A DNA stretch of 64,000 nt, taken from assembly GCA_019636475.1 (NCBI GenBank), contig JAHBXN010000002.1:496001-560000 (forward strand), given 5' to 3'. Under the pieces are notes generated by a model, which was given only the letters and a program-made list of their open reading frames with translations, was not told the origin of the DNA and did not search any database. Source of the DNA: Phycisphaerae bacterium. Its GTDB lineage: Bacteria > Planctomycetota > Phycisphaerae > UBA1845 > UTPLA1. Each line of letters opens with the position of its first letter. Positions within the stretch are counted from its first letter, which is position 1. The position numbers were made by a program, and so were the translations under genes. This document shows, piece after piece, positions 1-64,000 of the stretch.

Positions 1-66
1 GCCGTGCTTTGCAGCGTCTGCGGGCGCATTCTCTACATGACGCACGCCGCGGCTGCCCACTCCTGA
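1..66 (+). CDS. C-terminal tail of a C4-type zinc-ribbon protein (5' end outside window)
   Basis: The first 22 codons of the window are open in frame 1 and end at TGA. They encode a tail with a C-x-x-C-G-R-I-L-Y motif, the usual last half of the C4 zinc ribbon in bacterial coiled-coil plus zinc-ribbon proteins (DUF164 / zf-RING_7 type). Those proteins are often encoded just before an RNase H gene, as here, with a gap of about 77 bases. Only the last 21 residues are visible, so the coiled-coil part and the first cysteine pair are not seen. The family call is inferred from the motif and the neighbour. Confidence 0.55.
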   Translation, partial: AVLCSVCGRILYMTHAAAAHS

Positions 67-143
67 ATGGCTGACAACCGATTATCGTGTAACCCTGCAA
101 ACCGGACCGCGGACTCTGTCCCGTCGAACGCTGAGCTGGGCCG

Positions 144-590
144 ATGAAACTGATTCTTCATGTCGACGGTGGTTCGCGAGGCAATCCCGGACCGGGCGGA
201 GCCGGCGCGGAACTGCGAAATGCCGACGGCGAGCCGGTTTTCGAAGCCGGCTACTTTCTCGGTCACGTCACCAACAATCAGGCGGAGTACACGGGTTTGA
301 TTCGCGGGCTTGAGGCGGCAATACGCGCCGGCGCGGACGAAATCGAGATTTACGCTGACAGCGAACTGCTCGTGAAGCAGATTCATGGCGATTACCGCGT
401 GCGAAACGCGGGGCTCCTGCCGCTTTATGACAAAGTCATGGCACTGCTTGGCAATGTCCGAAAATGGCGAATCCGACATGTGCGGCGAGAACAGAACCAG
501 GCCGCCGACGGCCTCGCCAACGACGCGATGGACGCCCAATCCGATGTCATCCGCACCGACCACTTCGCTTCGGCAGGCCAGGACGATTGA
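144..590 (+). CDS. Ribonuclease HI-like protein (RNase H fold)
   Basis: This 148-residue protein has the RNase H fold signature. The D-G-G-S-R-G-N-P-G start gives Asp8, N-N-Q-A-E-Y gives Glu48, Y-A-D-S-E gives Asp72 and N-Q-A-A-D gives Asp122, so the full DEDD metal-binding set is present. The expected role is hydrolysis of the RNA strand of RNA:DNA hybrids in the cytoplasm. Its length fits the short RnhA-like group that lacks the basic protrusion of E. coli RNase HI, so the exact subfamily is left open. The last 20 residues are a weakly conserved tail. It lies just downstream of a zinc-ribbon gene in the same direction and runs toward the EF-hand gene. Confidence 0.9.
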   Translation: MKLILHVDGGSRGNPGPGGAGAELRNADGEPVFEAGYFLGHVTNNQAEYTGLIRGLEAAIRAGADEIEIYADSELLVKQIHGDYRVRNAGLLPLYDKVMALLGNVRKWRIRHVRREQNQAADGLANDAMDAQSDVIRTDHFASAGQDD

Positions 591-693
591 CTGGACGCCC
601 GTTCTTCCTCCCCATAAAAGCAAAGCACCGACCGCGGTGGGCCGGCGCATTGGATCCGCATGGATTGACCAGCGACCGAGGAATGCACAGATG

Positions 694-1794
694 TCAAATC
701 ACGACGCGCCGAGCATTTCTTTCGCCGCGACCCTGGCCGGGGCGCGCCGCATCAGGCCGCTGGCCCTGATCGCCGCCATCACGAAATCGTCGCATCGCAT
801 CGCGAAGCTCTTCCTTCGATAGTCTTCCGTCGTTGTTCCGGTCGATCGCCTTGAATCGTTCGGGGCCGCCCGGGAACTCCTCAGCCGTCACGAATCCGTC
901 ACTGTTCCTGTCCATGCGGCGAAACTGCATTTGCTGCCCGAGTTCGCCCGGCCGACCCTCATGCGGCAATCCATCCCGCATGTCCGCGCCTCGTCCTGCC
1001 CGACCCGCGTCCGCCGCCGGAGGTGTCTCGCCCTTGGCATCCGGCGGGCCGTCCCGTCCAGGCTTCTGCCAACCCGGTCGACGCGGTCCACCCATCGGCG
1101 GAGGCGGAGGACCATCCGGCCCCTTGCCCGGACCGAAGCGTGCACCATCCCGTTCGCCCGGACCTGCGTCGGGTCGCCGGCCGTCCCGTCGATCGGGCCC
1201 GCCGCGTCGCCAATCGCCGCCGCGCGGTCCGCCGCGTTCACCCATCGTCCTCTCGTGGGCATGACGCAACCCATTGATGACCGCCTCGATCACGTCGCGC
1301 CGAAGCTCTGGCGGATATCCCTGCAAGACGTCATTAACAGATTCCTCAATGACGCCGCGAAGCCGCTCCAGATGCGCACCGTCCCGCCCGCCTTCCCGCA
1401 TCGGTCCACCCGATCGGTCACGCGTTTCCCCTCGTCCCGGTCCACGCCGATCGCGGTCCCGTTGCCACATGCCTCGCTCGCCATCGGGGCCGCCCGGTCC
1501 CTTCCAGCCGCCACGCCCTTCCCCAAAGCCGCGGTCAGCCGGTCCGCGACGTCCATCGCGATCACTGATCCGGTCACGAATCCCATCGCGAAATGCAAGA
1601 AACTCGGCTCGATCGATGACGCCATCGCCATTGGCATCCATGCGATCAAAAATCATTGCGGGACGCCCTTCGCCCGCGCCGCGGTCACCACCCGGACGCG
1701 GTGGACCCTGGGGCGGCTGAGCCGCGGCAACTTTCACTCCCAAACCAAGCAGAAGAAACAACGCGATCCGCGCTGAGAAAAATCGAGCAACCAT
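694..1794 (-). CDS. Secreted EF-hand protein with Gly/Arg/Asp-rich linker
   Basis: The 366-residue product begins with a signal peptide (hydrophobic core about residues 9-20, cleavage likely after A-A-A near 25). One EF-hand loop lies at 53-64 (D-A-N-G-D-G-V-I-D-R-A-E). A pair lies near the C-terminus, with loops at about 295-306 and 318-329 (D-R-N-S-D-G and D-R-N-N-D-G). Between them is about 220 residues of low-complexity Gly, Arg, Pro and Asp, probably disordered. The three loops keep the acidic ligands and should bind calcium outside the cytoplasm. A GGAGGT ribosome site sits 8 bases before the ATG. Secreted EF-hand proteins with such linkers are common in planctomycetes, but their role is unknown. 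Confidence 0.85.
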   Translation of the reverse strand: MVARFFSARIALFLLLGLGVKVAAAQPPQGPPRPGGDRGAGEGRPAMIFDRMDANGDGVIDRAEFLAFRDGIRDRISDRDGRRGPADRGFGEGRGGWKGPGGPDGERGMWQRDRDRRGPGRGETRDRSGGPMREGGRDGAHLERLRGVIEESVNDVLQGYPPELRRDVIEAVINGLRHAHERTMGERGGPRGGDWRRGGPDRRDGRRPDAGPGERDGARFGPGKGPDGPPPPPMGGPRRPGWQKPGRDGPPDAKGETPPAADAGRAGRGADMRDGLPHEGRPGELGQQMQFRRMDRNSDGFVTAEEFPGGPERFKAIDRNNDGRLSKEELRDAMRRFRDGGDQGQRPDAARPGQGRGERNARRVVI

Positions 1795-2127
1795 GTGAAA
1801 TTACCTCCATCTGCGAAGATGTGCCCCGTTTCGGCATTCTCCGCTACCAATCTTGTCCCACATCGCTAAACGAGGTACCTTCGCAGTTATTGCCGCGACT
1901 TCGAGCGAGACAGCGACCTGTTCCCAGCGCCGCAAGTCGTTCGGCATGCGTGCGTTGGCGTTCGCCTGACGCCGGACCGTCCGCATTTGTGCGTTAGCAC
2001 GGCAACCGGAACTCGTTGTGCAGTCTGCGACTCGGCGATTCCAAAGCCATCGCCAGGAAGAAAGGGCCGGCCGATCTGACTCGGCCGAATCGAGGTAGGA
2101 ATCTGGACCATTTGGGAGCTCAATTAG
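1795..2127. other. Intergenic region between divergent genes
   Basis: This 333-base gap separates the leftward EF-hand gene from the rightward gene at 2128. It holds the GGAGGT ribosome site of the EF-hand gene at its left edge and a GGAG site about 9 bases before the ATG at 2128. A short inverted repeat, GGCCGA-N6-TCGGCC, lies at 2069-2086 with no T-tract, so it is not a terminator. I see no convincing promoter pair or RNA gene. Confidence 0.5.
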
Positions 2128-4116
2128 ATGAGAAAATTGATGAAGAGAAATGTGATGCTGTCCCTCGCTTTCGCGTTCATGTGCGGCTGGGTCTCGCCGA
2201 CCGGCGCGCTCGCACAGACCGATCCGAACCGTTTTTCGCTGGGGAAGGCTATTCCGGAGGACGTCTTCATCGCCGTCGTCGCCAGGTCCAACCCCGAGCG
2301 AAAATTTCTCGATGACTACTGGAGCGAAGTGACCAAAGCCGTCAGCGACAGCGGCGTATTGAACGACGTGTGGGACATGTTCGTCGATGCGGTCATCGAT
2401 GACGAGCAGATGGACAAGATCGACGACACCGTCGAGCGGTTTTCCACCCTGTTCAAGAATGTGAAATGGTCCGACATCTTCGAAAAGGAATTTGTCTATT
2501 GCGGGCGATTCAATCCCGGAACGCCGGCATTCCACGAGGGAATGTTCATCGGCCGCGCGGACAAAGACGGCGCTTCCGCCAATTATTCCGCACTTCGAAA
2601 GCTGCTTGCCGAGTTTGTCAAATTCGTGAACGAGGAGGCCGGCGAGTCGGTCCTGGCGCTGGAGGAGTCCAAGCAGGAGGGCGCATCGATCACGACCCTT
2701 ACCTTTCCGGCGGCGCCCGGCATTACGGTTTCGGTCGCTAATCATCAGGATGCCATCTTCATTGCATTCGGCAGTCCCGCCATTCTCAAGGACGGCATCA
2801 ATCTGATGTCTGGCAAAGGCGAGGCCAAGTCGCTCATCGCAAGTTCGCGCTTCAAGCAGGCATTTGAGAAGCTGCCCCCTGCCGAAGACCAGTTGGTCTT
2901 CTGGGATGTCGAAAACATGATGGCGACCTTCCGGCAGATGTCAGCGATGTTCGCCGGACCGGAGCCAAAGGCGGACGCAGAAGGATCCGGCGCGGCAAAC
3001 GACGGTAATCCAATGAAAGCCGTTTCCGCCATCCTGCACGACCTGTCTGTTATCGATTATGTCGCCTCGGTCGAGTGGACGGACGGATTCCGTGTGATGA
3101 GTGATGCGGCCACCGTGCTTCGAAGCGGCGCCAAGTCCTCGCCGATCTATGACATCATCACCAGCGGCAAACCGATCGCCAACTTCGAACGATTCATTCC
3201 GATGGAAGCCGATTCGTTCAGCGTCTCGGCTGGCATCGACATGACCAAGGTGTACCGATACCTCATTGATCTCGTTACCAAGCACGCGCCCGACGGAAAG
3301 GCAAAAATCGAAGAGTGGGGTCAGATTCAGAAGAATGAACTCGGCCTCGATGTCGAGAAGGATGTCCTTGCACTCTTCCAGGGATCGACGGTTCAGTATG
3401 CCGACGGCAAGGATTGGGTCGTGCTCGCCGGCATCACCGACGCGGCCAAGATGGATAGCCAGTTGAACCGGCTGTTCACATTCATCAATCAGCTACTCGG
3501 TCAGCAGAACGGCCTGATGATTTCCAAGGTCAATGTCGCCGACAAGGTCGAGTTCCGACAAATCTCCCATCCAATGATGATGATGATGGGCGGACTCCAG
3601 CCGCCGGTCATCGGCTGCGCCGAAGGCCATCTCATCCTCGGCTCTTCAGCGAAAGCCGTAAAGAAATGCCTTCAGACCGCGGCCGGATCGCATCAGAACA
3701 TCACCAAGAACAAGCGCTGGCAGTCGGAAGCGCTGATGCCCGATGGATCCGTTGTCAGTATCTCATTCACGGATCAGGCCAACATGGGACAGGAACTTCA
3801 GCAAGCCATCGCAGGAATTTCCATGGGACTCGGCATGATGGGAATGATGATGGCCGACGCGCCGCCACAGGTCCGAACCATGGTTTCAAACCTGCCCCCG
3901 ATCCTGGCGAAGCTCGGTCCCGTCGCCGGACGGTTGGATTTCTACAAGTCCAAGGCATCCTACGAATCGTTCGACGGCCAACGCTGGATCATCCATGACG
4001 TGCAGAACTACAAGAAGCCGAACGAGCGGCCTTCGCGACTTGAAGAAAGCACCGAGCCAGCCGAAGCCAGCGGCGACGGCGCGAACAAAGCCGATGGCGA
4101 CTCGTCGAACGAGTAA
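2128..4116 (+). CDS. Large secreted protein of unknown family with methionine clusters
   Basis: The 662-residue product has a signal peptide (A-L-A-Q at about residues 27-30) and no further membrane segment. I do not recognise the family. The body is mixed alpha/beta, acidic, and looks like planctomycete periplasmic proteins of the DUF3352-like kind, but I cannot confirm that. Two methionine-rich stretches stand out: five consecutive Met at about 482-486, and an M-G-L-G-M-M-G-M-M-M run at about 566-575. The C-terminal 35 residues are Glu/Ala/Ser-rich and likely disordered. The start is supported by GGAG about 9 bases upstream. A strong intrinsic terminator follows at 4190-4228, so the gene appears to be monocistronic. 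Confidence 0.85.
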   Translation: MRKLMKRNVMLSLAFAFMCGWVSPTGALAQTDPNRFSLGKAIPEDVFIAVVARSNPERKFLDDYWSEVTKAVSDSGVLNDVWDMFVDAVIDDEQMDKIDDTVERFSTLFKNVKWSDIFEKEFVYCGRFNPGTPAFHEGMFIGRADKDGASANYSALRKLLAEFVKFVNEEAGESVLALEESKQEGASITTLTFPAAPGITVSVANHQDAIFIAFGSPAILKDGINLMSGKGEAKSLIASSRFKQAFEKLPPAEDQLVFWDVENMMATFRQMSAMFAGPEPKADAEGSGAANDGNPMKAVSAILHDLSVIDYVASVEWTDGFRVMSDAATVLRSGAKSSPIYDIITSGKPIANFERFIPMEADSFSVSAGIDMTKVYRYLIDLVTKHAPDGKAKIEEWGQIQKNELGLDVEKDVLALFQGSTVQYADGKDWVVLAGITDAAKMDSQLNRLFTFINQLLGQQNGLMISKVNVADKVEFRQISHPMMMMMGGLQPPVIGCAEGHLILGSSAKAVKKCLQTAAGSHQNITKNKRWQSEALMPDGSVVSISFTDQANMGQELQQAIAGISMGLGMMGMMMADAPPQVRTMVSNLPPILAKLGPVAGRLDFYKSKASYESFDGQRWIIHDVQNYKKPNERPSRLEESTEPAEASGDGANKADGDSSNE

Positions 4117-4189
4117 CCCCATCTGATCGTCCCGCGCCGGGTTTCGGCACTGGAAAGATCGATCCACCAAATCGCGATGAATTACTCAG

Positions 4190-4228
4190 GCGGGGCTGCG
4201 GACGCTGTTCGTGGCCCCGCTTTCTTTT
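4190..4228 (+). terminator. Intrinsic terminator after the gene at 2128-4116
   Basis: A 7-bp GC stem, GCGGGGC (4190-4196) paired with GCCCCGC (4214-4220), is followed at once by TTTCTTTT. It lies 73 bases after the stop codon at 4116. It also separates this rightward gene from the leftward polysaccharide cluster that ends at 4263. Confidence 0.75.
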
Positions 4229-4262
4229 GCATCGGAGGTGTCGATCGGCCGGCCTGTGCCGT

Positions 4263-5882
4263 TTAGTAAACGCCGACGAGGCCGCCCGGCTGGCGTTTGA
4301 TCGACCCAAGAACTGGAAGGCCCAGAAACCGCTCCGCCTCAGCTGAGGAACGCAGCGTGTGATCGAAATGATCAAGCACGAAAACCAGTATCAAACCCAG
4401 CAGAGCGCTCGCGCCGAACGCGATCCACGTGTAGAGCGCGGTTCTTGGACGCACGGGCCGATTCCGGTCCGGCATCGACGCCTCGCTCAGCTTGCTGATT
4501 GTCACGGCCTGCCGGGCCTGTAGCGTGTTGGAAACAGCCTCGCTCTGCTGCCGTCGCAGATCCGCAAGATGCTGCTCAGCCACCAGAAATTCATTCTTCA
4601 ATCGTGCATATGTCACGAGCTTCCGATGAATTTCGTTCTGCTCGCGCTCCGTCCGGCTGAGCAGTTCACGATTCATCGCCAGTTGCTGCTCGCGCGCCTC
4701 GACCGACGCCCGAAGGCTTCTGGCCCGCGAGACGATCTCCTCCAGCATTTGACGCGAAGAGCGATCCAGTTCGGCCGTCACATTGCGCATCTCGCGACTT
4801 TCGGCGGTGAACTGGGTCTCCAGCTTTGCCTTTCGTGCCGACAGCACGCCGATGTGCTTCTGAATTTCCATCACGGCTGCATCGGACTGCACAAATTCCG
4901 TCGGCGTATTGGCGATGGCAGACCGAACTTCGGACGCCGGCATTCCCTCGATGCCGTTCGGCTCGAACGCTTTCTCCGGCAGCACCCGAGTCAGGACATC
5001 CTGCACGGCCTTGTCGCGCGCGTGCTCCATGCTCAGCGTCGCATCATTCTCGCGAACGCGCCTCAGGAGAATCTGGACGCCGTGCTCTACCCCACTCTTC
5101 ATCAATTGCTCGAGAACGCCCACATCACCGGGATGCGCCTGCACGAACTGATCATATTCCGCCAGTTTGTCACGAACATACTTCTCATAATTCGAGATGA
5201 CGTCGTCCATGACTCGGACGGCCGGTTCACTCAACTCGCGCTGCAATTCCCTGAAACGGACGATGTACATATCCGCGAGCACGTCGGCCGCGTACTTCGC
5301 ATTGAGATGTCCATCAGGAGATCCGGCGACGCCCGGACGGTCCACCACCATCGTGAACGATTCCGACATCGCGCCGTCATCGCCGCACGGCGTCGTGAAG
5401 GTGATCGATTCGCGAAAGCGGTCGAACGCGCCCTGATCTTCTGCAAGAACCGCACGGACCTTGTCGCCCACGCGCGTCTTAAGGAAGTCGTCCATTCGAG
5501 CACGCTGGTCAGCGGCCGCCGCTTCCGACGAGGCCGTGCGATCGGCATCGCGCAGCGCAAACCATGCATCCCGGAGCGATGCATCCTCCGATATCACCTG
5601 TGTGCGAGCCAGAACCAGATCGGATAACACGATCTGCTGTTGCGCTCGGACGAATACTTCCAACGCCCGGTCGCCGGACGAATCGGCGGAGATCGGACTC
5701 TTGTTCTGCGGCTTCTTGAAGATCAGGCTGATCTGGCTGCGGAATTCCTGGGGCACGACAAATCGGCAATAGGCCCAGGTTCCGGCCGTCGCAATGACGA
5801 CGACGGCTCCCAAAAGCAGCCAGCGTTCAAAAATTGCCCGCGCCAGTTCGCGCAGAGATTTCCTGTCAGGTGTATTGGGCAT
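4263..5882 (-). CDS. Wzz/GumC-type chain-length determinant protein without kinase domain
   Basis: The 539-residue protein has the classic Wzz layout: a short cytoplasmic N-terminus, a membrane helix at about residues 22-42, a long periplasmic coiled-coil region (about 50-450), a P-x-x-P-x-R-P-x-x-P-R segment and a second membrane helix, then L-G-L-P-V-L-G-S-I. In polysaccharide co-polymerases that last motif precedes a BY-type tyrosine kinase domain. Here the protein stops 14 residues later, so the kinase is absent. The likely role is setting polymer length with the Wza-like exporter encoded just upstream. The ATG at 5882 is chosen for its GGGAAAG site; a TTG at 5906 would add 8 residues. 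Confidence 0.85.
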   Translation of the reverse strand: MPNTPDRKSLRELARAIFERWLLLGAVVVIATAGTWAYCRFVVPQEFRSQISLIFKKPQNKSPISADSSGDRALEVFVRAQQQIVLSDLVLARTQVISEDASLRDAWFALRDADRTASSEAAAADQRARMDDFLKTRVGDKVRAVLAEDQGAFDRFRESITFTTPCGDDGAMSESFTMVVDRPGVAGSPDGHLNAKYAADVLADMYIVRFRELQRELSEPAVRVMDDVISNYEKYVRDKLAEYDQFVQAHPGDVGVLEQLMKSGVEHGVQILLRRVRENDATLSMEHARDKAVQDVLTRVLPEKAFEPNGIEGMPASEVRSAIANTPTEFVQSDAAVMEIQKHIGVLSARKAKLETQFTAESREMRNVTAELDRSSRQMLEEIVSRARSLRASVEAREQQLAMNRELLSRTEREQNEIHRKLVTYARLKNEFLVAEQHLADLRRQQSEAVSNTLQARQAVTISKLSEASMPDRNRPVRPRTALYTWIAFGASALLGLILVFVLDHFDHTLRSSAEAERFLGLPVLGSIKRQPGGLVGVY

Positions 5883-6042
5883 GAAGACATCCACTTTCCC
5901 GATCAAAGACCTTATTCTGAAATCGGCAAAATGGACTGAAAAAGTTGTGGGACTTCGCGCAAGTTCAACGCTGACTCTTCAAAAACGCGAACCCGCAGCG
6001 CGCCGGAACGTCGCCGCGGAGGATCGGGAAACAGCGCGACCG

Positions 6043-7170
6043 TCAACGGCCGCCGCGCGCATGACCCGGCACGGTGCGAATCTGATACCCCAGACTGGCG
6101 CCAGCATCGGAGCAAACCGGGTTTACAGTGCGAATTCTTCGCCTGAACACCTGATCGATCCAGTCAGAGGATCGGGCCAGGCCCGTTGGCGGCACATAAA
6201 TCACGTCGCCATCCTCCAAGTATACATCATGACGGAAGACGCCGCCGTCCGGACCCGCCTTGGCCGCATCGAGCAGCCCGTCGAGATCGAACAGGATGGC
6301 CTCGGGAATGGGCTGATACTTCCTTCGCACCAGCATGATCTTGCGCGCATCAGCCCGCGTCGTCGGCCCGCCCAGATGAAACAAGGCCTGGACGAGCGAC
6401 ATCGGTGCATGAGCCACAATCGTACCGGGCGACAACACTTCGCCGCCGACGTAGATTCGCCGCGGCGCGAACTCCAGCGTCTGTACCGTCACTTCCACCT
6501 CTTCGAGATCGGATTCGGCGTAGCGGCGATCGAGCAATTCCTTGGACTCCTGCACCGTACGTCCCGCGACACGGCATTCGCCGACGTATGGCAGGTCGAT
6601 CGTTCCGTCTGGCTTGATCGGCACCAGCCGCGACTGGCCGCGCGGCGCCGTGGTGATGGCTTTTTTCAACTCATCGATTTTGACGTTGGCAGCGTCAACC
6701 ACCACGGTCAGTTCCGGTTCCTTGAGATAGGTTTTGTATCGTTCGCGAAGTTGCAGTTCCAGGTCGGCCGCGGTGTAACCCGCAGCCCGCACGCCGCCGA
6801 TCAGCAGGCATCGAATGTTGCCATCGCCACCGACGGTCATCTGCTGGGTGTATTCCGGCTGATAGGGGAAAACGATACGAACGCGATCCTCGATTTTCAA
6901 TCGATACGGTTCGGCCGTGATCTCGTTTCGAATGTGATAGATCACTTCAAGGACATCGCCGACGCCCAGGCGATAGGGTCGATGTTCGAGATACTGCTCA
7001 GGAATGCCGGACCGCAATGCGGCAGGCTGATAAATTTCCGGCGGGCAGGCCGGAGCGCAATCGGGAATCCAGTTCCCGGACCGCGCGCAGCCGAGGGTCA
7101 GGCCGAATACCGTCAGCAGAAAAGTGAACTGCGCAAGAACTGCGCGTCGAAATCGAACGAGGCTTGCCAT
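6043..7170 (-). CDS. Wza-like polysaccharide export lipoprotein (Poly_export and SLBB)
   Basis: The 375-residue protein starts with a lipoprotein signal (L-T-L-G-C, lipidated Cys28). A Poly_export domain follows, with Y-R-L-G-V-G-D-V-L-E-V near residue 62 and a V-G-G-D-G-N-I segment. Then comes an SLBB-like domain around G-G-E-V-L-S-P-G-T and E-D-G-D-V-I-Y-V-P-P. These are the hallmarks of outer-membrane auxiliary proteins that carry capsule or exopolysaccharide across the outer membrane. The ATG at 7170 is preceded by GGAG at 8 bases and places the lipobox correctly; a longer frame to 7278 has no signal peptide at its start. The Wzz-like gene follows downstream after about 160 bases, the partner expected for Wzx/Wzy-type export. 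Confidence 0.88.
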   Translation of the reverse strand: MASLVRFRRAVLAQFTFLLTVFGLTLGCARSGNWIPDCAPACPPEIYQPAALRSGIPEQYLEHRPYRLGVGDVLEVIYHIRNEITAEPYRLKIEDRVRIVFPYQPEYTQQMTVGGDGNIRCLLIGGVRAAGYTAADLELQLRERYKTYLKEPELTVVVDAANVKIDELKKAITTAPRGQSRLVPIKPDGTIDLPYVGECRVAGRTVQESKELLDRRYAESDLEEVEVTVQTLEFAPRRIYVGGEVLSPGTIVAHAPMSLVQALFHLGGPTTRADARKIMLVRRKYQPIPEAILFDLDGLLDAAKAGPDGGVFRHDVYLEDGDVIYVPPTGLARSSDWIDQVFRRRIRTVNPVCSDAGASLGYQIRTVPGHARGGR

Positions 7171-7299
7171 CCTTGGCACTCCGTGTCTTGCGGCGCGACG
7201 GCCGCGAACCTGCACATTGAAAGCTGTCGGCGCCTCCGTCCGACAAGCCGATCCACCCATACCCGCGCCCGCCTCCATGCCGGCGCGGAAAGACCAATG

Positions 7300-8121
7300 C
7301 TAAGGAACGATGTGCGCTCCGGGCGCAGACCGTTGCACGCGCGGCAGTGCGTCACGCGCCTGCGCATAGCTCGGGTAGTTGCCTGCATAGACGGTATGAA
7401 GCACTTCACCGCTGCGGGAGCGCTGTTCGACCCATGCTTTCAGTCCGGCCTGCCTGATCTTCTTTTCCAGCGAGACCGCGGCCGATTTTTCGCGAAACGC
7501 ACCGCACTGAATTGAGAATGCATCATGCTGCCACTGGGTCATGCGCAACGCCAGCGGCCCCAGATCGCTGCCGGGATACCTGTTGCACACGGCGTTGAAC
7601 TCCGCCTTGGCCTCGGCCCATCTTCCCTCCCGCTGAAGGCAGGTCGCATAACGGAACCGGAGCAGGTCGGATGGCGCCTTATCCGGCAGCACGGCGAGCG
7701 CCGCGGCGAAATGATCGATCGCCTCGCGGTTGCGATTGGCTTCGAAGCAGAGTGTCGCAATCGTGGCATGCGCGTTCGCGGTCAGGAGCTTGTCCTTGGA
7801 AAGACGCAGACAGGATCGCGCATCCGCTTCGGCCGCGACCTTGCTCGAACGACGCGCATTGCAGAGCGATCGCAGATAATAGGCCTCGGCCGCTTCCGGG
7901 GATTTGGGATAACGCTGGATAAACTGCGTCAGCTTCGCTTCCGCGGACGGATAATTCTGGCTGCGGAAGTCGCGCTCGGCGTCGGCGACCTGCTTCACCG
8001 CATCTCCGGGAGGCTGCTCGCAGCCGACATGCGCAAACAACATCGCCACGCTCATCGCGACGAGACCGGAACAGCGAGACACTTGAGCGGATACGTTCAA
8101 CCTGCGCACAACCATCTTCAT
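7300..8121 (-). CDS. TPR and SPOR-domain lipoprotein
   Basis: The 273-residue protein has a lipoprotein signal (A-H-V-G-C, Cys34), tetratricopeptide-like repeats across about 40-190, and a C-terminal SPOR domain at about 198-272 that begins F-S-I-Q-C-G-A-F. SPOR domains bind denuded peptidoglycan glycan strands, so this should be an outer-membrane-anchored, wall-binding scaffold. The TPR part resembles YbgF/BamD-type helical repeats. It is the first gene of a leftward group with the Wza-like and Wzz-like genes, which suggests a scaffold for the export complex. A division role is the main alternative, because many SPOR proteins act at the septum. Confidence 0.82.
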   Translation of the reverse strand: MKMVVRRLNVSAQVSRCSGLVAMSVAMLFAHVGCEQPPGDAVKQVADAERDFRSQNYPSAEAKLTQFIQRYPKSPEAAEAYYLRSLCNARRSSKVAAEADARSCLRLSKDKLLTANAHATIATLCFEANRNREAIDHFAAALAVLPDKAPSDLLRFRYATCLQREGRWAEAKAEFNAVCNRYPGSDLGPLALRMTQWQHDAFSIQCGAFREKSAAVSLEKKIRQAGLKAWVEQRSRSGEVLHTVYAGNYPSYAQARDALPRVQRSAPGAHIVP

Positions 8122-8509
8122 TGCATGCCACCTGATTTCGCCGAACCGCGTTCCGAACAGACCGGAAATGCCGCGGGAAGGGCTTTTCTGTCAAAGGCCT
8201 TATCGGAGCGGGAGCAGCCTGATTCCAGATAAACTCCGACGACAAGAGAGGCATTTTGACGGCAGATATTGCGCGAGGGAAGACGCGGGCCGCGGCAAAG
8301 TTCACCGATTGCCCGCCTTCGAGCCGACACGCCGAATGATGCGGACGCCACGGGACCGATGAAGCAAGCTCCCCAGCATTGAAACTCCGTTCTTTGACAC
8401 CCCCACCCCCCCATCTATAATCCGCCCATTCCGAGGCCGCGATCTTCATTCGTGTGGTTACTCGGCATGCGCGGACGGCCTTGGGCCGAAGACGGAGCAG
8501 TCAACTCGG
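8122..8509. other. Divergent intergenic region upstream of the LptD-like gene
   Basis: This 388-base gap separates the leftward SPOR gene from the rightward LptD-like gene. Its only strong signal is the sigma70-type promoter at 8394-8421. No ORF here looks coding, and I see no RNA gene or repeat. Confidence 0.5.
8394..8421 (+). promoter_or_regulatory. Near-perfect sigma70 promoter for the LptD-like gene
   Basis: TTGACA at 8394-8399 and TATAAT at 8416-8421 are both exact consensus boxes with a 16-base spacer that is almost all C. Transcription would start near 8428, giving a leader of about 80 bases before the ATG at 8510. A GGAGCA ribosome site lies about 11 bases before that ATG. Confidence 0.75.
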
Positions 8510-11506
8510 ATGCGATGGATTGTGCCGACCATGCTGGCAGGTTCGCTGATTTCGATCAGCCTGACAGCATCTCCTCAGATTGCCGCCGCACAAGTCAACG
8601 CCGCAACAATCTCTGAAAGCCAGGCGCCCCCCATCGAACCCCTACTGCCGCCGGGAGTCGGTGACTTCGATCTCGAGCTGTACGGCAAGTATGCGTATCT
8701 CTGGCAAATGGACGACGGCTCGCAGGTCGTCGAAATCCTTGGGAGTTTCTCCGGTCGGATGGGGCCGCACACCCTCAAAGGGCGCGATGCCGTCATCTGG
8801 TTCCGATCCCTGCCCTGGCAGGACCGACGCTATATCGACTCCGAGATCTTTATCTGGCAGGACGCCGAAGTGGTTCAACGAACCGGCACCGTCGAGACCG
8901 GACCGGCGCTGCTCGTCACGCTCCGAACGTTCGGCCGTCTGCTTCTGAATGTTGACAGCCAGAATCGCCATGATGACTCAGGCAGTGAACTGTATCGCGA
9001 AGCATCCCTCGCCCGGCGATTGCTGGAAGTGGCGCCGGCGGAGTCCGCGACGGAGTCCGAAACGCCGGTGCTTGTCTCACCCTCACTGGAGCAGATCCTG
9101 CTTTCACAACCGAAGCCGCGAAAGAAAGTTTCATATCGCGCGGATCAGCTCTTTCACGAACAACATGACGGACAATCCGTCGTTATCACCTACGGCAATC
9201 TGTATGTCTCGCAAGGCTCGCCGGCCGACGCGGGAGAATATCTCGAGCTTCGCGCCGACGCGGCGGTTGTGTATCTCCAGGGAGAAAACGTCGGATCAGC
9301 GATTCCCGGTTTGATAGACGAAAGCCGCGACCCCGCCAAGAAGAAGAAAGCTCCAAGCATCGAGAACGCACCGAAGGATGACGTGGAGCCGACAGCCGAG
9401 CCGAAGTTGACCGGCAACGACCAGTCTGACCGCGCAGCAATGGAGCAATGGGTCAAGGCGGTTTACCTCGAAGGGGATGTGGTGCTCTCGCGCGGCAACC
9501 GCATGATCCGTGCGGACCGCCTTTATTACGATTTCTCGCTGGATCGGGCGCTGATACTCGATGCAGTGACGCGCGCGATGGAACCGGCGCGCGGACTGCC
9601 GATTTACGTGCGAGCTGAACAGATCCGGCAACTTAACACGACGACCTACCAGGCCAACAACGCAAACATCTCCATGAGTGAGTTTCACACACCGCATATC
9701 GCCATCGGCGCGCGGGAGATCGTCTTCGAAGACCTCACTCCTCGAAACGAGCGCGGAGAAGTTGTCGGCGTTCTCGCCGGCAAATATGCCGCACGAGACA
9801 CCACGCTCAACGTCGAGGGCACTCCGCTCGCCTATTGGCCTTATTCATCCGGCAGCCTTTCGGCCGATCGCCAGTCATTCCGCCGTGCGACTTTCGGCTA
9901 CAACGAGAACTTCGGCGGGCGATTCGAAACCCAATGGTTCCTGTTTGATCTGCTCGGCGTTCAACCGCCGGAGGGCTACGACGCGACGCTGCGGCTTGAT
10001 TACTTCACCAAGCGCGGCCCCGCCGTCGGCATCGATGTCGATTACCAGCAGGACGACTACTACGGCCTGTACCGCGGATATTACATTCATGATACCGGTT
10101 CGGACCGCCTCGGTCCGACGCGCGGCGGCGAGCCGGATCACGAGAATCGCGGCCGAAGCCTGTGGCGCCACCGCCAGTTTCTGCCGCAAGGATGGGAGTT
10201 GACGGCGGAAGCATCGTACATCAGCGACGATCAGTATCTTGAGAACTACGAACGACAGGAATTTGAGAACGCGAAGGAACAGGAAACGCTGCTGCGCCTC
10301 CTGAAGCGGCAGGACACGTGGCAGTACTCGCTCCTGACGAACTGGCGAATCAACGAGTTTGATACCCAGACCGAGCATCTGCCGGAGAATCGATTCACCA
10401 TCATTGGAGAACCGGTCGGAGAGTTCGCCACCTTTTACAGCGACAATCGACTTGGTGTCGTGCGATATCGGCGCGACGAGCGCGAGATTTTCAACACGCA
10501 GGACCGCTTTGACAATCTCGGACACACCGGCAGCGTGCTCCGCGGCGACACGCGACAGGAGGCCCAGTTTCCGCTGCCTGACCTGGGTCCGATCAAGCTG
10601 ACACCGTTCATCGCCGCGCGCGGAACCGGCTGGGACGATTCCCCAAGATCACAGGGCGGAGGCGGCGTCACGCGGGGCATGATTGACTACGGCATCCACG
10701 CGAACGCCATTGCCAGCAAGGTCTACGAAGACGTTCGCTCCGAACTGTTTGACCTGAACAAGCTCAAGCACACAATCAAGGGCGACATCACCGCCTTCAA
10801 CGCCCATGCCAACAAAGACCCGATGGAACTGACGCCCTTTGACTCCGGCGTCGAGGATGTCGCGGATTTCGGCGGTGTCGCGATGGGACTGCGCCAGCGC
10901 TGGCAGACCAAGCGGGGCGGCCCCGGCAACTGGCGGACGGTTGACTGGATGGTGCTCGATCTGGAGGCGGGCTTCTTCAACAACGCGCAGCGCAACGAGA
11001 ACACGCACGGCGATTTCATCATGGCCCGGCCAGAGGACAGCATTTCGTCGAATTTCCTTGCCGCGAACTATCAGTATCGATTGAGCGATACGACGATGCT
11101 CGTGTATGACGGGGTCTACGATCTGAACCGCGACCAGGTTGGAACGAGTTCGGTTTCCTTCGCCGTCGAGCGTGAGCCGCGTCTGGCGTACTTCGCCGGC
11201 TGGCGCTACATCCATGACACGCACAACAACCTCGCGGTCTTCGGCGCGAACTACAAACTCAACGAGAAGCACACCGTCGCATTCCGCGAAACTTACGACA
11301 TCGACCTCGGCCGGAACCATTCCACACAGATCATCTACATCCGAAAGTGGCCGCGGTTCTACACCGCCGTCGCATTCGACGTGGATCGAACGATTGAAAA
11401 CACCGGCGTGAATTTGAGCATCTGGCCTGAGGGTGCCCCGCAGTTCGGCCTCGGCTCGAAGCGATACACCGGCCTGACGGATTCGGTCGGAATCAATCTC
11501 CGCTGA
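8510..11506 (+). CDS. LptD-like LPS-assembly outer-membrane protein
   Basis: The 998-residue protein has a signal peptide (about 1-27), and an N-terminal region with OstA/LptA-like beta-strand repeats, such as V-Y-L-E-G-D-V-V-L-S-R-G-N followed by I-R-A-D-R-L-Y-Y-D. The C-terminal 550 residues are rich in alternating aromatic strands typical of a beta-barrel. This is the layout of LptD, which inserts LPS into the outer leaflet. The protein is longer than E. coli LptD because the N-terminal part holds extra OstA-like segments and a charged linker near residue 265-310. Planctomycete LptD-like proteins are divergent, so the substrate may be an atypical LPS. lpxK at 17.7 kb supports lipid A in this organism. 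Confidence 0.8.
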   Translation: MRWIVPTMLAGSLISISLTASPQIAAAQVNAATISESQAPPIEPLLPPGVGDFDLELYGKYAYLWQMDDGSQVVEILGSFSGRMGPHTLKGRDAVIWFRSLPWQDRRYIDSEIFIWQDAEVVQRTGTVETGPALLVTLRTFGRLLLNVDSQNRHDDSGSELYREASLARRLLEVAPAESATESETPVLVSPSLEQILLSQPKPRKKVSYRADQLFHEQHDGQSVVITYGNLYVSQGSPADAGEYLELRADAAVVYLQGENVGSAIPGLIDESRDPAKKKKAPSIENAPKDDVEPTAEPKLTGNDQSDRAAMEQWVKAVYLEGDVVLSRGNRMIRADRLYYDFSLDRALILDAVTRAMEPARGLPIYVRAEQIRQLNTTTYQANNANISMSEFHTPHIAIGAREIVFEDLTPRNERGEVVGVLAGKYAARDTTLNVEGTPLAYWPYSSGSLSADRQSFRRATFGYNENFGGRFETQWFLFDLLGVQPPEGYDATLRLDYFTKRGPAVGIDVDYQQDDYYGLYRGYYIHDTGSDRLGPTRGGEPDHENRGRSLWRHRQFLPQGWELTAEASYISDDQYLENYERQEFENAKEQETLLRLLKRQDTWQYSLLTNWRINEFDTQTEHLPENRFTIIGEPVGEFATFYSDNRLGVVRYRRDEREIFNTQDRFDNLGHTGSVLRGDTRQEAQFPLPDLGPIKLTPFIAARGTGWDDSPRSQGGGGVTRGMIDYGIHANAIASKVYEDVRSELFDLNKLKHTIKGDITAFNAHANKDPMELTPFDSGVEDVADFGGVAMGLRQRWQTKRGGPGNWRTVDWMVLDLEAGFFNNAQRNENTHGDFIMARPEDSISSNFLAANYQYRLSDTTMLVYDGVYDLNRDQVGTSSVSFAVEREPRLAYFAGWRYIHDTHNNLAVFGANYKLNEKHTVAFRETYDIDLGRNHSTQIIYIRKWPRFYTAVAFDVDRTIENTGVNLSIWPEGAPQFGLGSKRYTGLTDSVGINLR

Positions 11507-11534
11507 CCCATCGACAGTGGGTGCCGATCGCCTG

Positions 11535-12548
11535 TCACTCCGGGCCGCCGATCACCCGGCGGACCTGCACGGACTTTGTTCGCGTATAGGTCTTTCCGCC
11601 CTCCAGCGCCACATTGACGCGGACGGTATATGTGCCGGGCCGCTCATAGACATGAACCGGGGAAGCCTCGTACGACTCGCCGCCGTCACCGAAGAACCAC
11701 TTCTGCCTGACCGCGACGGGTGAGGTTTCCAGGAGGAACTGCATCGCCAGCGGATCGTCTCCACGAGCCTTCATCATTCCCATTCGGATCCACGGCCGCT
11801 CCTTCGCGATCTTCTCGAAGTAGTTCCATGTGAATTTCGCGTCCATCCGGCGATGGATGCCGGCGACCTCTTCTTCATCGACCCACGCCTTGTTGTCGCG
11901 AAGCCATTTCACGCAGGCCACTGTCTGATCGCGAAGAATGTCAGACTTGCCGTAAACGATCTTGATCTGCTGCCATCGGCTGATCTCGGTACCCGCCAAC
12001 GGCTGAAACCGCTCATCAAACGACCCCTGACGAATGTACAACGCCCGAAAGATGTCCGGATTTCGCAAGCCGGTGTACAGCAACGGAAACGCGCCGGCCG
12101 ACCAACCCGTCATGAACACTCTCGATTCGTCGATCGTGTATCGACGCTTGATCTCCTCGACCATTGAGAGAATCGCCTTTTGATCCTCCTCCTGGAGCTC
12201 GATCTGTCGCGCAGTCGCAGGCGGAAAATCGCCACGGCTGGAAACCAGCGTCGGCGCCGCGACGACAATGCCCTCATACTCGGCCAGCTTCGCCCACTCA
12301 CGCATCTGATGATCCGCGGAATCGTACGGCCACGTCCCATGACAGGCGACCACGAGCGGCCACGATCGCTCCTTGGAATAGATGCTCGGCACATAGAGCA
12401 AATAGCCTCGCTCGGTCCGTGCGTCAGACAACTGCTGAACCGCGGCCTGCTCGGGCAGGGTCTGCGTGACGGGGCAGCCGGCGGTCCAGCCGATCAGGCA
12501 GAAGGTTGCGGCGGATTTGAGGGTGTACTTTGTATGGCGTCGGGTCAT
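11535..12548 (-). CDS. Lipoprotein esterase with C-terminal PKD-like domain
   Basis: The 337-residue product has a lipobox (W-T-A-G-C, Cys25) and an alpha/beta-hydrolase domain of the esterase-D/LpqC/PHB-depolymerase type. V-V-A-C-H-G-T at about 66-72 is the oxyanion strand and G-W-S-A-G at 148-152 gives nucleophile Ser150. The last 70 residues form a PKD-like beta-sandwich (F-F-G-D-G-G and the Y-x-x-P-G-T-Y-T-V pattern), often used for polymer binding. It is probably a surface or periplasmic esterase; the substrate is unknown. There is no clear ribosome site before the ATG. It runs convergent to the LptD-like gene with 28 bases between stops. Confidence 0.8.
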   Translation of the reverse strand: MTRRHTKYTLKSAATFCLIGWTAGCPVTQTLPEQAAVQQLSDARTERGYLLYVPSIYSKERSWPLVVACHGTWPYDSADHQMREWAKLAEYEGIVVAAPTLVSSRGDFPPATARQIELQEEDQKAILSMVEEIKRRYTIDESRVFMTGWSAGAFPLLYTGLRNPDIFRALYIRQGSFDERFQPLAGTEISRWQQIKIVYGKSDILRDQTVACVKWLRDNKAWVDEEEVAGIHRRMDAKFTWNYFEKIAKERPWIRMGMMKARGDDPLAMQFLLETSPVAVRQKWFFGDGGESYEASPVHVYERPGTYTVRVNVALEGGKTYTRTKSVQVRRVIGGPE

Positions 12549-12628
12549 ATGCTCATATAGTATTCGACTCGGGGCGCACCGCGAACCGTTGATCCGCCGT
12601 CATGTGCCGCTGTTCGGGAGGACCGATC

Positions 12629-12657
12629 TTGCCGCGCTGCTCCCGTGATCGTATACT
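12629..12657 (+). promoter_or_regulatory. Sigma70-like promoter for the response-regulator gene
   Basis: TTGCCG (12629-12634) and TATACT (12652-12657) are separated by 17 bases. The box pair ends 60 bases before the ATG at 12718, which has a good AGGAG ribosome site. Confidence 0.6.
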
Positions 12658-12717
12658 CCCTCGCCCGCCCGCCGCCTCGTTCGTCGTGCGATCCGAGTTC
12701 TTCATTAGGAGACTGCC

Positions 12718-13128
12718 ATGCCGGCAAAACTGGAAGGCATCAACGTGTTGATCGTCGACGACGATCAGGACATTCTGACTAGCTGCAAGGTCGCCTTCGA
12801 GGCCAGCGGCGCGAAGGTGACGACCGGCAACGATGGCAATAAAGCCGTCGACCTGGCAAACCGCCTGAAGCCGGATTTGATTATTCTGGACATGATGATG
12901 CCGCGAAAGAGCGGCTTTGTGGTGGTCGAGATAATCAAGCCGAAGCCCGCACCCGGAACCGTCCCCTTTATCATCATGATTACCGCGAACGAGGGGAAGC
13001 GCCACGAACTGTACGCCCGCAGCCTAGGCGTGGATGACTACGTGAACAAGCCGTTTGCAACCGAACGCCTGATCGAACTGGCGGCACGGTATTTCAATCG
13101 CGAGTACACCGAGCCAGAACGCTGGTAA
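12718..13128 (+). CDS. Single-domain response regulator (receiver only)
   Basis: The 136-residue protein is a stand-alone receiver domain. It keeps the acidic pocket (V-D-D-D, residues 13-16), phosphoacceptor Asp58 in I-I-L-D-M-M-M-P, Thr89 of the I-T-A motif and the K-P pair at 111-112, so it should be phosphorylated normally. No output domain is present; the tail after residue 125 is a short acidic/aromatic extension. Such proteins act as phosphorelay intermediates or bind partners directly, as CheY does. Two histidine kinases in this window (16.2 and 28.7 kb) are candidate partners, but no kinase is adjacent. The AGGAG site fixes the start. Confidence 0.92.
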   Translation: MPAKLEGINVLIVDDDQDILTSCKVAFEASGAKVTTGNDGNKAVDLANRLKPDLIILDMMMPRKSGFVVVEIIKPKPAPGTVPFIIMITANEGKRHELYARSLGVDDYVNKPFATERLIELAARYFNREYTEPERW

Positions 13129-13224
13129 AATATTAGCTTGTAAATGGTTATGGCGAATTGTCTTCAAATCGCTCAATCTGATTCGTTCCCTGCGGAGGAT
13201 GCTCGGTCGGCTGCCTTTTTCGCC

Positions 13225-13253
13225 TTGTCGAATCGGTGATTGTCCGGTATATT
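13225..13253 (+). promoter_or_regulatory. Sigma70-like promoter for rpsO
   Basis: TTGTCG (13225-13230) and TATATT (13248-13253) are separated by 17 bases. The pair lies about 108 bases before the rpsO ATG at 13362, leaving a leader long enough for S15 autoregulation, although I cannot identify the S15 binding structure by eye. Confidence 0.55.
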
Positions 13254-13361
13254 CGAACCCTAATTCGACAGAAGTGGGAGAAGATGAGTGGCTGCGGGAA
13301 TGGCCTGCAGCGGCATGGAAGTGTTCTTATCAGGCAGCAGCGAGCAGGAGTGTCGTACGAC

Positions 13362-13631
13362 ATGTCATTGACGGACGAAGCGAAGCAGAGCGTGGTGACC
13401 CAGTATCGCCGACACGAAAAGGACACGGGCTCGCCCGAGGTCCAGATCGCCCTGCTGACGACTCGCATCCAGCAGTTGACCGAGCATTTCAAGACGCACA
13501 AGAAAGATCATGCGTCGCGCCGTGGGCTGCTGAAGATGGTCGGCGCTCGATCGAGTCTGCTGAAGTATCTCACGCGAACCGACCGCGGCCGCTATCAGCA
13601 GACGATCGACAGCCTCGGCCTCCGCAAGTGA
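13362..13631 (+). CDS. rpsO: 30S ribosomal protein S15
   Basis: The 89-residue product matches S15 in length and content. It contains the H[10 protein letters not shown] segment near residues 18-28, the T-x-R-I-x-x-L-T-x-H-F helix, the K-x-H-x-x-D-H-x-S-R-R-G-L region and the L-x-Y-L C-terminal helix. S15 binds the central domain of 16S rRNA during small-subunit assembly. The ATG at 13362 is preferred over upstream in-frame starts because it has AGGAG at 11 bases and gives the family's usual length. pnp follows in the same direction, the order common to most bacteria, where rpsO and pnp are co-regulated. Confidence 0.97.
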
Positions 13632-13743
13632 TTCGGCAAGGCTGATCCCTTTCGATAACGTCTCCGCTCCCAACTTTCACTTCACGATCGAAGAACCTGG
13701 TCCGCCGGACAGCGTCCGACTTTTCGGCACGCTTCCGGGGAGT

Positions 13744-13768
13744 GCGCAGGCTTTTTTGCCATTTGCGC
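13744..13768 (+). other. RNA hairpin in the rpsO-pnp intergenic region
   Basis: GCGCAGGC (13744-13751), a loop of six T (13752-13757), then GCC and TGCGC with an ATT bulge form an 8-bp interrupted stem that ends at 13768. It lies 113 bases after rpsO and 146 bases before pnp. In other bacteria this gap carries a stem-loop that RNase III cleaves and PNPase then acts on for autoregulation. The function here is inferred from that position only. Confidence 0.35.
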
Positions 13769-13914
13769 CCAATGGATCGGATCGAGTGAAATGGCCGCGG
13801 CACCTGCACTCACCGGGCAGGAGTCGATCGGTCTGCAAAAGATGCGAGGACGCTCAAGGGCGTTTCAAATAAACATGCGGCAATTGGATCCGGTTGTTAG
13901 AAATAGGAATCAAA

Positions 13915-16056
13915 ATGGCAATACACAGCGTTGAAGCGGAGATCGGCGGTCGAACTCTCAGGATTGAAACAGGCAAGTTGGCCAAGCAGGCCGACGGCGC
14001 CGTCGTCGTCACCTACGGCGAGACGGTCGTGCTGACTGCCGTTGTCACGGCATCTCCGAGAGAAGGCATCGACTTCTTCCCTCTTTCGGTTGACTACCGC
14101 GAGAAGATGTACGCGGCGGGGAAGTTTCCGGGCGGCTTCTTCAAGCGCGAGGCCCGGCCGTCAGAGAAGGAAATTCTCACCATGCGACTGACGGATCGAC
14201 CGATCCGGCCGCTGTTCCCCGAGGGATACAAGAACGAAGTCCTGATCCAGAGCATGGTGCTTTCGTCAGACCAGGAAAACGATCCCGATATCCTCAGTAT
14301 GATCGGCGCTTCAGCAGCCCTGACCGTGAGCAGTTGCCCGTTCGAAGGGCCCACCGGCGCTTGCCGCGTGGGGCGCGTTGACGGCCAACTCGTCGTCAAT
14401 CCGACGATGCAGCAGCGCGAAATGAGCGATCTGGAAGTTGTCGTCGCCGGTCATAAGGACGGCGTCAACATGATCGAGGCCGCCTCGCTTGAAGTGCCCG
14501 AAGATGTCATGGCCGATGCACTGGCCTTCAGCTTTGATGAATGTCGCAAAGTGGTCGCGCTCATCGAGGAACTCGGCCGCAAGGTGAATCCGGTGAAGGT
14601 CAACCCGGTTCCGAAGCGCGATGAGACGATGATCCGCCGCGTCCGGGAGCTGTGCGAAAAGCTCGACCTGAAGAACGCGCGCTGCAAGCCCATGAAGGCG
14701 GAGCGCGTGGCCGCCGTCAAGGAAATCAAGGACAAAATCATCGGCGAGTTGATTCCCGAAAACGGGGCCGACGACCTGCCGTACACGCGGAATGATGTCG
14801 TCGAAGAGTTTGACAAGATCTTCGAACGCTACTTCCAGGAATCGGTCATGGAGACCGGCAAGCGGTCCGACGGCCGCGGACCACTCGATATTCGCAATAT
14901 CGAATGCGAAGTCGGCGGCATTCCCCGGACGCACGGCTCCGGCCTCTTTACCCGAGGCGAGACCCAGGCGCTCGTTGTCGCAACGCTTGGCACCAAGCGC
15001 GACGAGCAATTCATCGACAACCTCGTCGAAGAGTACAACAAGAAGTTCATCCTGCACTACAACTTCCCCCCCTTTTCCACCGGTGAGGTCAAGCGCATCG
15101 GCGCGGTCAGCCGTCGCGAGATCGGCCACGGCAATCTGGCCGAACGCTCGCTTCAGGCCGTCATGCCGACCCCTGAGCAATTCCCTTACACCGTGCGAAT
15201 TGTGAGCGAAATTCTTGAATCCAACGGTTCGAGCTCGATGGCGTCGGTCTGCGGCGGAACACTTGCCCTGATGGACGCTGGCGTACCGATCAAACACCCC
15301 GTCGCCGGCATTTCCATTGGAATGGTTCACGATGACCATGGCGGCTATAAGCTCATCACCGACATTCAGGGCGAGGAAGATCACTACGGCGACATGGACT
15401 TCAAGGTGGCCGGCACACAGGTGGGAATCACCGCCATTCAGCTCGACCTCAAGGCCCGCATGATATCGCAGGCGCAGATCGTCGAAGTTCTGAAGCAGGC
15501 CCGAGACGCCCGGATTCACATCCTCAAGAAAATGCTGAGCGCCATCCGAGAGCCGCGAGCGGAAATCAGCCGCTGGGCCCCGCGCATGCTGACCATCCGA
15601 GTCGAGCAGGACAAGATCGGCAAGATCATCGGCCCGGGCGGAAAGGGCATAAAAGCCATCGAAGCGGGAACCGGCGCGAAGCTCGACATCGACGACGACG
15701 GAACCGTCCATATCTCCTGCATGGACGCGGCGGGCGCGCAAGCGGCGTACGACGCCGTCGAGGCGATCAGCGTCGGCGTGAAGGTCGGCCGAATCTACGA
15801 AGGCCGCGTCAGCGCGATCAAGGATTTCGGCGCCTTCGTCGAGGTGGTTCCGGGCACGGACGGCCTCTGTCACATCAGCGAGCTGTCAGATGGCTACGTC
15901 CAAAAGGTCAGCGATGTCTGCAAGGTCGGCGATGAAATGCGCGTCAAAGTGATTCTCATTGACGACACCGGGCGCATCAAGCTGTCGCGGAAGGCCGTTC
16001 TGCTTGAAGAGAAGGCGGCAGGCAAGACCGCGGCTGGCGAGGCCCAGCCGGCCTGA
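13915..16056 (+). CDS. pnp: Polyribonucleotide nucleotidyltransferase (PNPase)
   Basis: The 713-residue protein has the full PNPase architecture. There are two RNase PH domains (about 1-210 and 310-540; the second has the F-S-T-G-E and S-N-G-S-S-S-M-A-S-V-C-G-G-T motifs), an all-helical linker, a KH domain with the I-I-G-P-G-G-K loop, and a C-terminal S1 domain (G-R-V-S-A-I-K-D-F-G-A-F-V-E). It degrades RNA 3' to 5' by phosphorolysis in the cytoplasm and can form part of the degradosome. The ATG at 13915 with an AGGA site is preferred over the TTG at 13894. The tail after S1 is short and Ala/Lys-rich. A strong terminator follows at 16120-16143. Confidence 0.97.
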   Translation: MAIHSVEAEIGGRTLRIETGKLAKQADGAVVVTYGETVVLTAVVTASPREGIDFFPLSVDYREKMYAAGKFPGGFFKREARPSEKEILTMRLTDRPIRPLFPEGYKNEVLIQSMVLSSDQENDPDILSMIGASAALTVSSCPFEGPTGACRVGRVDGQLVVNPTMQQREMSDLEVVVAGHKDGVNMIEAASLEVPEDVMADALAFSFDECRKVVALIEELGRKVNPVKVNPVPKRDETMIRRVRELCEKLDLKNARCKPMKAERVAAVKEIKDKIIGELIPENGADDLPYTRNDVVEEFDKIFERYFQESVMETGKRSDGRGPLDIRNIECEVGGIPRTHGSGLFTRGETQALVVATLGTKRDEQFIDNLVEEYNKKFILHYNFPPFSTGEVKRIGAVSRREIGHGNLAERSLQAVMPTPEQFPYTVRIVSEILESNGSSSMASVCGGTLALMDAGVPIKHPVAGISIGMVHDDHGGYKLITDIQGEEDHYGDMDFKVAGTQVGITAIQLDLKARMISQAQIVEVLKQARDARIHILKKMLSAIREPRAEISRWAPRMLTIRVEQDKIGKIIGPGGKGIKAIEAGTGAKLDIDDDGTVHISCMDAAGAQAAYDAVEAISVGVKVGRIYEGRVSAIKDFGAFVEVVPGTDGLCHISELSDGYVQKVSDVCKVGDEMRVKVILIDDTGRIKLSRKAVLLEEKAAGKTAAGEAQPA

Positions 16057-16119
16057 GCCCTGCCGATGACCTCGGCAGCACGTTTGCCGTCGTCGGAGCG
16101 AATGCATCTCCAACAAGAA

Positions 16120-16143
16120 CCCCCGGCCCGTGCCGGGGGTTTT
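16120..16143 (+). terminator. Intrinsic terminator of the rpsO-pnp unit
   Basis: CCCCCGGC (16120-16127) and GCCGGGGG (16132-16139) form a perfect 8-bp GC stem with a CCGT loop, followed by TTTT. It lies 64 bases after the pnp stop codon and before the kinase ATG at 16181. Confidence 0.9.
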
Positions 16144-16180
16144 CATGCGCGGGTACAATCACGCGAAGGGAGCAGCGTGC

Positions 16181-16951
16181 ATGACCGAACAAGACGACCA
16201 CACCGCCGATCTCATCGTGGAGCTGTCCGCAGCCGCGGGCGGCCTTGCGCATGAGATTCGCAACGCCCTCTCGACGCTGCGAATGAATCTCCAACTGCTC
16301 GACGAAGACTGGGGGCGGCTCGAAGAAGATGAACACCGGACCGATTTCGACGCAATGCGATCCGCCGGCGATCGGCTCGGCGTGGCACGGCGCAGCAGGA
16401 AGCGCCTCGATACGCTGCTCCGTGAAACGCGACGGCTCGAATCGATCCTCGAAGACTTCCTCCAGTTCATCCGGCGGCGAGAGTTGAAAATCGAAGACGC
16501 CGATCTGAATCAGGTCATTGCCGAAATCGTCGAGTTCTATCGGCCGCAAGCCGACGCCGGCGGTTTGCAGATGCTTTTCTCACCCGCTGATCAGCCGTTG
16601 CCCTGCCGGATAGACGTCAGATTGATTAAACAGGCCGTACTCAATCTGCTGATCAACGCACAGCAGGCTGCCGGAATGAACGGCCGATTGTCAATCGCAA
16701 CCTCGTGCCATGATGACGGCACCTATCGGATCCGGGTCTCCGACAGCGGGCCGGGCATTCCATCCGATCAGATCGGACGCGTATTCGAGGCCTACTATTC
16801 GACAAAGAAGGGCGGTACCGGCCTGGGGCTGACTTTGGCGAGACAGATTGTGCAGGCCCACGCGGGCCACATCATCGCGAGTTCCCCACCCGGCGAAGGC
16901 GCCTGTTTCACCATCGAACTGGCGGCGCATCCGCAATCGCCGACGGCCTGA
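16181..16951 (+). CDS. Soluble histidine kinase (HisKA and HATPase, no sensor domain)
   Basis: The 256-residue protein has an H-box, G-L-A-H-E-I-R-N-A-L (phospho-acceptor His24), the N-box L-L-I-N-A-Q-Q-A-A, the G1 box D-S-G-P-G-I-P and the G2 box G-G-T-G-L-G-L. It resembles NtrB-type kinases, but there is no PAS or membrane segment before the H-box, so any signal must come through a partner. The ATG at 16181 has GGGAG at a good distance. An upstream GTG at 16130 in the same frame lies inside the pnp terminator hairpin, which rules it out. No response regulator is adjacent; the nearest is the receiver at 12718. Confidence 0.9.
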   Translation: MTEQDDHTADLIVELSAAAGGLAHEIRNALSTLRMNLQLLDEDWGRLEEDEHRTDFDAMRSAGDRLGVARRSRKRLDTLLRETRRLESILEDFLQFIRRRELKIEDADLNQVIAEIVEFYRPQADAGGLQMLFSPADQPLPCRIDVRLIKQAVLNLLINAQQAAGMNGRLSIATSCHDDGTYRIRVSDSGPGIPSDQIGRVFEAYYSTKKGGTGLGLTLARQIVQAHAGHIIASSPPGEGACFTIELAAHPQSPTA

Positions 16952-17003
16952 ACGATGCCGTGAAACAACCTCGCGCCGGCTCGCCGAGATTTCATCAAGC
17001 TGT

Positions 17004-17600
17004 TCAGGGTGCGCCCGATGTCTCCGCCCCGGCATCTTTCGGCGGACTGACGCGATTGAAAATGATCTGGAGAATATCTCGCTCGAGGCGCGAGTCTCGC
17101 GGCATATCTGTCCAAGCCTGGGTCTGAGAGGCCGAGACGCCGGCATCACGTTCGATCGGGGTCGCGTTCGGCACGTCGTTGAATTCGCGATGCTGCTGAA
17201 AGGCTCGCTGGTCGGCCGTGTCCAGCCGCTGGACACTTACTTCGCAAAGCGCGATGCAGCCATTACCGCTCGGCGTAATCAGGACCGTGGCACGTCGCCG
17301 CATGCGGTTGTTCGGGCGCAATGTGCTGTCGAGAATGCGGTCCGTTCCGCCGCGCTGGTTGTACTCAACCAGCGGCGTGACGATGCGCAAATCGGCGCGG
17401 GATGCGTCGAACGCCGTGAAATATTGTCGCACCGCGTCGATCGCGGCATCGAACGCCTGATCGGGCTTGGCAGTCGGCAGCGCGATCCGATTCCATCGCG
17501 AAGGCGCTGACCGCTGGGTCGGGCCTTCCTCGACGCTCGAACAACCGGGCCATGCTGCGACCCAAACCATCCCATACCAGATCAGCCGGCTTCCCTTCAT
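17004..17600 (-). CDS. Lipoprotein of unknown function
   Basis: The 198-residue product has a lipoprotein signal, with hydrophobic residues ending A-A-W-P-G-C. The mature part is soluble mixed alpha/beta with no motif I recognise. A segment of about 60 residues, D-A-A-I-D-A-V-R-Q-Y-F-T-A-F through I-V-T-P-L-V-E-Y-N-Q, resembles periplasmic lipoproteins found widely in planctomycetes, but I cannot name a family. The ATG at 17600 has AAAGG at 9 bases; a GTG at 17618 would add 6 residues. It is convergent with the kinase (52 bases between stops) and divergent from lpxK (126 bases). Confidence 0.75.
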   Translation of the reverse strand: MKGSRLIWYGMVWVAAWPGCSSVEEGPTQRSAPSRWNRIALPTAKPDQAFDAAIDAVRQYFTAFDASRADLRIVTPLVEYNQRGGTDRILDSTLRPNNRMRRRATVLITPSGNGCIALCEVSVQRLDTADQRAFQQHREFNDVPNATPIERDAGVSASQTQAWTDMPRDSRLERDILQIIFNRVSPPKDAGAETSGAP

Positions 17601-17726
17601 CGACTCACGCCTTTGCACGCTTCGGGTCGAGATTCGCTTCCCCTGCCGATCGCAGACTAAGGCGCGCGACGCCGGGAGTCAACGTCACCGCCGCAATCAC
17701 CGCCGTTTCTGATACACTCTCCGATC

Positions 17727-18890
17727 ATGTCCGCCCGGCGAAGCACATTTCTCGATCTGGTCTCCGGCCGACGGGTCGGCTTCCGGGCGCGACTTGCCCG
17801 ATTCGGACTGGCCTGCCTCGCCATCCCTTACGAGCTGATTATCCGAATGCGGAATCTGTATTACACCCTCGTCTCGACAGCGCGCCGGCGCGTCGAGAAA
17901 CCGGTCATCTCAATCGGTAATATCACGGTCGGCGGCACCGGAAAGACGCCGATGGCCGCTCGCATCGCGCGAATGCTCGCCGATCGACGCCGCACGGTCG
18001 CAATTCTCACACGCGGATACAAGGGTCGTCCCACCACCGCGACGACGGATCAGCCGACGCCGCCCTGGACCCTCGAAAGCGACGAGGCCCGCGTCCTCCA
18101 ACGCCGATGCCCCGATACGACCATCGTCATTGATGCAGACCGTGTGGCCGGCGCGAAGGCTGCCATTTCCGCAGGATGCGATACGCTCGTGCTGGACGAC
18201 GGCTTCCAGCACCGGCGGCTCGCCAGAGATCTCGATCTCGTTCTCATCGACGCCACAAACCCGTTTGGCCACGGGCGGATGCTGCCGCGCGGCCTGTTGC
18301 GCGAACCCCCCTCGGCACTTAAACGAGCCGATATCATCGTTCTGACACGCAGCGACGAGATCGATCCGTCTGACAAAATGCTGCTCCTGGCGACAATTCG
18401 CCGCTGCTCAGGCGGAAAACCCCTCGTACAGGCCGTCCACCGAATCTCCGGCTTTCAGGATGTCGCCGGATGTTTCCTGCCGGGGCAGGATCCCGGCGCG
18501 GTGCAGGCCGTGATCTTTGCAGGCGTCGGTAATTTCGAGAGCTTTCGTCGATCGGTGGAGCGCCTCGGCGTCTCGGTACTCGCGGCCTACGAGTACCCCG
18601 ACCATCACGACTATTCCGCAGACGAAATCACCGCGCTTTGCGACGTGGCTCTCACGTTGGAGGCAAATGCCGTGGTCACGACTGAGAAAGACGCCGTCAA
18701 GCTGCTGGAGCGATGGCCTGACCGCAGCTGTCGCCTGCTGGTTCTCAATGTGGAAATCGAATTCTGCGACGACGGTGAACGATTCGTGGCCGAGCGCATG
18801 GACGAAATGCTGAGCCGATTTCCCGCTTTGCCGGCCATGAAGGCAGCTCAGAGTCCGCCGGGCGAATCGATCGGGGTCGAGGAGTTTTGA
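17727..18890 (+). CDS. lpxK: Tetraacyldisaccharide 4'-kinase (lipid A biosynthesis)
   Basis: The 387-residue protein matches LpxK: an N-terminal amphipathic or membrane-associated helix (about 25-50), then the Walker A loop S-I-G-N-I-T-V-G-G-T-G-K-T-P, then T-R-G-Y-K-G, D-E-A and the D-D-G-F-Q-H-R-R motif typical of the family. LpxK phosphorylates the 4' position of the lipid A disaccharide precursor at the inner face of the cytoplasmic membrane. Its presence with an LptD-like protein argues that this organism makes lipid A. The gene is followed after about 140 bases by a GmhB-like phosphatase, which may act in heptose supply for the core. No clear ribosome site precedes the ATG. Confidence 0.95.
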   Translation: MSARRSTFLDLVSGRRVGFRARLARFGLACLAIPYELIIRMRNLYYTLVSTARRRVEKPVISIGNITVGGTGKTPMAARIARMLADRRRTVAILTRGYKGRPTTATTDQPTPPWTLESDEARVLQRRCPDTTIVIDADRVAGAKAAISAGCDTLVLDDGFQHRRLARDLDLVLIDATNPFGHGRMLPRGLLREPPSALKRADIIVLTRSDEIDPSDKMLLLATIRRCSGGKPLVQAVHRISGFQDVAGCFLPGQDPGAVQAVIFAGVGNFESFRRSVERLGVSVLAAYEYPDHHDYSADEITALCDVALTLEANAVVTTEKDAVKLLERWPDRSCRLLVLNVEIEFCDDGERFVAERMDEMLSRFPALPAMKAAQSPPGESIGVEEF

Positions 18891-19031
18891 CGACTGGCGC
18901 TCGCCGCGCCCATCTGGTGCGATAGGCTGGACGGGCGCATAATGAGTCGCCTCGACACGAATACGAATTGCGGGCCGATCGGTCGGCGTCGACGACGCAC
19001 ACAATGGCCCGGGAACGGGCGAAGGACACTC

Positions 19032-20534
19032 GTGAATCAGAAAAGGCCGGCGGTCTTCGTCGACCGCGACAACACATTGATCCACGACCCCGGCTACCTA
19101 CGGCATGCGGAGCATGTGCGATTGCTGCCCGGTGTCGGCGAAGCCGTTGCGAGGCTGCGATCCGCGGGCTTTCCCGTGGTCGTCGTGACGAATCAGTCGG
19201 GTGTGGCCAGAGGCTATCTCACCGAGGCGGAGCTGGCGACGGTGCATCAGCGCATGCAGGAACTGCTTCAGGAGAGCGGATCCGGCGTCGATGCCATCTA
19301 TTACTGCCCGTTTCTCACCGGCCCCGATGCCGTGGTCGAGGCGTATCGCAAGGAAAGCGATCTGCGAAAACCCAAGCCCGGCATGATGCTTCAGGCCGCC
19401 GAGGACATGAACCTCGATCTGGCGGCATCCTGGATGATCGGCGATTCGGATCGGGACGTGCTTGCCGGCATGGCGGTCGGCTGCCGTACCATCCTCATTG
19501 GCAATGGTCCCATTCCCGACAATGTTACGCCGGATTTCACCGCAGCCGGTTTCGCCCGGGCGGCGGACATCGTGATTCGCGAAACGACCGCACGATTAGC
19601 GCCGAAGCCGGAAGCTGGAACCGCGACCGAAAATCGGAAATCCGGGAAGAAGGGCGGCGCTTCAAGAACGCACGGGCCATTGCCCGCATCCCCTTCCATA
19701 CCCGCTTCGAATGCGCCCAAGTCAAAATCCGAATCGTCGCACAATACGAATGGAGCTGTCGCCGTGGCCGCTCCGCCCGCGGTCCGCGTCGCCGATCCGC
19801 ACGTCCGCATTCTCGAACCGGCTGCCGCCGCTTCACGCAGAAACGTGGTCGAGGCCGAATCCAGCCGCCCGCCGACCAAACCCTCTGTGCGGGACGAAGT
19901 GGCTCAAAGCACTCCTCCGGCGCCGGCGCCTGCCCCGCAGCTTGCGGACGAATCACGGCCAGTCGCCGAGATTCAGCAATCCGCGTCCGTGCAAAAACCG
20001 ACGGAATCCGCGGATGCACCGAATTCATCAATGCCGACACCCGCCAGGCAGCAATCCAGCTTGGGTGAAACGCTGACGGCCGCTTCCCCCCCTGCGCCCG
20101 CCGAACAGCCCCGGCGGCAGGAGACCACGGCGCCCACCGGCGCCTCAGAACGCCCGGCGATTCACACTGCACCCGAAGCCGCACCGAGCGAAGCGATCAG
20201 CCCCGCGAAAGAAGCGACGACCGCCACTCCAAGCGCATCTCCGGCGAAAGACTCGGATCAAATTGAAAGACTGCGACAGAACAAACCGCCAGAGCCGACG
20301 ATGGGGCAATTGCTTGAAGAGCTGCGGATGATGCGGCGCGAAAAGCAATCGACGGATTTCTCATTCGCGCAGCTCGGTGGCGCGATCGCGCAGGCCTTCG
20401 CGGTCTGCGCTCTCGCGTTCGGCCTGTTCGCAGCGGTGAACGGAGAAACCCAGTCCGCGACATTTCGAATTCAACTCGCCATCGCGTTTCAGCTGCTCGC
20501 GCTGACGGGTTTCATCGTCAATCGAAAAACATGA
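19032..20534 (+). CDS. GmhB-like HAD phosphatase fused to a long Pro/Ala-rich, membrane-anchored tail
   Basis: The first 190 residues are a HAD-IIIA phosphatase of the GmhB/histidinol-phosphatase group: D-R-D-N-T-L (Asp11, Asp13), T-N-Q-S-G near 53-57, R-K-P-K-P-G (Lys113) and G-D-S-D-R-D (Asp138, Asp140). The Cys/His zinc loop of GmhB is missing; only Cys92 remains. After residue 190 comes about 240 residues rich in Pro, Ala, Ser and Thr with charged patches, then two predicted membrane helices in the last 60 residues. The probable role is dephosphorylation of heptose-bisphosphate for LPS, given lpxK upstream. The GTG at 19032 has AAGGA at 5 bases; an upstream ATG at 18942 would add a 30-residue basic stretch. 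Confidence 0.75.
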   Translation: MNQKRPAVFVDRDNTLIHDPGYLRHAEHVRLLPGVGEAVARLRSAGFPVVVVTNQSGVARGYLTEAELATVHQRMQELLQESGSGVDAIYYCPFLTGPDAVVEAYRKESDLRKPKPGMMLQAAEDMNLDLAASWMIGDSDRDVLAGMAVGCRTILIGNGPIPDNVTPDFTAAGFARAADIVIRETTARLAPKPEAGTATENRKSGKKGGASRTHGPLPASPSIPASNAPKSKSESSHNTNGAVAVAAPPAVRVADPHVRILEPAAAASRRNVVEAESSRPPTKPSVRDEVAQSTPPAPAPAPQLADESRPVAEIQQSASVQKPTESADAPNSSMPTPARQQSSLGETLTAASPPAPAEQPRRQETTAPTGASERPAIHTAPEAAPSEAISPAKEATTATPSASPAKDSDQIERLRQNKPPEPTMGQLLEELRMMRREKQSTDFSFAQLGGAIAQAFAVCALAFGLFAAVNGETQSATFRIQLAIAFQLLALTGFIVNRKT

Positions 20535-20590
20535 TCGGTGTGCCGGCACGGCCTGCTTGACGGTCGCGCGGCAATGGCAGGCGATGCAGA

Positions 20591-21151
20591 TCAGCCCGGC
20601 TGGCGTTCGACAATCGGCGGATCGACATCTTCGACGAATTCGCCGTTCTCGATGAGGTAGCCGCGAGCCTTCATGATTCGGCCCTCAAGTGCCCGGACGC
20701 GCTCGTCGGAAGCGGGCGTCCCCGAACTGAGCAACTCCTTCCGTTCGGCGATCGCCTGCTCCATCTGAAGCCGTATCTGGGCATAAAGCGCGTCCAGAAT
20801 CGCCTGACGATCAACCTCCTGACTTTCGTACGGCTGCCCGATCTTGTCAGAAGGCTGAGCCGCCGACTCGGCATGCGCGTGGGCATCGCTCTCTTGCGGC
20901 GATTTAGTGGCGGATTCATCGATGTGCGAATGCCCATCGTGTGAATGCGACTCGCCGGAGTCCGTCGCCGCAGCGTGATTGTCGCCGGTGGCCTTCGAAC
21001 CCTCATCCGCTGGTTCAGTGTGTTTCGCAGGTTCAGATTTCTCCTTCGGGCCGCTGTCCTTGTCGCCACAACCGACCACAAAGGTCAACGCCAGGCAGCA
21101 CGCTGCGCCGGCAACAAACTTCCCTATCGACCTGACTATCCGATCCAACAT
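20591..21151 (-). CDS. Histidine-rich lipoprotein of unknown function
   Basis: The 186-residue product has a lipobox (F-V-V-G-C) after a clear signal helix. The mature N-terminal half is Glu/Ser/Thr-rich and carries clusters of His (S-H-S-H-D-G-H-S-H, then H-A-H-A), a composition seen in metal-binding or metal-storage lipoproteins. The C-terminal half (about 105-160) is a predicted helical, possibly coiled-coil segment (I-L-D-A-L-Y-A-Q-I-R-L-Q-M-E-Q-A-I). The start at 21151 has AGGGAGA close upstream. Metal binding is inferred from composition only; there are no transport genes next to it. Confidence 0.7.
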   Translation of the reverse strand: MLDRIVRSIGKFVAGAACCLALTFVVGCGDKDSGPKEKSEPAKHTEPADEGSKATGDNHAAATDSGESHSHDGHSHIDESATKSPQESDAHAHAESAAQPSDKIGQPYESQEVDRQAILDALYAQIRLQMEQAIAERKELLSSGTPASDERVRALEGRIMKARGYLIENGEFVEDVDPPIVERQPG

Positions 21152-21289
21152 TTTCGTTCTCCCTGTTCCGGTCCGGCGCGGCGTAGCGAGCGACTGCCTC
21201 ACCGGCATTCCCGATCGCGGCGATTCGATCGAGCACCAGCAATGGCACGCGCGCGGATTCGATCCATGCTCAGCCTCTTATGGGTCCGT

Positions 21290-21757
21290 TCAATCTTCAG
21301 CCGGCTGGGTCGTCGGCGCCGGCGTCTTTGATGATCCTGTCGCGGAAGATTCGCCTGACTTGTTCCCGGCTGTCTTCCAGTCCTGTTCTTCCGGGCGATT
21401 CACCACGACTTTGACGGCGATCCATTTCATCGCCAGGCCTTCGCCCTCTTTATATCCATGAACCTCAACCTTATCCCCAGGCCGGATATCCGAAATCGAT
21501 GCCGTGCGGCCATTCAGAATGACCGAAGTGTCCTCCCGGAATGTGCCTTCCACATCGATAGTCTGGCCATCCTTATTGGCGATCGACATCGCGACGATGC
21601 GATTCTCCGTATCGATCCGCTTGGCAATGCCCTCTCGCTGCCGAATCTTCGGCTTGCCATCGTTATCGTCCTTGCAACCCACCAACATCGCGAATGGCAA
21701 CATCATGCAAAGACCTGTGGCCGCGACTCGCTTCGCGCTGAAAAAGTCTGAGCGCAT
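21290..21757 (-). CDS. Lipoprotein, DUF5666-like beta-barrel fold
   Basis: The 155-residue product has a lipobox (M-L-V-G-C) and a compact mature part of alternating strands (K-R-I-D-T-E-N-R-I-V-A-M-S-I, D-T-S-V-I-L-N-G-R, I-R-P-G-D-K-V-E-V-H-G-Y). This pattern matches the small OB-like barrels of DUF5666-type proteins, but the match is by eye only. The tail is Ser/Thr/Pro-rich. Two ATG codons overlap in tandem; the second, at 21757, has GGAAGG at the better distance. It lies just upstream of the His-rich lipoprotein in the same direction, so the two may be co-transcribed. Confidence 0.65.
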   Translation of the reverse strand: MRSDFFSAKRVAATGLCMMLPFAMLVGCKDDNDGKPKIRQREGIAKRIDTENRIVAMSIANKDGQTIDVEGTFREDTSVILNGRTASISDIRPGDKVEVHGYKEGEGLAMKWIAVKVVVNRPEEQDWKTAGNKSGESSATGSSKTPAPTTQPAED

Positions 21758-21948
21758 CATCAGTCCTTCCAAAATCAAGAAAGGCGGCAGTCCAACACCG
21801 GGATTCGCACACCTTCCCAATCCAAACCCAATACTCTATCCCCGCCGAACCGGACGTGCAATTGCGAACGCATCCGCAGAACCGACCACCCTCAGCGGCC
21901 ACGAACTCGCTTGATTTACCGTCAACAGCGACCTATCGTTCAGGCTTG

Positions 21949-22644
21949 ATGAGCGACGAGCCTGCTACGAATGCGAGCGATGCCTCGTCAAACGCGACCA
22001 AGATGAAGCGGGGACCGCGATGGCTTGCCGTGGCGGCTGTTGCGTCGCTTGTTCTGCACTCACTCGACTATCTCCTCGGACTGGTGATCTGGCTTCCGTT
22101 CTACAGCGGCCTGTTCGGCTACCTGCTCGCCGGACTCATCGCGGGAGGAACGGCGTTTCGCCTGGCGCGGACACTGCGCCCGGTCACGCGATCCCGCATC
22201 ATCCTTTTCTCGATTCTCATGGCGACGGCCAATGCGCCATTTGCGCTCTATTGGGAATATCATCACGTCGCCGAAGGCGTCGCCGGCCTTGCGGGCTTCA
22301 GAAAGCTGCGCGCCCGCGCCGCAAGAGACAATACTCCCATCAAGGAAGTCAACGATCGCATCAACGACGAATTCCGCTCACAACTTGCCTCGCTCTACCC
22401 GCCGGGCCGAATGCTCGGCTATGCGCGGTGGTGCATCGCCAGCGGCGAAATGGTCATCGAAGTCGGCGACGCATCGGACACGGTCTTCACCGATCATCAA
22501 GGCTGGGTGTGGCTGGTTCGCTCGATCATCGCGTACGTGTTGTCTATTCTGGGGCTCGTGTTCAGCTTCGACGGACTCCGCTCCATGCAGCCGATCTCGA
22601 ATGTGCTTGCGCCGGGCGAAGAATACGAGGAACTGGACGACTAA
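21949..22644 (+). CDS. Membrane protein of unknown function
   Basis: The 231-residue product has a basic N-terminus followed by about four membrane helices in two groups: residues about 22-75 (two helices with a short loop), about 85-105, and about 185-205. Between the last two groups is a soluble segment of about 70 residues. I do not recognise the family and see no enzymatic motif. The gene is divergent from the lipoprotein at 21290-21757. The ATG start has only a weak AGG site. The C-terminus is acidic (E-E-Y-E-E-L-D-D). Confidence 0.65.
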   Translation: MSDEPATNASDASSNATKMKRGPRWLAVAAVASLVLHSLDYLLGLVIWLPFYSGLFGYLLAGLIAGGTAFRLARTLRPVTRSRIILFSILMATANAPFALYWEYHHVAEGVAGLAGFRKLRARAARDNTPIKEVNDRINDEFRSQLASLYPPGRMLGYARWCIASGEMVIEVGDASDTVFTDHQGWVWLVRSIIAYVLSILGLVFSFDGLRSMQPISNVLAPGEEYEELDD

Positions 22645-22862
22645 GACCTGCCCGCGCATTCCAACTGCAACGCACGCGGCGCGCTCCCCACGAGCGCCCA
22701 GACTGAACGACTTATCGGAGCCACACGGTCCATCATCCCCAGAAACCCAGGCCGGAACGCCGAATCAGCCCATTTAACCTCACAGCATGCCGCGAAGAGC
22801 CGATCTAGACTGGCCGAATCCGCGTATGGAACGCGCGATTCGATTGCCACGGGTACGCGCCA

Positions 22863-23447
22863 ATGAATCGGCCGAAGGAAGTACTGACCACCGGCGAAGT
22901 CGCCAGACTCTGCAAGGTCGCGCCGCGCACGGTTTCCAAGTGGTTCGACAGCGGAAAGCTCCGCGGCTATCGCATTCCCGGAAGCAAAGACCGGCGGATT
23001 CCGCTGGCGCAGCTCATTCGATTCATGCGAGCCCACAACATCCCTCTTGAAGGACTCGACAGCGGCACGACGCGCGTACTTATCGTCGAGCGGGATCGCA
23101 GCGTGGCGGAATTGCTCTCCAACGCGCTCGCAAACAACGCCGGTTATGACGTTCGCGTCGTTCACACCGCGTTCGAAGCCGGAGCGGTGGCGCAGTCGTA
23201 CATGCCCCAGGTCATGCTGATCGATTCCACCATGCCCGGTCTCGACGCCCGCGAAAGCTTGAACGCCGTTCGAAACGTGCCTGAACTCGCCAATTGCCGA
23301 CTCGTCGCACTCGCCGGCTCGTCGAAATCCGGAGAACATGTCGGTCTTCGGCAGGACGGATATGATGCCGTGATCGGCAGACCCTTCGAAGTGTCACAGG
23401 TTGTTCATGCCATCGAAACATCACTCGGTGTCGCCGGCGCGCTGTAA
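22863..23447 (+). CDS. MerR/excisionase-type HTH fused to a degenerate receiver domain
   Basis: Residues 6-62 form a winged HTH of the excisionase type (T-T-G-E-V-A-R-L-C-K-V-A-P-R-T-V-S-K-W, then the G-K-L-R-G-Y-R-I-P-G wing). Residues 70-190 are a receiver fold. The phosphoacceptor position is Asp121 (M-L-I-D-S-T-M-P-G), but the acidic pocket is reduced to Glu76 and Asp78, the Thr/Ser position is Ala-rich, and the usual Lys-Pro is Arg173-Pro174. DNA binding is likely; phosphorylation may be weak or lost. The order, HTH first and receiver second, is the reverse of most response regulators. No kinase is adjacent. The ATG lacks a clear ribosome site. Confidence 0.8.
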   Translation: MNRPKEVLTTGEVARLCKVAPRTVSKWFDSGKLRGYRIPGSKDRRIPLAQLIRFMRAHNIPLEGLDSGTTRVLIVERDRSVAELLSNALANNAGYDVRVVHTAFEAGAVAQSYMPQVMLIDSTMPGLDARESLNAVRNVPELANCRLVALAGSSKSGEHVGLRQDGYDAVIGRPFEVSQVVHAIETSLGVAGAL

Positions 23448-23490
23448 TTCCGAAACGGCCACCGCGGCCCGCTTGTGAGGAAAAAGTCTG

Positions 23491-24321
23491 ATGCTCCTCA
23501 AGGATTTCCACCGTCGATCTATTCACCGAAAACCCTCCGCCATCGCGATCGGACTGGTCGCACTGGTCTTCACATCAGGCTGCCTGCATTCTGAACCCCG
23601 CGTCTATTCCGGTCCGGCCGTGTATCTCATCGAAGGCGATTCCCTCGACGAATCCGACGGGCTTGATTTGATCTGCGACGAGCTGACGCGACAGGAAATT
23701 CACGCCCGCGTCTATCAGCCCGACAATTGGCTCCGCATCGTGAAAGACATCGAAGCCCGGCCGAACGACGATGTCATTCTTGTCGGCCACGGTCACGGCG
23801 CATTCCTTGCGACGCAGGTCGTTCGGCATTTCGCCCAGCGTCACAAGTCCAGGTTCATCAAACTGGTCATCACGCTCGACGCATATAACAAGGACTGGCC
23901 CCACAACGACTGCGAGGCCGGATTCGCGGAGCCGCACGAAAAGCCGATGCCGATCCCCATCGGTCACAATGCCCTGTGTATTCGAAACTACAATCAGTGC
24001 AATCCCGAAAGCAGGCGCTGGGGAGCGGATCTCGTATCCACGCGGGCATCCAATCTGGCCGATCAGCACCCATACTACTGGTATGACGACTGGTGGAATC
24101 GCCGACCGGTGACCGGACAGTTGCTGGCTCATGAAGTGACGAACGAAGGTCTCGTGCACGAAACGATCGACAACGACGAGACGCTTGTCCGCCGCGTGAT
24201 CGAATTGTGCCGCCGCGCGGCGCTTTCGCCTTACCATTACACGCCGCCCGAACATCATCCCGCCGTCAAGCGAACCGAAGACCGCTCTGTTCCACGAGGA
24301 AAACCTCGAAAATCCACGTGA
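23491..24321 (+). CDS. Hydrolase-fold lipoprotein lacking the nucleophile serine
   Basis: The 276-residue product has a lipobox (F-T-S-G-C, Cys31) and what looks like an alpha/beta-hydrolase core: V-Y-L-I-E-G-D near 44-50 and D-D-V-I-L-V-G-H-G-H-G at 93-103. At the nucleophile elbow the family has G-x-S-x-G; here it is G-H-G-H-G, so the Ser is replaced by Gly101. Later segments (L-V-I-T-L-D-A-Y, E-G-L-V-H-E-T-I-D) have the spacing of the acid and histidine strands. It may therefore be a non-catalytic lipoprotein, or use another residue. The start has GAGG about 9 bases upstream. Confidence 0.6.
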   Translation: MLLKDFHRRSIHRKPSAIAIGLVALVFTSGCLHSEPRVYSGPAVYLIEGDSLDESDGLDLICDELTRQEIHARVYQPDNWLRIVKDIEARPNDDVILVGHGHGAFLATQVVRHFAQRHKSRFIKLVITLDAYNKDWPHNDCEAGFAEPHEKPMPIPIGHNALCIRNYNQCNPESRRWGADLVSTRASNLADQHPYYWYDDWWNRRPVTGQLLAHEVTNEGLVHETIDNDETLVRRVIELCRRAALSPYHYTPPEHHPAVKRTEDRSVPRGKPRKST

Positions 24322-24390
24322 TCTGACAACCGAGCCGCCGGCACTCGATCCCCGATTGACAACGCCCGCCGTCGGCTTGAACGTACTCGC

Positions 24391-26190
24391 GTGAAACCAC
24401 CGAAACGCTCGTCACAATCCGGCGATCATCCGGCAACGCGTGGTGAAGCCGCGCATCGTTCCCGCGTCGAAGCCCGACGACAGCGCGGTCGCTTTCAGCC
24501 CGGCCTGCCCTCCGGCGCGGGGTGGATCCGAACGATGGCGTTCGCCCTCGCCGCGGCGATTTTGAGCGCCCTGATGGTGCAACACGCCATCCGGCCCGAT
24601 GCGATCATCTCCGCATTAACCCAGTCTGAGACGCAATCCGCCGAGGCCAATGCCCGACCAATCGAAGAGGCTTTCTGGGATCGCCTTCGCGCAGACCCGA
24701 ACGGACCGAATCGAGCCGCATTGAGTTCGCTCATGAACACCTTCAACCGCGTCGATCTGGGCGAGGAGCAGCCCGCATCCGTGATGAACCAGGCCGCGGC
24801 TTTTGTCGCGGCCGACCTCGACAATCTGACGTCCCGCATCGCCTACGCCGTGCTGAATGATCGGGCGATTCTCGCTGAGAAAACCGACGCCGATCACGAC
24901 GTGGAGACCGGCCGCCGGTTCGCCTCGATGCGCGAGATCATCGAAGGCTCCACGCCGGCCCGTCGCGCCAAACTCTATTCTGCCCCGCTCTTTGACATCT
25001 GGGCCGCCACGCTCGAGGGACGATTCAATCGTGCCGATGTCATGGCATCCCTTCGCTGGCAGATGCGGCGCCTTATCCATGTGGACCCGCGACTTGGCGC
25101 CTGGCGCGCACTTCCGAAGCTCATCAGCACACTTACTGAACTTGCGAACGCGCTGCGCGTCGCCGGCCGAGATGCCGACGCCGCGCTCTGCGATCAGTGG
25201 GCGGCGGCCTGTGCATGGGGCGTGCTTGACAGTGAACGTGATGCCCCCACTCGCCTGCTGGCCGCCGATCTGCTCGCCCAGGCAACCCGGCAGACGGCCG
25301 CGCAGATTGCCCTGGGCGCCCGGAAATTCCGAAGCGACTTCGTCGCGCGGGCTGCCGCGGCTGATATCGACTTCTGCAACCAGGGCTGGACCGCGGCGCG
25401 CAGCGTCGCCCCCAGCGAATATCGCACGTCCATCACGTTTTTTATTGCAGCGCTGACAGCCGTCGCGATTGCCGTCGGAGCGGCCGTTACACTGGTCACC
25501 GCCATACTGCTGCTGCCCTTTGCATGGTGGATCCGCACGCGCCGTCAAAAATCGATCGCCGCACCCGCTGACCCATCCGAGCCGATTTCAGCCAGTGCGG
25601 CGGCCGCCGTCATCTCGAAGCGCGGGGTGGCGCTCACTCAATTCGGCCTGATCATCGCATACATCGCGGCGGTCAGCCTCCGACTCCGCTTCGACCAGTT
25701 CTACTCCATCACCGCCTTCATCGATCTCGCGATCGTCACCCTCGGCGCGGGCGCTGCGACCGCGCTGGCCGGAGCGGCGGCAGCAAATCCCGCCTGGCGA
25801 ATCGGACGTATCATATCCATCGGTCTCGCCGCGGCGCTTGCACTGCTTTGCGCACTGCCCGTCGCGGCGCACGCTTGGATTGGACGGTTCTTCGGACTGA
25901 CGCTCCTGTCGGATCTCGTCTTCTTCCCGGTCGTGGTCGGTATCATCGCATCCGCTGGCATCCTCATCGAAGCATCCCTCCGCCGAATCGCACGGTCCGC
26001 CGCGGTCACATGGCTCCTCGCCGCTGCTATCGGGATGCTGCTCTACTACACTCACTCTGCCGTCGATCGGACCTATCAGGCCGCGGTCGTCGCGGCGTAC
26101 CCCGACGAAGTCGCCGCCCGACTCGGTCCGGATTGGCGACAAACCTATTTCGCCGAAGCGGCGGCGCGCTATCAGCCTGACAAGCCATGA
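24391..26190 (+). CDS. Multi-spanning membrane protein with large extracytoplasmic domain
   Basis: The 599-residue product starts with a basic, probably cytoplasmic stretch, then one membrane helix at about 46-66. A soluble Ala/Arg-rich helical region follows (about 70-345), then five to eight helices from about 345 to the end. There are no motifs I recognise. The start is GTG at 24391 with only a weak ribosome site. Its TGA overlaps the ATG of cinA by 4 bases (26187-26190), so the two genes are likely translationally coupled. I see no functional link to CinA beyond that. Confidence 0.7.
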   Translation: MKPPKRSSQSGDHPATRGEAAHRSRVEARRQRGRFQPGLPSGAGWIRTMAFALAAAILSALMVQHAIRPDAIISALTQSETQSAEANARPIEEAFWDRLRADPNGPNRAALSSLMNTFNRVDLGEEQPASVMNQAAAFVAADLDNLTSRIAYAVLNDRAILAEKTDADHDVETGRRFASMREIIEGSTPARRAKLYSAPLFDIWAATLEGRFNRADVMASLRWQMRRLIHVDPRLGAWRALPKLISTLTELANALRVAGRDADAALCDQWAAACAWGVLDSERDAPTRLLAADLLAQATRQTAAQIALGARKFRSDFVARAAAADIDFCNQGWTAARSVAPSEYRTSITFFIAALTAVAIAVGAAVTLVTAILLLPFAWWIRTRRQKSIAAPADPSEPISASAAAAVISKRGVALTQFGLIIAYIAAVSLRLRFDQFYSITAFIDLAIVTLGAGAATALAGAAAANPAWRIGRIISIGLAAALALLCALPVAAHAWIGRFFGLTLLSDLVFFPVVVGIIASAGILIEASLRRIARSAAVTWLLAAAIGMLLYYTHSAVDRTYQAAVVAAYPDEVAARLGPDWRQTYFAEAAARYQPDKP

Positions 26191-27464
26191 AGATCGCTCA
26201 TCTCATCAGCATCGGAAACGAGCTTACCGGCGGCCGGACTGTTGATACCAATTCGGCCTGGCTTGCAAGACAACTTGCATCGGTCGGTGTGCATTGCACT
26301 CGACACGTCACGATCGCCGACGAATTGGAACCGATACGCGATGCGATGCTCTCGGCTTCGCACGATGCGGATTTCGTGATCGTCACCGGCGGGCTCGGTC
26401 CCACCCCTGACGACCTCACCCGAGAAGCCCTGGCCGTTGCGATGTCGGTGCCGCTGGAACTGCATGGCGAGAGCCTGGCGCACATCGAGAGCTACTTTCA
26501 ATCGCGCCAGCGAACAATGTACCCGGCAAACAGGCAGCAGGCCATGCTTCCGCAAGGCACTCGCGCCATCCCCAACCCGCACGGAACCGCGCCGGGAATT
26601 CGCGCAACGCTCAATCGGGCGGAGTTCTTCATTTTGCCAGGCGTGCCTTACGAAATGAAAGCCATGTTCGAGGCAACCGTCCGGCCCGAGATCGCATCGA
26701 GCGACGCCGGAATCGTCGAAGAGCGAGTGCTTCGCACCTTTGGCATGAGCGAATCCGAGGTCGGCGAGCGAATCGCTGATTTGATGCGGCGGGATCGCAA
26801 TCCCACGGTCGGCACCAGCGCGGCCGAACTGATCATCTCGATTCGCATTGTGGCCCACGGTTCGACCGACGGCGAGATTAAACGCCTGATCGATGCGGAC
26901 GAACTGGAAATACGAAACCGGCTGGGTGACGTTATTTTCGGCGCGACGGAAGATACGCTTGCAACCGCTGCCGTCAGCACGCTGATCGATCGGAATCTGA
27001 CATTGTCCACCGCCGAGTCATGCACGGGCGGGCTGATCGCCAAACTTGTCACGGACGTGTCCGGCTCGAGTGCCTGTTTCGTGCAGGGCTTCGTAACCTA
27101 CGCCAACGACGCGAAAACACGATTGCTTGAAGTGCCGGGCGCGCTCATCGCGGCGAACGGCGCAGTCAGCCCACAGGTGGCCGACGCGATGGCGACAAAC
27201 TGCCGACGCATCTCGGGCACCGACTTCGCGATCGGCGTAACCGGTATCGCCGGCCCCACCGGCGGAACCAGCGACAAACCGGTCGGGCTTGTGTATGTCG
27301 CCCTTGCGACTCCGACCGAAACGATCGTCAGGGAACTGCGTCTTGGAGACAATCTTCGCCGCGATCAGGTACGCGACCGCTCCGCCAAGGCCGCACTCAA
27401 CCTGTTGCGGCTGGAACTCCATCGCTCGCGCCCGAGCCAATCGATGCGGACCCGGGCTCGCTGA
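26187..27464 (+). CDS. cinA: CinA family protein (MoCF-like domain plus nicotinamide-nucleotide amidase domain)
   Basis: The 425-residue protein has the two-domain CinA layout. The N-terminal MoCF/COG1058 domain starts with a G-N-E-L-T-G-G motif, then V-T-G-G-L-G-P-T-P-D-D-L-T. The C-terminal amidase domain begins near residue 265 with T-A-E-S-C-T-G-G and includes G-I-A-G-P-T-G-G and K-P-V-G-L-V-Y-V. The C-terminal domain deamidates NMN to nicotinate mononucleotide; the N-terminal domain hydrolyses ADP-ribose-type pyrophosphates in full-length homologs. It serves NAD recycling in the cytoplasm. It overlaps the upstream membrane-protein gene by 4 bases. Length and motifs are those of a complete protein. 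Confidence 0.93.
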   Translation: MKIAHLISIGNELTGGRTVDTNSAWLARQLASVGVHCTRHVTIADELEPIRDAMLSASHDADFVIVTGGLGPTPDDLTREALAVAMSVPLELHGESLAHIESYFQSRQRTMYPANRQQAMLPQGTRAIPNPHGTAPGIRATLNRAEFFILPGVPYEMKAMFEATVRPEIASSDAGIVEERVLRTFGMSESEVGERIADLMRRDRNPTVGTSAAELIISIRIVAHGSTDGEIKRLIDADELEIRNRLGDVIFGATEDTLATAAVSTLIDRNLTLSTAESCTGGLIAKLVTDVSGSSACFVQGFVTYANDAKTRLLEVPGALIAANGAVSPQVADAMATNCRRISGTDFAIGVTGIAGPTGGTSDKPVGLVYVALATPTETIVRELRLGDNLRRDQVRDRSAKAALNLLRLELHRSRPSQSMRTRAR

Positions 27465-27535
27465 AGCGGCATGCCCGAATCCACGTTGGCGGTGCACTAC
27501 GTCGAAATGAAGCATCACGAAAATGGCACGATCGC

Positions 27536-28630
27536 TCAGTCAACGAACATCTTCAGTAGCAGCCGGGCCGCACGGTCGTGCGCCGTCGCGTTTGGGTGAT
27601 GATCCATCGGGTGAACCCAGAGAGACGATGCGTCAAGACCGGTGAAGGTCTCCAGCAGATCCACACACGCAATCCCCTGCTCCGCGCAAAACGCGGAGAT
27701 CAGGCCGTGAATGTCCTTGAACGGATAACGGCCATCCAGCTCCCACAACACGGGCCAGATGGCGACAATCAGTCGACAGCCGTCCCGCGCGGTCAAATCC
27801 CGGAGATCGGTCAGCGCTCGCTTGCAAAGCGACCATCGAGGCGACTCGAAGCTTTCGCGGATCGCCGCGAAGTAGGCCGACTGCAATCGATCCGCGGCGC
27901 GCGAACGCTCCAGAATTTCGCTGATTCGGGAGATGTGCGACAATCGTGAAAGCGGCTGGTCCGTCGTCCATTCGTCGTTTTGTCGAATGGTCTCGGCGCC
28001 GTCCATCGCATCATTCAGGAAGAATCCAAGCACGACCACGTCCGGCCGAAACTTGCTGATGTACATGCGATAATAGAGGAACTCATCAATCGTTCCGTGC
28101 CCCTGGACACCGCAGTTCAGCACCTCATACCGTGCGGGCGCCGAATCGGCTGGCCGGGTCGGCGCCCCGCCGTTGACTGCATTGAGCAGCGACTCCAGCC
28201 GGCGGGGATACACCGCCGCATCGTCCACTCCCTCGCCGAATGTGAATGAATCACCAAGGCACGCGATACGGATCACGCCGGAGTGCCGCGACATTGACAT
28301 CTCCGGGCCGCGAAGCCCGTATTGATTGATCGAGTACCGCACCGGCCCGGTCGTGAACGGCGCGCCGGAAGGCCCGTCGTACACCGACGAAAACCGCGCG
28401 CCGGGCTGGTAGGAGATCGGACCGTTCGCAAGTCGCACAAAAGGAACCCGGCCGTCGGGCTCGAAGCGCCGCGGCGCAAAATGACCCGGGCCAATGCCGA
28501 AAAGACGCACGCCCAGGTCAACAGCCGCCGCTCCAATGACCACTGCGGCCGCCAACAGGACGACCCGCGCCACCCAATTCGGCCGCCGCGCGGTTCGCAC
28601 CGATTCACCAGATGGTTGATTCGAATCCAT
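27536..28630 (-). CDS. Membrane-anchored SGNH/GDSL hydrolase
   Basis: The 364-residue protein has an N-terminal membrane helix (about 20-40) and an extracytoplasmic SGNH hydrolase domain. The G-D-S-F-T-F-G-E-G block puts the nucleophile at Ser128, a Gly-rich G-V-Q-G-H-G-T block corresponds to block II/III, and the D-H-H-P-N block near residues 343-347 supplies the catalytic dyad. This class includes esterases and acetyltransferase-like proteins that modify polysaccharides or lipids at the cell surface. It is probably co-transcribed with the histidine kinase upstream (gap 49 bases). Convergent with cinA. The substrate is unknown. Confidence 0.85.
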   Translation of the reverse strand: MDSNQPSGESVRTARRPNWVARVVLLAAAVVIGAAAVDLGVRLFGIGPGHFAPRRFEPDGRVPFVRLANGPISYQPGARFSSVYDGPSGAPFTTGPVRYSINQYGLRGPEMSMSRHSGVIRIACLGDSFTFGEGVDDAAVYPRRLESLLNAVNGGAPTRPADSAPARYEVLNCGVQGHGTIDEFLYYRMYISKFRPDVVVLGFFLNDAMDGAETIRQNDEWTTDQPLSRLSHISRISEILERSRAADRLQSAYFAAIRESFESPRWSLCKRALTDLRDLTARDGCRLIVAIWPVLWELDGRYPFKDIHGLISAFCAEQGIACVDLLETFTGLDASSLWVHPMDHHPNATAHDRAARLLLKMFVD

Positions 28631-28679
28631 CAGAATCCGCCGCGAGAAGGCCCGGTTCGGGCCGCGCCTTTGTCTTGCA

Positions 28680-30269
28680 TTAGTCCGCCAGGTTGATCGT
28701 GCTCGTCATGGTGTCAATCGCGCCCTCGGGTGCGGCAACAGGCAGTACCACCGTGAACTCCGACCCTTTCCCGAATTCGCTGGATACCAGAATCGTTCCG
28801 CCCAGTCGAATCGCAAGTTCACGACTGATCGCCAGTCCCAGCCCGGTACCGCTGTGCTCGCGCGTCATCGAGCCATCGATCTGTTTGAATTTCTCGAAGA
28901 CATTGTCCAGCTCGCCCGGTGGAATGCCGATGCCGGTGTCTCGCACCTTGACGCTGACGTGATCGCCACTCAGCGCCGACAGGCTGACTTCAATCAATCC
29001 GCCATCCGGTGTGAACTTCACGGCGTTGGACAGGAGATTGTAGAGGATCTGCTGAATCCGTCCTGAATCCGAAGTGATCGTCGGAACGCCCTCGGCCGCG
29101 ATCATCGACAGTTGCAGGCTCTTCTTGTCTGCGAGCGGCCGCATGAAATCCAGCAGGTTGCGGATCATCTCTTCCATGTTGACCCCGCCCAGGTGGAGTT
29201 CCAGCTTGCCGGCTTCGATTTTTGCCAGATCGAGCAGATCATTGATCAAGCCCAGCAGCATGCGTCCGCTCGACATGATATTTTCCGAGTATCGAAGCGC
29301 GCGACCGCCCTCGGCGCTGGAGGCCTCGCGCAGCAGCTCGGCGAATCCGATGATCGACGCCAGCGGAGTTCGCAGTTCGTGACTCACGATGGACAGAAAC
29401 TGGCTCTTCAATTTGTCGGCCTCGAAGAGAGCGACATTTCGCTCAGCCAGTTCCGCCAGCTTCGTATCGAGGCTCTTGTTGATCCGCTTCAATTCGTTCT
29501 CAGACGCCTCAAGGTGCGAAAGCATCGCGTTGAACGCGCGAGAAAGCTCCTCATATTCGTCGCCCGTCGCGATCGAACTGCGAATACTGTGATCGCCCTG
29601 CGACACGCTTTCCGCCACTTCCGTCAACTCGCGAACCGGCGAGAGAATCAGCTTCTGAGTGATGAGGTAAAACACCAGCACGGCCAGAATGCCCGCGAGC
29701 GCCCCCGCCATCAGGCTCAAACCGAAATTGATGAGAAAATCCACCCGCGCCCGTGGCGCGACATATTCCACTGCCACGATCCCGAGCAACGCCCCCGCCG
29801 GATACTTGCCTCCGGCCGAACGAACCGCAAACGCCATGCGGTATACGAACGCGCCGCTCGAGGAGTCCCACTTGGGCGGAAGCTCCGACGCACTCGGGTT
29901 GCGGATGAATTCGTCGATCGCTTCCCGGGTGAACGAATCGGCATCAGGCGGAGCGACCGGCTGATTAGGGTCCGATAACCGTATCAGCCTCGGAGCAGGT
30001 CCGGTGTAGCCGTATTTCGCCGCATTGCTCGGCCACCAGGTTTCCAGTGCCCGCTGTTTGAGCTCCCAGTTATCCGCTCCCAGTTCGGACCGGGCGATCG
30101 CCAGCCGCCCGGTCTGGCGAATCAACTGACCGTTCATCAAGTGAACGAGGTCTCTCATACGCAGCCACGGTACAAACAGCGCGGCAGAAACGATCAGCAG
30201 CACGGCCAGACCGAACAAAATGCGGCATTTTGCCGCCAACGAAACCTTGAAAAAAGAGATCCGAGCCAT
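28680..30269 (-). CDS. Membrane sensor histidine kinase (periplasmic sensor, HAMP, HisKA, HATPase)
   Basis: The 529-residue protein has membrane helices at about 17-36 and 183-204. Between them is an extracytoplasmic domain of about 145 residues that resembles the Tll0287/DUF3365 sensor but lacks a C-x-x-C-H heme motif. HAMP (about 205-255) is followed by a coiled coil, the H-box F-L-S-I-V-S-H-E-L-R-T-P (His297), the N-box L-S-N-A-V-K-F, the G1 D-T-G-I-G-I-P and the G2 G-T-G-L-G-L. It should autophosphorylate at His297. No receiver is encoded next to it. It likely heads a two-gene unit with the SGNH hydrolase downstream. Confidence 0.92.
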   Translation of the reverse strand: MARISFFKVSLAAKCRILFGLAVLLIVSAALFVPWLRMRDLVHLMNGQLIRQTGRLAIARSELGADNWELKQRALETWWPSNAAKYGYTGPAPRLIRLSDPNQPVAPPDADSFTREAIDEFIRNPSASELPPKWDSSSGAFVYRMAFAVRSAGGKYPAGALLGIVAVEYVAPRARVDFLINFGLSLMAGALAGILAVLVFYLITQKLILSPVRELTEVAESVSQGDHSIRSSIATGDEYEELSRAFNAMLSHLEASENELKRINKSLDTKLAELAERNVALFEADKLKSQFLSIVSHELRTPLASIIGFAELLREASSAEGGRALRYSENIMSSGRMLLGLINDLLDLAKIEAGKLELHLGGVNMEEMIRNLLDFMRPLADKKSLQLSMIAAEGVPTITSDSGRIQQILYNLLSNAVKFTPDGGLIEVSLSALSGDHVSVKVRDTGIGIPPGELDNVFEKFKQIDGSMTREHSGTGLGLAISRELAIRLGGTILVSSEFGKGSEFTVVLPVAAPEGAIDTMTSTINLAD

Positions 30270-30475
30270 CGTCGGTGGTACCGTTCGGAGCGTGTCTGAC
30301 CCCGCCTTGATCCATCGTCGTACAGTTCATTGGATCGCGCCGTCTTCCTGATTGCGACCCGCGCGAGATCTTAACGGCATTCAGTACGAATTTGACTCCG
30401 AGAATCCCAATGATTCACACGCCCCGGTTTGCAACGGCGCACAGTGAACCATCGGCCGGAGCGCGTTTGAGTGTG

Positions 30476-30504
30476 TTGACTGAACAGAAAAGTGCCGATA
30501 GCAT
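30476..30504 (+). promoter_or_regulatory. Sigma70-like promoter for the gene at 30540
   Basis: TTGACT (30476-30481) and TAGCAT (30499-30504) with a 17-base spacer lie 36 bases before the ATG at 30540. A GGAG ribosome site is present between them and the start. Confidence 0.5.
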
Positions 30505-30539
30505 AAAGTGTTCATTGAATTGAACTTGGAGCGTTCCCG

Positions 30540-31706
30540 ATGCGCAAGTCAAAGCCATTCTTGATCTTGCTCGCGCTGATCGTATCGGCCCCGGCGGATG
30601 CGGATGCGCAAGCGACAGCCCGGTCCATGCGCCGCACTGAATCGCGGATTCGCCCCGGGCAGCGTCTCAATACCGCGTCGGCGTCCGGATTTGCGACCCG
30701 AGCCAGCCGAAATCGCCCCGGTGTCGGCGGAATCCGCGCCTACGGCGGCGTTTCGAGCCGGAGCGATCAGATCCGCGCAGAACTCGCCAGAATGATCAAC
30801 AACCAGCGCGACGGCCTGCTCGCGGCGCCACCGAGCTCAATTGACCCGATCTACAACATGATGTCACGCCGAAACTTGCTGCGCTCGCGATCGGCACTTG
30901 CCGAGCGCACGGCTTCGATCATGGGACATCAGGATTACATTCTACAGGATGGCAAATGGGCAGGCGCCGTGCAGCCGCCCGCGATGCCGATCTGGTCACC
31001 CTCCACCGCGACCATGCGGGAGGCGAGCGGCGCGATCCCGCCACCCATGCCGGATGTCTATGAGGCTCCGAAACTGGGCATGTCGAGCGACGGCCCCCCC
31101 ATGAGGACGTACAACTCGATGCTCGCAAGCCAGCTTGGCGCCAAAGGGGAGCAGTATTTGCGTGAAGGGCTCGATTTTTTTGCGAACAAGCAATACTCGC
31201 AGGCCCAGCAGAAATTCGAACTTTATCAGCAAACCACTCCGGAAAGCCCGCATCCGCTCGCGCTTCTGTCGATCACATCGTACCAGCAGCGCGATTTCAA
31301 CCTGTCGATCCTGTTTCTCGCGCAAGCCCTCCAACGAATGTACGATCAGCGGCTGGACCGGCTTGATGATCTCCGCGTCGACCCGCGGGTGCTGTATCCT
31401 GATCCCAATGACTTCCGCCGAATTGTTGATGAGTCCACACTCATCGCCAAGCTTCCGGGCAGCAGTCCACGTTCGAGCCTGCTCATGGCGTATTTCCAGT
31501 TGCTTAATGGCAGCCCTCAAACGGCATTGTCGGCGCTTGACACCGCCATCGTCGGGATCGAAGCCGAGGCCCGCGCTGAGGAGCAGAAGTCGGGGCAGGG
31601 CAGCGTGATTGATCGAACTTCCCACGTGAAGTGGTTCCGCGAACTGGTTCGCAAGACGATGAGTGGGCCGTCAGGCGCTGAGGTGTCTGCGCCAGCGCCC
31701 CGTTGA
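30540..31706 (+). CDS. Secreted protein with TPR-like C-terminal half, function unknown
   Basis: The 388-residue product has a signal peptide (cleavage near A-D-A-D-A-Q) followed by a Ser/Arg-rich, probably disordered stretch to about residue 100. The C-terminal half contains helix-turn-helix pairs resembling TPR units, for example K-G-E-Q-Y-L-R-E-G-L-D-F-F-A-N and L-A-L-L-S-I-T-S-Y-Q-Q-R-D-F-N-L-S-I. No catalytic motif is seen. It sits 70 bases upstream of the CapD-like gene in the same direction and may be co-transcribed with it, so a scaffold role in surface polysaccharide assembly is possible but not shown. Confidence 0.7.
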   Translation: MRKSKPFLILLALIVSAPADADAQATARSMRRTESRIRPGQRLNTASASGFATRASRNRPGVGGIRAYGGVSSRSDQIRAELARMINNQRDGLLAAPPSSIDPIYNMMSRRNLLRSRSALAERTASIMGHQDYILQDGKWAGAVQPPAMPIWSPSTATMREASGAIPPPMPDVYEAPKLGMSSDGPPMRTYNSMLASQLGAKGEQYLREGLDFFANKQYSQAQQKFELYQQTTPESPHPLALLSITSYQQRDFNLSILFLAQALQRMYDQRLDRLDDLRVDPRVLYPDPNDFRRIVDESTLIAKLPGSSPRSSLLMAYFQLLNGSPQTALSALDTAIVGIEAEARAEEQKSGQGSVIDRTSHVKWFRELVRKTMSGPSGAEVSAPAPR

Positions 31707-31776
31707 GCGTGCCTTTCGCGTCGGTCGAAGCGCCGCCGCGCGGGGCAATCAGAAGGAAAGAAGCGAGTGAGCAGTG

Positions 31777-33801
31777 ATGGCGGACTCCAAAAAGAGTGAA
31801 GCAACTCCGATTCGCGGAGGGATCCTCCGCTATCGCGATGCACTCTCATGGATTATTCACGTCATCCTCTTCGCCGTGTCGTTCTTTATCGCATTCGGGC
31901 TTTACTTCAACTTCCGGCGATTTGACGCATGGCTCGTGCCGTTCTACCTGCCGCTGCTGGCTCCGGTCGTCCTTATCAAGACACTTGTCTTCTGGCGGCT
32001 GAATCTCTTTCGGGGCACATGGCGCTACGTCGGCATGCGCGATCTTGGCGCAATCACGATGGGCAGCCATGTCAGCACGTTCCTGTTCGTCGTGATGTTC
32101 TTCGCGATGGCCCAGTTCTATCCGCAATTTCTTTCCGATCGGGAACCGCTTCAATTTCCCCAGTCGGTCTTTCTGCTCGACTGGGGCGCGACGATCGGCG
32201 TTGTCTGCGGCGCGCGCCTGCTCGTCCGGCTTTATCACGAGGAAGTTCGGCACGTCGCGGCCTCGGGCAGCCGGCAATGCCTGATCCTCGGCGCGGGTGA
32301 CACGGGCGAAGCACTGCTGCGCGAGATTCTGCGGATGCGGGTCGAGCGACACAATGTCGTCGGCTTTCTCGATGACGATCCCGCCAAGCAGAATTCCCGC
32401 ATTCACGGCGTACCCGTGCTCGGCCGAATTTCGGAGGCCCGTTCGTTCTGCGAGCGGTTCAGCATTGAGGAACTGCTTCTTGCCATGCCCAATGCCCCGC
32501 AGAAGGCCCTCCGCAAGATCGTCGAGCAGTGTGAGGGCATGAATGTCCGGTTCCGCACCGTTCCGTCCATGGAGGCGCTTATCGAAGGCAAGGTCGCCGT
32601 CTCGCAGGTGCGCGACGTCCAGATCAAGGACCTGCTCGGCCGCGAACAGGTCGAACTCGATCAGGAGAAGATCCGACATCAAATCGAAGGGCAGCGGATT
32701 CTCGTCACGGGGGCGGGCGGATCGATCGGGTCCGAGCTATGTCGCCAAATCTGCCGATTCGGTCCGAGCCGACTCCTGCTGCTTGAGCAGGGCGAGAACA
32801 ACCTCTTCGAGATTGATCGCGAACTGGCGTCCTCCTTTCCTGATGTGTCCCGCACCTGTCTCGTCGCCGACATCACCGATCAATGCCGCGTCGATCGCAT
32901 CATCAGCGAAAATCGACCGTCCATGATTTTTCACGCAGCAGCTCACAAGCACGTCCCGATGATGGAGATCAACGTCGGCGAAGCCGTGAAGAACAACATA
33001 CATGGCACGCGCATTGTGGCCGATGCCGCCAAGCGTCATGGCGTGGCGCGGTTTGTGATGATCTCGACTGACAAGGCGGTGAATCCGACCTCGGTCATGG
33101 GTTGCACAAAGCGCGTCGCCGAGATGTACATCCAGCAACTCCGCCAGGGAGGACAGACCCAGTTCATCACGGTCCGATTCGGCAATGTGCTCGGATCGAG
33201 CGGCTCCGTCATACCGATTTTTCAGAAGCAGATTGCCGCGGGTGGGCCGGTGACCGTGACGGATCCGAACATGACGCGGTATTTCATGACCATTCCCGAG
33301 GCATCGCAGCTCGTCCTGCAAGCGGGCGCCATGGGCAACGACGGCGATATCTTCGTGCTGGACATGGGGGAGCCGGTCAAGATTGTCGATCTGGCCCGCG
33401 AGATGATCACACTCAGCGGGCTTCGCCCCGGCGAGGACATCGAAATTCGATTCACCGGCATTCGCCCCGGCGAGAAGCTCTACGAGGAACTCAGCGTTCT
33501 CGGTGAGGACATGGGCAAGACAACCCACGAAAAGATCTATGTCTGGCGCAACAAGAAAGAGGATTGGAACAAGGTTTGTCGACAGATTGACGCCATCGTC
33601 GCGGCAGCGGATTCGCTCGACGGCATCGAACTGCGCAAACGCCTGATTGAGATCGTGCCTGAGTTTGAGCCCGAAACGCTGACCGCCCGATCAGAAAAAA
33701 TGCCGCGCACCGCCACGATACGAGAGAGCGAAAATGTGCGCAATTCCGCCTCGACAGCCAAGCTCGGAACGCTTCCATTCGGCGAAACACCGGCAACCTG
33801 A
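31777..33801 (+). CDS. CapD/WbpM-type membrane nucleoside-diphosphate-sugar 4,6-dehydratase
   Basis: The 674-residue protein has four N-terminal membrane helices (about 25-150), then a first Rossmann-like domain with L-G-A-G-D-T-G-E-A-L (171-180). A second, short-chain dehydrogenase domain begins V-T-G-A-G-G-S-I-G-S-E (310-320). The catalytic region reads S-T-D-K-A (430-434) and V-M-G-C-T-K-R (440-446), with Met441 in place of the usual Tyr. That is the known pattern for WbpM/PglF/CapD-type UDP-GlcNAc 4,6-dehydratases, so activity is expected. It makes 6-deoxy-4-keto sugars for capsule, O-antigen or glycoprotein sugars at the inner membrane. A GTG at 31774 is an alternative start. Confidence 0.93.
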   Translation: MADSKKSEATPIRGGILRYRDALSWIIHVILFAVSFFIAFGLYFNFRRFDAWLVPFYLPLLAPVVLIKTLVFWRLNLFRGTWRYVGMRDLGAITMGSHVSTFLFVVMFFAMAQFYPQFLSDREPLQFPQSVFLLDWGATIGVVCGARLLVRLYHEEVRHVAASGSRQCLILGAGDTGEALLREILRMRVERHNVVGFLDDDPAKQNSRIHGVPVLGRISEARSFCERFSIEELLLAMPNAPQKALRKIVEQCEGMNVRFRTVPSMEALIEGKVAVSQVRDVQIKDLLGREQVELDQEKIRHQIEGQRILVTGAGGSIGSELCRQICRFGPSRLLLLEQGENNLFEIDRELASSFPDVSRTCLVADITDQCRVDRIISENRPSMIFHAAAHKHVPMMEINVGEAVKNNIHGTRIVADAAKRHGVARFVMISTDKAVNPTSVMGCTKRVAEMYIQQLRQGGQTQFITVRFGNVLGSSGSVIPIFQKQIAAGGPVTVTDPNMTRYFMTIPEASQLVLQAGAMGNDGDIFVLDMGEPVKIVDLAREMITLSGLRPGEDIEIRFTGIRPGEKLYEELSVLGEDMGKTTHEKIYVWRNKKEDWNKVCRQIDAIVAAADSLDGIELRKRLIEIVPEFEPETLTARSEKMPRTATIRESENVRNSASTAKLGTLPFGETPAT

Positions 33802-33890
33802 TTCAATACTGAATACTGTCGTGAGCCGTCCATGAACCAGACGAGTGATTTTCAATCGCGCCAGGCCGGTCACCGTGGAGCGACACCCTG

Positions 33891-34061
33891 ATGCCGCGTG
33901 GCCTCGCCATACTGGGTTTCATCATTGTTGCCGCGGCCGTCACGCTATTGACGCTTCGTCGAAGGAAAGGCCGCGAAAACGGGGCCTGTTGTCCCGAATG
34001 CGGGCATGCACTGCCGAATCGGGCGTCACCGCGCTGCCCGGCATGCGGGGAGAGCATCTGA
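33891..34061 (+). CDS. Small membrane protein with a C-terminal zinc ribbon (56 aa)
   Basis: ATG at 33891 with GTGGAG 10 bases upstream opens a 56-residue frame ending TGA at 34059-34061. Residues 5-23 are a membrane helix (L-A-I-L-G-F-I-I-V-A-A-A-V-T-L-L-T-L), then a basic turn (R-R-R-K). A zinc-ribbon pair follows: C-C-P-E-C-G (residues 33-38) and C-P-A-C-G (49-53). Both C-x-x-C knuckles are intact. The family is not known. It lies between the capD gene and an alpha/beta-hydrolase lipoprotein, all in one direction. Confidence 0.65.
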   Translation: MPRGLAILGFIIVAAAVTLLTLRRRKGRENGACCPECGHALPNRASPRCPACGESI

Positions 34062-34282
34062 GCGGCCGCCCGCAGTCTTATCCACGGCGATCGCACTCGT
34101 TGGAGGTATTCCAAACGTTGCCGTTGCGGATACACTGATGCCTATCCCACGCTTGACCCCGGGCGGTGCACTCATTGGCTTCGCGCCTCACGGTCGGTCG
34201 GTCAGACTGGTTGGTCATTCGGAGATTTCAGTTGCATTATCGATTCAATCCACGCTCGGTGAGTTCGACAACTCGCTTGCGG

Positions 34283-35722
34283 ATGACGATTGGCCTGCTT
34301 GCAATCCTCGCGATTCCGCAGTTCGGCTGCTTCCACGAGCGATCATTCACGCTCGATCTTAATCGCATCGAGTACGTCAGCGACGCACGCACCGTCGGTC
34401 CGCGTAACGCGCGCGAGTGGACACGCCTGGTGCACGAGCGGTTGGAACACCTGCTGCCGTACGAAGATCGCCAGACGCCAGCGCTGTTGACTGAATCGCT
34501 GCTTGACGCGAACGGAAAACCGATCGACGTGCTCAAGTATTTCAAGAAGAACAAAGCCTACCTGCACACATTCATCGGCAACCTGAGCGGCATCTCGCAG
34601 ACCGCGCAAGTCACGGGCAACTCACACTGCATGGACGAGCCGGCGCCGCCATGGGACGGATTCGAGGATATCTGGATTCCGATCTCGGATAAGCTTGAGC
34701 TTTCTGCTCGCGTTGGCTGGGCGCGACACGACGGCCGCATCATGGATACGGATTGCATCATCCTTCTGCCCGGCCTGCTCGGCGACAACATGCGAAAGCG
34801 GGCGAAGGACATCGGCCAGTTGCTTGTCGAAGCGGGCCATCACGTCGTCTCGCTGGAGTTTCGCGGTCATGGCCGGACGGAAGCCAGGTACGCGAACATT
34901 GCCTACAACTTCGGCACGATTGAAGCCGGCGATCTCGTGACGGTTGCGGAATGGCTGGAGTCTCAGTCGCATGTAACGGCGACGGGCATTGTAAGCTTCA
35001 GTTGGAGCGCGAATCTCTCGCTGCTCGCTGCATGGGAAAACACGCGAGCCGATGACCATCCCTCCGTTTCGCCGCGATTCAAACCGTTCCTGCGACCGCG
35101 GGCAAAGAAGATCTACTTTGAAAGCGGGATCTTCGCGATCTCACCGGTTCTGGATCTGGAGCACATTGTCGATTCGCTCGACAGTACCTGGTCCATTTCG
35201 CAAAATCCGGTGCTCAACGCCGTGCAGTGTACCATCAATCGGCGGGCGGAACGCCACGGGTATACGTCGGTGAACGGCAGTCTTCGCCGGCTCATCGAGT
35301 GTGAGTTTGCGCGAACGGCCCTTACCTACCCCGGAGCGATTGAAGATGGATTCGACTATCTGCGCTTCCTTCCGTACAAGGGCCGGCCCTCCGGGCACAA
35401 GATGCAGGATGCCAAAGTGCCGATTCTCATCCTGCACAGCGCGAGCGACCCGCTGGCGTATGCACAGGAAATCGCCGACTTTTTCGGTGAAATTTCAAAT
35501 CCCAACGTGGCGGGCATCGTCCTCAAGGGTGGCGGACACGACGGCTTTGCCGCTCACAGCAAGCGATATTTCTACAGCCTGATGCTGAACTTCTTCCACC
35601 CGGACTACGGCGCTCGACAGGCGCGCCAGCGAACGACCATCGTGGAAACCGGCTCGCACGAGAACGACACGCAGTTGATCAGCGATGCGCCGGCATCGAG
35701 CGGTCAGACCGGCCGAAAGTAA
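34283..35722 (+). CDS. Alpha/beta-hydrolase lipoprotein (YheT/EstA-like)
   Basis: The 479-residue product from ATG 34283 has a lipobox (I-P-Q-F-G-C, Cys16). It contains an alpha/beta-hydrolase fold: I-L-L-P-G-L-L-G-D-N near 160-169, F-R-G-H-G-R-T near 193-199, the nucleophile elbow S-F-S-W-S-A-N (Ser242, with Ser and Asn in place of the usual Gly residues), an acid strand I-L-H-S-A-S-D near 385 and the late G-G-G-H-D-G-F histidine. The catalytic triad is therefore likely intact. The substrate is unknown. An upstream GTG at 34166 in frame adds 39 residues without a signal; the lipoprotein start is favoured, although neither has a good ribosome site. Confidence 0.75.
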   Translation: MTIGLLAILAIPQFGCFHERSFTLDLNRIEYVSDARTVGPRNAREWTRLVHERLEHLLPYEDRQTPALLTESLLDANGKPIDVLKYFKKNKAYLHTFIGNLSGISQTAQVTGNSHCMDEPAPPWDGFEDIWIPISDKLELSARVGWARHDGRIMDTDCIILLPGLLGDNMRKRAKDIGQLLVEAGHHVVSLEFRGHGRTEARYANIAYNFGTIEAGDLVTVAEWLESQSHVTATGIVSFSWSANLSLLAAWENTRADDHPSVSPRFKPFLRPRAKKIYFESGIFAISPVLDLEHIVDSLDSTWSISQNPVLNAVQCTINRRAERHGYTSVNGSLRRLIECEFARTALTYPGAIEDGFDYLRFLPYKGRPSGHKMQDAKVPILILHSASDPLAYAQEIADFFGEISNPNVAGIVLKGGGHDGFAAHSKRYFYSLMLNFFHPDYGARQARQRTTIVETGSHENDTQLISDAPASSGQTGRK

Positions 35723-35732
35723 TCGTCGCGGT

Positions 35733-36623
35733 CTATCGCCCGCGAATTGCCCGCCAGATGGCGCGCATCGTGCACACCATGCGCACATCGTGGACGCGAA
35801 CGATGTCGCAACCCGACTGGATCAACCAGAGCGCCGCGGCCGCCGACCCGACCTGACGCGATTCGCTTGCGGCCGCTCCCGGCGCGGACGGATTTTGTTC
35901 GCCCAGCAACTCACCGATGCACCGCTTGCGCGAGACGCCGATCACCACCGGCCACAATCCGCCGAACACGGAGGCGGCATTGCGGATCAGCGCGAGATTG
36001 TGATCGAGCGTCTTGCCGAACCCAATGCCCGGATCAACCAGCAATCGTGAGGCGACATCAAACCCGGACTCCCTCAGAACCTGAGTCCGTTCCTGAAAGA
36101 AAGCGAATACCTCCGCAACCACATCATTGTAATGCGGGGCCTGTTGCATTGATTCTGGTGTGCCCTGCATGTGCATGGCGATAAAGACGGGCTGGCGGCG
36201 CACCAGCAGCCCGATCATGTCAGGATCGTGCCGTGCTGATGACACGTCGTTGACAATATCCGCGCCGGCATCCAAGGCGGCTTCCGCAACCAGCGCGGAC
36301 CGCGTATCGATCGAGATCGGAACCGAAACACCGGCCGCGCGGGCGCCGGCTATCACCGGCACGACGCGCGCGACCTGCTCTTCGTCGGTCACGCCGGACG
36401 ATCCCGGCCGGGTGGATTCACCGCCGATGTCGATCAGCTCCGCGCCTGCCGCCTGAAGCTCCACCGCCCTTTCAACCGCCGATTCGACGCCAGGGTAGCG
36501 GCCGCCGTCACTGAAGCTATCGGGCGTGACATTGAGGATGGCCATGACAAGTCCGCTGGCGCAAAGTGGCAATTCGCCGTGTGCGGTGGGGAGGCGGCGA
36601 AGGATGCGCGAGGAATGGGGCAT
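35733..36623 (-). CDS. folP: Dihydropteroate synthase
   Basis: The 296-residue product has the DHPS signatures M-A-I-L-N-V-T-P-D-S-F-S-D-G-G, E-L-I-D-I-G-G-E-S-T-R-P-G and the pterin-site motifs S-I-D-T-R-S, I-V-N-D-V-S and V-D-P-G-I-G-F-G-K. It condenses p-aminobenzoate with 6-hydroxymethyldihydropterin pyrophosphate in folate synthesis. The ATG at 36623 puts about 26 residues before the first motif, as in other bacteria. The frame runs open to 37292 inside the opposite gene, but that part lacks DHPS-like sequence. It is divergent from the TMTC-like gene at 36696. folE, the first folate gene, lies at 63 kb. Confidence 0.95.
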   Translation of the reverse strand: MPHSSRILRRLPTAHGELPLCASGLVMAILNVTPDSFSDGGRYPGVESAVERAVELQAAGAELIDIGGESTRPGSSGVTDEEQVARVVPVIAGARAAGVSVPISIDTRSALVAEAALDAGADIVNDVSSARHDPDMIGLLVRRQPVFIAMHMQGTPESMQQAPHYNDVVAEVFAFFQERTQVLRESGFDVASRLLVDPGIGFGKTLDHNLALIRNAASVFGGLWPVVIGVSRKRCIGELLGEQNPSAPGAAASESRQVGSAAAALWLIQSGCDIVRVHDVRMVCTMRAIWRAIRGR

Positions 36624-36695
36624 GCTTTCCGGGGTCACGCCGACATGATAGGCTGAACCACCGTGCCCTGACAGCCGCGGAAAGGTGATGCAGGA

Positions 36696-39320
36696 ATGAG
36701 CGAATCGCCGACGACATCCTCTCTGCCGACTGCCGCGGCGCGCCTGCATCGCCGTGCCGGCGTTCTGCTCTCGCTCTGCGCGGCCGCAGCCACGATCCTG
36801 GCCACGCACGCGACGCTCACCGCGGGGTTCACCAGCGGCGATGACCAGCGATTCGTCACCGAGCACCTCCTGGTCGCCCGGCCGAGCCTGAGTCACGCAA
36901 TCGAGCTCATGACAACTGTGCATGGCGATCTCTACCAGCCGCTGCCGATGATCAGCTTCCAGTTGAATCAGGCATTCGCGGATCGATTGCCGAACAGTCG
37001 ATTCGGCGTCAGCGCCTACGGATTTCATCTGACGAACGTGGTGATACACGCCATCAATGCCGCACTGGCGGCACTGCTGGCATGGAGAATTTCCCGCCGG
37101 ATGGCCATCGGCCTGCTGGTCGGGCTTCTGTTCGCGTGTCATCCATTCACGATAGAGCCGGTGGCGTGGGTGTCGGGACGGATGATGCTGCTCGGCGCGA
37201 TGTTTTCGCTGCTGACGTTGCTCATCTGCCTGGGACCGATCAGTTCCCGGAATGATCGCGGCGAAGGCAGCGCCCACGCTCAATTCGCGCAAACAATCGG
37301 CGCGGTCTCCTGCTGGATCGCGGCGCTTCTCTGCAAAGTGCTGCCCGCGGTGCCGTTCGCGGCGGCATGGATTGCCTTTCGCGAAAATGCGATGTCGGCC
37401 TGGAAGTCGAAACTCCGCTACCTGACGCTCATCCTGCTTATGGCGGCGGGCGCGGGACTCGCGGCGTACACTTCTCGAGTCGCGGGATTCGTGACCGACG
37501 ATTCGGAGTTCGCCTCAACACCGGTCGTGCGATTTCTCTGCGGTGCCCGGTATTACCTTGAGAACTACATTTATCCGGCCACGCTTTCGCCGTGGGTGCC
37601 GCCACCGAATGATGTCCCGCTCGGCTCGCTGACGTCCCTCGTCGGCATTGGCGAGATCGCCCTGCTGTTTTTCGCGGCGCTGTTGCTGCGTAAGCGGCTG
37701 CCGACCGGATATATCGGGATTGTTCTTTTCGTGCTGCTGCTCGCCCCCTTCATGGCGGCGCCGGCCGCGCGGCGCTTCGCTGCGGCCGATCGTTATATGT
37801 ATCTGCCGATTTTCGGATTGCACCTGGCGCTGGCGGCCGCCCTGGTCCGCGCGTCGGATTGGCTGAATCGACGATTCACACCCTCGATGCCGCATCGATT
37901 CCTTGTTTTGCCGATGCTGGTGATCCTGCTGCCTTGGATACTGCGTTGCTGGAGCCAGTCGCAATTCTGGAAAGATACCGTCTCGCGCGATGCGCGCGTG
38001 CTTGCGATGTATCCCGACGAGCCGCTGGCCCATTACGAGTACGCCAAGGCGCTGAATTTCGACGATCGACCGAATGACGCGATGCGCGTCCTCACCGACG
38101 CGCTGGGCCGCTGGCCCAACAATCCGCGGCTACTCGCGCAGCTCGGAGAGGCCTATCGACAGGCGGGCGATTGGCGCTCCGCCGAGCAGGCGCTGCGACA
38201 GGCGCTAAAAGGAATGCCGCGCCATTCGACGACGCTGTACCACCTCGCGCTCGTGCTCGATCAGCTTCAACGACGTGCCGAGGCAATCGATATTCTGACC
38301 ACGCTCATCCAATCGCGCCCCGGCTTCCTTCCGGCACTCACCACACTCGGGCGATGGCGGATCGAGGCCGGCGACACGACGGCCGGTGTCGAAGCGCTTG
38401 AGGATGCTCTGCGAGTCAATCCGAACAGCCGAACCGCCCACTTCGAACTCGCCCGCCATTTCATGTCGCAATCGCGATGGCAGGAGGCGATTGATCACCT
38501 GAAGTGCATCACCCGACTGAGCGAGGATGACGCCCAGGCGCAGTTTCAACTGGCCATCGCCCTGTCCGGGGCGGGCCACACGGCCGAAGCGATCGCCGTT
38601 TATGATCGATTGATCGAGAAGGATGAATCCAATATCGCGATTCGGCTGAATCGTGCCTCGGCGCTGGCATTCATTGGAAACACCGATCGGGCCGAGCAGG
38701 ATTACATCTACATCGCCACGGAACGGCCGGACCTGCTGGAGCCGTTCGTCGCACTGCATGAGATTCTGGCCGAGCAGCGCCGCTTCGATCGCATCCTGGA
38801 GTTCTGGCAGTTCCGCGTCGAAAGTCTCGGTGCAAACGGTGAGACACTGGCTTGCCTTGCATGGGGCCAGATGCTCTCCGGCCGCATGCGCGCCGCCGAG
38901 GAGACAACGTCGCGCATCAGCCATGACGATGAGAATCTGCGATTAGCCCAGTGGACCACCGTCTATCGGGCGGCCATCGAGAAGGACGACTCGGGGTTGG
39001 CGAAGGGGCTTGGAGAACTGGCATCGAACGATTTCATCGGCGAATTCGCATCACCCGAAGCGCGTTGGCGCTTTCGGATCATTGAATCATCCATGGCGGC
39101 GCTTCCCCGCGATGTGAAACAGTCTCGAGCGGGTCGATACCTGCTCGGCTGTCTGCTCCTCGAGGCGGGACAGCGCGACAGCGCCCTCATCGCATTCAAG
39201 GCGATCACTCACGAAGCGGCCGACGATCAATGGACGGCCGCATCGCGTTCTCGCATAAAGTCGATCGAGGCATCGGCCCGCGAGTCGACGACTTCATCTC
39301 CCGCAATGCCCACGAACTAA
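36696..39320 (+). CDS. TMTC-like membrane protein with C-terminal TPR repeats
   Basis: The 874-residue protein has eight to eleven predicted membrane helices in the first about 420 residues, including a first-loop D-D motif (S-G-D-D-Q-R) typical of GT-C fold glycosyltransferases. The rest is a run of TPR repeats (about 430-860), such as A-H-Y-E-Y-A-K-A-L-N-F-D and A-E-A-I-D-I-L-T-T-L-I-Q. This arrangement matches the TMTC/O-mannosyltransferase-like proteins found in planctomycetes and eukaryotes, which transfer a sugar from a lipid donor to proteins or glycans. The acceptor is unknown. It fits the polysaccharide theme of the region. Confidence 0.8.
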   Translation: MSESPTTSSLPTAAARLHRRAGVLLSLCAAAATILATHATLTAGFTSGDDQRFVTEHLLVARPSLSHAIELMTTVHGDLYQPLPMISFQLNQAFADRLPNSRFGVSAYGFHLTNVVIHAINAALAALLAWRISRRMAIGLLVGLLFACHPFTIEPVAWVSGRMMLLGAMFSLLTLLICLGPISSRNDRGEGSAHAQFAQTIGAVSCWIAALLCKVLPAVPFAAAWIAFRENAMSAWKSKLRYLTLILLMAAGAGLAAYTSRVAGFVTDDSEFASTPVVRFLCGARYYLENYIYPATLSPWVPPPNDVPLGSLTSLVGIGEIALLFFAALLLRKRLPTGYIGIVLFVLLLAPFMAAPAARRFAAADRYMYLPIFGLHLALAAALVRASDWLNRRFTPSMPHRFLVLPMLVILLPWILRCWSQSQFWKDTVSRDARVLAMYPDEPLAHYEYAKALNFDDRPNDAMRVLTDALGRWPNNPRLLAQLGEAYRQAGDWRSAEQALRQALKGMPRHSTTLYHLALVLDQLQRRAEAIDILTTLIQSRPGFLPALTTLGRWRIEAGDTTAGVEALEDALRVNPNSRTAHFELARHFMSQSRWQEAIDHLKCITRLSEDDAQAQFQLAIALSGAGHTAEAIAVYDRLIEKDESNIAIRLNRASALAFIGNTDRAEQDYIYIATERPDLLEPFVALHEILAEQRRFDRILEFWQFRVESLGANGETLACLAWGQMLSGRMRAAEETTSRISHDDENLRLAQWTTVYRAAIEKDDSGLAKGLGELASNDFIGEFASPEARWRFRIIESSMAALPRDVKQSRAGRYLLGCLLLEAGQRDSALIAFKAITHEAADDQWTAASRSRIKSIEASARESTTSSPAMPTN

Positions 39321-39368
39321 CGCGAGGAGCAAACCAGCGCTCCCGGACTCGCCTTCAAGGCTCGCGCG

Positions 39369-42300
39369 TCACGGACAAGGGCTGACTCCGTTGAAGGACA
39401 ACGACCAGGAATTCAGATTTCCGGTATCCGATGCGGCGTTATCTGAAACGGTGAGGATCCACGTCCCACTCACTTGCTCGCCATTGAAAAGGGCAAGTAC
39501 GCTGTTCGACGTATAGTTCGGTGGCGAGGTCAGATTGGGCTGGCACTGCGTCTCAATCGGTACGGATCCCTCGTCGTCGAGCACCACATTCACCAGATTA
39601 CCCGCATTACAACCGAACGGACTCCCGACGTGGCAGCCGGTTGGCGACGCGACACCCATTCGCGCAATCAGGTTCACCGAAGTGCCGGTATCCAGATGTT
39701 GCAGGATCACGCACAGATCGCCGACCCACGTGTGCTGAATGTTGAGTGTCACGTTCACGTCAGACACGATGGAAGGATCGGGCACGAACATCGCATCCGA
39801 GACACCGGTCGGCGAATTGTCCGGAATGGGCAGCGCCGGGAAGCGCGAGAAAGTGATTCCCGACTCGAAGCAGATACTGCCATCACCATTGTAGGAGCCG
39901 CCGCTCAGCAGACAGGACGCCGGATCCATGGATTCGCTGCAGACGCCGCCCGGGTAGCAGCACGCGCCGGCATTGCTGGAGCATGTCACGATTCCGCAGT
40001 TTGTTCCGGCGCCCTGGAATACGCCACCGCCGCCCGCGCACGAAATCTCATCGAATCCGTCACCGCAGGACAGGCCGAAACAGCACGCCCCCGGCAATGC
40101 GGGCGAACAAGTCACGTTCAAAACACCCGAACCTGTGGCGGAGCTGCCGACAAAACTACCAAGGCTGATCAGATAGGTCTGTCCGGCTGCCACGCTCGCG
40201 GTGGCCGTCGAATGCCATGAACCGCTGCCGCCACAGGGATTGTTCGTGTCATCATCGTTGCATCCCACAAGGGCACTGAAGAGAGAACTGCAATCCGTTG
40301 TGGCGTAAATTGCGATCCGCGTGTCGAAGTCCGCCGATCCGCCAAGCTGCTCGCATGTCGTGGCGGTCAACGTTCCCGAACAGCCTGCCGTGTATTGGAA
40401 CCACACATTCTGCTGTACCGGACCAGCGAATTGACACTCTCCGGCCGTATGCGACGGCCCGTCCGTCGTCGCGCTGATCGTCGAAAACGGATGTGGTCCT
40501 TCACCGATCAGCAACGGAGTGAAGCAACTGTCGTTCGGTGGCGCAATGGAGCATGGATTCGTGCCGCAGTTCAAGCTGGCGCTCCAGGTCCCGCCAAGAC
40601 CCGCACAAACCACAGCGGTCACATCGCTGCACGAATTGCCGCCATTGTGGCAACAACGTCCGATCGGATCCGAACAGGAAACTCCGTTGTGAGAGATCGA
40701 CAGTTCAAACGTACCCTGGCTGCTTGACCAGCCGCTGACACGGATCAAATAGACCACGCCAGGCTGAGAGCAGAACGAGACGGTCGATTTCGTACTGCCT
40801 GAAGGACAGCTCGGCGACGCATCATCATTGCCGGCCACGCAGATCGGACTGACACAACTTCCGCTGAAAACCTCCAGCATCGTGTCGAATGTCGTCGCGG
40901 GGCTGCACGTGGAAATCGTGATGGTCGTGCCCGTGCCGACGATCGAATACCAGACGCCCTGATTCGGCGTCGAGACGCCACATGGCGGCGGCGACGGATC
41001 ATCGGTCGCGCCGACGTTCGTGCCCATGGTGACGGACGGCACCGGGAGCGGCGTAGCCGAACCGCAGTCATCATTCGACTCGCACTGTGGACAATCCGGC
41101 GCACGGACGCAATGGTCGTGCGGCGCCTGCCCGAATGACGAATGGCAGACTTCCTCACAGCAGGGTGTCGGCTCATCCGAATATCCCGGCGCCCAGCCGC
41201 CACTGCAGGTCGGTCCCGAAATGGGATTGAGTGTCCACGGAGCACCCGAGCTGCCGATCTGCATCGGCGGAATGCCTTGAGCGCCTGTGTCGAAATTGAC
41301 CGTGGCGGGCGGACCGACGCGAGAGAACGCGAACAAAGGCTGCACGAAGATGACTGAGTCAAACGTACCGCCGGTTGGTGTCAACATCGTGGCCGTCAGT
41401 GAACCCGGCGGCGCGGGAATCGGCGAGAGTTGAACCAGAACGTTCCACTGCTCGGGATTCTGACCACCATTGTAAGTCACTGTGATCGGCTGACAGCTCT
41501 GCAGACTCAGCGCGACCAACTGAATCGGAACGGTCGCGCTCGATGGGGGCGGCTGCTGGAAGCACAGATCGCCCTGACGCTGGATGAGCGTGTCCGTCCC
41601 GAACGGACCGCTGGGCTGCCCGCCCAGGATCACGGTTCCTGTGAAGGGATCGGATCCGGGTCCGAAGAAGTTATTCGGCAACGGAAGGTCAGCAAACGAA
41701 TAATTCGATCCTCCGCACGGAGTCACCCAGCAATCAATCCCCGCGGGAATGCAGATCGATGTCGGACATGTCACGAGACCGCAGTTGGAGCCGTCGCCCT
41801 GATAGATACCGCCCTGCGCGGCACAACCGGCAGGTGACGACCCGTCAATGCAGGTTCCATTGATCAGACAGCACGCACCGGCGATCGGCACGCAGTTTGA
41901 TCCGGCGCACGTCGAGTTGCCACCCTGGAAACTGCCGCCAAGGCCGCCGCACTGTCCCGAGGTCTGGTTGTCAATGCAAGCGCCGCCGGGCAGACAGCAC
42001 GCCCCGGTCGGCTCGCACTCGCCACACCCGGCAGCCTGGACGCAGTGATCGTGCGGCGCCGTGCCATAGGACGAGTGACATTGTTCCGAACAACACGTGT
42101 CCCCGTCACCAATGCCGGGCACAAAACCCGGGCTGCATGCGGACACCGGAATTGCAGGCGTGATCGCCCACGGCATGCCGGTTCCGTCGAGTTGCATGAC
42201 GGAAATGCCCGACAGTCCGGTGTCCAGAACGCGCACGTTGCCCGGATTACCGGCTTGTGTAAACGTGAATCGTGGCTGGATGAAGAAAGCCGTATCAAAC

Positions 42301-45300
42301 GTTCCACCGTTCGCGGTGGTCTTGGTCACGGTCATGATACCCAGCGGCGCCGGCACGACCGACAGACCCACCGCCACATGCCATTGCTGCGTACCCCCGC
42401 CGTTGTAGTTCACCGTGATCGGCGCGCAGCTCTGAAGACTCAGGGCCACAATCTCAATCGGAACGGAATCCGCCGAGGGCAGCGGCTCGGAGAAGCAAAG
42501 ATCGGACACGCGCCTGACAATCGTATCGGTTCCGAACGGACCAATCGGGAGGCCGCCCAGAATCACCGATCCAGTAAACGGCTCTGAACCCGGATCGAAG
42601 AAGCCGGCCGGAATCGGATAATCCGAGAATTCGTACAGCGACGTGCCGCACGGCGTGATCCAGCAGTCCTCCCCCGGCGGAATGCAGCTGTACACCGGAC
42701 AGGTGACGCCGGAACAGGTCGTCCCGTGACCTCGATACTGACCGCCAAGTGAGAGGCAGTCCGTCGCGGTGACGCCGTCATTGCACGTCGCATCCGGCAG
42801 ACAGCAAGCGCCCAGCGAAGGCGTGCAAACCACCTGGTTCACCAGCGCGGCAACGAAGGGCTGTATATCCACGCCATCGTCAAAACCGGAGCCGTCCATG
42901 TCCGCACAATCGTCCACTACGTTGTTCAACAGCGCCGTGACGAACAATGGAATATCTCCGAGTTCAACCGCCGAGTTGCCGGACAAATCGCCCGGGCAAT
43001 CACAGGTCGTCACCGGCACATAGATGGGCGGCCGAACGGTATGCCGCGACGGCAGCGCGGGATCATCATTCACCCACTCGACCGGCACCTGGGACGAAGG
43101 CACACCGGGCGTCGCCTCAAGCACGCCGGGTACGAACGAACCGTTCGAGGCCGTGACAAGATTCAGCGACGGATGCACCGTATGCACGTAAGGCGTATTG
43201 ACGGCCGTAAAGAGATGCGGCGGAAGTCCTTCCGCGCCGGTGTCAAGCGTTACGACCGAGCCGGGGTTCCCGACGCGTGTGAATATCAGAAACGGCTGCA
43301 CCGGAAGCGTGCTGTTGAAGGTGCCGCCGTTCGGATGGGTCTTCTGCGCAGTCAACGACCCGAGCGGCGTGACCGTCGGCGAGAGCGCAACACGAACGTC
43401 CCATTGTTGCGGGTTGTTTCCGCCTCCGAACGTCACCGTGATCGGCTGAAGCGACACGAGATTGAGCTCAACCAGCTCAATTTCAACCGACCGGACCGTT
43501 CCGACGGGATCATCCGCCAGCGACGGGTCGGCTGACCGCTGCACCAGCAGGGACGCATTGCCGTAGCGCGCCGGATCGATCGGCAGGCCTGTCAGATCGA
43601 TGCGACCGGTAAACGGGTCCGACCCCGGACCGAAAAAGCTCGCCGGGATGGCAGGGTTTGATCCGCCGGTGCCGAAATCGACATAGGTCGTTCCGGGTGC
43701 CGATGGCGTGGCATGTGGATCAGTTGGTGGAAGCTCACCGCCGATATCGAGGGCATCGACGTTGTCGGTCGGCTGCAATCCCATCGCGCCGGCCGGCGCG
43801 TACATCAGAATCACACCGTTGAACGACGTCATGAAAACATCACCGGGTGAGTAGATGGCCGCACCGAAGGGCATATTCGGATTCAGTCCGGCGAGCGACG
43901 GTGAACCCGGGGCCAGCGTGAACAGCGCGATATCGAAATTCGGCTGCATGATGCCGTTCGGCCCCCCGTTGTCCAGTAGAACCAGTCCGTCCAGATCATC
44001 ACCCGGCAGCAGGCCGATATCGCCGACGCCGCTCGCATAGATGGCGAAGGCGAGCGGAGGGCCGCCGGGTGGAGGAGACACGAGTATGTCATCCGGCGTG
44101 ACCAGGTTGCCCGGATCATTGGGCGTCGAACCGCCCGGATACGGATTCGGACGGTTGTGCGAAGGCGACATGGACTTGATCGAGAAGAAGGCGTACCGCG
44201 TGCCGCCGTCGGGGATGCCGTCCAGATTGGCGTCGATCACGACGCCGTCGCTGACTTCGAGCGCATCGAGATTGTCTTCCTCGCAGATCGGATCATCAGC
44301 ATTCCATGCTTCTCCGAGGTATTCCGTCGCGGCGTCGAATCGGAACGCTCGAATTTCAACCCGGTAGTTCTGCTTCCGGGGCGAGATGAATGCGACCACC
44401 TCGTAGGCGTTATTGAACGAGCTGGACCAGGCAATCAGCTGACCGGTGCAGTCATAGACATACACATCCAGATCCGCGGTGAGCGTATCGCCGGTGACAT
44501 TCTGGTGATTCGTTCCGCCGGAAACGGTGTGGGTCGACCAGGCGATGGCGTAGCGGAACTGCTCGCCCGCATCCGCGCTGACGATCCGGTTCCGCGGAAA
44601 ATCGCCGGCAACAACAACCTTCCGGTCGTAGTGACCGGCATTCATGATCTCGTGACCCTTGTCAATCCAGATCGTTCCGGCGCCTTCCATGCCGTCCCAA
44701 TTCACCGCGCCGAGATTCTCAATCGCATTGCCATAGGTGTTGCGCTTGGCCGACGCAATCGTGATGGCCTTCGTGGTTTCCGGCCAGTTCGCCAGCGAGC
44801 CGTCCATTGACAACATGTTCGCGATGTATCCCGCCACGTGCGGCGTTGCAAAGCTTGTTCCCGACACGCCCGGCGGCGGCGACACCGCATTGGCCGGCGG
44901 AGTCGGGTGGGTGGACATGATGTTCGTGCCCGGAGCGGAGACCTCCGGCTTTTCGTAGTCGCCCGCCAGATCGCGATGGCAGGAAAACTCCGCTCGAATG
45001 TCGTCAGCCAGCGCCGCGGTGTTCAGATCGTCCGTCGCCCCGACCGTGATCGCATTGTATGCCAGGCCCGGGCTGGTCACTTCGCACCGCCAGATGGCCG
45101 GCGTCGAAACATCGTCCCCCCCAGGAACCGTATCGATGATTCCGTTCGGGCCGGCGCCGATCAGGTCCTGGCCGGGCGCGGCGGCCGCCCCGTTGGCGAC
45201 GATCTGGACGTCGTCACCGGCTGCCACCGTGTCGCACGTCCCGTTTCCACCGCCCGGTTCGTAGATCGATCCGCATTCGTTCGACGCCGCAACGGCGACG

Positions 45301-48300
45301 GCGACAAAATGCTCATACACGATGTGATCGACGAAGCGGTCGCTGACATCGAAGGTCAGATCGCTCACCGGTTCGCCGATGCTCATGTTCAGAATCTTTG
45401 CATTGTTGGTCAGCGCCCATTCCACCGCAGCCGCGAAGTTGGCCACGTTGCCCGGGATGCCATAGCGACGCACATCATCGCCGCCGACTGTGGTTTCAAG
45501 CTGAGCATTCGGCCCAAGCCCGATCAGTTGCTGCCCGGGCGCGGCGGCCGCGCCGTTGGCCACCATCTGAGTGTCATCGCCCATAGCGGCCGTGTCGCAG
45601 GTTCCGTTTCCGCCGGCGATCGGCTCGAAAATGCCGCTGCGCGAGCCGGCCATGTTGCCGCTGAGGAGGGAGACGCTCGGCGCCATGCCCTCTCCCATGC
45701 CCGCTGGAAATGCCGGATCGCCCGCGTCGCGGCGCGCCGCGATTACGCCAGAGACCCACGTCGCGTGATTGTTGCCGCCGGTGTAGTTTGTAATCGTGAT
45801 ATCGGCGGCTCCGACGGCCCCGAGGTTTGCATTGGCCGCATTCAGCCAGTTGCCGCCGGCGAACGTCAATGGCCCGCCCGTGGTGTAGACGATCGCCAGT
45901 AACGATGCGCCCGCGTCGACACAGTTGGCGCCGAACTGAAGGTCGATCGTATTCGTCACGGCGGTATTCGAAGGAACACTGGGCGCGCCGCACGCCGGGG
46001 CGTTGGCTTCCGGTGCCACAAAGACAAAGTACGGCTCGACGAACACGTTGCCGCCCGAACCGGCAAATGTCACTTGCAGCCGTGCGGCGGCCGCCCCCGT
46101 TGCATTGTTAACTACGATTTGAAACCCCCGCCGAAACGAAACACCGGCCGTATGATCAAGATATTGATTCGCGAAATCGGCGATTCCGCTCTCGATCACA
46201 CCCACGACGATCCCGGCGCCGGTGTGCCCGTTAAACTTCATCACCGAGTTTTGAACCGCCGAATTCGATATGCCGAGTTTGTCCACCAGCTCGGTTGATT
46301 CATACACTCTGTCGATGCCGGGTAGCGCCGCAATCTGTCTGATCTGAGCCGCCGTACCCGTCGCACACACCAGCGGTGACAGGCGACCCACATAGTCAAG
46401 TTGTGCTCCAATCGCCGCAATGGCGTTCGCTGTCGGCGCGTTGCTCGCCTCATAAATCTTTGACCGCTCGACGAGAAGCATCTCGCGCGCGGCATCAGCC
46501 TGATCGCCGACGGGACGGCCGCCGTCCAACTCGAATCCCTGCGCCCGTACCGAATCCGCGGCCCCACTCGTGTCCGGCGCGTCCAGCCAGACAGCCACCG
46601 CAATCACGTCATCGCTCTTTGCGGTTTGCAGTCGCTGTGCAAGCCGGTGGTTCAGTTTTCCGTAGATTGCGTTGTAGGCGTCTGACTCCTGCTTTTGCGC
46701 AGATGCCGTGTCGACAGGCGTGCCGCTTTTGTCCAGTGCCACGCCTACGACCTCACCCGATTTGCGGTCGATCACTTTCGCCAGCAGCAGTTCGTCCTGA
46801 ATTGTGGGAAGCATGAGCACCGACGTTTGCAGCACTTCCGCATCGGCCTTTGCGATTCCCGACGCCGCGACGATCTCGTCCTTCGCCTCCAGATCTTTGC
46901 CGATACCCGCCGGAATAATGGGCGGGCCGAGCGACAGGGCGCCGCCACCGCCGCCGCCCGGATTGGAGACAAACGCGCCCGGCTGACACAATGCCGAGTG
47001 CCGATTCGCCGGCGCTTGTAGCCCCAGATCGATTTCGTCGTGGTATATCCGGTTCGAACCGGGCGGAGCCGCCTGCGCAAGTAGAGGTGTCGGCGGAATC
47101 AACGGGTTCACAGGCCAGCCCGGCGGCGGAAACGGTCCGAATTTCGGTGAAATGTAAATGTCGCCGGCCGCTTCATTGCCCGGGTCACCCCCACCGTTGC
47201 TCGGCACGACCCCGATTCCTCCGATTGCCGCCGCCTGCGGCGAGAGAATTGAATGAAACCGAACAGCCGACCCGGCCGCACCCAACGCAAGCGGATCGAC
47301 GCTGAACAGAAGCGTATCGCCGCGATCTCGGCCAAACGAGAGCGCATCCATGTTGTCGCGCGGCACCAGTCCGAGTGACCCACTCACTCCGCCGGGCGGC
47401 GCGGGCGACGGATTCGGCGCCCCGGGGTTCGGCGAATACGGTCCCCGATAGGGGCCGACTCCCGGCGCAGCACGAAGCCCCAGTGCCGCTGAGAAACGAT
47501 CCACATTGGTCATGTCCGGACCAACGCCAAGCGTCTTTCCAGAAGATTGAAAGATCTCGCCCTCGGTCGCATAGCCCCAGGCACCCTGTCCCGTGGCCAT
47601 TCCCAGCGCAAACACATCGTTCGGCGGAGCATGACCCAGAGCGCCGCACGGCCCCGGAATCAGCAAGCCCTCTGCAAAGCAATCCACCGAGAAAACGAGC
47701 GGCCGCTTCCGCGGAATCTGCGACAGATAAGGCGGTTCGATATTCTGTACGCCGTGGCCGCCCTCTTCGATCCAGCCCACGAAGCAACCAGTCAAGCGAT
47801 CAAAAAGCATCACCCGCCCTTTGATGCTATGGGTGTGGATATAAGTGCTTCCCGCGGGCGGCAGCGATGTCAGGCCATTCGCCTCGACTGTCAGCGCCTC
47901 GGCATTAAACAACGTCAGTCCGTTGGGCGGAGCGACTGACGCCGGAACATCAATCTCAAAGTAGATATTAAAGAAGCTGTCCGCGCCGCCGCCGCCAAAG
48001 CCAAACGCGCCGCCGCGCGATTCAACTTCGCCGTATGATGCCGGCGAAGCCGGTGCCGAAGCGCCCGCGCGAAGCGTCCAACCCGAACCTGTCAGGAGCA
48101 GGTTCATCATGCGCGTGTGAATCTCGTCCACGCCGGCCCCGCTGTTGAAACCGGCGGGAAACGGCAGTCCGATCGTCACATCGTCCACCGCTCCGGCCGG
48201 ACCGCCCGCGCACGCACCAGCGCCCATCGGCCCCGACGGATCAGTCGCCTGCGAGTGCGGCGCGCTGCGCGCAACACAGGTCGGCCCTTGCATCGTGATG

Positions 48301-48560
48301 TTGAAGGTCTGACCACCGAGACTCGAGCTCAGCGTGACCTTGAACGTCAGCTTGGAATCGAACGTGTCATCGCCCGCGCCGGGAAATGCAGGCTGCGCGC
48401 GAACGATTGTCGCATAACACAGAACCGCCGCGGCGCCGAGCAGAACGTAACCGACACCTGCCCGACAATATAGACGTTTGTCTATATTTTGCAGCGCCCC
48501 GCCACCGCCGGCCTGACTCGACAGAGTTTCAACGCTGGAGCCTCCGGACCACGTATTCAT
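39369..48560 (-). CDS. Giant secreted multidomain subtilase-like protein (3063 aa)
   Basis: The ATG at 48560 has GGAG 8 bases upstream (a GTG at 48569 would add 3 residues). A signal anchor ends R-A-Q near residue 56. A secreted region with D-N-x-D-A-L phrases follows. The S8 region has a V-I-E-S-G motif (Glu790 where Asp is expected), H-A-T-W-V-S-G (His932) and G-T-S-F-A-T-P-H-V (Ser1236), interrupted by two copies of a 53-54-residue module (about 978-1031 and 1099-1151). Then come three related about 200-residue modules (about 1625-1820, 1958-2184, 2269-2491), a dockerin pair (about 1853-1912), six G-A-C-C-type cysteine-rich repeats, two PPC-like domains and a C-terminal P-domain (about 2899-3063). 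Protease activity is uncertain because of the Glu. Extracellular location is clear. Confidence 0.85.
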   Translation of the reverse strand: MNTWSGGSSVETLSSQAGGGGALQNIDKRLYCRAGVGYVLLGAAAVLCYATIVRAQPAFPGAGDDTFDSKLTFKVTLSSSLGGQTFNITMQGPTCVARSAPHSQATDPSGPMGAGACAGGPAGAVDDVTIGLPFPAGFNSGAGVDEIHTRMMNLLLTGSGWTLRAGASAPASPASYGEVESRGGAFGFGGGGADSFFNIYFEIDVPASVAPPNGLTLFNAEALTVEANGLTSLPPAGSTYIHTHSIKGRVMLFDRLTGCFVGWIEEGGHGVQNIEPPYLSQIPRKRPLVFSVDCFAEGLLIPGPCGALGHAPPNDVFALGMATGQGAWGYATEGEIFQSSGKTLGVGPDMTNVDRFSAALGLRAAPGVGPYRGPYSPNPGAPNPSPAPPGGVSGSLGLVPRDNMDALSFGRDRGDTLLFSVDPLALGAAGSAVRFHSILSPQAAAIGGIGVVPSNGGGDPGNEAAGDIYISPKFGPFPPPGWPVNPLIPPTPLLAQAAPPGSNRIYHDEIDLGLQAPANRHSALCQPGAFVSNPGGGGGGALSLGPPIIPAGIGKDLEAKDEIVAASGIAKADAEVLQTSVLMLPTIQDELLLAKVIDRKSGEVVGVALDKSGTPVDTASAQKQESDAYNAIYGKLNHRLAQRLQTAKSDDVIAVAVWLDAPDTSGAADSVRAQGFELDGGRPVGDQADAAREMLLVERSKIYEASNAPTANAIAAIGAQLDYVGRLSPLVCATGTAAQIRQIAALPGIDRVYESTELVDKLGISNSAVQNSVMKFNGHTGAGIVVGVIESGIADFANQYLDHTAGVSFRRGFQIVVNNATGAAAARLQVTFAGSGGNVFVEPYFVFVAPEANAPACGAPSVPSNTAVTNTIDLQFGANCVDAGASLLAIVYTTGGPLTFAGGNWLNAANANLGAVGAADITITNYTGGNNHATWVSGVIAARRDAGDPAFPAGMGEGMAPSVSLLSGNMAGSRSGIFEPIAGGNGTCDTAAMGDDTQMVANGAAAAPGQQLIGLGPNAQLETTVGGDDVRRYGIPGNVANFAAAVEWALTNNAKILNMSIGEPVSDLTFDVSDRFVDHIVYEHFVAVAVAASNECGSIYEPGGGNGTCDTVAAGDDVQIVANGAAAAPGQDLIGAGPNGIIDTVPGGDDVSTPAIWRCEVTSPGLAYNAITVGATDDLNTAALADDIRAEFSCHRDLAGDYEKPEVSAPGTNIMSTHPTPPANAVSPPPGVSGTSFATPHVAGYIANMLSMDGSLANWPETTKAITIASAKRNTYGNAIENLGAVNWDGMEGAGTIWIDKGHEIMNAGHYDRKVVVAGDFPRNRIVSADAGEQFRYAIAWSTHTVSGGTNHQNVTGDTLTADLDVYVYDCTGQLIAWSSSFNNAYEVVAFISPRKQNYRVEIRAFRFDAATEYLGEAWNADDPICEEDNLDALEVSDGVVIDANLDGIPDGGTRYAFFSIKSMSPSHNRPNPYPGGSTPNDPGNLVTPDDILVSPPPGGPPLAFAIYASGVGDIGLLPGDDLDGLVLLDNGGPNGIMQPNFDIALFTLAPGSPSLAGLNPNMPFGAAIYSPGDVFMTSFNGVILMYAPAGAMGLQPTDNVDALDIGGELPPTDPHATPSAPGTTYVDFGTGGSNPAIPASFFGPGSDPFTGRIDLTGLPIDPARYGNASLLVQRSADPSLADDPVGTVRSVEIELVELNLVSLQPITVTFGGGNNPQQWDVRVALSPTVTPLGSLTAQKTHPNGGTFNSTLPVQPFLIFTRVGNPGSVVTLDTGAEGLPPHLFTAVNTPYVHTVHPSLNLVTASNGSFVPGVLEATPGVPSSQVPVEWVNDDPALPSRHTVRPPIYVPVTTCDCPGDLSGNSAVELGDIPLFVTALLNNVVDDCADMDGSGFDDGVDIQPFVAALVNQVVCTPSLGACCLPDATCNDGVTATDCLSLGGQYRGHGTTCSGVTCPVYSCIPPGEDCWITPCGTSLYEFSDYPIPAGFFDPGSEPFTGSVILGGLPIGPFGTDTIVRRVSDLCFSEPLPSADSVPIEIVALSLQSCAPITVNYNGGGTQQWHVAVGLSVVPAPLGIMTVTKTTANGGTFDTAFFIQPRFTFTQAGNPGNVRVLDTGLSGISVMQLDGTGMPWAITPAIPVSACSPGFVPGIGDGDTCCSEQCHSSYGTAPHDHCVQAAGCGECEPTGACCLPGGACIDNQTSGQCGGLGGSFQGGNSTCAGSNCVPIAGACCLINGTCIDGSSPAGCAAQGGIYQGDGSNCGLVTCPTSICIPAGIDCWVTPCGGSNYSFADLPLPNNFFGPGSDPFTGTVILGGQPSGPFGTDTLIQRQGDLCFQQPPPSSATVPIQLVALSLQSCQPITVTYNGGQNPEQWNVLVQLSPIPAPPGSLTATMLTPTGGTFDSVIFVQPLFAFSRVGPPATVNFDTGAQGIPPMQIGSSGAPWTLNPISGPTCSGGWAPGYSDEPTPCCEEVCHSSFGQAPHDHCVRAPDCPQCESNDDCGSATPLPVPSVTMGTNVGATDDPSPPPCGVSTPNQGVWYSIVGTGTTITISTCSPATTFDTMLEVFSGSCVSPICVAGNDDASPSCPSGSTKSTVSFCSQPGVVYLIRVSGWSSSQGTFELSISHNGVSCSDPIGRCCHNGGNSCSDVTAVVCAGLGGTWSASLNCGTNPCSIAPPNDSCFTPLLIGEGPHPFSTISATTDGPSHTAGECQFAGPVQQNVWFQYTAGCSGTLTATTCEQLGGSADFDTRIAIYATTDCSSLFSALVGCNDDDTNNPCGGSGSWHSTATASVAAGQTYLISLGSFVGSSATGSGVLNVTCSPALPGACCFGLSCGDGFDEISCAGGGGVFQGAGTNCGIVTCSSNAGACCYPGGVCSESMDPASCLLSGGSYNGDGSICFESGITFSRFPALPIPDNSPTGVSDAMFVPDPSIVSDVNVTLNIQHTWVGDLCVILQHLDTGTSVNLIARMGVASPTGCHVGSPFGCNAGNLVNVVLDDEGSVPIETQCQPNLTSPPNYTSNSVLALFNGEQVSGTWILTVSDNAASDTGNLNSWSLSFNGVSPCP
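45108..45266 (-). repeat. 53-residue module inserted in the subtilase domain, copy B
   Basis: This in-frame segment encodes I-Y-E-P through G-G-D-D-V, with a G-N-G-T-C-D-T centre and a V-A-N-G-A-A-A-A-P-G-Q run. About 39 of 53 aligned residues match copy A at 45471-45632. It lies about 85 residues before the catalytic Ser1236, between segments typical of S8 proteases, and adds a length those proteases do not normally have. It is rich in Gly and Asp. Confidence 0.75.
45471..45632 (-). repeat. 54-residue module inserted in the subtilase domain, copy A
   Basis: This segment encodes I-F-E-P through G-G-D-D-V and is the closest match in the window to copy B at 45108-45266. It follows His932 by about 45 residues. 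The two copies share N-G-T-C-D-T, V-A-N-G-A-A-A-A-P-G-Q and G-P-N, in the same order with one one-residue gap. Confidence 0.75.
48467..48488. repeat. Perfect 9-bp inverted repeat near the 5' end of the giant gene
   Basis: AATATAGAC (48467-48475), a GTTT loop and GTCTATATT (48480-48488) pair perfectly. It lies in codons 25-32 of the giant gene and shares 12 of 14 bases with the palindrome upstream at 48699-48712. It could be an operator or an mRNA hairpin; no function is shown. Confidence 0.55.
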
Positions 48561-48629
48561 GGCATCCACTCCGAGAGAATTAGGATGTGAGCTTGACGAA
48601 CCGAACGTTTCCGAACACTTGCAACGGCC

Positions 48630-48658
48630 AATATACCGATCCGCGCCAGATCATTCCA
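48630..48658 (-). promoter_or_regulatory. Possible promoter for the giant secreted protein gene
   Basis: Read on the minus strand, TATATT lies at 48635-48630 and TGGAAT at 48658-48653, with a 17-base spacer. The -35 box is weak. The position, about 70 bases before the ATG at 48560, is reasonable. Confidence 0.3.
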
Positions 48659-48698
48659 GCATTTAACGCGCAAACCGGGATAGGCTCTCCTAAATAAA

Positions 48699-48712
48699 TA
48701 GACGTGCGTCTT
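48699..48712. promoter_or_regulatory. Palindromic motif in the divergent promoter region (possible operator)
   Basis: TAGACGTGCGTCTT contains AGACG-TG-CGTCT, a perfect 5-bp inverted repeat. It matches the longer palindrome at 48467-48488 in 12 of 14 bases. The T-A-G-A-C-N4-G-T-C-T-A form resembles TetR-type operators. The spacing between the two copies is about 230 bases. Confidence 0.4.
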
Positions 48713-48880
48713 GCAAAAACGGCGACTCAGCGAATCATTGCAGCCGACCTAGCGCTTGATAGGGCGCCGACCCCGAACCACATTCCCTCGAAATTTCGCC
48801 CGACCCGCCATGCCCAGCCAACCGGACACTCCCTTCGATCTCAACCGCATTTACGCTAACCTACCCGCAAGGAGGCAGTC

Positions 48881-50029
48881 ATGAAACGGGCCATTATCCT
48901 GACGCATCTCGTTCTCTTTTGCGTTCAAGCCGCCGCACATTCCGCGGAAACCCTCTTTGTTGCCCGGCCCGGGCGAATCGATCGGCTCGTCGACCTCAAT
49001 GGAGACGGCGACTTCCTGGACTTCGCCGAGATTACAAACTACGCCGACAGCCTGCCGCAGTCTCTCGGCGCACTCTTGCACACCGACGAGGCGTTGTATG
49101 TGATTGCGGGGCAGCCGGCCCGAATCCTTGCCATCAAAGATCTCAACGCCGACGGCGATGCACTGGACTTCGCGGAAGTGCAGACCTTCGCCGTTCTGCC
49201 CGATTTTTCGAGCCTGCCGCGCGGACTGGCGCGGATGCCCGACGGAGCACTGCTCACCGCCCGCGAGTTCGACGGTACACTGTTTCGCATTCACGACGAC
49301 AACGCCGACGGCGACGCACTGGACCTGAATGAAGTAACCGCGGTTGCATCCGGGCTGACTTCACCGAAGGCCATTGCGGTCCGTCCCGACGGAATCCTAC
49401 TCATCCTGCAGGACTCCGCCGCCACCCCAATGCGAATCCTCCACGACAGAAACGGCGATGGCGATTACTTCGACTTCGCCGAGAACCTGCCATACGCCGA
49501 GAACATCGCAGGCTGCAACGATCTCTCAATCGCCGCAGTCGATGTCGCATTCCTGACACGAACCACCCAGGGTGAATTGCTGAAAATCATCGATCACACG
49601 CGAGACGACGATGCCCTGGATTTCAACGAAGTGCAGCTATACGCCACCGCCTTGACATCACCAACGCTGATCGCGATTGACGACCAAGCTCTGATTGTCG
49701 CCTCCGCCGCGCCGGCTGGCACACTCCTGGCGGTCCGGGATATCAACGGCGACGGAGATGCTCTCGACTACGCGGAAGTCATCGAGATCGCGAACGGTCT
49801 CACCGCTGTCGCTGGCATCGCAATACCGGCCACACAATACACCACGCCCTGTATTCCAGGCGACTACAACAACGACGGCAGCCTCACAACAGATGACATC
49901 GTGCCCTTCGTCCGCGTGCTCATCGGACTGGACGCTCCACCCGAACACTGCCGCGCGGACTTGAACGACGACAGCCGCATCGATGCGCGCGACATCCCCG
50001 CCTTCGTAAACGCACTGCTCAATTCCTAA
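48881..50029 (+). CDS. Secreted protein with six calcium-loop repeats and C-terminal dockerin
   Basis: The 382-residue product has a signal peptide and six copies of a D-x-N-x-D-G-D-x-x-D-x-x-E loop at about 38-50, 87-99, 139-151, 189-201, 238-250 and 287-299, spaced about 50 residues. The regular spacing suggests a six-bladed beta-propeller with one calcium loop per blade. Residues 324-349 and 357-381 form a dockerin-type EF-hand pair (G-D-Y-N-N-D-G-S-L-T-T-D-D-I and A-D-L-N-D-D-S-R-I-D-A-R-D-I). An AAGGAGG ribosome site precedes the ATG. Its partner cohesin is not in the window. It is divergent from the giant gene, which carries a similar dockerin pair. Confidence 0.8.
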   Translation: MKRAIILTHLVLFCVQAAAHSAETLFVARPGRIDRLVDLNGDGDFLDFAEITNYADSLPQSLGALLHTDEALYVIAGQPARILAIKDLNADGDALDFAEVQTFAVLPDFSSLPRGLARMPDGALLTAREFDGTLFRIHDDNADGDALDLNEVTAVASGLTSPKAIAVRPDGILLILQDSAATPMRILHDRNGDGDYFDFAENLPYAENIAGCNDLSIAAVDVAFLTRTTQGELLKIIDHTRDDDALDFNEVQLYATALTSPTLIAIDDQALIVASAAPAGTLLAVRDINGDGDALDYAEVIEIANGLTAVAGIAIPATQYTTPCIPGDYNNDGSLTTDDIVPFVRVLIGLDAPPEHCRADLNDDSRIDARDIPAFVNALLNS

Positions 50030-50078
50030 TGCGAATGATAGCGATCCACTTTCAGACGCCAGGCGACGCAACACACCA

Positions 50079-50095
50079 CTTTTCAGCCTGAAAAG
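50079..50095. repeat. Short perfect inverted repeat
   Basis: CTTTTCA (50079-50085), GCC loop, TGAAAAG (50089-50095). It lies 50 bases after the dockerin gene. It is AT-rich and has no T-tract, so I do not call it a terminator. Confidence 0.3.
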
Positions 50096-50177
50096 CCCGG
50101 CCATTCTCGGAACCTGAGGTTTCTTCCCATCCGCGCCGTCCGAATCCTGCACAACGATATCGCCGATACGAGATGCA

Positions 50178-50540
50178 ATGGCGGCCACAATCCAGAACGA
50201 CTCTGTTCACCCGACCGGCGACAGTACTGATCAGAACAACGCGCCGGTCGCTTCCCGCGACTCGGCATTAACACAAGCCGAGAATCAATACGATCGCCCT
50301 CAGGACGACGCAATCATTCAGAGGACAGCCATTCGCGGGCAACGCGAGGCAATCGCCCGATACCGTCAATCGCTGACCCACGCGCTCGGCCGGGATGTCT
50401 CACTGGATGAAGCCGCGAAGATGTGGATTCCCGCGTTTGCCGCACAGTGGCGCGAAGAATTCGAAGCAGCAATCGCATTCGCCAGGGCACCCATCTCGTT
50501 CCCGCCGTTGTTGGATCTCGCTGCCACGACCGACCAGTAG
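50178..50540 (+). CDS. Small protein of unknown function
   Basis: The 120-residue product has a polar, probably disordered first 45 residues, then a helical segment (Q-R-E-A-I-A-R-Y-R-Q-S-L and D-E-A-A-K-M-W-I-P-A-F-A-A-Q-W-R-E-E-F), the composition of a short alpha-helical cytoplasmic protein. There is no signal peptide or membrane segment. I do not recognise the family. The start has only a weak upstream site. Its reality is inferred from amino-acid composition and absence of overlap with a better gene. Confidence 0.5.
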   Translation: MAATIQNDSVHPTGDSTDQNNAPVASRDSALTQAENQYDRPQDDAIIQRTAIRGQREAIARYRQSLTHALGRDVSLDEAAKMWIPAFAAQWREEFEAAIAFARAPISFPPLLDLAATTDQ

Positions 50541-50645
50541 TCTGTCATGGCCTGCCGACCCAACCCGGGCTCGTCACGTCAGATTTTGTGAAGGATTCGC
50601 CGCACTCGAACAGCGCAGCGCGGCTCATCGGAAGTACAGACCGAC

Positions 50646-51179
50646 TCAGGCGGCCGGCGAGCCGCTCGCCACGCCCGACGGCTCAACCGAGGCGACTGAC
50701 TTCGATCGCCAGGTCGGTAAATAGACCGACGCAAGCGTCGCCGCCAGCAACAGAAAGTTCCGCCCGATTGTCAGCCAGCCCGCCTGTCCGCTGTCCTTAC
50801 CCGTACATCCGCAACTGATTTTAAGATTGCGAACGATGGCCGCGTCATAAACGGCATAGACGAAAAATATGAGCAGACCGCCAATTACAATGGCCCCACC
50901 CCGACGGGTCAGCGGCACGATCAATGCGATCGCCGCCGCCGCTTCGATCCACGGAATCAGGATGGCGGGAATGTGAATGAAGCGTTCTTCCAACCACGCC
51001 AGCTTGTAGTTCTTGATCTCGACCGCAAATTGCCGAACGTCCGTGATCTTAAAGTATGCCGCGTAAAGAAAATATCCCCCGACGATCAACGCGCATGCGA
51101 GGCCCAGCAACATGGGCGCCTTCGACTGATGCCCCAGGTCATCGGAACCGACAGCAATGGGTTTCAACGGCGTTGTCAT
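50646..51179 (-). CDS. MauE/DoxX-like membrane protein with a Cys-x-Cys motif
   Basis: The 177-residue protein has four predicted membrane helices (about 23-45, 68-90, 96-113, 137-155) in the MauE/DoxX pattern. A short loop before the last helix carries S-C-G-C-T-G (Cys123, Cys125). MauE is needed for maturation of methylamine dehydrogenase and is thought to handle reducing equivalents across the membrane, but no mau gene is seen here. It overlaps the rhodanese gene by 4 bases (51176-51179), so the two are translationally coupled. It is the last gene of a leftward group with the DUF1573 gene. Function is inferred only at the level of thiol or electron transfer. Confidence 0.75.
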   Translation of the reverse strand: MTTPLKPIAVGSDDLGHQSKAPMLLGLACALIVGGYFLYAAYFKITDVRQFAVEIKNYKLAWLEERFIHIPAILIPWIEAAAAIALIVPLTRRGGAIVIGGLLIFFVYAVYDAAIVRNLKISCGCTGKDSGQAGWLTIGRNFLLLAATLASVYLPTWRSKSVASVEPSGVASGSPAA

Positions 51180-51784
51180 GACTGGGCGCCCCCTGATTCC
51201 ACATAGTCACCGAAGCGGCCCGACCGCTCGATCTCTTCCCAACCGGCCTCGTAAACGAAAACCTTCTGATATTGGAAATCGTCGTGCAGGACATCGGCCA
51301 CATTATGACTCGCCTCGCACGATCCGCCGCCGCAATACACGATGATCACGTCGTCGACCTGCGCGCCCGTGGCCATGAATCCCTGGATATTCGCGTAAAT
51401 CGCGCTGGACGGCAGATGGAACGCGCCACGCAGGCGCCCTTCATCGAAATCGTGCTGTTCGCGGGCATCAACTATATAAGCGCCGCCCTTCTCAAGATAC
51501 TCCAGAACGCACTCCATTCGAACTGTCATTGGCTTGTCACCCGGTCGCGGCGCGCAGGGATTTGCCGCCGGCTCGGCGGCTCTTGATGACGGTTCCGAAT
51601 CAGTTCCGGAGGATTGCGAGCCCTGCTCCGAATTGCCATGAGCGGGAGGCGGCAGCGACGGCGAATCGGCGCGCGTGCTTCGTTCGCGAAGCCACGGCAG
51701 CTTGTAATACGTCACGTTGGCCACGACACCGGCGGCGCCGCCGACCAGCACCACCATCAACGCCGTCAAAATCGCTGATCGCAT
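51176..51784 (-). CDS. Membrane-anchored rhodanese-domain protein
   Basis: The 202-residue protein has an N-terminal membrane helix (about 3-24), a Pro/Ser-rich linker (about 35-85) and a rhodanese domain at about 90-195. The active-site loop is V-Y-C-G-G-G-S-C-E-A-S, giving the catalytic Cys151 plus a second Cys156. The domain should face outward if the helix is an uncleaved anchor, suggesting sulfur or persulfide transfer outside the cytoplasm. The stop overlaps the start of the MauE-like gene by 4 bases. The DUF1573 gene lies 46 bases upstream. Together they look like one operon. Confidence 0.8.
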   Translation of the reverse strand: MRSAILTALMVVLVGGAAGVVANVTYYKLPWLRERSTRADSPSLPPPAHGNSEQGSQSSGTDSEPSSRAAEPAANPCAPRPGDKPMTVRMECVLEYLEKGGAYIVDAREQHDFDEGRLRGAFHLPSSAIYANIQGFMATGAQVDDVIIVYCGGGSCEASHNVADVLHDDFQYQKVFVYEAGWEEIERSGRFGDYVESGGAQS

Positions 51785-51830
51785 CCGTCCTGGCTCCTGT
51801 CGTCGAAACGATTCCGCGCGCCCTGAACAG

Positions 51831-53057
51831 TCAGTTCGACTTGACCGCGCCGCCGATCTGACCCGAGTCGGCCGAAGTCGGCATTCCCGGCGGCAACGGA
51901 CGATTCATCTCGCGCGTGATGACATCGACAATCAGCTCCGGTATTTCCGGGTTCGAAGTCTTCACGGAGACGGTATCGCCGTTCGGCGCGCTCTGATAGT
52001 CCACCGGCACATCCAGGACCAGCTTCCACGCCATGCCCGGAGTCGTCTCTTCCAGCCGCACACCCAGCTTCGGGTTGCTCGATTTCAGCCCGCTCAGCTT
52101 CACCGGCACCACCGTGTTGTTCCGAACGAACAAGGCCCGGGTCATCGCCGTCGCGCGCGTCGCGGGCAGCGTCACCTGCGACGGCATGACATCAACCGGC
52201 GAATTCAGGTACACCGCCGCGGGCACACGAATCGTGGCCATATCCGGAAAATTTGTGTTTACGTCGATGTTCGCGCCGTTTGAACCGGTCCGTAGCGCGC
52301 CACCCATCGTCACGACGACTTCGAATTTCCGGCCCGGCTCCAATTCCTTCATTTCAGCCTTGAAGTTCGGATTCGAGCTGGTCAGATCCTTCAGCTCCAG
52401 TGGATCCTCAATCTGATTCGTGATCGTGAATGATCCAGTCAGTGTCTTGCCTGCGACATCCGTCAGTTTCAGCGATCCGAATTCGACCTTCGTCGGCTCG
52501 ATGACGATCAGCGGATTCACCGTGCCGTTGAGCGTCAGGACAATCAGTCCATCCACGCCCGGCGCATTGGTATGGACCGCAACCGTCTTGGTCACCGATC
52601 CGCTGAACCGCGCCGTCGACATCTTCACCGGAATTCGCCCGGTGGCTCCGGGAGCGAGGATCTTGTCGAATTCGCCGGATGTTGTACACCCGCACCCCGG
52701 CCGAACCGCCAGTATCTCGAGAGGACCCGTGCCCGTGTTCTTGAACTTGAATTCGTGCTCAATCACCGTGCCGGCGCGAACCGTTCCATAGGAATACGCG
52801 GCATCCTCAAACTGAGGCTTCGGGGTTTCGCCCGGCTTCAGAACCACCGTCGGCTTCGGGATCAGATCGTTCTGAACCTTTCGCGCCGTGGTCGGTATGG
52901 TCAGGTCCGGTGGCGGAGACGAGGCCGGCTTCGTCGTCGCGCCGGCGTTCGAATCGGCGGCGGGCTGATCGTCTCCATGAGCCGGCGCCGAAACGCCGGA
53001 ACCCAGCGCAACGAGCGCGAAGACGACGATGAACTCCTTCGATCGATTGAATCGCAT
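51831..53057 (-). CDS. DUF1573-type secreted protein with Cys-x-Cys motif
   Basis: The 408-residue product has a signal peptide and a mature part built of immunoglobulin-like beta domains of the DUF1573 (ASH-like) type. The first domain contains the family signature R-P-G-C-G-C-T (Cys122, Cys124). Two or three further Ig-like domains follow, ending in a P-P-G-M-P-T-S segment. The family is abundant in planctomycetes and Bacteroidetes with unknown role; the Cys pair is conserved in it. The ATG at 53057 has GGGAG 7 bases upstream; a longer frame to 53174 lacks a signal peptide at its start. First gene of the DUF1573-rhodanese-MauE-like operon. Confidence 0.85.
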   Translation of the reverse strand: MRFNRSKEFIVVFALVALGSGVSAPAHGDDQPAADSNAGATTKPASSPPPDLTIPTTARKVQNDLIPKPTVVLKPGETPKPQFEDAAYSYGTVRAGTVIEHEFKFKNTGTGPLEILAVRPGCGCTTSGEFDKILAPGATGRIPVKMSTARFSGSVTKTVAVHTNAPGVDGLIVLTLNGTVNPLIVIEPTKVEFGSLKLTDVAGKTLTGSFTITNQIEDPLELKDLTSSNPNFKAEMKELEPGRKFEVVVTMGGALRTGSNGANIDVNTNFPDMATIRVPAAVYLNSPVDVMPSQVTLPATRATAMTRALFVRNNTVVPVKLSGLKSSNPKLGVRLEETTPGMAWKLVLDVPVDYQSAPNGDTVSVKTSNPEIPELIVDVITREMNRPLPPGMPTSADSGQIGGAVKSN

Positions 53058-53176
53058 AATAGCTCCCGTCAGGTTGCGACCGAAACGACCACCGCAACGA
53101 GCCCGTGGCGAGCCCCCGAAACGCCCCTTTGATGAGGGCCGACGCACCAAGTATAACAACCCTGCTCTGCTCAACC

Positions 53177-53194
53177 TGTAACGCAGTTGTAACG
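53177..53194. promoter_or_regulatory. Direct repeat with 11-bp period (possible Pho-box-like site)
   Basis: TGTAACG occurs at 53177-53183 and again at 53188-53194, with CAGT between. Seven-base direct repeats at an 11-base period are the binding pattern of PhoB/OmpR-type regulators, and TGTAAC-like repeats are used by some Pho boxes. It lies between the divergent DUF1573 operon and the VTT-domain gene. The regulator is not known. Confidence 0.35.
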
Positions 53195-53273
53195 AAAATA
53201 AGAGACTTAACCGGCTCTGCTACCGCGACTTACACGCGTTTTCGGATCAAACTCCCGCGACCGCCGAGGCCAC

Positions 53274-53990
53274 ATGGATTTCCCGGCGGCACCCGGCGCG
53301 GCACCCCCGATCGCGAGGCATGAAAAAGTGAGACTGACGCTGCTGATTTTCGCCTTCACACTCGCCTTCCTCACGCCCCTGTTCATCTTCCAGGACACCT
53401 TTGATGTCGCCCTCTCCGGCGACGCGGCTGTCGCGCGGCTCAGCGAATATGGACATCTTGCGTGGGCCGTCGGGATGGGGTTGATCGTCGCGGATCTCGT
53501 ACTTCCCATTCCGGCGACCGCCGTCATGGCGGCGCTGGGTTACCTCTACGGCACGGTCGCAGGCGGACTGCTCGGGGGAGCAGCATCTTTGGCTGCGGGA
53601 TTGATTGCCTACGGAGCCACCCGATTAATCGGTCACAAAGCGGCGGTGTTTCTGGCCGGGCAGCGCGATCTGCAACGGACGGAGGCTTTCTTTCGGCAGC
53701 GCGGCGGATTGGCGGTCGCAATGACGCGGCCGATGCCGCTCTTGCCCGAGGTGATCGCCTGCCTCGCCGGGCTTTCACGCATGCCGTTTCGGCTTTTCTT
53801 CGTCTCGCTCTGCTGCGGAAGCTTTCCGACCGGGTTTGCATTTGCAGCGATCGGCTCGATGGGAGTGGAGAAGCCGAGCCTGGCAATCGCCGCTGGATGC
53901 GTCATTCCCGTGATACTCTGGTCTTTCGTCCATCGCGCCTTCAGGATGCCGCCGGCCACATCACCCTCACACGGTGATGCGCCGAATTAG
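53274..53990 (+). CDS. VTT (SNARE-associated, TVP38-type) membrane protein
   Basis: The 238-residue protein has five to six membrane helices and the VTT core: L-P-I-P-A-T-A-V-M-A-A-L-G-Y-L-Y-G near 78-93, then a G-G-x-x-x-L-A-A-G-L-I-A-Y-G segment, R-P-M-P-L-L-P-E-V-I-A-C-L-A-G-L near 153-168 and a G-S-F-P-T-G-F motif. This family (DedA/TMEM41B/VMP1-like) acts in lipid scrambling or transport in other organisms. The substrate here is not known. The start is ATG at 53274; the ribosome site is weak. It is divergent from the DUF1573 operon. Confidence 0.82.
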   Translation: MDFPAAPGAAPPIARHEKVRLTLLIFAFTLAFLTPLFIFQDTFDVALSGDAAVARLSEYGHLAWAVGMGLIVADLVLPIPATAVMAALGYLYGTVAGGLLGGAASLAAGLIAYGATRLIGHKAAVFLAGQRDLQRTEAFFRQRGGLAVAMTRPMPLLPEVIACLAGLSRMPFRLFFVSLCCGSFPTGFAFAAIGSMGVEKPSLAIAAGCVIPVILWSFVHRAFRMPPATSPSHGDAPN

Positions 53991-54023
53991 TGCCACCATT
54001 CTTGCACCCCTGGGAGGCCGCGG

Positions 54024-54527
54024 TCATTCCAGTTGCCAGAGTCCCACATCCAGCCAGCGACCGAACTTGAAGCCAACACCCCTGAGCACCCCCACTTGTC
54101 GAAAACCATGCCGTGCATGCAGCACTTTGCTCGGCTCCTGATCGTCTGCGATCTGCGCCAGGACGGTGCGAAACCCCTTCTCGCCGGCAACCCGGATCAG
54201 CTCGGCCAGCAACCGGCTGCCAATGCCGCATCGATGGCAGTCGTGCCTGATATACACCGAGTCTTCCGCCGTGTATCGATAAGCGCACCGTGAATTCCAT
54301 TGCGACAGTGTCCCCCAGCCAACAACATCGGTCCCCCGCACCGCCACGATGGCCGCAAATGGATCGCTATGCGACTCGTACCACGCCTGCCAGTACATCG
54401 CGTCCGGAGGCTCCGTGGCGAAAGTGCACGTCGATTGCAGTACAAAGCGATTGTAAATCGTCGCAATGCTCGCCAGGTCCTCCGGAACGGCTTCACGCAG
54501 CACGACCGAGGCTGATTCAGTATCCAT
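54024..54527 (-). CDS. GNAT-family N-acetyltransferase (phosphinothricin-acetyltransferase-like)
   Basis: The 167-residue protein begins V-V-L-R-E-A-V-P-E-D-L-A-S-I-A-T-I-Y-N and has the acetyl-CoA binding pattern R-H-D-C-H-R-C-G-I-G-S-R-L-L (Q/R-x-x-G-x-G/A loop). The order of strands and the I-Y-N-R-F-V segment resemble phosphinothricin- and methionine-sulfone-type N-acetyltransferases. The natural substrate is probably an amino acid or small metabolite; resistance cannot be claimed. Tandem ATG codons at 54530 and 54527 both follow GGGAGG; the second has the better spacing. Divergent from the MOSC gene. Confidence 0.88.
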   Translation of the reverse strand: MDTESASVVLREAVPEDLASIATIYNRFVLQSTCTFATEPPDAMYWQAWYESHSDPFAAIVAVRGTDVVGWGTLSQWNSRCAYRYTAEDSVYIRHDCHRCGIGSRLLAELIRVAGEKGFRTVLAQIADDQEPSKVLHARHGFRQVGVLRGVGFKFGRWLDVGLWQLE

Positions 54528-54643
54528 CATGGCGCCTCCCGCGATGTCCAGCTCCAACGCATGCCCGACTTGAACAAATCGCACGCTGTCGCAGTACACT
54601 GACTATACTAACCGTCGATCCAGCCCACCCGGAGCGAAAAGAA

Positions 54644-55306
54644 ATGAAAGTCGTCTCACTGAATGTCGGTAAACCGGAATCACTGACCTTCGAGGGAAAG
54701 CGGTTCATCAGTTCAATTAATCGCAAACCCGCGACGCGCGCCGTCATGCTCGAACCTCTTGGTTTCGACGGCGACCGCCCCGGCGACGAGCGCGTCCACG
54801 GCGGCCCCGACAAGGCCGTCTGCTGCTATTCGCACGAGCATTACCCCTACTTCAGCCGGAAACTCGGCACGGCGCTCGATGTGCCCGCATTCGGCGAGAA
54901 CCTGACCACCGAAGGAATGCTCGAATCCGAAGTCTGCCTCGGCGATGTCTATCAGATCGGCCGCGCCGCCGTGCAGGTGTCGCAGCCGCGACAACCATGT
55001 GGCACCCTCGCTGCTCGCAATCGCAGTAAGCAGTTGCCAAAATGGATCAACGAGATGGCGTGGGGCGGATTCTACTTTCGCGTGCTGGAATCCGGCATGG
55101 TCTCGCCGGGAGACGAAATCACCCGCCTGCGTCGTATTCACCCGGGCATCACGATCGAGTTGCTCTGCCGCACCCTCCATGACAAGCAGGCGCCGCGCGA
55201 ACGTCTTGTCGAGTTGGTCGCGCTGCCGGCGCTGTCGCATTCGTGGCGTGATAAGTTCGAACGCCGGATCCGCGTCATCGATGGGCTTGAATCAGACCCG
55301 CAGTGA
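54644..55306 (+). CDS. MOSC-domain protein (YiiM-like)
   Basis: The 220-residue protein has the MOSC layout of YiiM-type proteins: F-D-G-D-R-x-x-D-E-R-V-H-G-G-P-D-K-A-V near 41-59, F-G-E-N-L-T near 83-88, and the conserved cysteine in Q-P-R-Q-P-C-G (Cys119), which in this family binds the molybdenum cofactor. E. coli YiiM reduces N-hydroxylated compounds. The start follows a GGAG site. The last 32 bases overlap the 3' end of the opposite GT2 gene (55275-55306), a convergent overlap. No other molybdenum genes are seen. Confidence 0.88.
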   Translation: MKVVSLNVGKPESLTFEGKRFISSINRKPATRAVMLEPLGFDGDRPGDERVHGGPDKAVCCYSHEHYPYFSRKLGTALDVPAFGENLTTEGMLESEVCLGDVYQIGRAAVQVSQPRQPCGTLAARNRSKQLPKWINEMAWGGFYFRVLESGMVSPGDEITRLRRIHPGITIELLCRTLHDKQAPRERLVELVALPALSHSWRDKFERRIRVIDGLESDPQ

Positions 55307-56789
55307 TCGCATTCGCGCCGGCCCGATCGGCATCGCCACGCGCGCCGCGAGTGAGCCAACCGGTGTTTCGAAGCGTGCAGGCGGCATAGGGCATCACCCA
55401 CGAAAAGCAAATCGTCGAAAAAACCGGGTAGATCAGCAGCCAGACCCAGTCTTCGTCGCGCTCGTTAATGAAGTAGACCGTGGCCATGACCGACGAGTAA
55501 ACGACCATCGCCGCCAGATAACGCAGAATGAAGCCGTTCGTGAAGAGTGCCAGACCAATGGCATGACCGACCAGGAAGGGCGTCAGAAGCATGCACACCA
55601 GCGCCAAGGTTGAATTGAATCGAAACGCGGCCAGTGATCCGTCCCGAAATCGAGTGAAGAGGAATCGCCAGAGCACGATTGTCTCGCGAATATTGCTTCG
55701 TGCCCATCGAAGGAACATCTTCGCCATGCCGACGTAAGACTCCGGTGCCCGGCTCAGAACCACGGCGCTCTGCTGGTATGCACAGACCCCGCCCTCCCGC
55801 AGTAGCAGATTCGTGATGGCACGATCCTCGCCGGTCGCGCAGGCCACACCCAGAAATCGCTGATCGCCCCATTCCTCCAGAATGGGACGCGCCGCCGACG
55901 CCCGATAGACACTCAGCGCACCCGGCGCACAGAACACGCCGCGAAATCCGTCCTGATAGGCGCGAACGAACTTGAACGAGAGGCTGTAGTAGCATTTCAT
56001 GAAGCGCGTGTACAGATTCCGGCCGCCATTGAGCGCTTCCACACACCCTGAAACGCAGGAAACCCGCTCATCGCGAACCAGAGGCGCAGCCGCCAACCGC
56101 AGCGCTTCCGCGTCCAGCAGGCTGTCCGAATCGGTCGTCGCCCATAGCGCGCCGCGGGCACGACGAAACCCGAGCAGCAACGCCGCTCGTTTGCCGCGAT
56201 TCGAGCCGTGACGCAGCGTTGTCAGCGAAACACGCTCCCCCACTTCGCGAACCGCCGCCTGAATATGACGCCATGTGTCATCCGTGCTTCCGTCATCCAC
56301 CACGATGATCTCGAATCGCTCCGCCGGATACCGGCTGGCAGCGGCCGCAAGAATTGAATGGCGCACCAATTCGCCTTCGTTGTACGCCGGAATCACCAGC
56401 GTCAGCGACGGAAGTTCGGCGTCCGCGACGGCCGGTGTCGGACGATATCGCCGCCAGAGAATCAGCCGCCAGACGAGCGCACCCAATGCGACCGCTCCGT
56501 AAACCGCTAGAAACACACGAGTTGCGCTCGACGCATCGGAGACGGAGGGGAGCGAAAATTTCTCAAATCGAAACATTCTCGGCAGCGCGATTGGCAGCAT
56601 CAAAATCGCCGAAAACACCACGAAAACGCGGATAATTGGCTCAAAACGGCGCCAGCGGGTGGAGGGGGGAGCGTCGGGAATTAAGTATGTAACTTCCGAC
56701 GGGGAATTAGGTTGAGTGAAAATCGGCCTATTCAGTCCGGCGATCATCCTGCATTTTCTTTCGATCAAATGCACGTTTTTGGCCATCAT
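55275..56789 (-). CDS. Processive-type family 2 glycosyltransferase
   Basis: The 504-residue protein has two N-terminal membrane helices (about 50-72 and 90-110), a GT2 catalytic domain, and four C-terminal helices (from about 390). The catalytic domain has V-V-D-D-G-S-T-D-D-T, T-D-S-D-S, G-E-D-R and F-L-R-W-A-R-S, the D,D,D-(Q)xxRW pattern of hyaluronan, chitin and similar synthases. In the last motif the usual Gln is replaced (M-F-L-R-W). It probably makes and secretes a polysaccharide at the inner membrane. The start is ATG 56789; ATG 56747 would remove 14 residues. The C-terminus overlaps the MOSC gene by 32 bases. Confidence 0.85.
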   Translation of the reverse strand: MMAKNVHLIERKCRMIAGLNRPIFTQPNSPSEVTYLIPDAPPSTRWRRFEPIIRVFVVFSAILMLPIALPRMFRFEKFSLPSVSDASSATRVFLAVYGAVALGALVWRLILWRRYRPTPAVADAELPSLTLVIPAYNEGELVRHSILAAAASRYPAERFEIIVVDDGSTDDTWRHIQAAVREVGERVSLTTLRHGSNRGKRAALLLGFRRARGALWATTDSDSLLDAEALRLAAAPLVRDERVSCVSGCVEALNGGRNLYTRFMKCYYSLSFKFVRAYQDGFRGVFCAPGALSVYRASAARPILEEWGDQRFLGVACATGEDRAITNLLLREGGVCAYQQSAVVLSRAPESYVGMAKMFLRWARSNIRETIVLWRFLFTRFRDGSLAAFRFNSTLALVCMLLTPFLVGHAIGLALFTNGFILRYLAAMVVYSSVMATVYFINERDEDWVWLLIYPVFSTICFSWVMPYAACTLRNTGWLTRGARGDADRAGANAITAGLIQAHR

Positions 56790-56935
56790 CCGATCTTACG
56801 ATTCGACGGGTCGGCTATCAACCGACGCGCAATTTCGGCCGATTCCGGAAAAATCCGCACGCTTCGGGCCGAACCTGGCTCCCGGGCGAGAGACCGCACG
56901 GACCGGTCAATCGGATGACCATCCGGCATCGCATC

Positions 56936-58090
56936 TTATTCAGACTCATGGATGGGCTTGACGTTAGTTTCGAATCGCTGAATGAGCGCGTCGAAGTCCT
57001 GTTGCATGTTCCAGCTTCTCGGCTCAAAGAAACCGCGCAATTTCCCGCCCTCGTCAAGCATGAGCACCGTCGGAAGCGTGCGTATGCCGTACTGTTCACA
57101 TAAGCCGGAACGCCAGATGCGTTTTTCCTGAGCCGCCGGCTCTTTGACATTCAGGCGGTCCAGGGCCTTCGCCACTTCACTCGCATCTCGCGCGAGCGCG
57201 ATTGTGAGTATGTTTGCGCCGGAGAAGCCGTCGCGATCCCGCAGACGCACGATCCGCTTGAGAAAGTCCTCCGCCGGACCATGTCGGGGGGACCAGAAGA
57301 CCACGAAGGTCGGGCCCGGCTTTGCGGCGATGGCGTTCCAGTCCATCGGCCGGCCATCGAGGCCGATGAGTGCCGGTTGCCAGGTGAGCCCGACCGCCCG
57401 CCTGAGGCGCTGGCGTCCGGCCATTGTTTTCGTGATGGGATGTCTTGGATGGTATTTTTCGAGAAGGGCGATGTATTCGTCGACGGCATCGAACTGGCCG
57501 GCATTTCCAAGGTGCTCGATGATTTTTTCGCACAGGGGCACGGCATAGGGCGATTCGGAGTGAGCCAACACAAACTGCCGCATCAACTGAATGGCTTCGG
57601 CACCGTCCGACAAACCCCGCGCTTCGAGGGATCGAACACGATTAACCTCGATCCGGAGGCGCCAGTATTCGGCCTCGTCGCGCAATTCCGATGAGACGGG
57701 TCCGCCGGGCATTTCATCGATTTCAAGAAAAATCGCGTCGAGCGATTCGCCGCGCAGCGTTGCGGAGAAGTACATCGCCTCCCATCGCGTCAGTCGAAAT
57801 CGATCCGAAGCGGGATGGGCGGGATTCACCTGTGTGAAACGCCCGATTCGCTTCGCGAGCCGATCCAGCCTGACGCTGTCGCCGAGAATGCGATCGACGT
57901 TGTATTCACCGGAAAGGTCAACAAGCTCCATCTGGCATTGAATTTCCGCATCGATCGCCTCCCTTTCGGCCTCGACGTCCGAATCGGCCATCGGCCGGGT
58001 TGTCGCCGCCGGCGGGGGCGGATTCGCAAGGGCGGAGAGCCCGCCGGCCCATGGCGCGAGGAGCAATGATGTCACTATTATGGCACTCAT
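56936..58090 (-). CDS. TlpA-like thioredoxin-fold protein lacking the CxxC pair
   Basis: The 384-residue product has an N-terminal membrane or signal helix (about 3-22), a helical TPR-like region (about 40-225) and a C-terminal thioredoxin-like domain (about 235-375). Where TlpA has W-C-x-x-C, this has F-W-S-P-R-H-G-P-A (residues 265-273): the two cysteines are replaced by His270 and Ala273. The cis-proline loop (R-T-L-P-T, Pro340) is present. It therefore probably cannot do dithiol-disulfide exchange and may be structural. The ATG at 58090 leaves 14 bases after the ybbR stop, in one operon with cdaA. Confidence 0.75.
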   Translation of the reverse strand: MSAIIVTSLLLAPWAGGLSALANPPPPAATTRPMADSDVEAEREAIDAEIQCQMELVDLSGEYNVDRILGDSVRLDRLAKRIGRFTQVNPAHPASDRFRLTRWEAMYFSATLRGESLDAIFLEIDEMPGGPVSSELRDEAEYWRLRIEVNRVRSLEARGLSDGAEAIQLMRQFVLAHSESPYAVPLCEKIIEHLGNAGQFDAVDEYIALLEKYHPRHPITKTMAGRQRLRRAVGLTWQPALIGLDGRPMDWNAIAAKPGPTFVVFWSPRHGPAEDFLKRIVRLRDRDGFSGANILTIALARDASEVAKALDRLNVKEPAAQEKRIWRSGLCEQYGIRTLPTVLMLDEGGKLRGFFEPRSWNMQQDFDALIQRFETNVKPIHESE

Positions 58091-58104
58091 TCCGGATCCC
58101 GCGG

Positions 58105-59199
58105 TCAGGAAAAAGGACTCTCGGCTCGATTTGAGCGGCTGGCCCGCGCGGCGCCTCTCTGTCTGGGCTCGAGCCGAAACCGGATCGTCTGAACGGGCGC
58201 ATCGGGGGCAACGGAGCAATCGGAAAAATCGGGCGGCAGCACGAACCGCACCTCACGGACAATTTCCTTATTCGGTCCGGGGTTATCGATATCGCCAGCA
58301 AGGACATCGACAAACGCTCGGATGCGGCGCGGGTCGAGTTGGCTGACTCGTTCGCGAGGCCCTGTGACGTCCAGATAGACTCGGAATCCGGATTGCTCGG
58401 CGACGATGACGTAGTCGCGTTGAAGCTCGTCGGGCACGGCCCAGTTGATCTGGATCGGCCCCTTGCTCTCGGTGGCGGTCAACGCCTCGATTCGGCCGGT
58501 GATCATCACCTCATTTGACGGCTGGAACTCGATTTTCAGACTCGGATCGAGTTTTTCGAGGATGTCGAACGAGAGCACTCCGGGCACTTCGAACGCGCCA
58601 TCGGGCCGCGCGATGGATCGAATGTCCTGCCTGGGTACGGCGATCGCTATCGGGGAATTTCCGAGCATCTTCGCGACGAAGTTGGGCACCTGGGCGTTGA
58701 CACTGTTGCGCAGAAATTCCGGCGAGATTTTCAATCCACCGTAGTCGGGCTTGACGCGGATATCGCGAATCGTGGTGTAGCCATCGACGATCGCCTCGAC
58801 CGTGGAAGGCTCGACCGAGCGAATCGCCAGGCGTGATTCCCTGAGTTCGCTGATGCCGGGCAGCACATCCTCAACCACGGAGAACGAGCGCGGCGAAGTC
58901 GACGACGGCATCGTCCGATCAATGACCGCGGTGAAGACGGTTCCCGCATCCGTGAGGCGCCGAAAATCGCGAAGGCGGTTTCGACGGCCGTTGAGCTTGA
59001 CCTTCAAGACCCTGGCATAGGGCGGTTCGGCAAAGCCGGCATATCGATCGCGGGAATCCGCGGCGAGCCGGACGGTCATTTCAAATTCCTCTTCAATGGC
59101 GACATTCTGATCGGCCGCCAACCAGATCAGCAGGGTGATGCCGATGACGGCGAGCGCCGTTCTTGTCCTTGACCACCAATCGCTGTTGTTTCTTGTCAT
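58105..59199 (-). CDS. YbbR-domain protein (CdaR-like regulator of diadenylate cyclase)
   Basis: The 364-residue protein has one N-terminal membrane helix (T-A-L-A-V-I-G-I-T-L-L-I-W-L-A) and a series of YbbR-type beta domains outside the membrane. It is encoded directly downstream of cdaA, the usual arrangement of CdaR, which binds and modulates the membrane-bound CdaA cyclase. The ATG at 59199 starts close to the helix. An upstream GTG/ATG at 59283/59280 overlaps the cdaA stop and would add 27-28 low-complexity residues; translational coupling makes that start possible too. Confidence 0.78.
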   Translation of the reverse strand: MTRNNSDWWSRTRTALAVIGITLLIWLAADQNVAIEEEFEMTVRLAADSRDRYAGFAEPPYARVLKVKLNGRRNRLRDFRRLTDAGTVFTAVIDRTMPSSTSPRSFSVVEDVLPGISELRESRLAIRSVEPSTVEAIVDGYTTIRDIRVKPDYGGLKISPEFLRNSVNAQVPNFVAKMLGNSPIAIAVPRQDIRSIARPDGAFEVPGVLSFDILEKLDPSLKIEFQPSNEVMITGRIEALTATESKGPIQINWAVPDELQRDYVIVAEQSGFRVYLDVTGPRERVSQLDPRRIRAFVDVLAGDIDNPGPNKEIVREVRFVLPPDFSDCSVAPDAPVQTIRFRLEPRQRGAARASRSNRAESPFS

Positions 59200-59279
59200 G
59201 CCAGGACTGCCTTGAGTATGACGCGCCGACCGGGCCTCGGACGGGCCCGGCGCGGCGTGCCTGGCCCGGACCCGGGCCA

Positions 59280-60080
59280 TCACTTCTGGGCTTGGCCGCC
59301 CAATCCCTCGCGCAGGGCTTGGCGAAGATTCTCGGGCATCAGGTTGCGGCGAATCTTCCCATCCTCGATCACGCTGATGATTCCTGTTTCCTCACTCACG
59401 ACGACGACCAGTGCATCGGATTCCTCGGACAAACCGATCGCCGCGCGGTGACGTGAGCCCAGTTCGGGGCTGACCTCCTGGGAGTCCGTGAGCGGAAACT
59501 GGACACCGGCCGCGGCGACGCGGCCGCGCGAGATAATGACTCCCATGTCGTGCAAAGCCGATCCGGGCCAGAAAATCGTCATGATCAACTGGCTCGTGAC
59601 CTCGGCGTCGAGCTTGATTGCGTCTTCGGAGAGCATGCCGAACTCGGACGCGCGTTCGAAGGCGATCAAGGCTCCGATCTTGTTTTTCGCGAGGTAGGTG
59701 ACCGCCTCGACGACCTGTTCGATGATCCGGTCGATTTCCTCAGGCGATTCGACGAACCAGGTCTGGGCTCCAAGGCGCATCAAGGCCCGGCGCAGCTCCG
59801 GCTGAAACGCAACGAGCGCGATGAGGAACAGCGCGGTGATGAACGTCGGGAAAATGACCAGAATGCGAGCCAGATCGAGCAGGTTTGCCAACAGGTACAT
59901 CAGGAGCGTGCCGCCGACGAGCAGGAGTGCGAAGCCCCGCAGCAGACGGGCGCCTCGCGTGCCCCGAAAGAAGCGCATGACGGCATAGACCGCAGAGCCG
60001 ATGAGCAGAAGCTCGGTGAGATCGCTCCATTCGGCGCGACGAATGACATCGCTTAGTGTTTTTACGACCTGATCGAACAT
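59280..60080 (-). CDS. cdaA: Membrane diadenylate cyclase (c-di-AMP synthase), CdaA-type
   Basis: The 266-residue protein has three membrane helices in its first 95 residues and a cytoplasmic DAC domain (about 100-265). The domain has G-A-L-I-A-F-E-R at 136-143 and S-R-H-R-A-A-I at 209-215. The first metal/nucleotide motif, normally D-G-A, is D-M-G here (Asp178-Met179-Gly180 in L-H-D-M-G-V-I-I). The Asp needed for metal binding is kept. It makes c-di-AMP from two ATP. It is upstream of, and overlapping or abutting, the ybbR gene. No good ribosome site precedes the ATG. Confidence 0.9.
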   Translation of the reverse strand: MFDQVVKTLSDVIRRAEWSDLTELLLIGSAVYAVMRFFRGTRGARLLRGFALLLVGGTLLMYLLANLLDLARILVIFPTFITALFLIALVAFQPELRRALMRLGAQTWFVESPEEIDRIIEQVVEAVTYLAKNKIGALIAFERASEFGMLSEDAIKLDAEVTSQLIMTIFWPGSALHDMGVIISRGRVAAAGVQFPLTDSQEVSPELGSRHRAAIGLSEESDALVVVVSEETGIISVIEDGKIRRNLMPENLRQALREGLGGQAQK

Positions 60081-60244
60081 GCCTTGCCCACTGCCGCGCG
60101 CCGGGCCGAATCGATGATGCCGATGCCGCCGGAGTCCGCCGAGGTTTCAGCCACCTTCAGATGCCACCGCGCATTCAGCATACCCGCGCGGGCGCGGATC
60201 GACCATATCGATCAGGCTCGGGCGCTGAACTCGGCGCGCGGTTG

Positions 60245-60272
60245 TTGCAGGACGACGACTCATTGCTATGCT
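60245..60272 (+). promoter_or_regulatory. Sigma70-like promoter for the D-2-hydroxyacid dehydrogenase gene
   Basis: TTGCAG (60245-60250) and TATGCT (60267-60272), spacer 16, lie about 60 bases before the ATG at 60335. A GAAGGAGG ribosome site follows. Confidence 0.5.
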
Positions 60273-60334
60273 CAGGGACACTGACCGCGAATACGAAAAG
60301 CGTCGTGGCATTTTTGGGGTGAAGGAGGCGGGAA

Positions 60335-61294
60335 ATGCAGCAATCGGTGTATGTCACGCGGATGATCCCTGAAAGCGGGATTGTTTCGCTGATGAATGCC
60401 GGTTTCGCGGTTCAGATGAATCCGGGCAGCGACCCTCTTCGCCCCGAGGAACTGCTCGCGGAGGCGGGCAAGCACGACGCATTCGTGAGTCAACTGGCCG
60501 ACCGAATCGATCGCTCCTTCCTTCAGGCGGCGGCCCCTCGATGCCGGATTGTTGCGACGTGCGCGGTGGGCACTGACAACATTGAGATCGAGGCGGCCCG
60601 GGAGTTTGGAATCGCCATCACGAATACACCTGACGTGCTGACCGAGGCGACGGCGGATCTGGCGTTCGCGCTGCTACTGTCCGCGGCACGCCGGCTTGGC
60701 GAGGCTGAGCGGGTAGTGCGCTCGGGTGGCTGGCGCGGCTGGCGGATGCTCGATTTTCTCGGTTCGGATGTGCACGGACGAACGCTGGGGATCGTCGGGG
60801 CCGGTCGTATCGGCTCGGCCGTCGCGAAGCGGGCGACGGGCTTTGAGATGAGCCTGCTCTATTACAATCGGCATCCGAATCCGAAGATGGACGAACTGGG
60901 GGCGCGCCGGGTGTCGCTGATCGAACTGATGGAGCAATCTGACTTTATCTCGATTCACACGCCGCTGACGCCTGAGACACATCGTCTGATCGATGGCCGC
61001 GCGCTGGCGCGTGTCAAGCGCGGCGCAATCCTGATCAACACGGCACGGGGGAGCGTCGTGGATCAGGCCGAGATGATCCGGGCGTTGCGGGACGGGCGGC
61101 TCGCCGCGGCGGGCCTTGATGTTTACGAGCGTGAGCCGGTGGTCGCGCCTGAACTTCGAGCGATGGAAAACGTCGTGCTGCTGCCGCATATCGGTTCCGC
61201 GACGGTGAGCACGCGAAGCCGCATGGCGGAGATGGCCGCCCACAACGTGATCGCGGTGTTGTCGGGCCGGCCGCCGATCAATCCGGTCGGCTGA
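60335..61294 (+). CDS. D-2-hydroxyacid dehydrogenase (glyoxylate/glycerate type)
   Basis: The 319-residue protein is a complete D-isomer 2-hydroxyacid dehydrogenase: G-I-V-G-A-G-R-I-G (152-160) binds NAD(P), N-T-A-R-G-S (Arg238), E-R-E-P (Glu267) and L-P-H-I-G-S-A-T (His285) form the catalytic set. It reduces or oxidises 2-keto/2-hydroxy acids in the cytoplasm; the glyoxylate or hydroxypyruvate reductase group fits best. An AAGGAGG ribosome site precedes the ATG. It is divergent from cdaA and upstream of the GH10-like gene. Confidence 0.92.
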   Translation: MQQSVYVTRMIPESGIVSLMNAGFAVQMNPGSDPLRPEELLAEAGKHDAFVSQLADRIDRSFLQAAAPRCRIVATCAVGTDNIEIEAAREFGIAITNTPDVLTEATADLAFALLLSAARRLGEAERVVRSGGWRGWRMLDFLGSDVHGRTLGIVGAGRIGSAVAKRATGFEMSLLYYNRHPNPKMDELGARRVSLIELMEQSDFISIHTPLTPETHRLIDGRALARVKRGAILINTARGSVVDQAEMIRALRDGRLAAAGLDVYEREPVVAPELRAMENVVLLPHIGSATVSTRSRMAEMAAHNVIAVLSGRPPINPVG

Positions 61295-61460
61295 GGGGGT
61301 TTGATCGGGGCGTGTCGCAATCGATCGCGCTGTACGACGGTTTGCAGATTACTTATCATAGCCCTTCAACCCTTGCGAGAATGCACGGCCAATGTGGCCG
61401 GTCCGCCGGGGCGTGATCCGCACCAGATCGGCCCATCGCATCCGGTCCGCCGAAACGAGC

Positions 61461-62912
61461 ATGCTTCGAATTCGCGTATTCCAAGACGGCGAGCCTGCGA
61501 AATCGGTGGACATTGCCTCCGCCTACCTGGTGGGCAATGACCGAGTGCCGCTTCGAGCCGAGGTGAAGTTCTCGAACGGCGAGATCGTATTCGACACCCG
61601 ATCGCGCGGGGCGGCTGCGCTGGCGATTTTGTGGCCGGTGGCCGGCGTCGGCCGGGTGATGCTCGAGACGCCGCGGCTTCAGGAGCGAAAGACTCCGTAC
61701 AATCTGAATGTGGAACTGGCCCGGGGGCAACTGATGCGGATCGCGCAGAAGCGCGAGGACTGGGGGCTGTATGATTTCGCCGAAGGTGCGGCGCTGTACA
61801 AGAAGGTTGATGCGGCTCGCCAGATACTCGTGGCGGCGCTGACGGCGGAAGACGAATCGTCCGCGTCGCGCCATGCGGATGAATGCCTCTCCGCCGGCGT
61901 TCGCGTGGGCGAGGAACTGACCGCACTTCATGCGCAGGTTTTTCTCGGCAGGCGCGGGGAGACGGGCCAATTCAGCAAACGTACGTTCGGGTGCCGGGTC
62001 GATCCCAGCCAGTCGTCAGAGGCGTTTCTGAAGTGCTTTGGCGAGGGCTTCGATTTCGCGGTGCTTCCGTTTTCATGGTCATCGATCGAGCCGCAGGATG
62101 GATCTCCGAAGCCGTCGAACATGGACGGCCTGTTGAAGACGCTGTGGCAGCGGCGCGTCGCCCTGTGGGCGGCCTCGCTGGTGTCGCTCGATCCGGTTCA
62201 GTTGCCGGGGTGGGTTCAGAAATCCGGCCGCGACTTTGAGAAGTTCCGTGAATACGTGACCCGACACGTTCGGCATGTGCTGAAGACCTACGGTCCGTAT
62301 GTTCAGGCATGGGAAGTGATCAGCGCGGCTCATGCATACAACTCGATGGGCTTCACCTTCGAGCAGATCATGGACCTGACGCGGATCACCGCCCTGCTTG
62401 TCAAGCAGATGTCACCGAAGTCTCAGTCGATCATCGGCATCGTGCAGCCCTGGGGTGAGTACTATGCGAGGGACGCGCGAACGATTCCCCCGTCGCTGTA
62501 CGCCGAGATGGCGGTTCAGAGCGGCATCAACTTCGATGCGTTCGGTCTTGAAATTCGGTTTGGGACTGACGAGCCGGGCGGTTGTGTCCGCGATCTTCTG
62601 CAGATATCGAGCCTGCTCGATCGATTCGGCACGCTGGGCAAACCGGTGCATATCACGGCAGCCGGCGTGCCGTCCGGACGATCATCGTCGAATGACGGCC
62701 AATGGCACGGCGAATGGTCGCCCGAGCTTCAGGGGGAATGGCTGCGTGAGTTCTGTCGCATCGCGCTGTCGAAGCCGTTTGTGGAGTCGATCGCGTGCAT
62801 GCGACTAGCGGACGGGGCGGACCCGAACGGCGTCGTCGATTTGAACGGCGCGGCGAAGCCGGCCTATCAGGAGATTCTCAAGATTCGCCGCCAGATCGGC
62901 GGGAACTCCTGA
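61461..62912 (+). CDS. GH10-like protein with both catalytic glutamates replaced
   Basis: The 483-residue product has an N-terminal beta-rich domain (about 1-165) and a C-terminal TIM-barrel-like region of the GH10 (endo-xylanase) type. At the acid/base position the family has W-D-V-x-N-E; here W-E-V-I-S-A (284-289), so the Glu is Ala289. At the nucleophile the family has an x-T-E motif; here H-I-T-A (397-400), so the Glu is Ala400. It should not cleave glycosidic bonds by the usual mechanism. It has no signal peptide. The ATG at 61461 is preferred; a longer frame to 61392 has basic, unlike sequence. Confidence 0.7.
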   Translation: MLRIRVFQDGEPAKSVDIASAYLVGNDRVPLRAEVKFSNGEIVFDTRSRGAAALAILWPVAGVGRVMLETPRLQERKTPYNLNVELARGQLMRIAQKREDWGLYDFAEGAALYKKVDAARQILVAALTAEDESSASRHADECLSAGVRVGEELTALHAQVFLGRRGETGQFSKRTFGCRVDPSQSSEAFLKCFGEGFDFAVLPFSWSSIEPQDGSPKPSNMDGLLKTLWQRRVALWAASLVSLDPVQLPGWVQKSGRDFEKFREYVTRHVRHVLKTYGPYVQAWEVISAAHAYNSMGFTFEQIMDLTRITALLVKQMSPKSQSIIGIVQPWGEYYARDARTIPPSLYAEMAVQSGINFDAFGLEIRFGTDEPGGCVRDLLQISSLLDRFGTLGKPVHITAAGVPSGRSSSNDGQWHGEWSPELQGEWLREFCRIALSKPFVESIACMRLADGADPNGVVDLNGAAKPAYQEILKIRRQIGGNS

Positions 62913-62952
62913 GCCGGACGCTTTTGAATACAGATCTATTTAAGCGTCCGTT

Positions 62953-63537
62953 TCACTTATGCAGCAGGCTCATGACTTCGGCACGGGTGGCCGAATTTTC
63001 CGCACAAACTCCGCGAATGGCTGATGTGACCATGACGCTGCCGGGCTTCTTCACGCCGCGACAGGTCATACATGTGTGAACGGCCTCAATGACGACGGCG
63101 GCTCCCTGCGCCGCGAGTTCGGACATGATGACATCGGCGATCTGGGTTGTCAGCCGTTCCTGCACCTGCGGTCTTAGCGCGTAAGCGTCGACGACGCGGG
63201 CGAGCTTTGAGAGGCCGACAACTTTTCCATCGGGGAGATAGGCGACATGGGCTTTGCCTTCGAAGGGCATGAGGTGGTGCTCGCACATGGAGTTGAAAGG
63301 GATATCGCGAAGGACGACCAACTCGTCGTACTTTTCGGTGAAGACCGTCATCAGGAGTGATCTGGGGTCCTGGCGGAGTCCGCTGAACAACTCCTCGTAC
63401 ATTCGTGCAACGCGTGCGGGCGTGTCGCGGAGTCCTTCGCGATCCGGATTGTCTCCGATGGCGGCGAGAATCTCGCGGACCGCGCGAGCGATCCGCTCCT
63501 TGTCGATCTTGAAATCTGCGGGACAAACCTGACCCAT
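62953..63537 (-). CDS. folE: GTP cyclohydrolase I
   Basis: The 194-residue protein matches Fol[12 protein letters not shown] (30-40), [10 protein letters not shown] (Cys85, His88) and [12 protein letters not shown] (Cys156), which give the zinc ligands. It makes 7,8-dihydroneopterin triphosphate from GTP, the first step in folate (or tetrahydrobiopterin and queuosine) synthesis. The length is normal. GGAG lies 7 bases before the ATG. folP is at 36 kb and not in an operon with it. Confidence 0.97.
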
Positions 63538-63613
63538 GGGGAGCTCCTCGGGAGACTATCGTGCCCGCGACCGCCGTGTTTGGGGGTGGCCGTGGCGCAA
63601 GGGTGATCGACGA

Positions 63614-64000
63614 TCAGCCGTATTTTTCGGATGTCGCCAGGTCGAAACCAGCGTGTTCGGGATTGTAGCCGACGCGGCGATACTCAGCTCTGCACCGATA
63701 GCAGACGGTTACGCTGGGCACGACAAGATAGATGATTGCGTCCACGAGAACCAGCGATGCCAACACGACAAAGGTCATCGGAATGTTCTTCATGTAGTAG
63801 AAGCAGGACGCGATGATTCCGAAGACGATGACGAGGATCAGTCCGAGGCGCTGCGGAAAATCCTTGCGTATGAAAAACTCCCTGCCCGGACAGCAAGCGC
63901 ACCGAACGACGCGGCGCTCGTCGCCCAACTCGGTTGGGACATCCGCTGTTGTGAGCTTGCCGCATCGCGGGCATTTCAATTCGCGAGGCCCGACGCTAGC
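63614..64000 (-). CDS. Zinc-ribbon membrane protein (5' end outside window)
   Basis: The frame is open to the window edge. It contains a zinc ribbon (K-C-P-R-C-G-K and V-R-C-A-C-C-P-G-R-E-F), two membrane helices (L-G-L-I-L-V-I-V-F-G-I-I-A-S-C and T-F-V-V-L-A-S-L-V-L-V-D-A-I-I) and a second C-x-x-C pair (V-C-Y-R-C-R) near the end. Nothing in the visible part names a family. A TTG at 63979 could be a start, but the upstream codons are equally consistent with coding sequence, so the gene is probably truncated here. Confidence 0.6.
   Translation of the reverse strand, partial: ASVGPRELKCPRCGKLTTADVPTELGDERRVVRCACCPGREFFIRKDFPQRLGLILVIVFGIIASCFYYMKNIPMTFVVLASLVLVDAIIYLVVPSVTVCYRCRAEYRRVGYNPEHAGFDLATSEKYG

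Follow-up and report, generated by a model that had tools for sequence, protein, structure and literature searches.

A recurrent module of about 50 residues is inserted twice in the S8 domain of a secreted planctomycete subtilase

Results

The window analyzed in this work, a 64,000-nucleotide stretch of DNA from a Phycisphaerae bacterium (contig JAHBXN010000002.1), codes for a secreted multidomain subtilase whose S8 domain harbors two related segments (Table 1). These segments are inserted copies of a protein module that recurs in other host proteins and is maintained by selection. In a fuller reading, which includes the role discussed below and which we hold with good but not full confidence, both represent one portable extracellular module, some 50 residues long, that is old, shuffled among genes and kept for the sake of the protein. 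The family is missing from Pfam, NCBIfam and PDB, and it would belong to a known kind, that of portable extracellular domains.

Table 1 Features of the host gene, in coordinates of the window
Feature	Position	Strand	Basis
Host gene, secreted multidomain subtilase of 3066 aa	39369..48569	-	ORF, Pfam, hydrophobic run
Peptidase_S8 domain, aa 784-1284	44718..46220	-	Pfam PF00082, E 2e-23
Glu793, at the position of the catalytic Asp	46191..46193	-	Motif alignment by eye
Additional stretch between Asp/Glu motif and His motif, aa 820-925	about 45795-46112		
Catalytic His935 (NNHATWVSG)	45765..45767	-	Motif alignment
Module copy 1, aa 980-1033, between SLLSGNMAGSRSG and RRYGIPGNVANFAAAVEWA	45471..45632	-	Pair alignment, homologs
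Oxyanion-hole Asn1097 (AASNECG)	45279..45281	-	Motif alignment
Module copy 2, aa 1102-1154, between AASNECGS and STPAIWRCEVTSPG	45108..45266	-	Pair alignment, homologs
Catalytic Ser1239 (GTSFATPH)	44853..44855	-	Motif alignment
Diverged repeats in the C-terminal half of the host	39369-43500		

Two related segments in an S8 domain

The host protein is composed of an N-terminal hydrophobic, signal-like stretch, the S8 domain, a long C-terminal part and a P-proprotein domain (residues 3025 to 3059 in Pfam). The S8 domain scores 83.5 bits against PF00082, for which the cut-off is 21.8. A phmmer search of PDB sequences with this domain returned nothing at 1e-5. His and Ser of the Asp/His/Ser triad are present, and Glu793 replaces the Asp, in the context VIESG where homologs read VIDTG or VEDDG. 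The protein is thus an S8 family member by descent, whose activity is uncertain given this Glu residue, as the substitution may make the protease inactive or unusual.

Two other parts of the host protein stand out. The Asp/Glu and His motifs are separated by an additional long stretch that is not found in the S8 homologs that we aligned, has no Pfam match and is unrelated to the module. The C-terminal half contains at least three diverged repeats of about 200 to 250 residues each, which carry Cys-rich units of the type 'GACCL...C', with the P-proprotein domain at the terminus. No relative of the C-terminal part was found in viral contigs, and none of the S8 domain in the plasmid collection.

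An earlier, sequence-only reading of this DNA had described two near-identical segments in the protease domain, and pair alignment and BLASTP bear out both their limits and their likeness. The copies have 39 of 53 aligned residues in common, with one gap of a single residue (73.6 bits, E 3e-25), and 122 of 150 aligned bases. Both contain the motifs GGNGTCDT and VANGAAAAPGQ and end with GGDDV. As had been proposed, both fall in the part of the PF00082 domain bounded by the catalytic His and Ser, copy 2 starting just past the oxyanion Asn; only the numbering changes, His932 and Ser1236 becoming 935 and 1239, three higher, through the choice of start codon. 'Near-identical' is apt for those 39 of 53 residues but not for the age of the copies, which are old (dS 1.71) and whose likeness reflects constraint rather than recent copying.

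The module is a duplicated loop

The consensus of the module, ILAGGNGIANTTAAGDDVQVIPVGTTVAPGTVIIGPGPNGVLDTTPAGDD, comprises about 50 residues, in which a 17-residue loop, GxNGxxDTxxxGDD, occurs twice, its copies being joined by a linker of sequence VQxxPVG...PG. Because residues 1 to 17 and 34 to 50 match each other, with a mean BLOSUM62 score of +2.1 at offset 33 versus at most -0.05 at offsets 20 to 32, the module is itself a duplicated loop. An Asp and a Gly are invariant, A, Q, D and D are near-invariant, and Asn is common. Some hosts contain half modules, or arrays that repeat in tandem every 33 residues or so.

Structure prediction with AF2 on copy 2, using 56 sequences, yielded a model with pLDDT 88 and pTM 0.73, with its first and last strands at residues 8 to 10 and 61 to 63. 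The model strongly suggests a compact fold with adjacent ends, an arrangement that suits insertion into a loop, and the positions of the two terminal strands are such that they would pair with each other. Searches for relatives of known family or structure were negative. The module matched no family of Pfam, NCBIfam or PDB sequences, and when 35 modules were scanned against family models, the only matches were scattered ones of single members, to families unrelated to each other. With the model as a query, Foldseek found no PDB match at E≤0.001, a VIA second look gave Z 2.0, and the viral library returned nothing significant. The missing structural match is not proof of a new fold.

Empty sites in homologs define the insertions

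Searched with its modules in place, the whole S8 domain had no match in the genome contigs. After deletion of the modules from the query, relatives of 32 to 39% identity were found in other planctomycetes, along with one match at 40% in a member of the order. The sequence-only reading had called for a comparison with subtilases lacking the insert, and such homologs exist: all six planctomycete S8 homologs aligned (L205, L206, L209, L210, L212 and L215) lack both modules, and removal of the modules from the window protein brings the flanks into alignment. At the copy 1 site, SLLSGNMAGSRSG/RRYGIPGNVANFAAAVEWA (the slash marks the junction) aligns with QILSANSQTYSD-ANITAATDWS of homologs. At the copy 2 site, AASNECGS/STPAIWRCEVTSPGLAYN aligns with SAGNQGSNCGVGAGPVTSPGLAWN, and module-free homologs read GNQGSNCGVGAGP-VTSPG.

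We take the loop that received copy 1 to be that between strand e3 and helix D of subtilisin; the copy 2 loop follows the oxyanion-hole Asn, and both loops presumably lie along the cleft on its S1-S4 side. The AF2 model of the S8 domain, computed from a single sequence, has a pLDDT of 34, and where the modules would lie with respect to the cleft is judged from alignment and from the known architecture of subtilisins.

Clean empty sites were found in three host families. In the second one, ortholog L109 has no module where six others carry it at the same place, and one of these six, L154 (aa 335 to 436), has two in tandem. In the third, the arrangement DDFESYTPAEYIVGD/module/LSPLHSRF corresponds to an empty TDFESYAPAAKVI/FAQPTYSG. 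In a DUF7927-like protein, comparison by eye also matched a module-bearing domain, interrupted after CDGTPGY, with a module-free sister domain that reads CNGNPGFTNEAQ. The boundaries of the module are common to hosts, with an I-x-E-P start and a GDD end, and the flanks are unrelated.

The module recurs in unrelated, mostly secreted proteins

In the genome of origin, only copies 1 and 2 are significant, weaker matches of E 0.07 to 0.87 being left uncounted. The module is present in 48 of the 114 genomes of the order of the source genome at E≤0.01, and in 6 of 391 in the phylum sample outside the order, where the stricter threshold of E≤1e-5 was applied. Across 84,980 species genomes scanned, 53 module loci were identified. 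These include loci of Phycisphaerae and other Planctomycetota, of Thermoplasmatota, of the gammaproteobacteria Marinobacter, Thalassotalea, Paraglaciecola and Arenicella, and of deltaproteobacterial and myxococcal MAGs, a Nitrospira MAG and a Dysgonamonadaceae MAG (Bacteroidales, Bacteroidota). Outside the order the distribution is sporadic. No relative of the module was detected in phage collections, plasmid collections or viral contigs.

A profile search for recurrence in unrelated proteins had been suggested as a check on the sequence-only reading, and it succeeded. When the modules were masked, the hosts, which are mostly secreted, fell into 17 BLAST clusters, between some of which distant kinship is possible; the window host forms a cluster of its own. 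The largest cluster consists of a TIG/TSP3 protein family; in one of its members, the match to the model of the gliding-motility lipoprotein CglD is well below the cut-off. Other hosts have DUF7927-like repeats or dockerin-like tails, or are Peptidase_M10/GEVED proteins, and the archaeal ones are 'FCGPxAxANC' proteins. By a crude hydrophobicity rule, a signal-like stretch is present in 52 of 65 complete hosts versus 147 of 385 other ORFs, a weak control as the latter include spurious ones.

Variant forms were seen at some sites. Five Thermoplasmatota loci (L168, L161, L175, L180 and L187) carry the module between MPDFDQKQDxW and FCGPxAxANC, and in L180 two half-modules with a different linker occupy this site. 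A diverged short form of about 43 residues (L193, L201 and L068) follows IEWVGV at a conserved site in a large family of planctomycete proteins.

The copies are old and under selection

Comparison of copies 1 and 2 gave a dN of 0.21 and a dS of 1.71, for a dN/dS of about 0.12; a window copy and the module of another host have a dN of 0.18 and a dS of 1.37. The saturation of synonymous sites together with the low dN/dS indicates that the copies are old and have been kept by selection at the protein level. Recent duplication was rejected as the origin of the window copies (dS 1.7). Gene conversion between them is possible.

In a module tree built on 50 columns, in which most forks are open, both window copies group with the L152 module, which belongs to an unrelated host in another genome (SH-aLRT 95). 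Copy 2 is 79% identical to the L152 module and 74% identical to copy 1. These sequence relationships point to, and strongly suggest, movement of the module between host genes, with recombination as the presumed mechanism. Where several hosts have the module at one insertion site, the grouping of modules mostly follows host and site, consistent with vertical descent after an old gain. As many hosts share their module site, much of today's distribution is vertical.

Discussion

The sequence-only reading had considered that the segments might be a spreading in-frame element like those of Rickettsia, or simply loops of an S8 subfamily. The inserted and recurrent nature of the module stands, given the 17 clusters and the empty sites, while the likeness to Rickettsia elements falls, given the absence of a palindrome and the presence of selection. 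A selfish DNA element that inserts at the DNA level and is tolerated in loops would account for single loop insertions in unrelated proteins and for presence or absence among orthologs. We nevertheless regard it as very improbable. Neither inverted repeats at the module ends nor dyad symmetry across the module were found, and RNA folding is no better than that of shuffled sequences (z 0.31 and -0.56). Among the matches listed, no copy lies outside an open frame or contains internal stops, and nearly all the frames are hundreds of residues long. Such an element would also be at odds with saturated synonymous sites and low dN/dS, with a source genome that has only two copies, and with the fetched modules, among which no genome has recent, near-identical copies in genes that are unrelated. 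Module host genes are few per genome.

More improbable still is a duplication private to the S8 domain, the other matches being convergent Gly/Asn/Asp-rich loops. Although the copies are 74% identical to each other and the window host clusters with no other, identity to modules elsewhere rises to 69 to 79% over 47 to 52 residues, with E values down to 4e-18 and the same boundaries. Furthermore, one window copy is closer to the module of another host than to its sister. Had the segments been ordinary subfamily loops, as the sequence-only reading allowed, all homologs would carry both and unrelated proteins neither; what we found is the converse, with homologous subtilases devoid of both and unrelated proteins carrying the module.

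We therefore favor a portable protein module, whose history may be sketched as follows. According to the model, ends that lie side by side would let secreted proteins accommodate the module in their surface loops. Repeated, ancient insertions would have brought it into loops of secreted proteins unrelated to one another, most likely through ordinary recombination and the shuffling of domains, with selection on the protein keeping it in place. The subtilase would have gained it in two loops which, judging from known subtilisins, flank the substrate cleft. Its role there is most likely that of a rigid, probably metal-stabilized cap or binding loop that would narrow access or add an exosite. A duplicated metal-binding loop, the other proposal of the sequence-only reading, is possible, the loop being duplicated and its Asp and Gly invariant. 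As possible Ca2+ ligands, the module alignment offers conserved D, N and G residues; the AF2 model is ligand-free. On the strength of the invariant Asp and Gly, we give metal stabilization of the module nearly even chances. Slightly less probable is that the modules influence access or binding of the substrate, as inserted PA domains do (PMC5177683); a role in access control would be weakened if the enzyme is inactive, as Glu793 may denote.

The main competitor of this role, quite conceivable though less likely than not, is a true inserted domain with a generic job, i.e., a calcium-stabilized spacer or adhesive repeat of the TSP3 or dockerin type that does nothing specific to the protease. The module often occurs beside TSP3 repeats and in tandem arrays, its invariant Asp and Gly and common Asn would fit such a function, and Glu793 suggests that the protease may not be active. 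In the S8 domain, however, it is found within the catalytic fold at two places and not between domains. A broader version of the portable-module reading appears rather unlikely, though worth stating: an undescribed superfamily of very small plug-in domains, pre-folded and with their ends adjacent, may be exchanged among bacterial and archaeal secreted proteins, repeatedly landing in enzyme loops and tuning them, the window protein having paired caps that flank the subtilase cleft.

With the module, nature provides a test case for the way in which folded enzymes can take up small domains and stay intact, and it is a candidate for a ready-made insertion tag. Annotators could also recognize a common part of planctomycete exoproteins that is absent from the family libraries searched.

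Among known systems, Rickettsia palindromic elements end in inverted repeats of 12 bp, form stable stem-loops and occur in intergenic regions and RNA genes as well (PMC2229807). They resemble the module as in-frame units of roughly 50 codons within genes for folded proteins, with empty sites in orthologs, but their inverted repeats, stem-loops and intergenic copies were not seen for the module. Bacterial TSP3 repeats (PF18884) are similarly extracellular and rich in Asp, Asn and Gly, and occur in some of the same hosts; however, the modules do not match them, differ in length and spacing, and are inserted within other domains. PARCEL repeats are amphipathic tandem repeats of 25 residues with dyad symmetry in their DNA, found in membrane-targeted or surface proteins of distant taxa with a patchy, apparently horizontal spread (PMC2996958). 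The module is likewise a short protein unit with a patchy distribution over distant taxa, but it has 50 residues, an offset of 33 residues, a Gly/Asn/Asp-rich composition, single or few loop insertions and no palindrome spanning it. The PA domain is inserted within the S8 catalytic fold, reportedly near the active-site cleft, where it affects substrate access and binding (PMC5177683). The module too is inserted inside this fold, whereas PA is a known family, about 140 residues long in the protein described there, and the module, of about 50, is present twice, at two sites; the PA family model had no match in the host protein or in the 35 modules. The module is closest to inserted PA domains in behavior and to PARCEL repeats in distribution.
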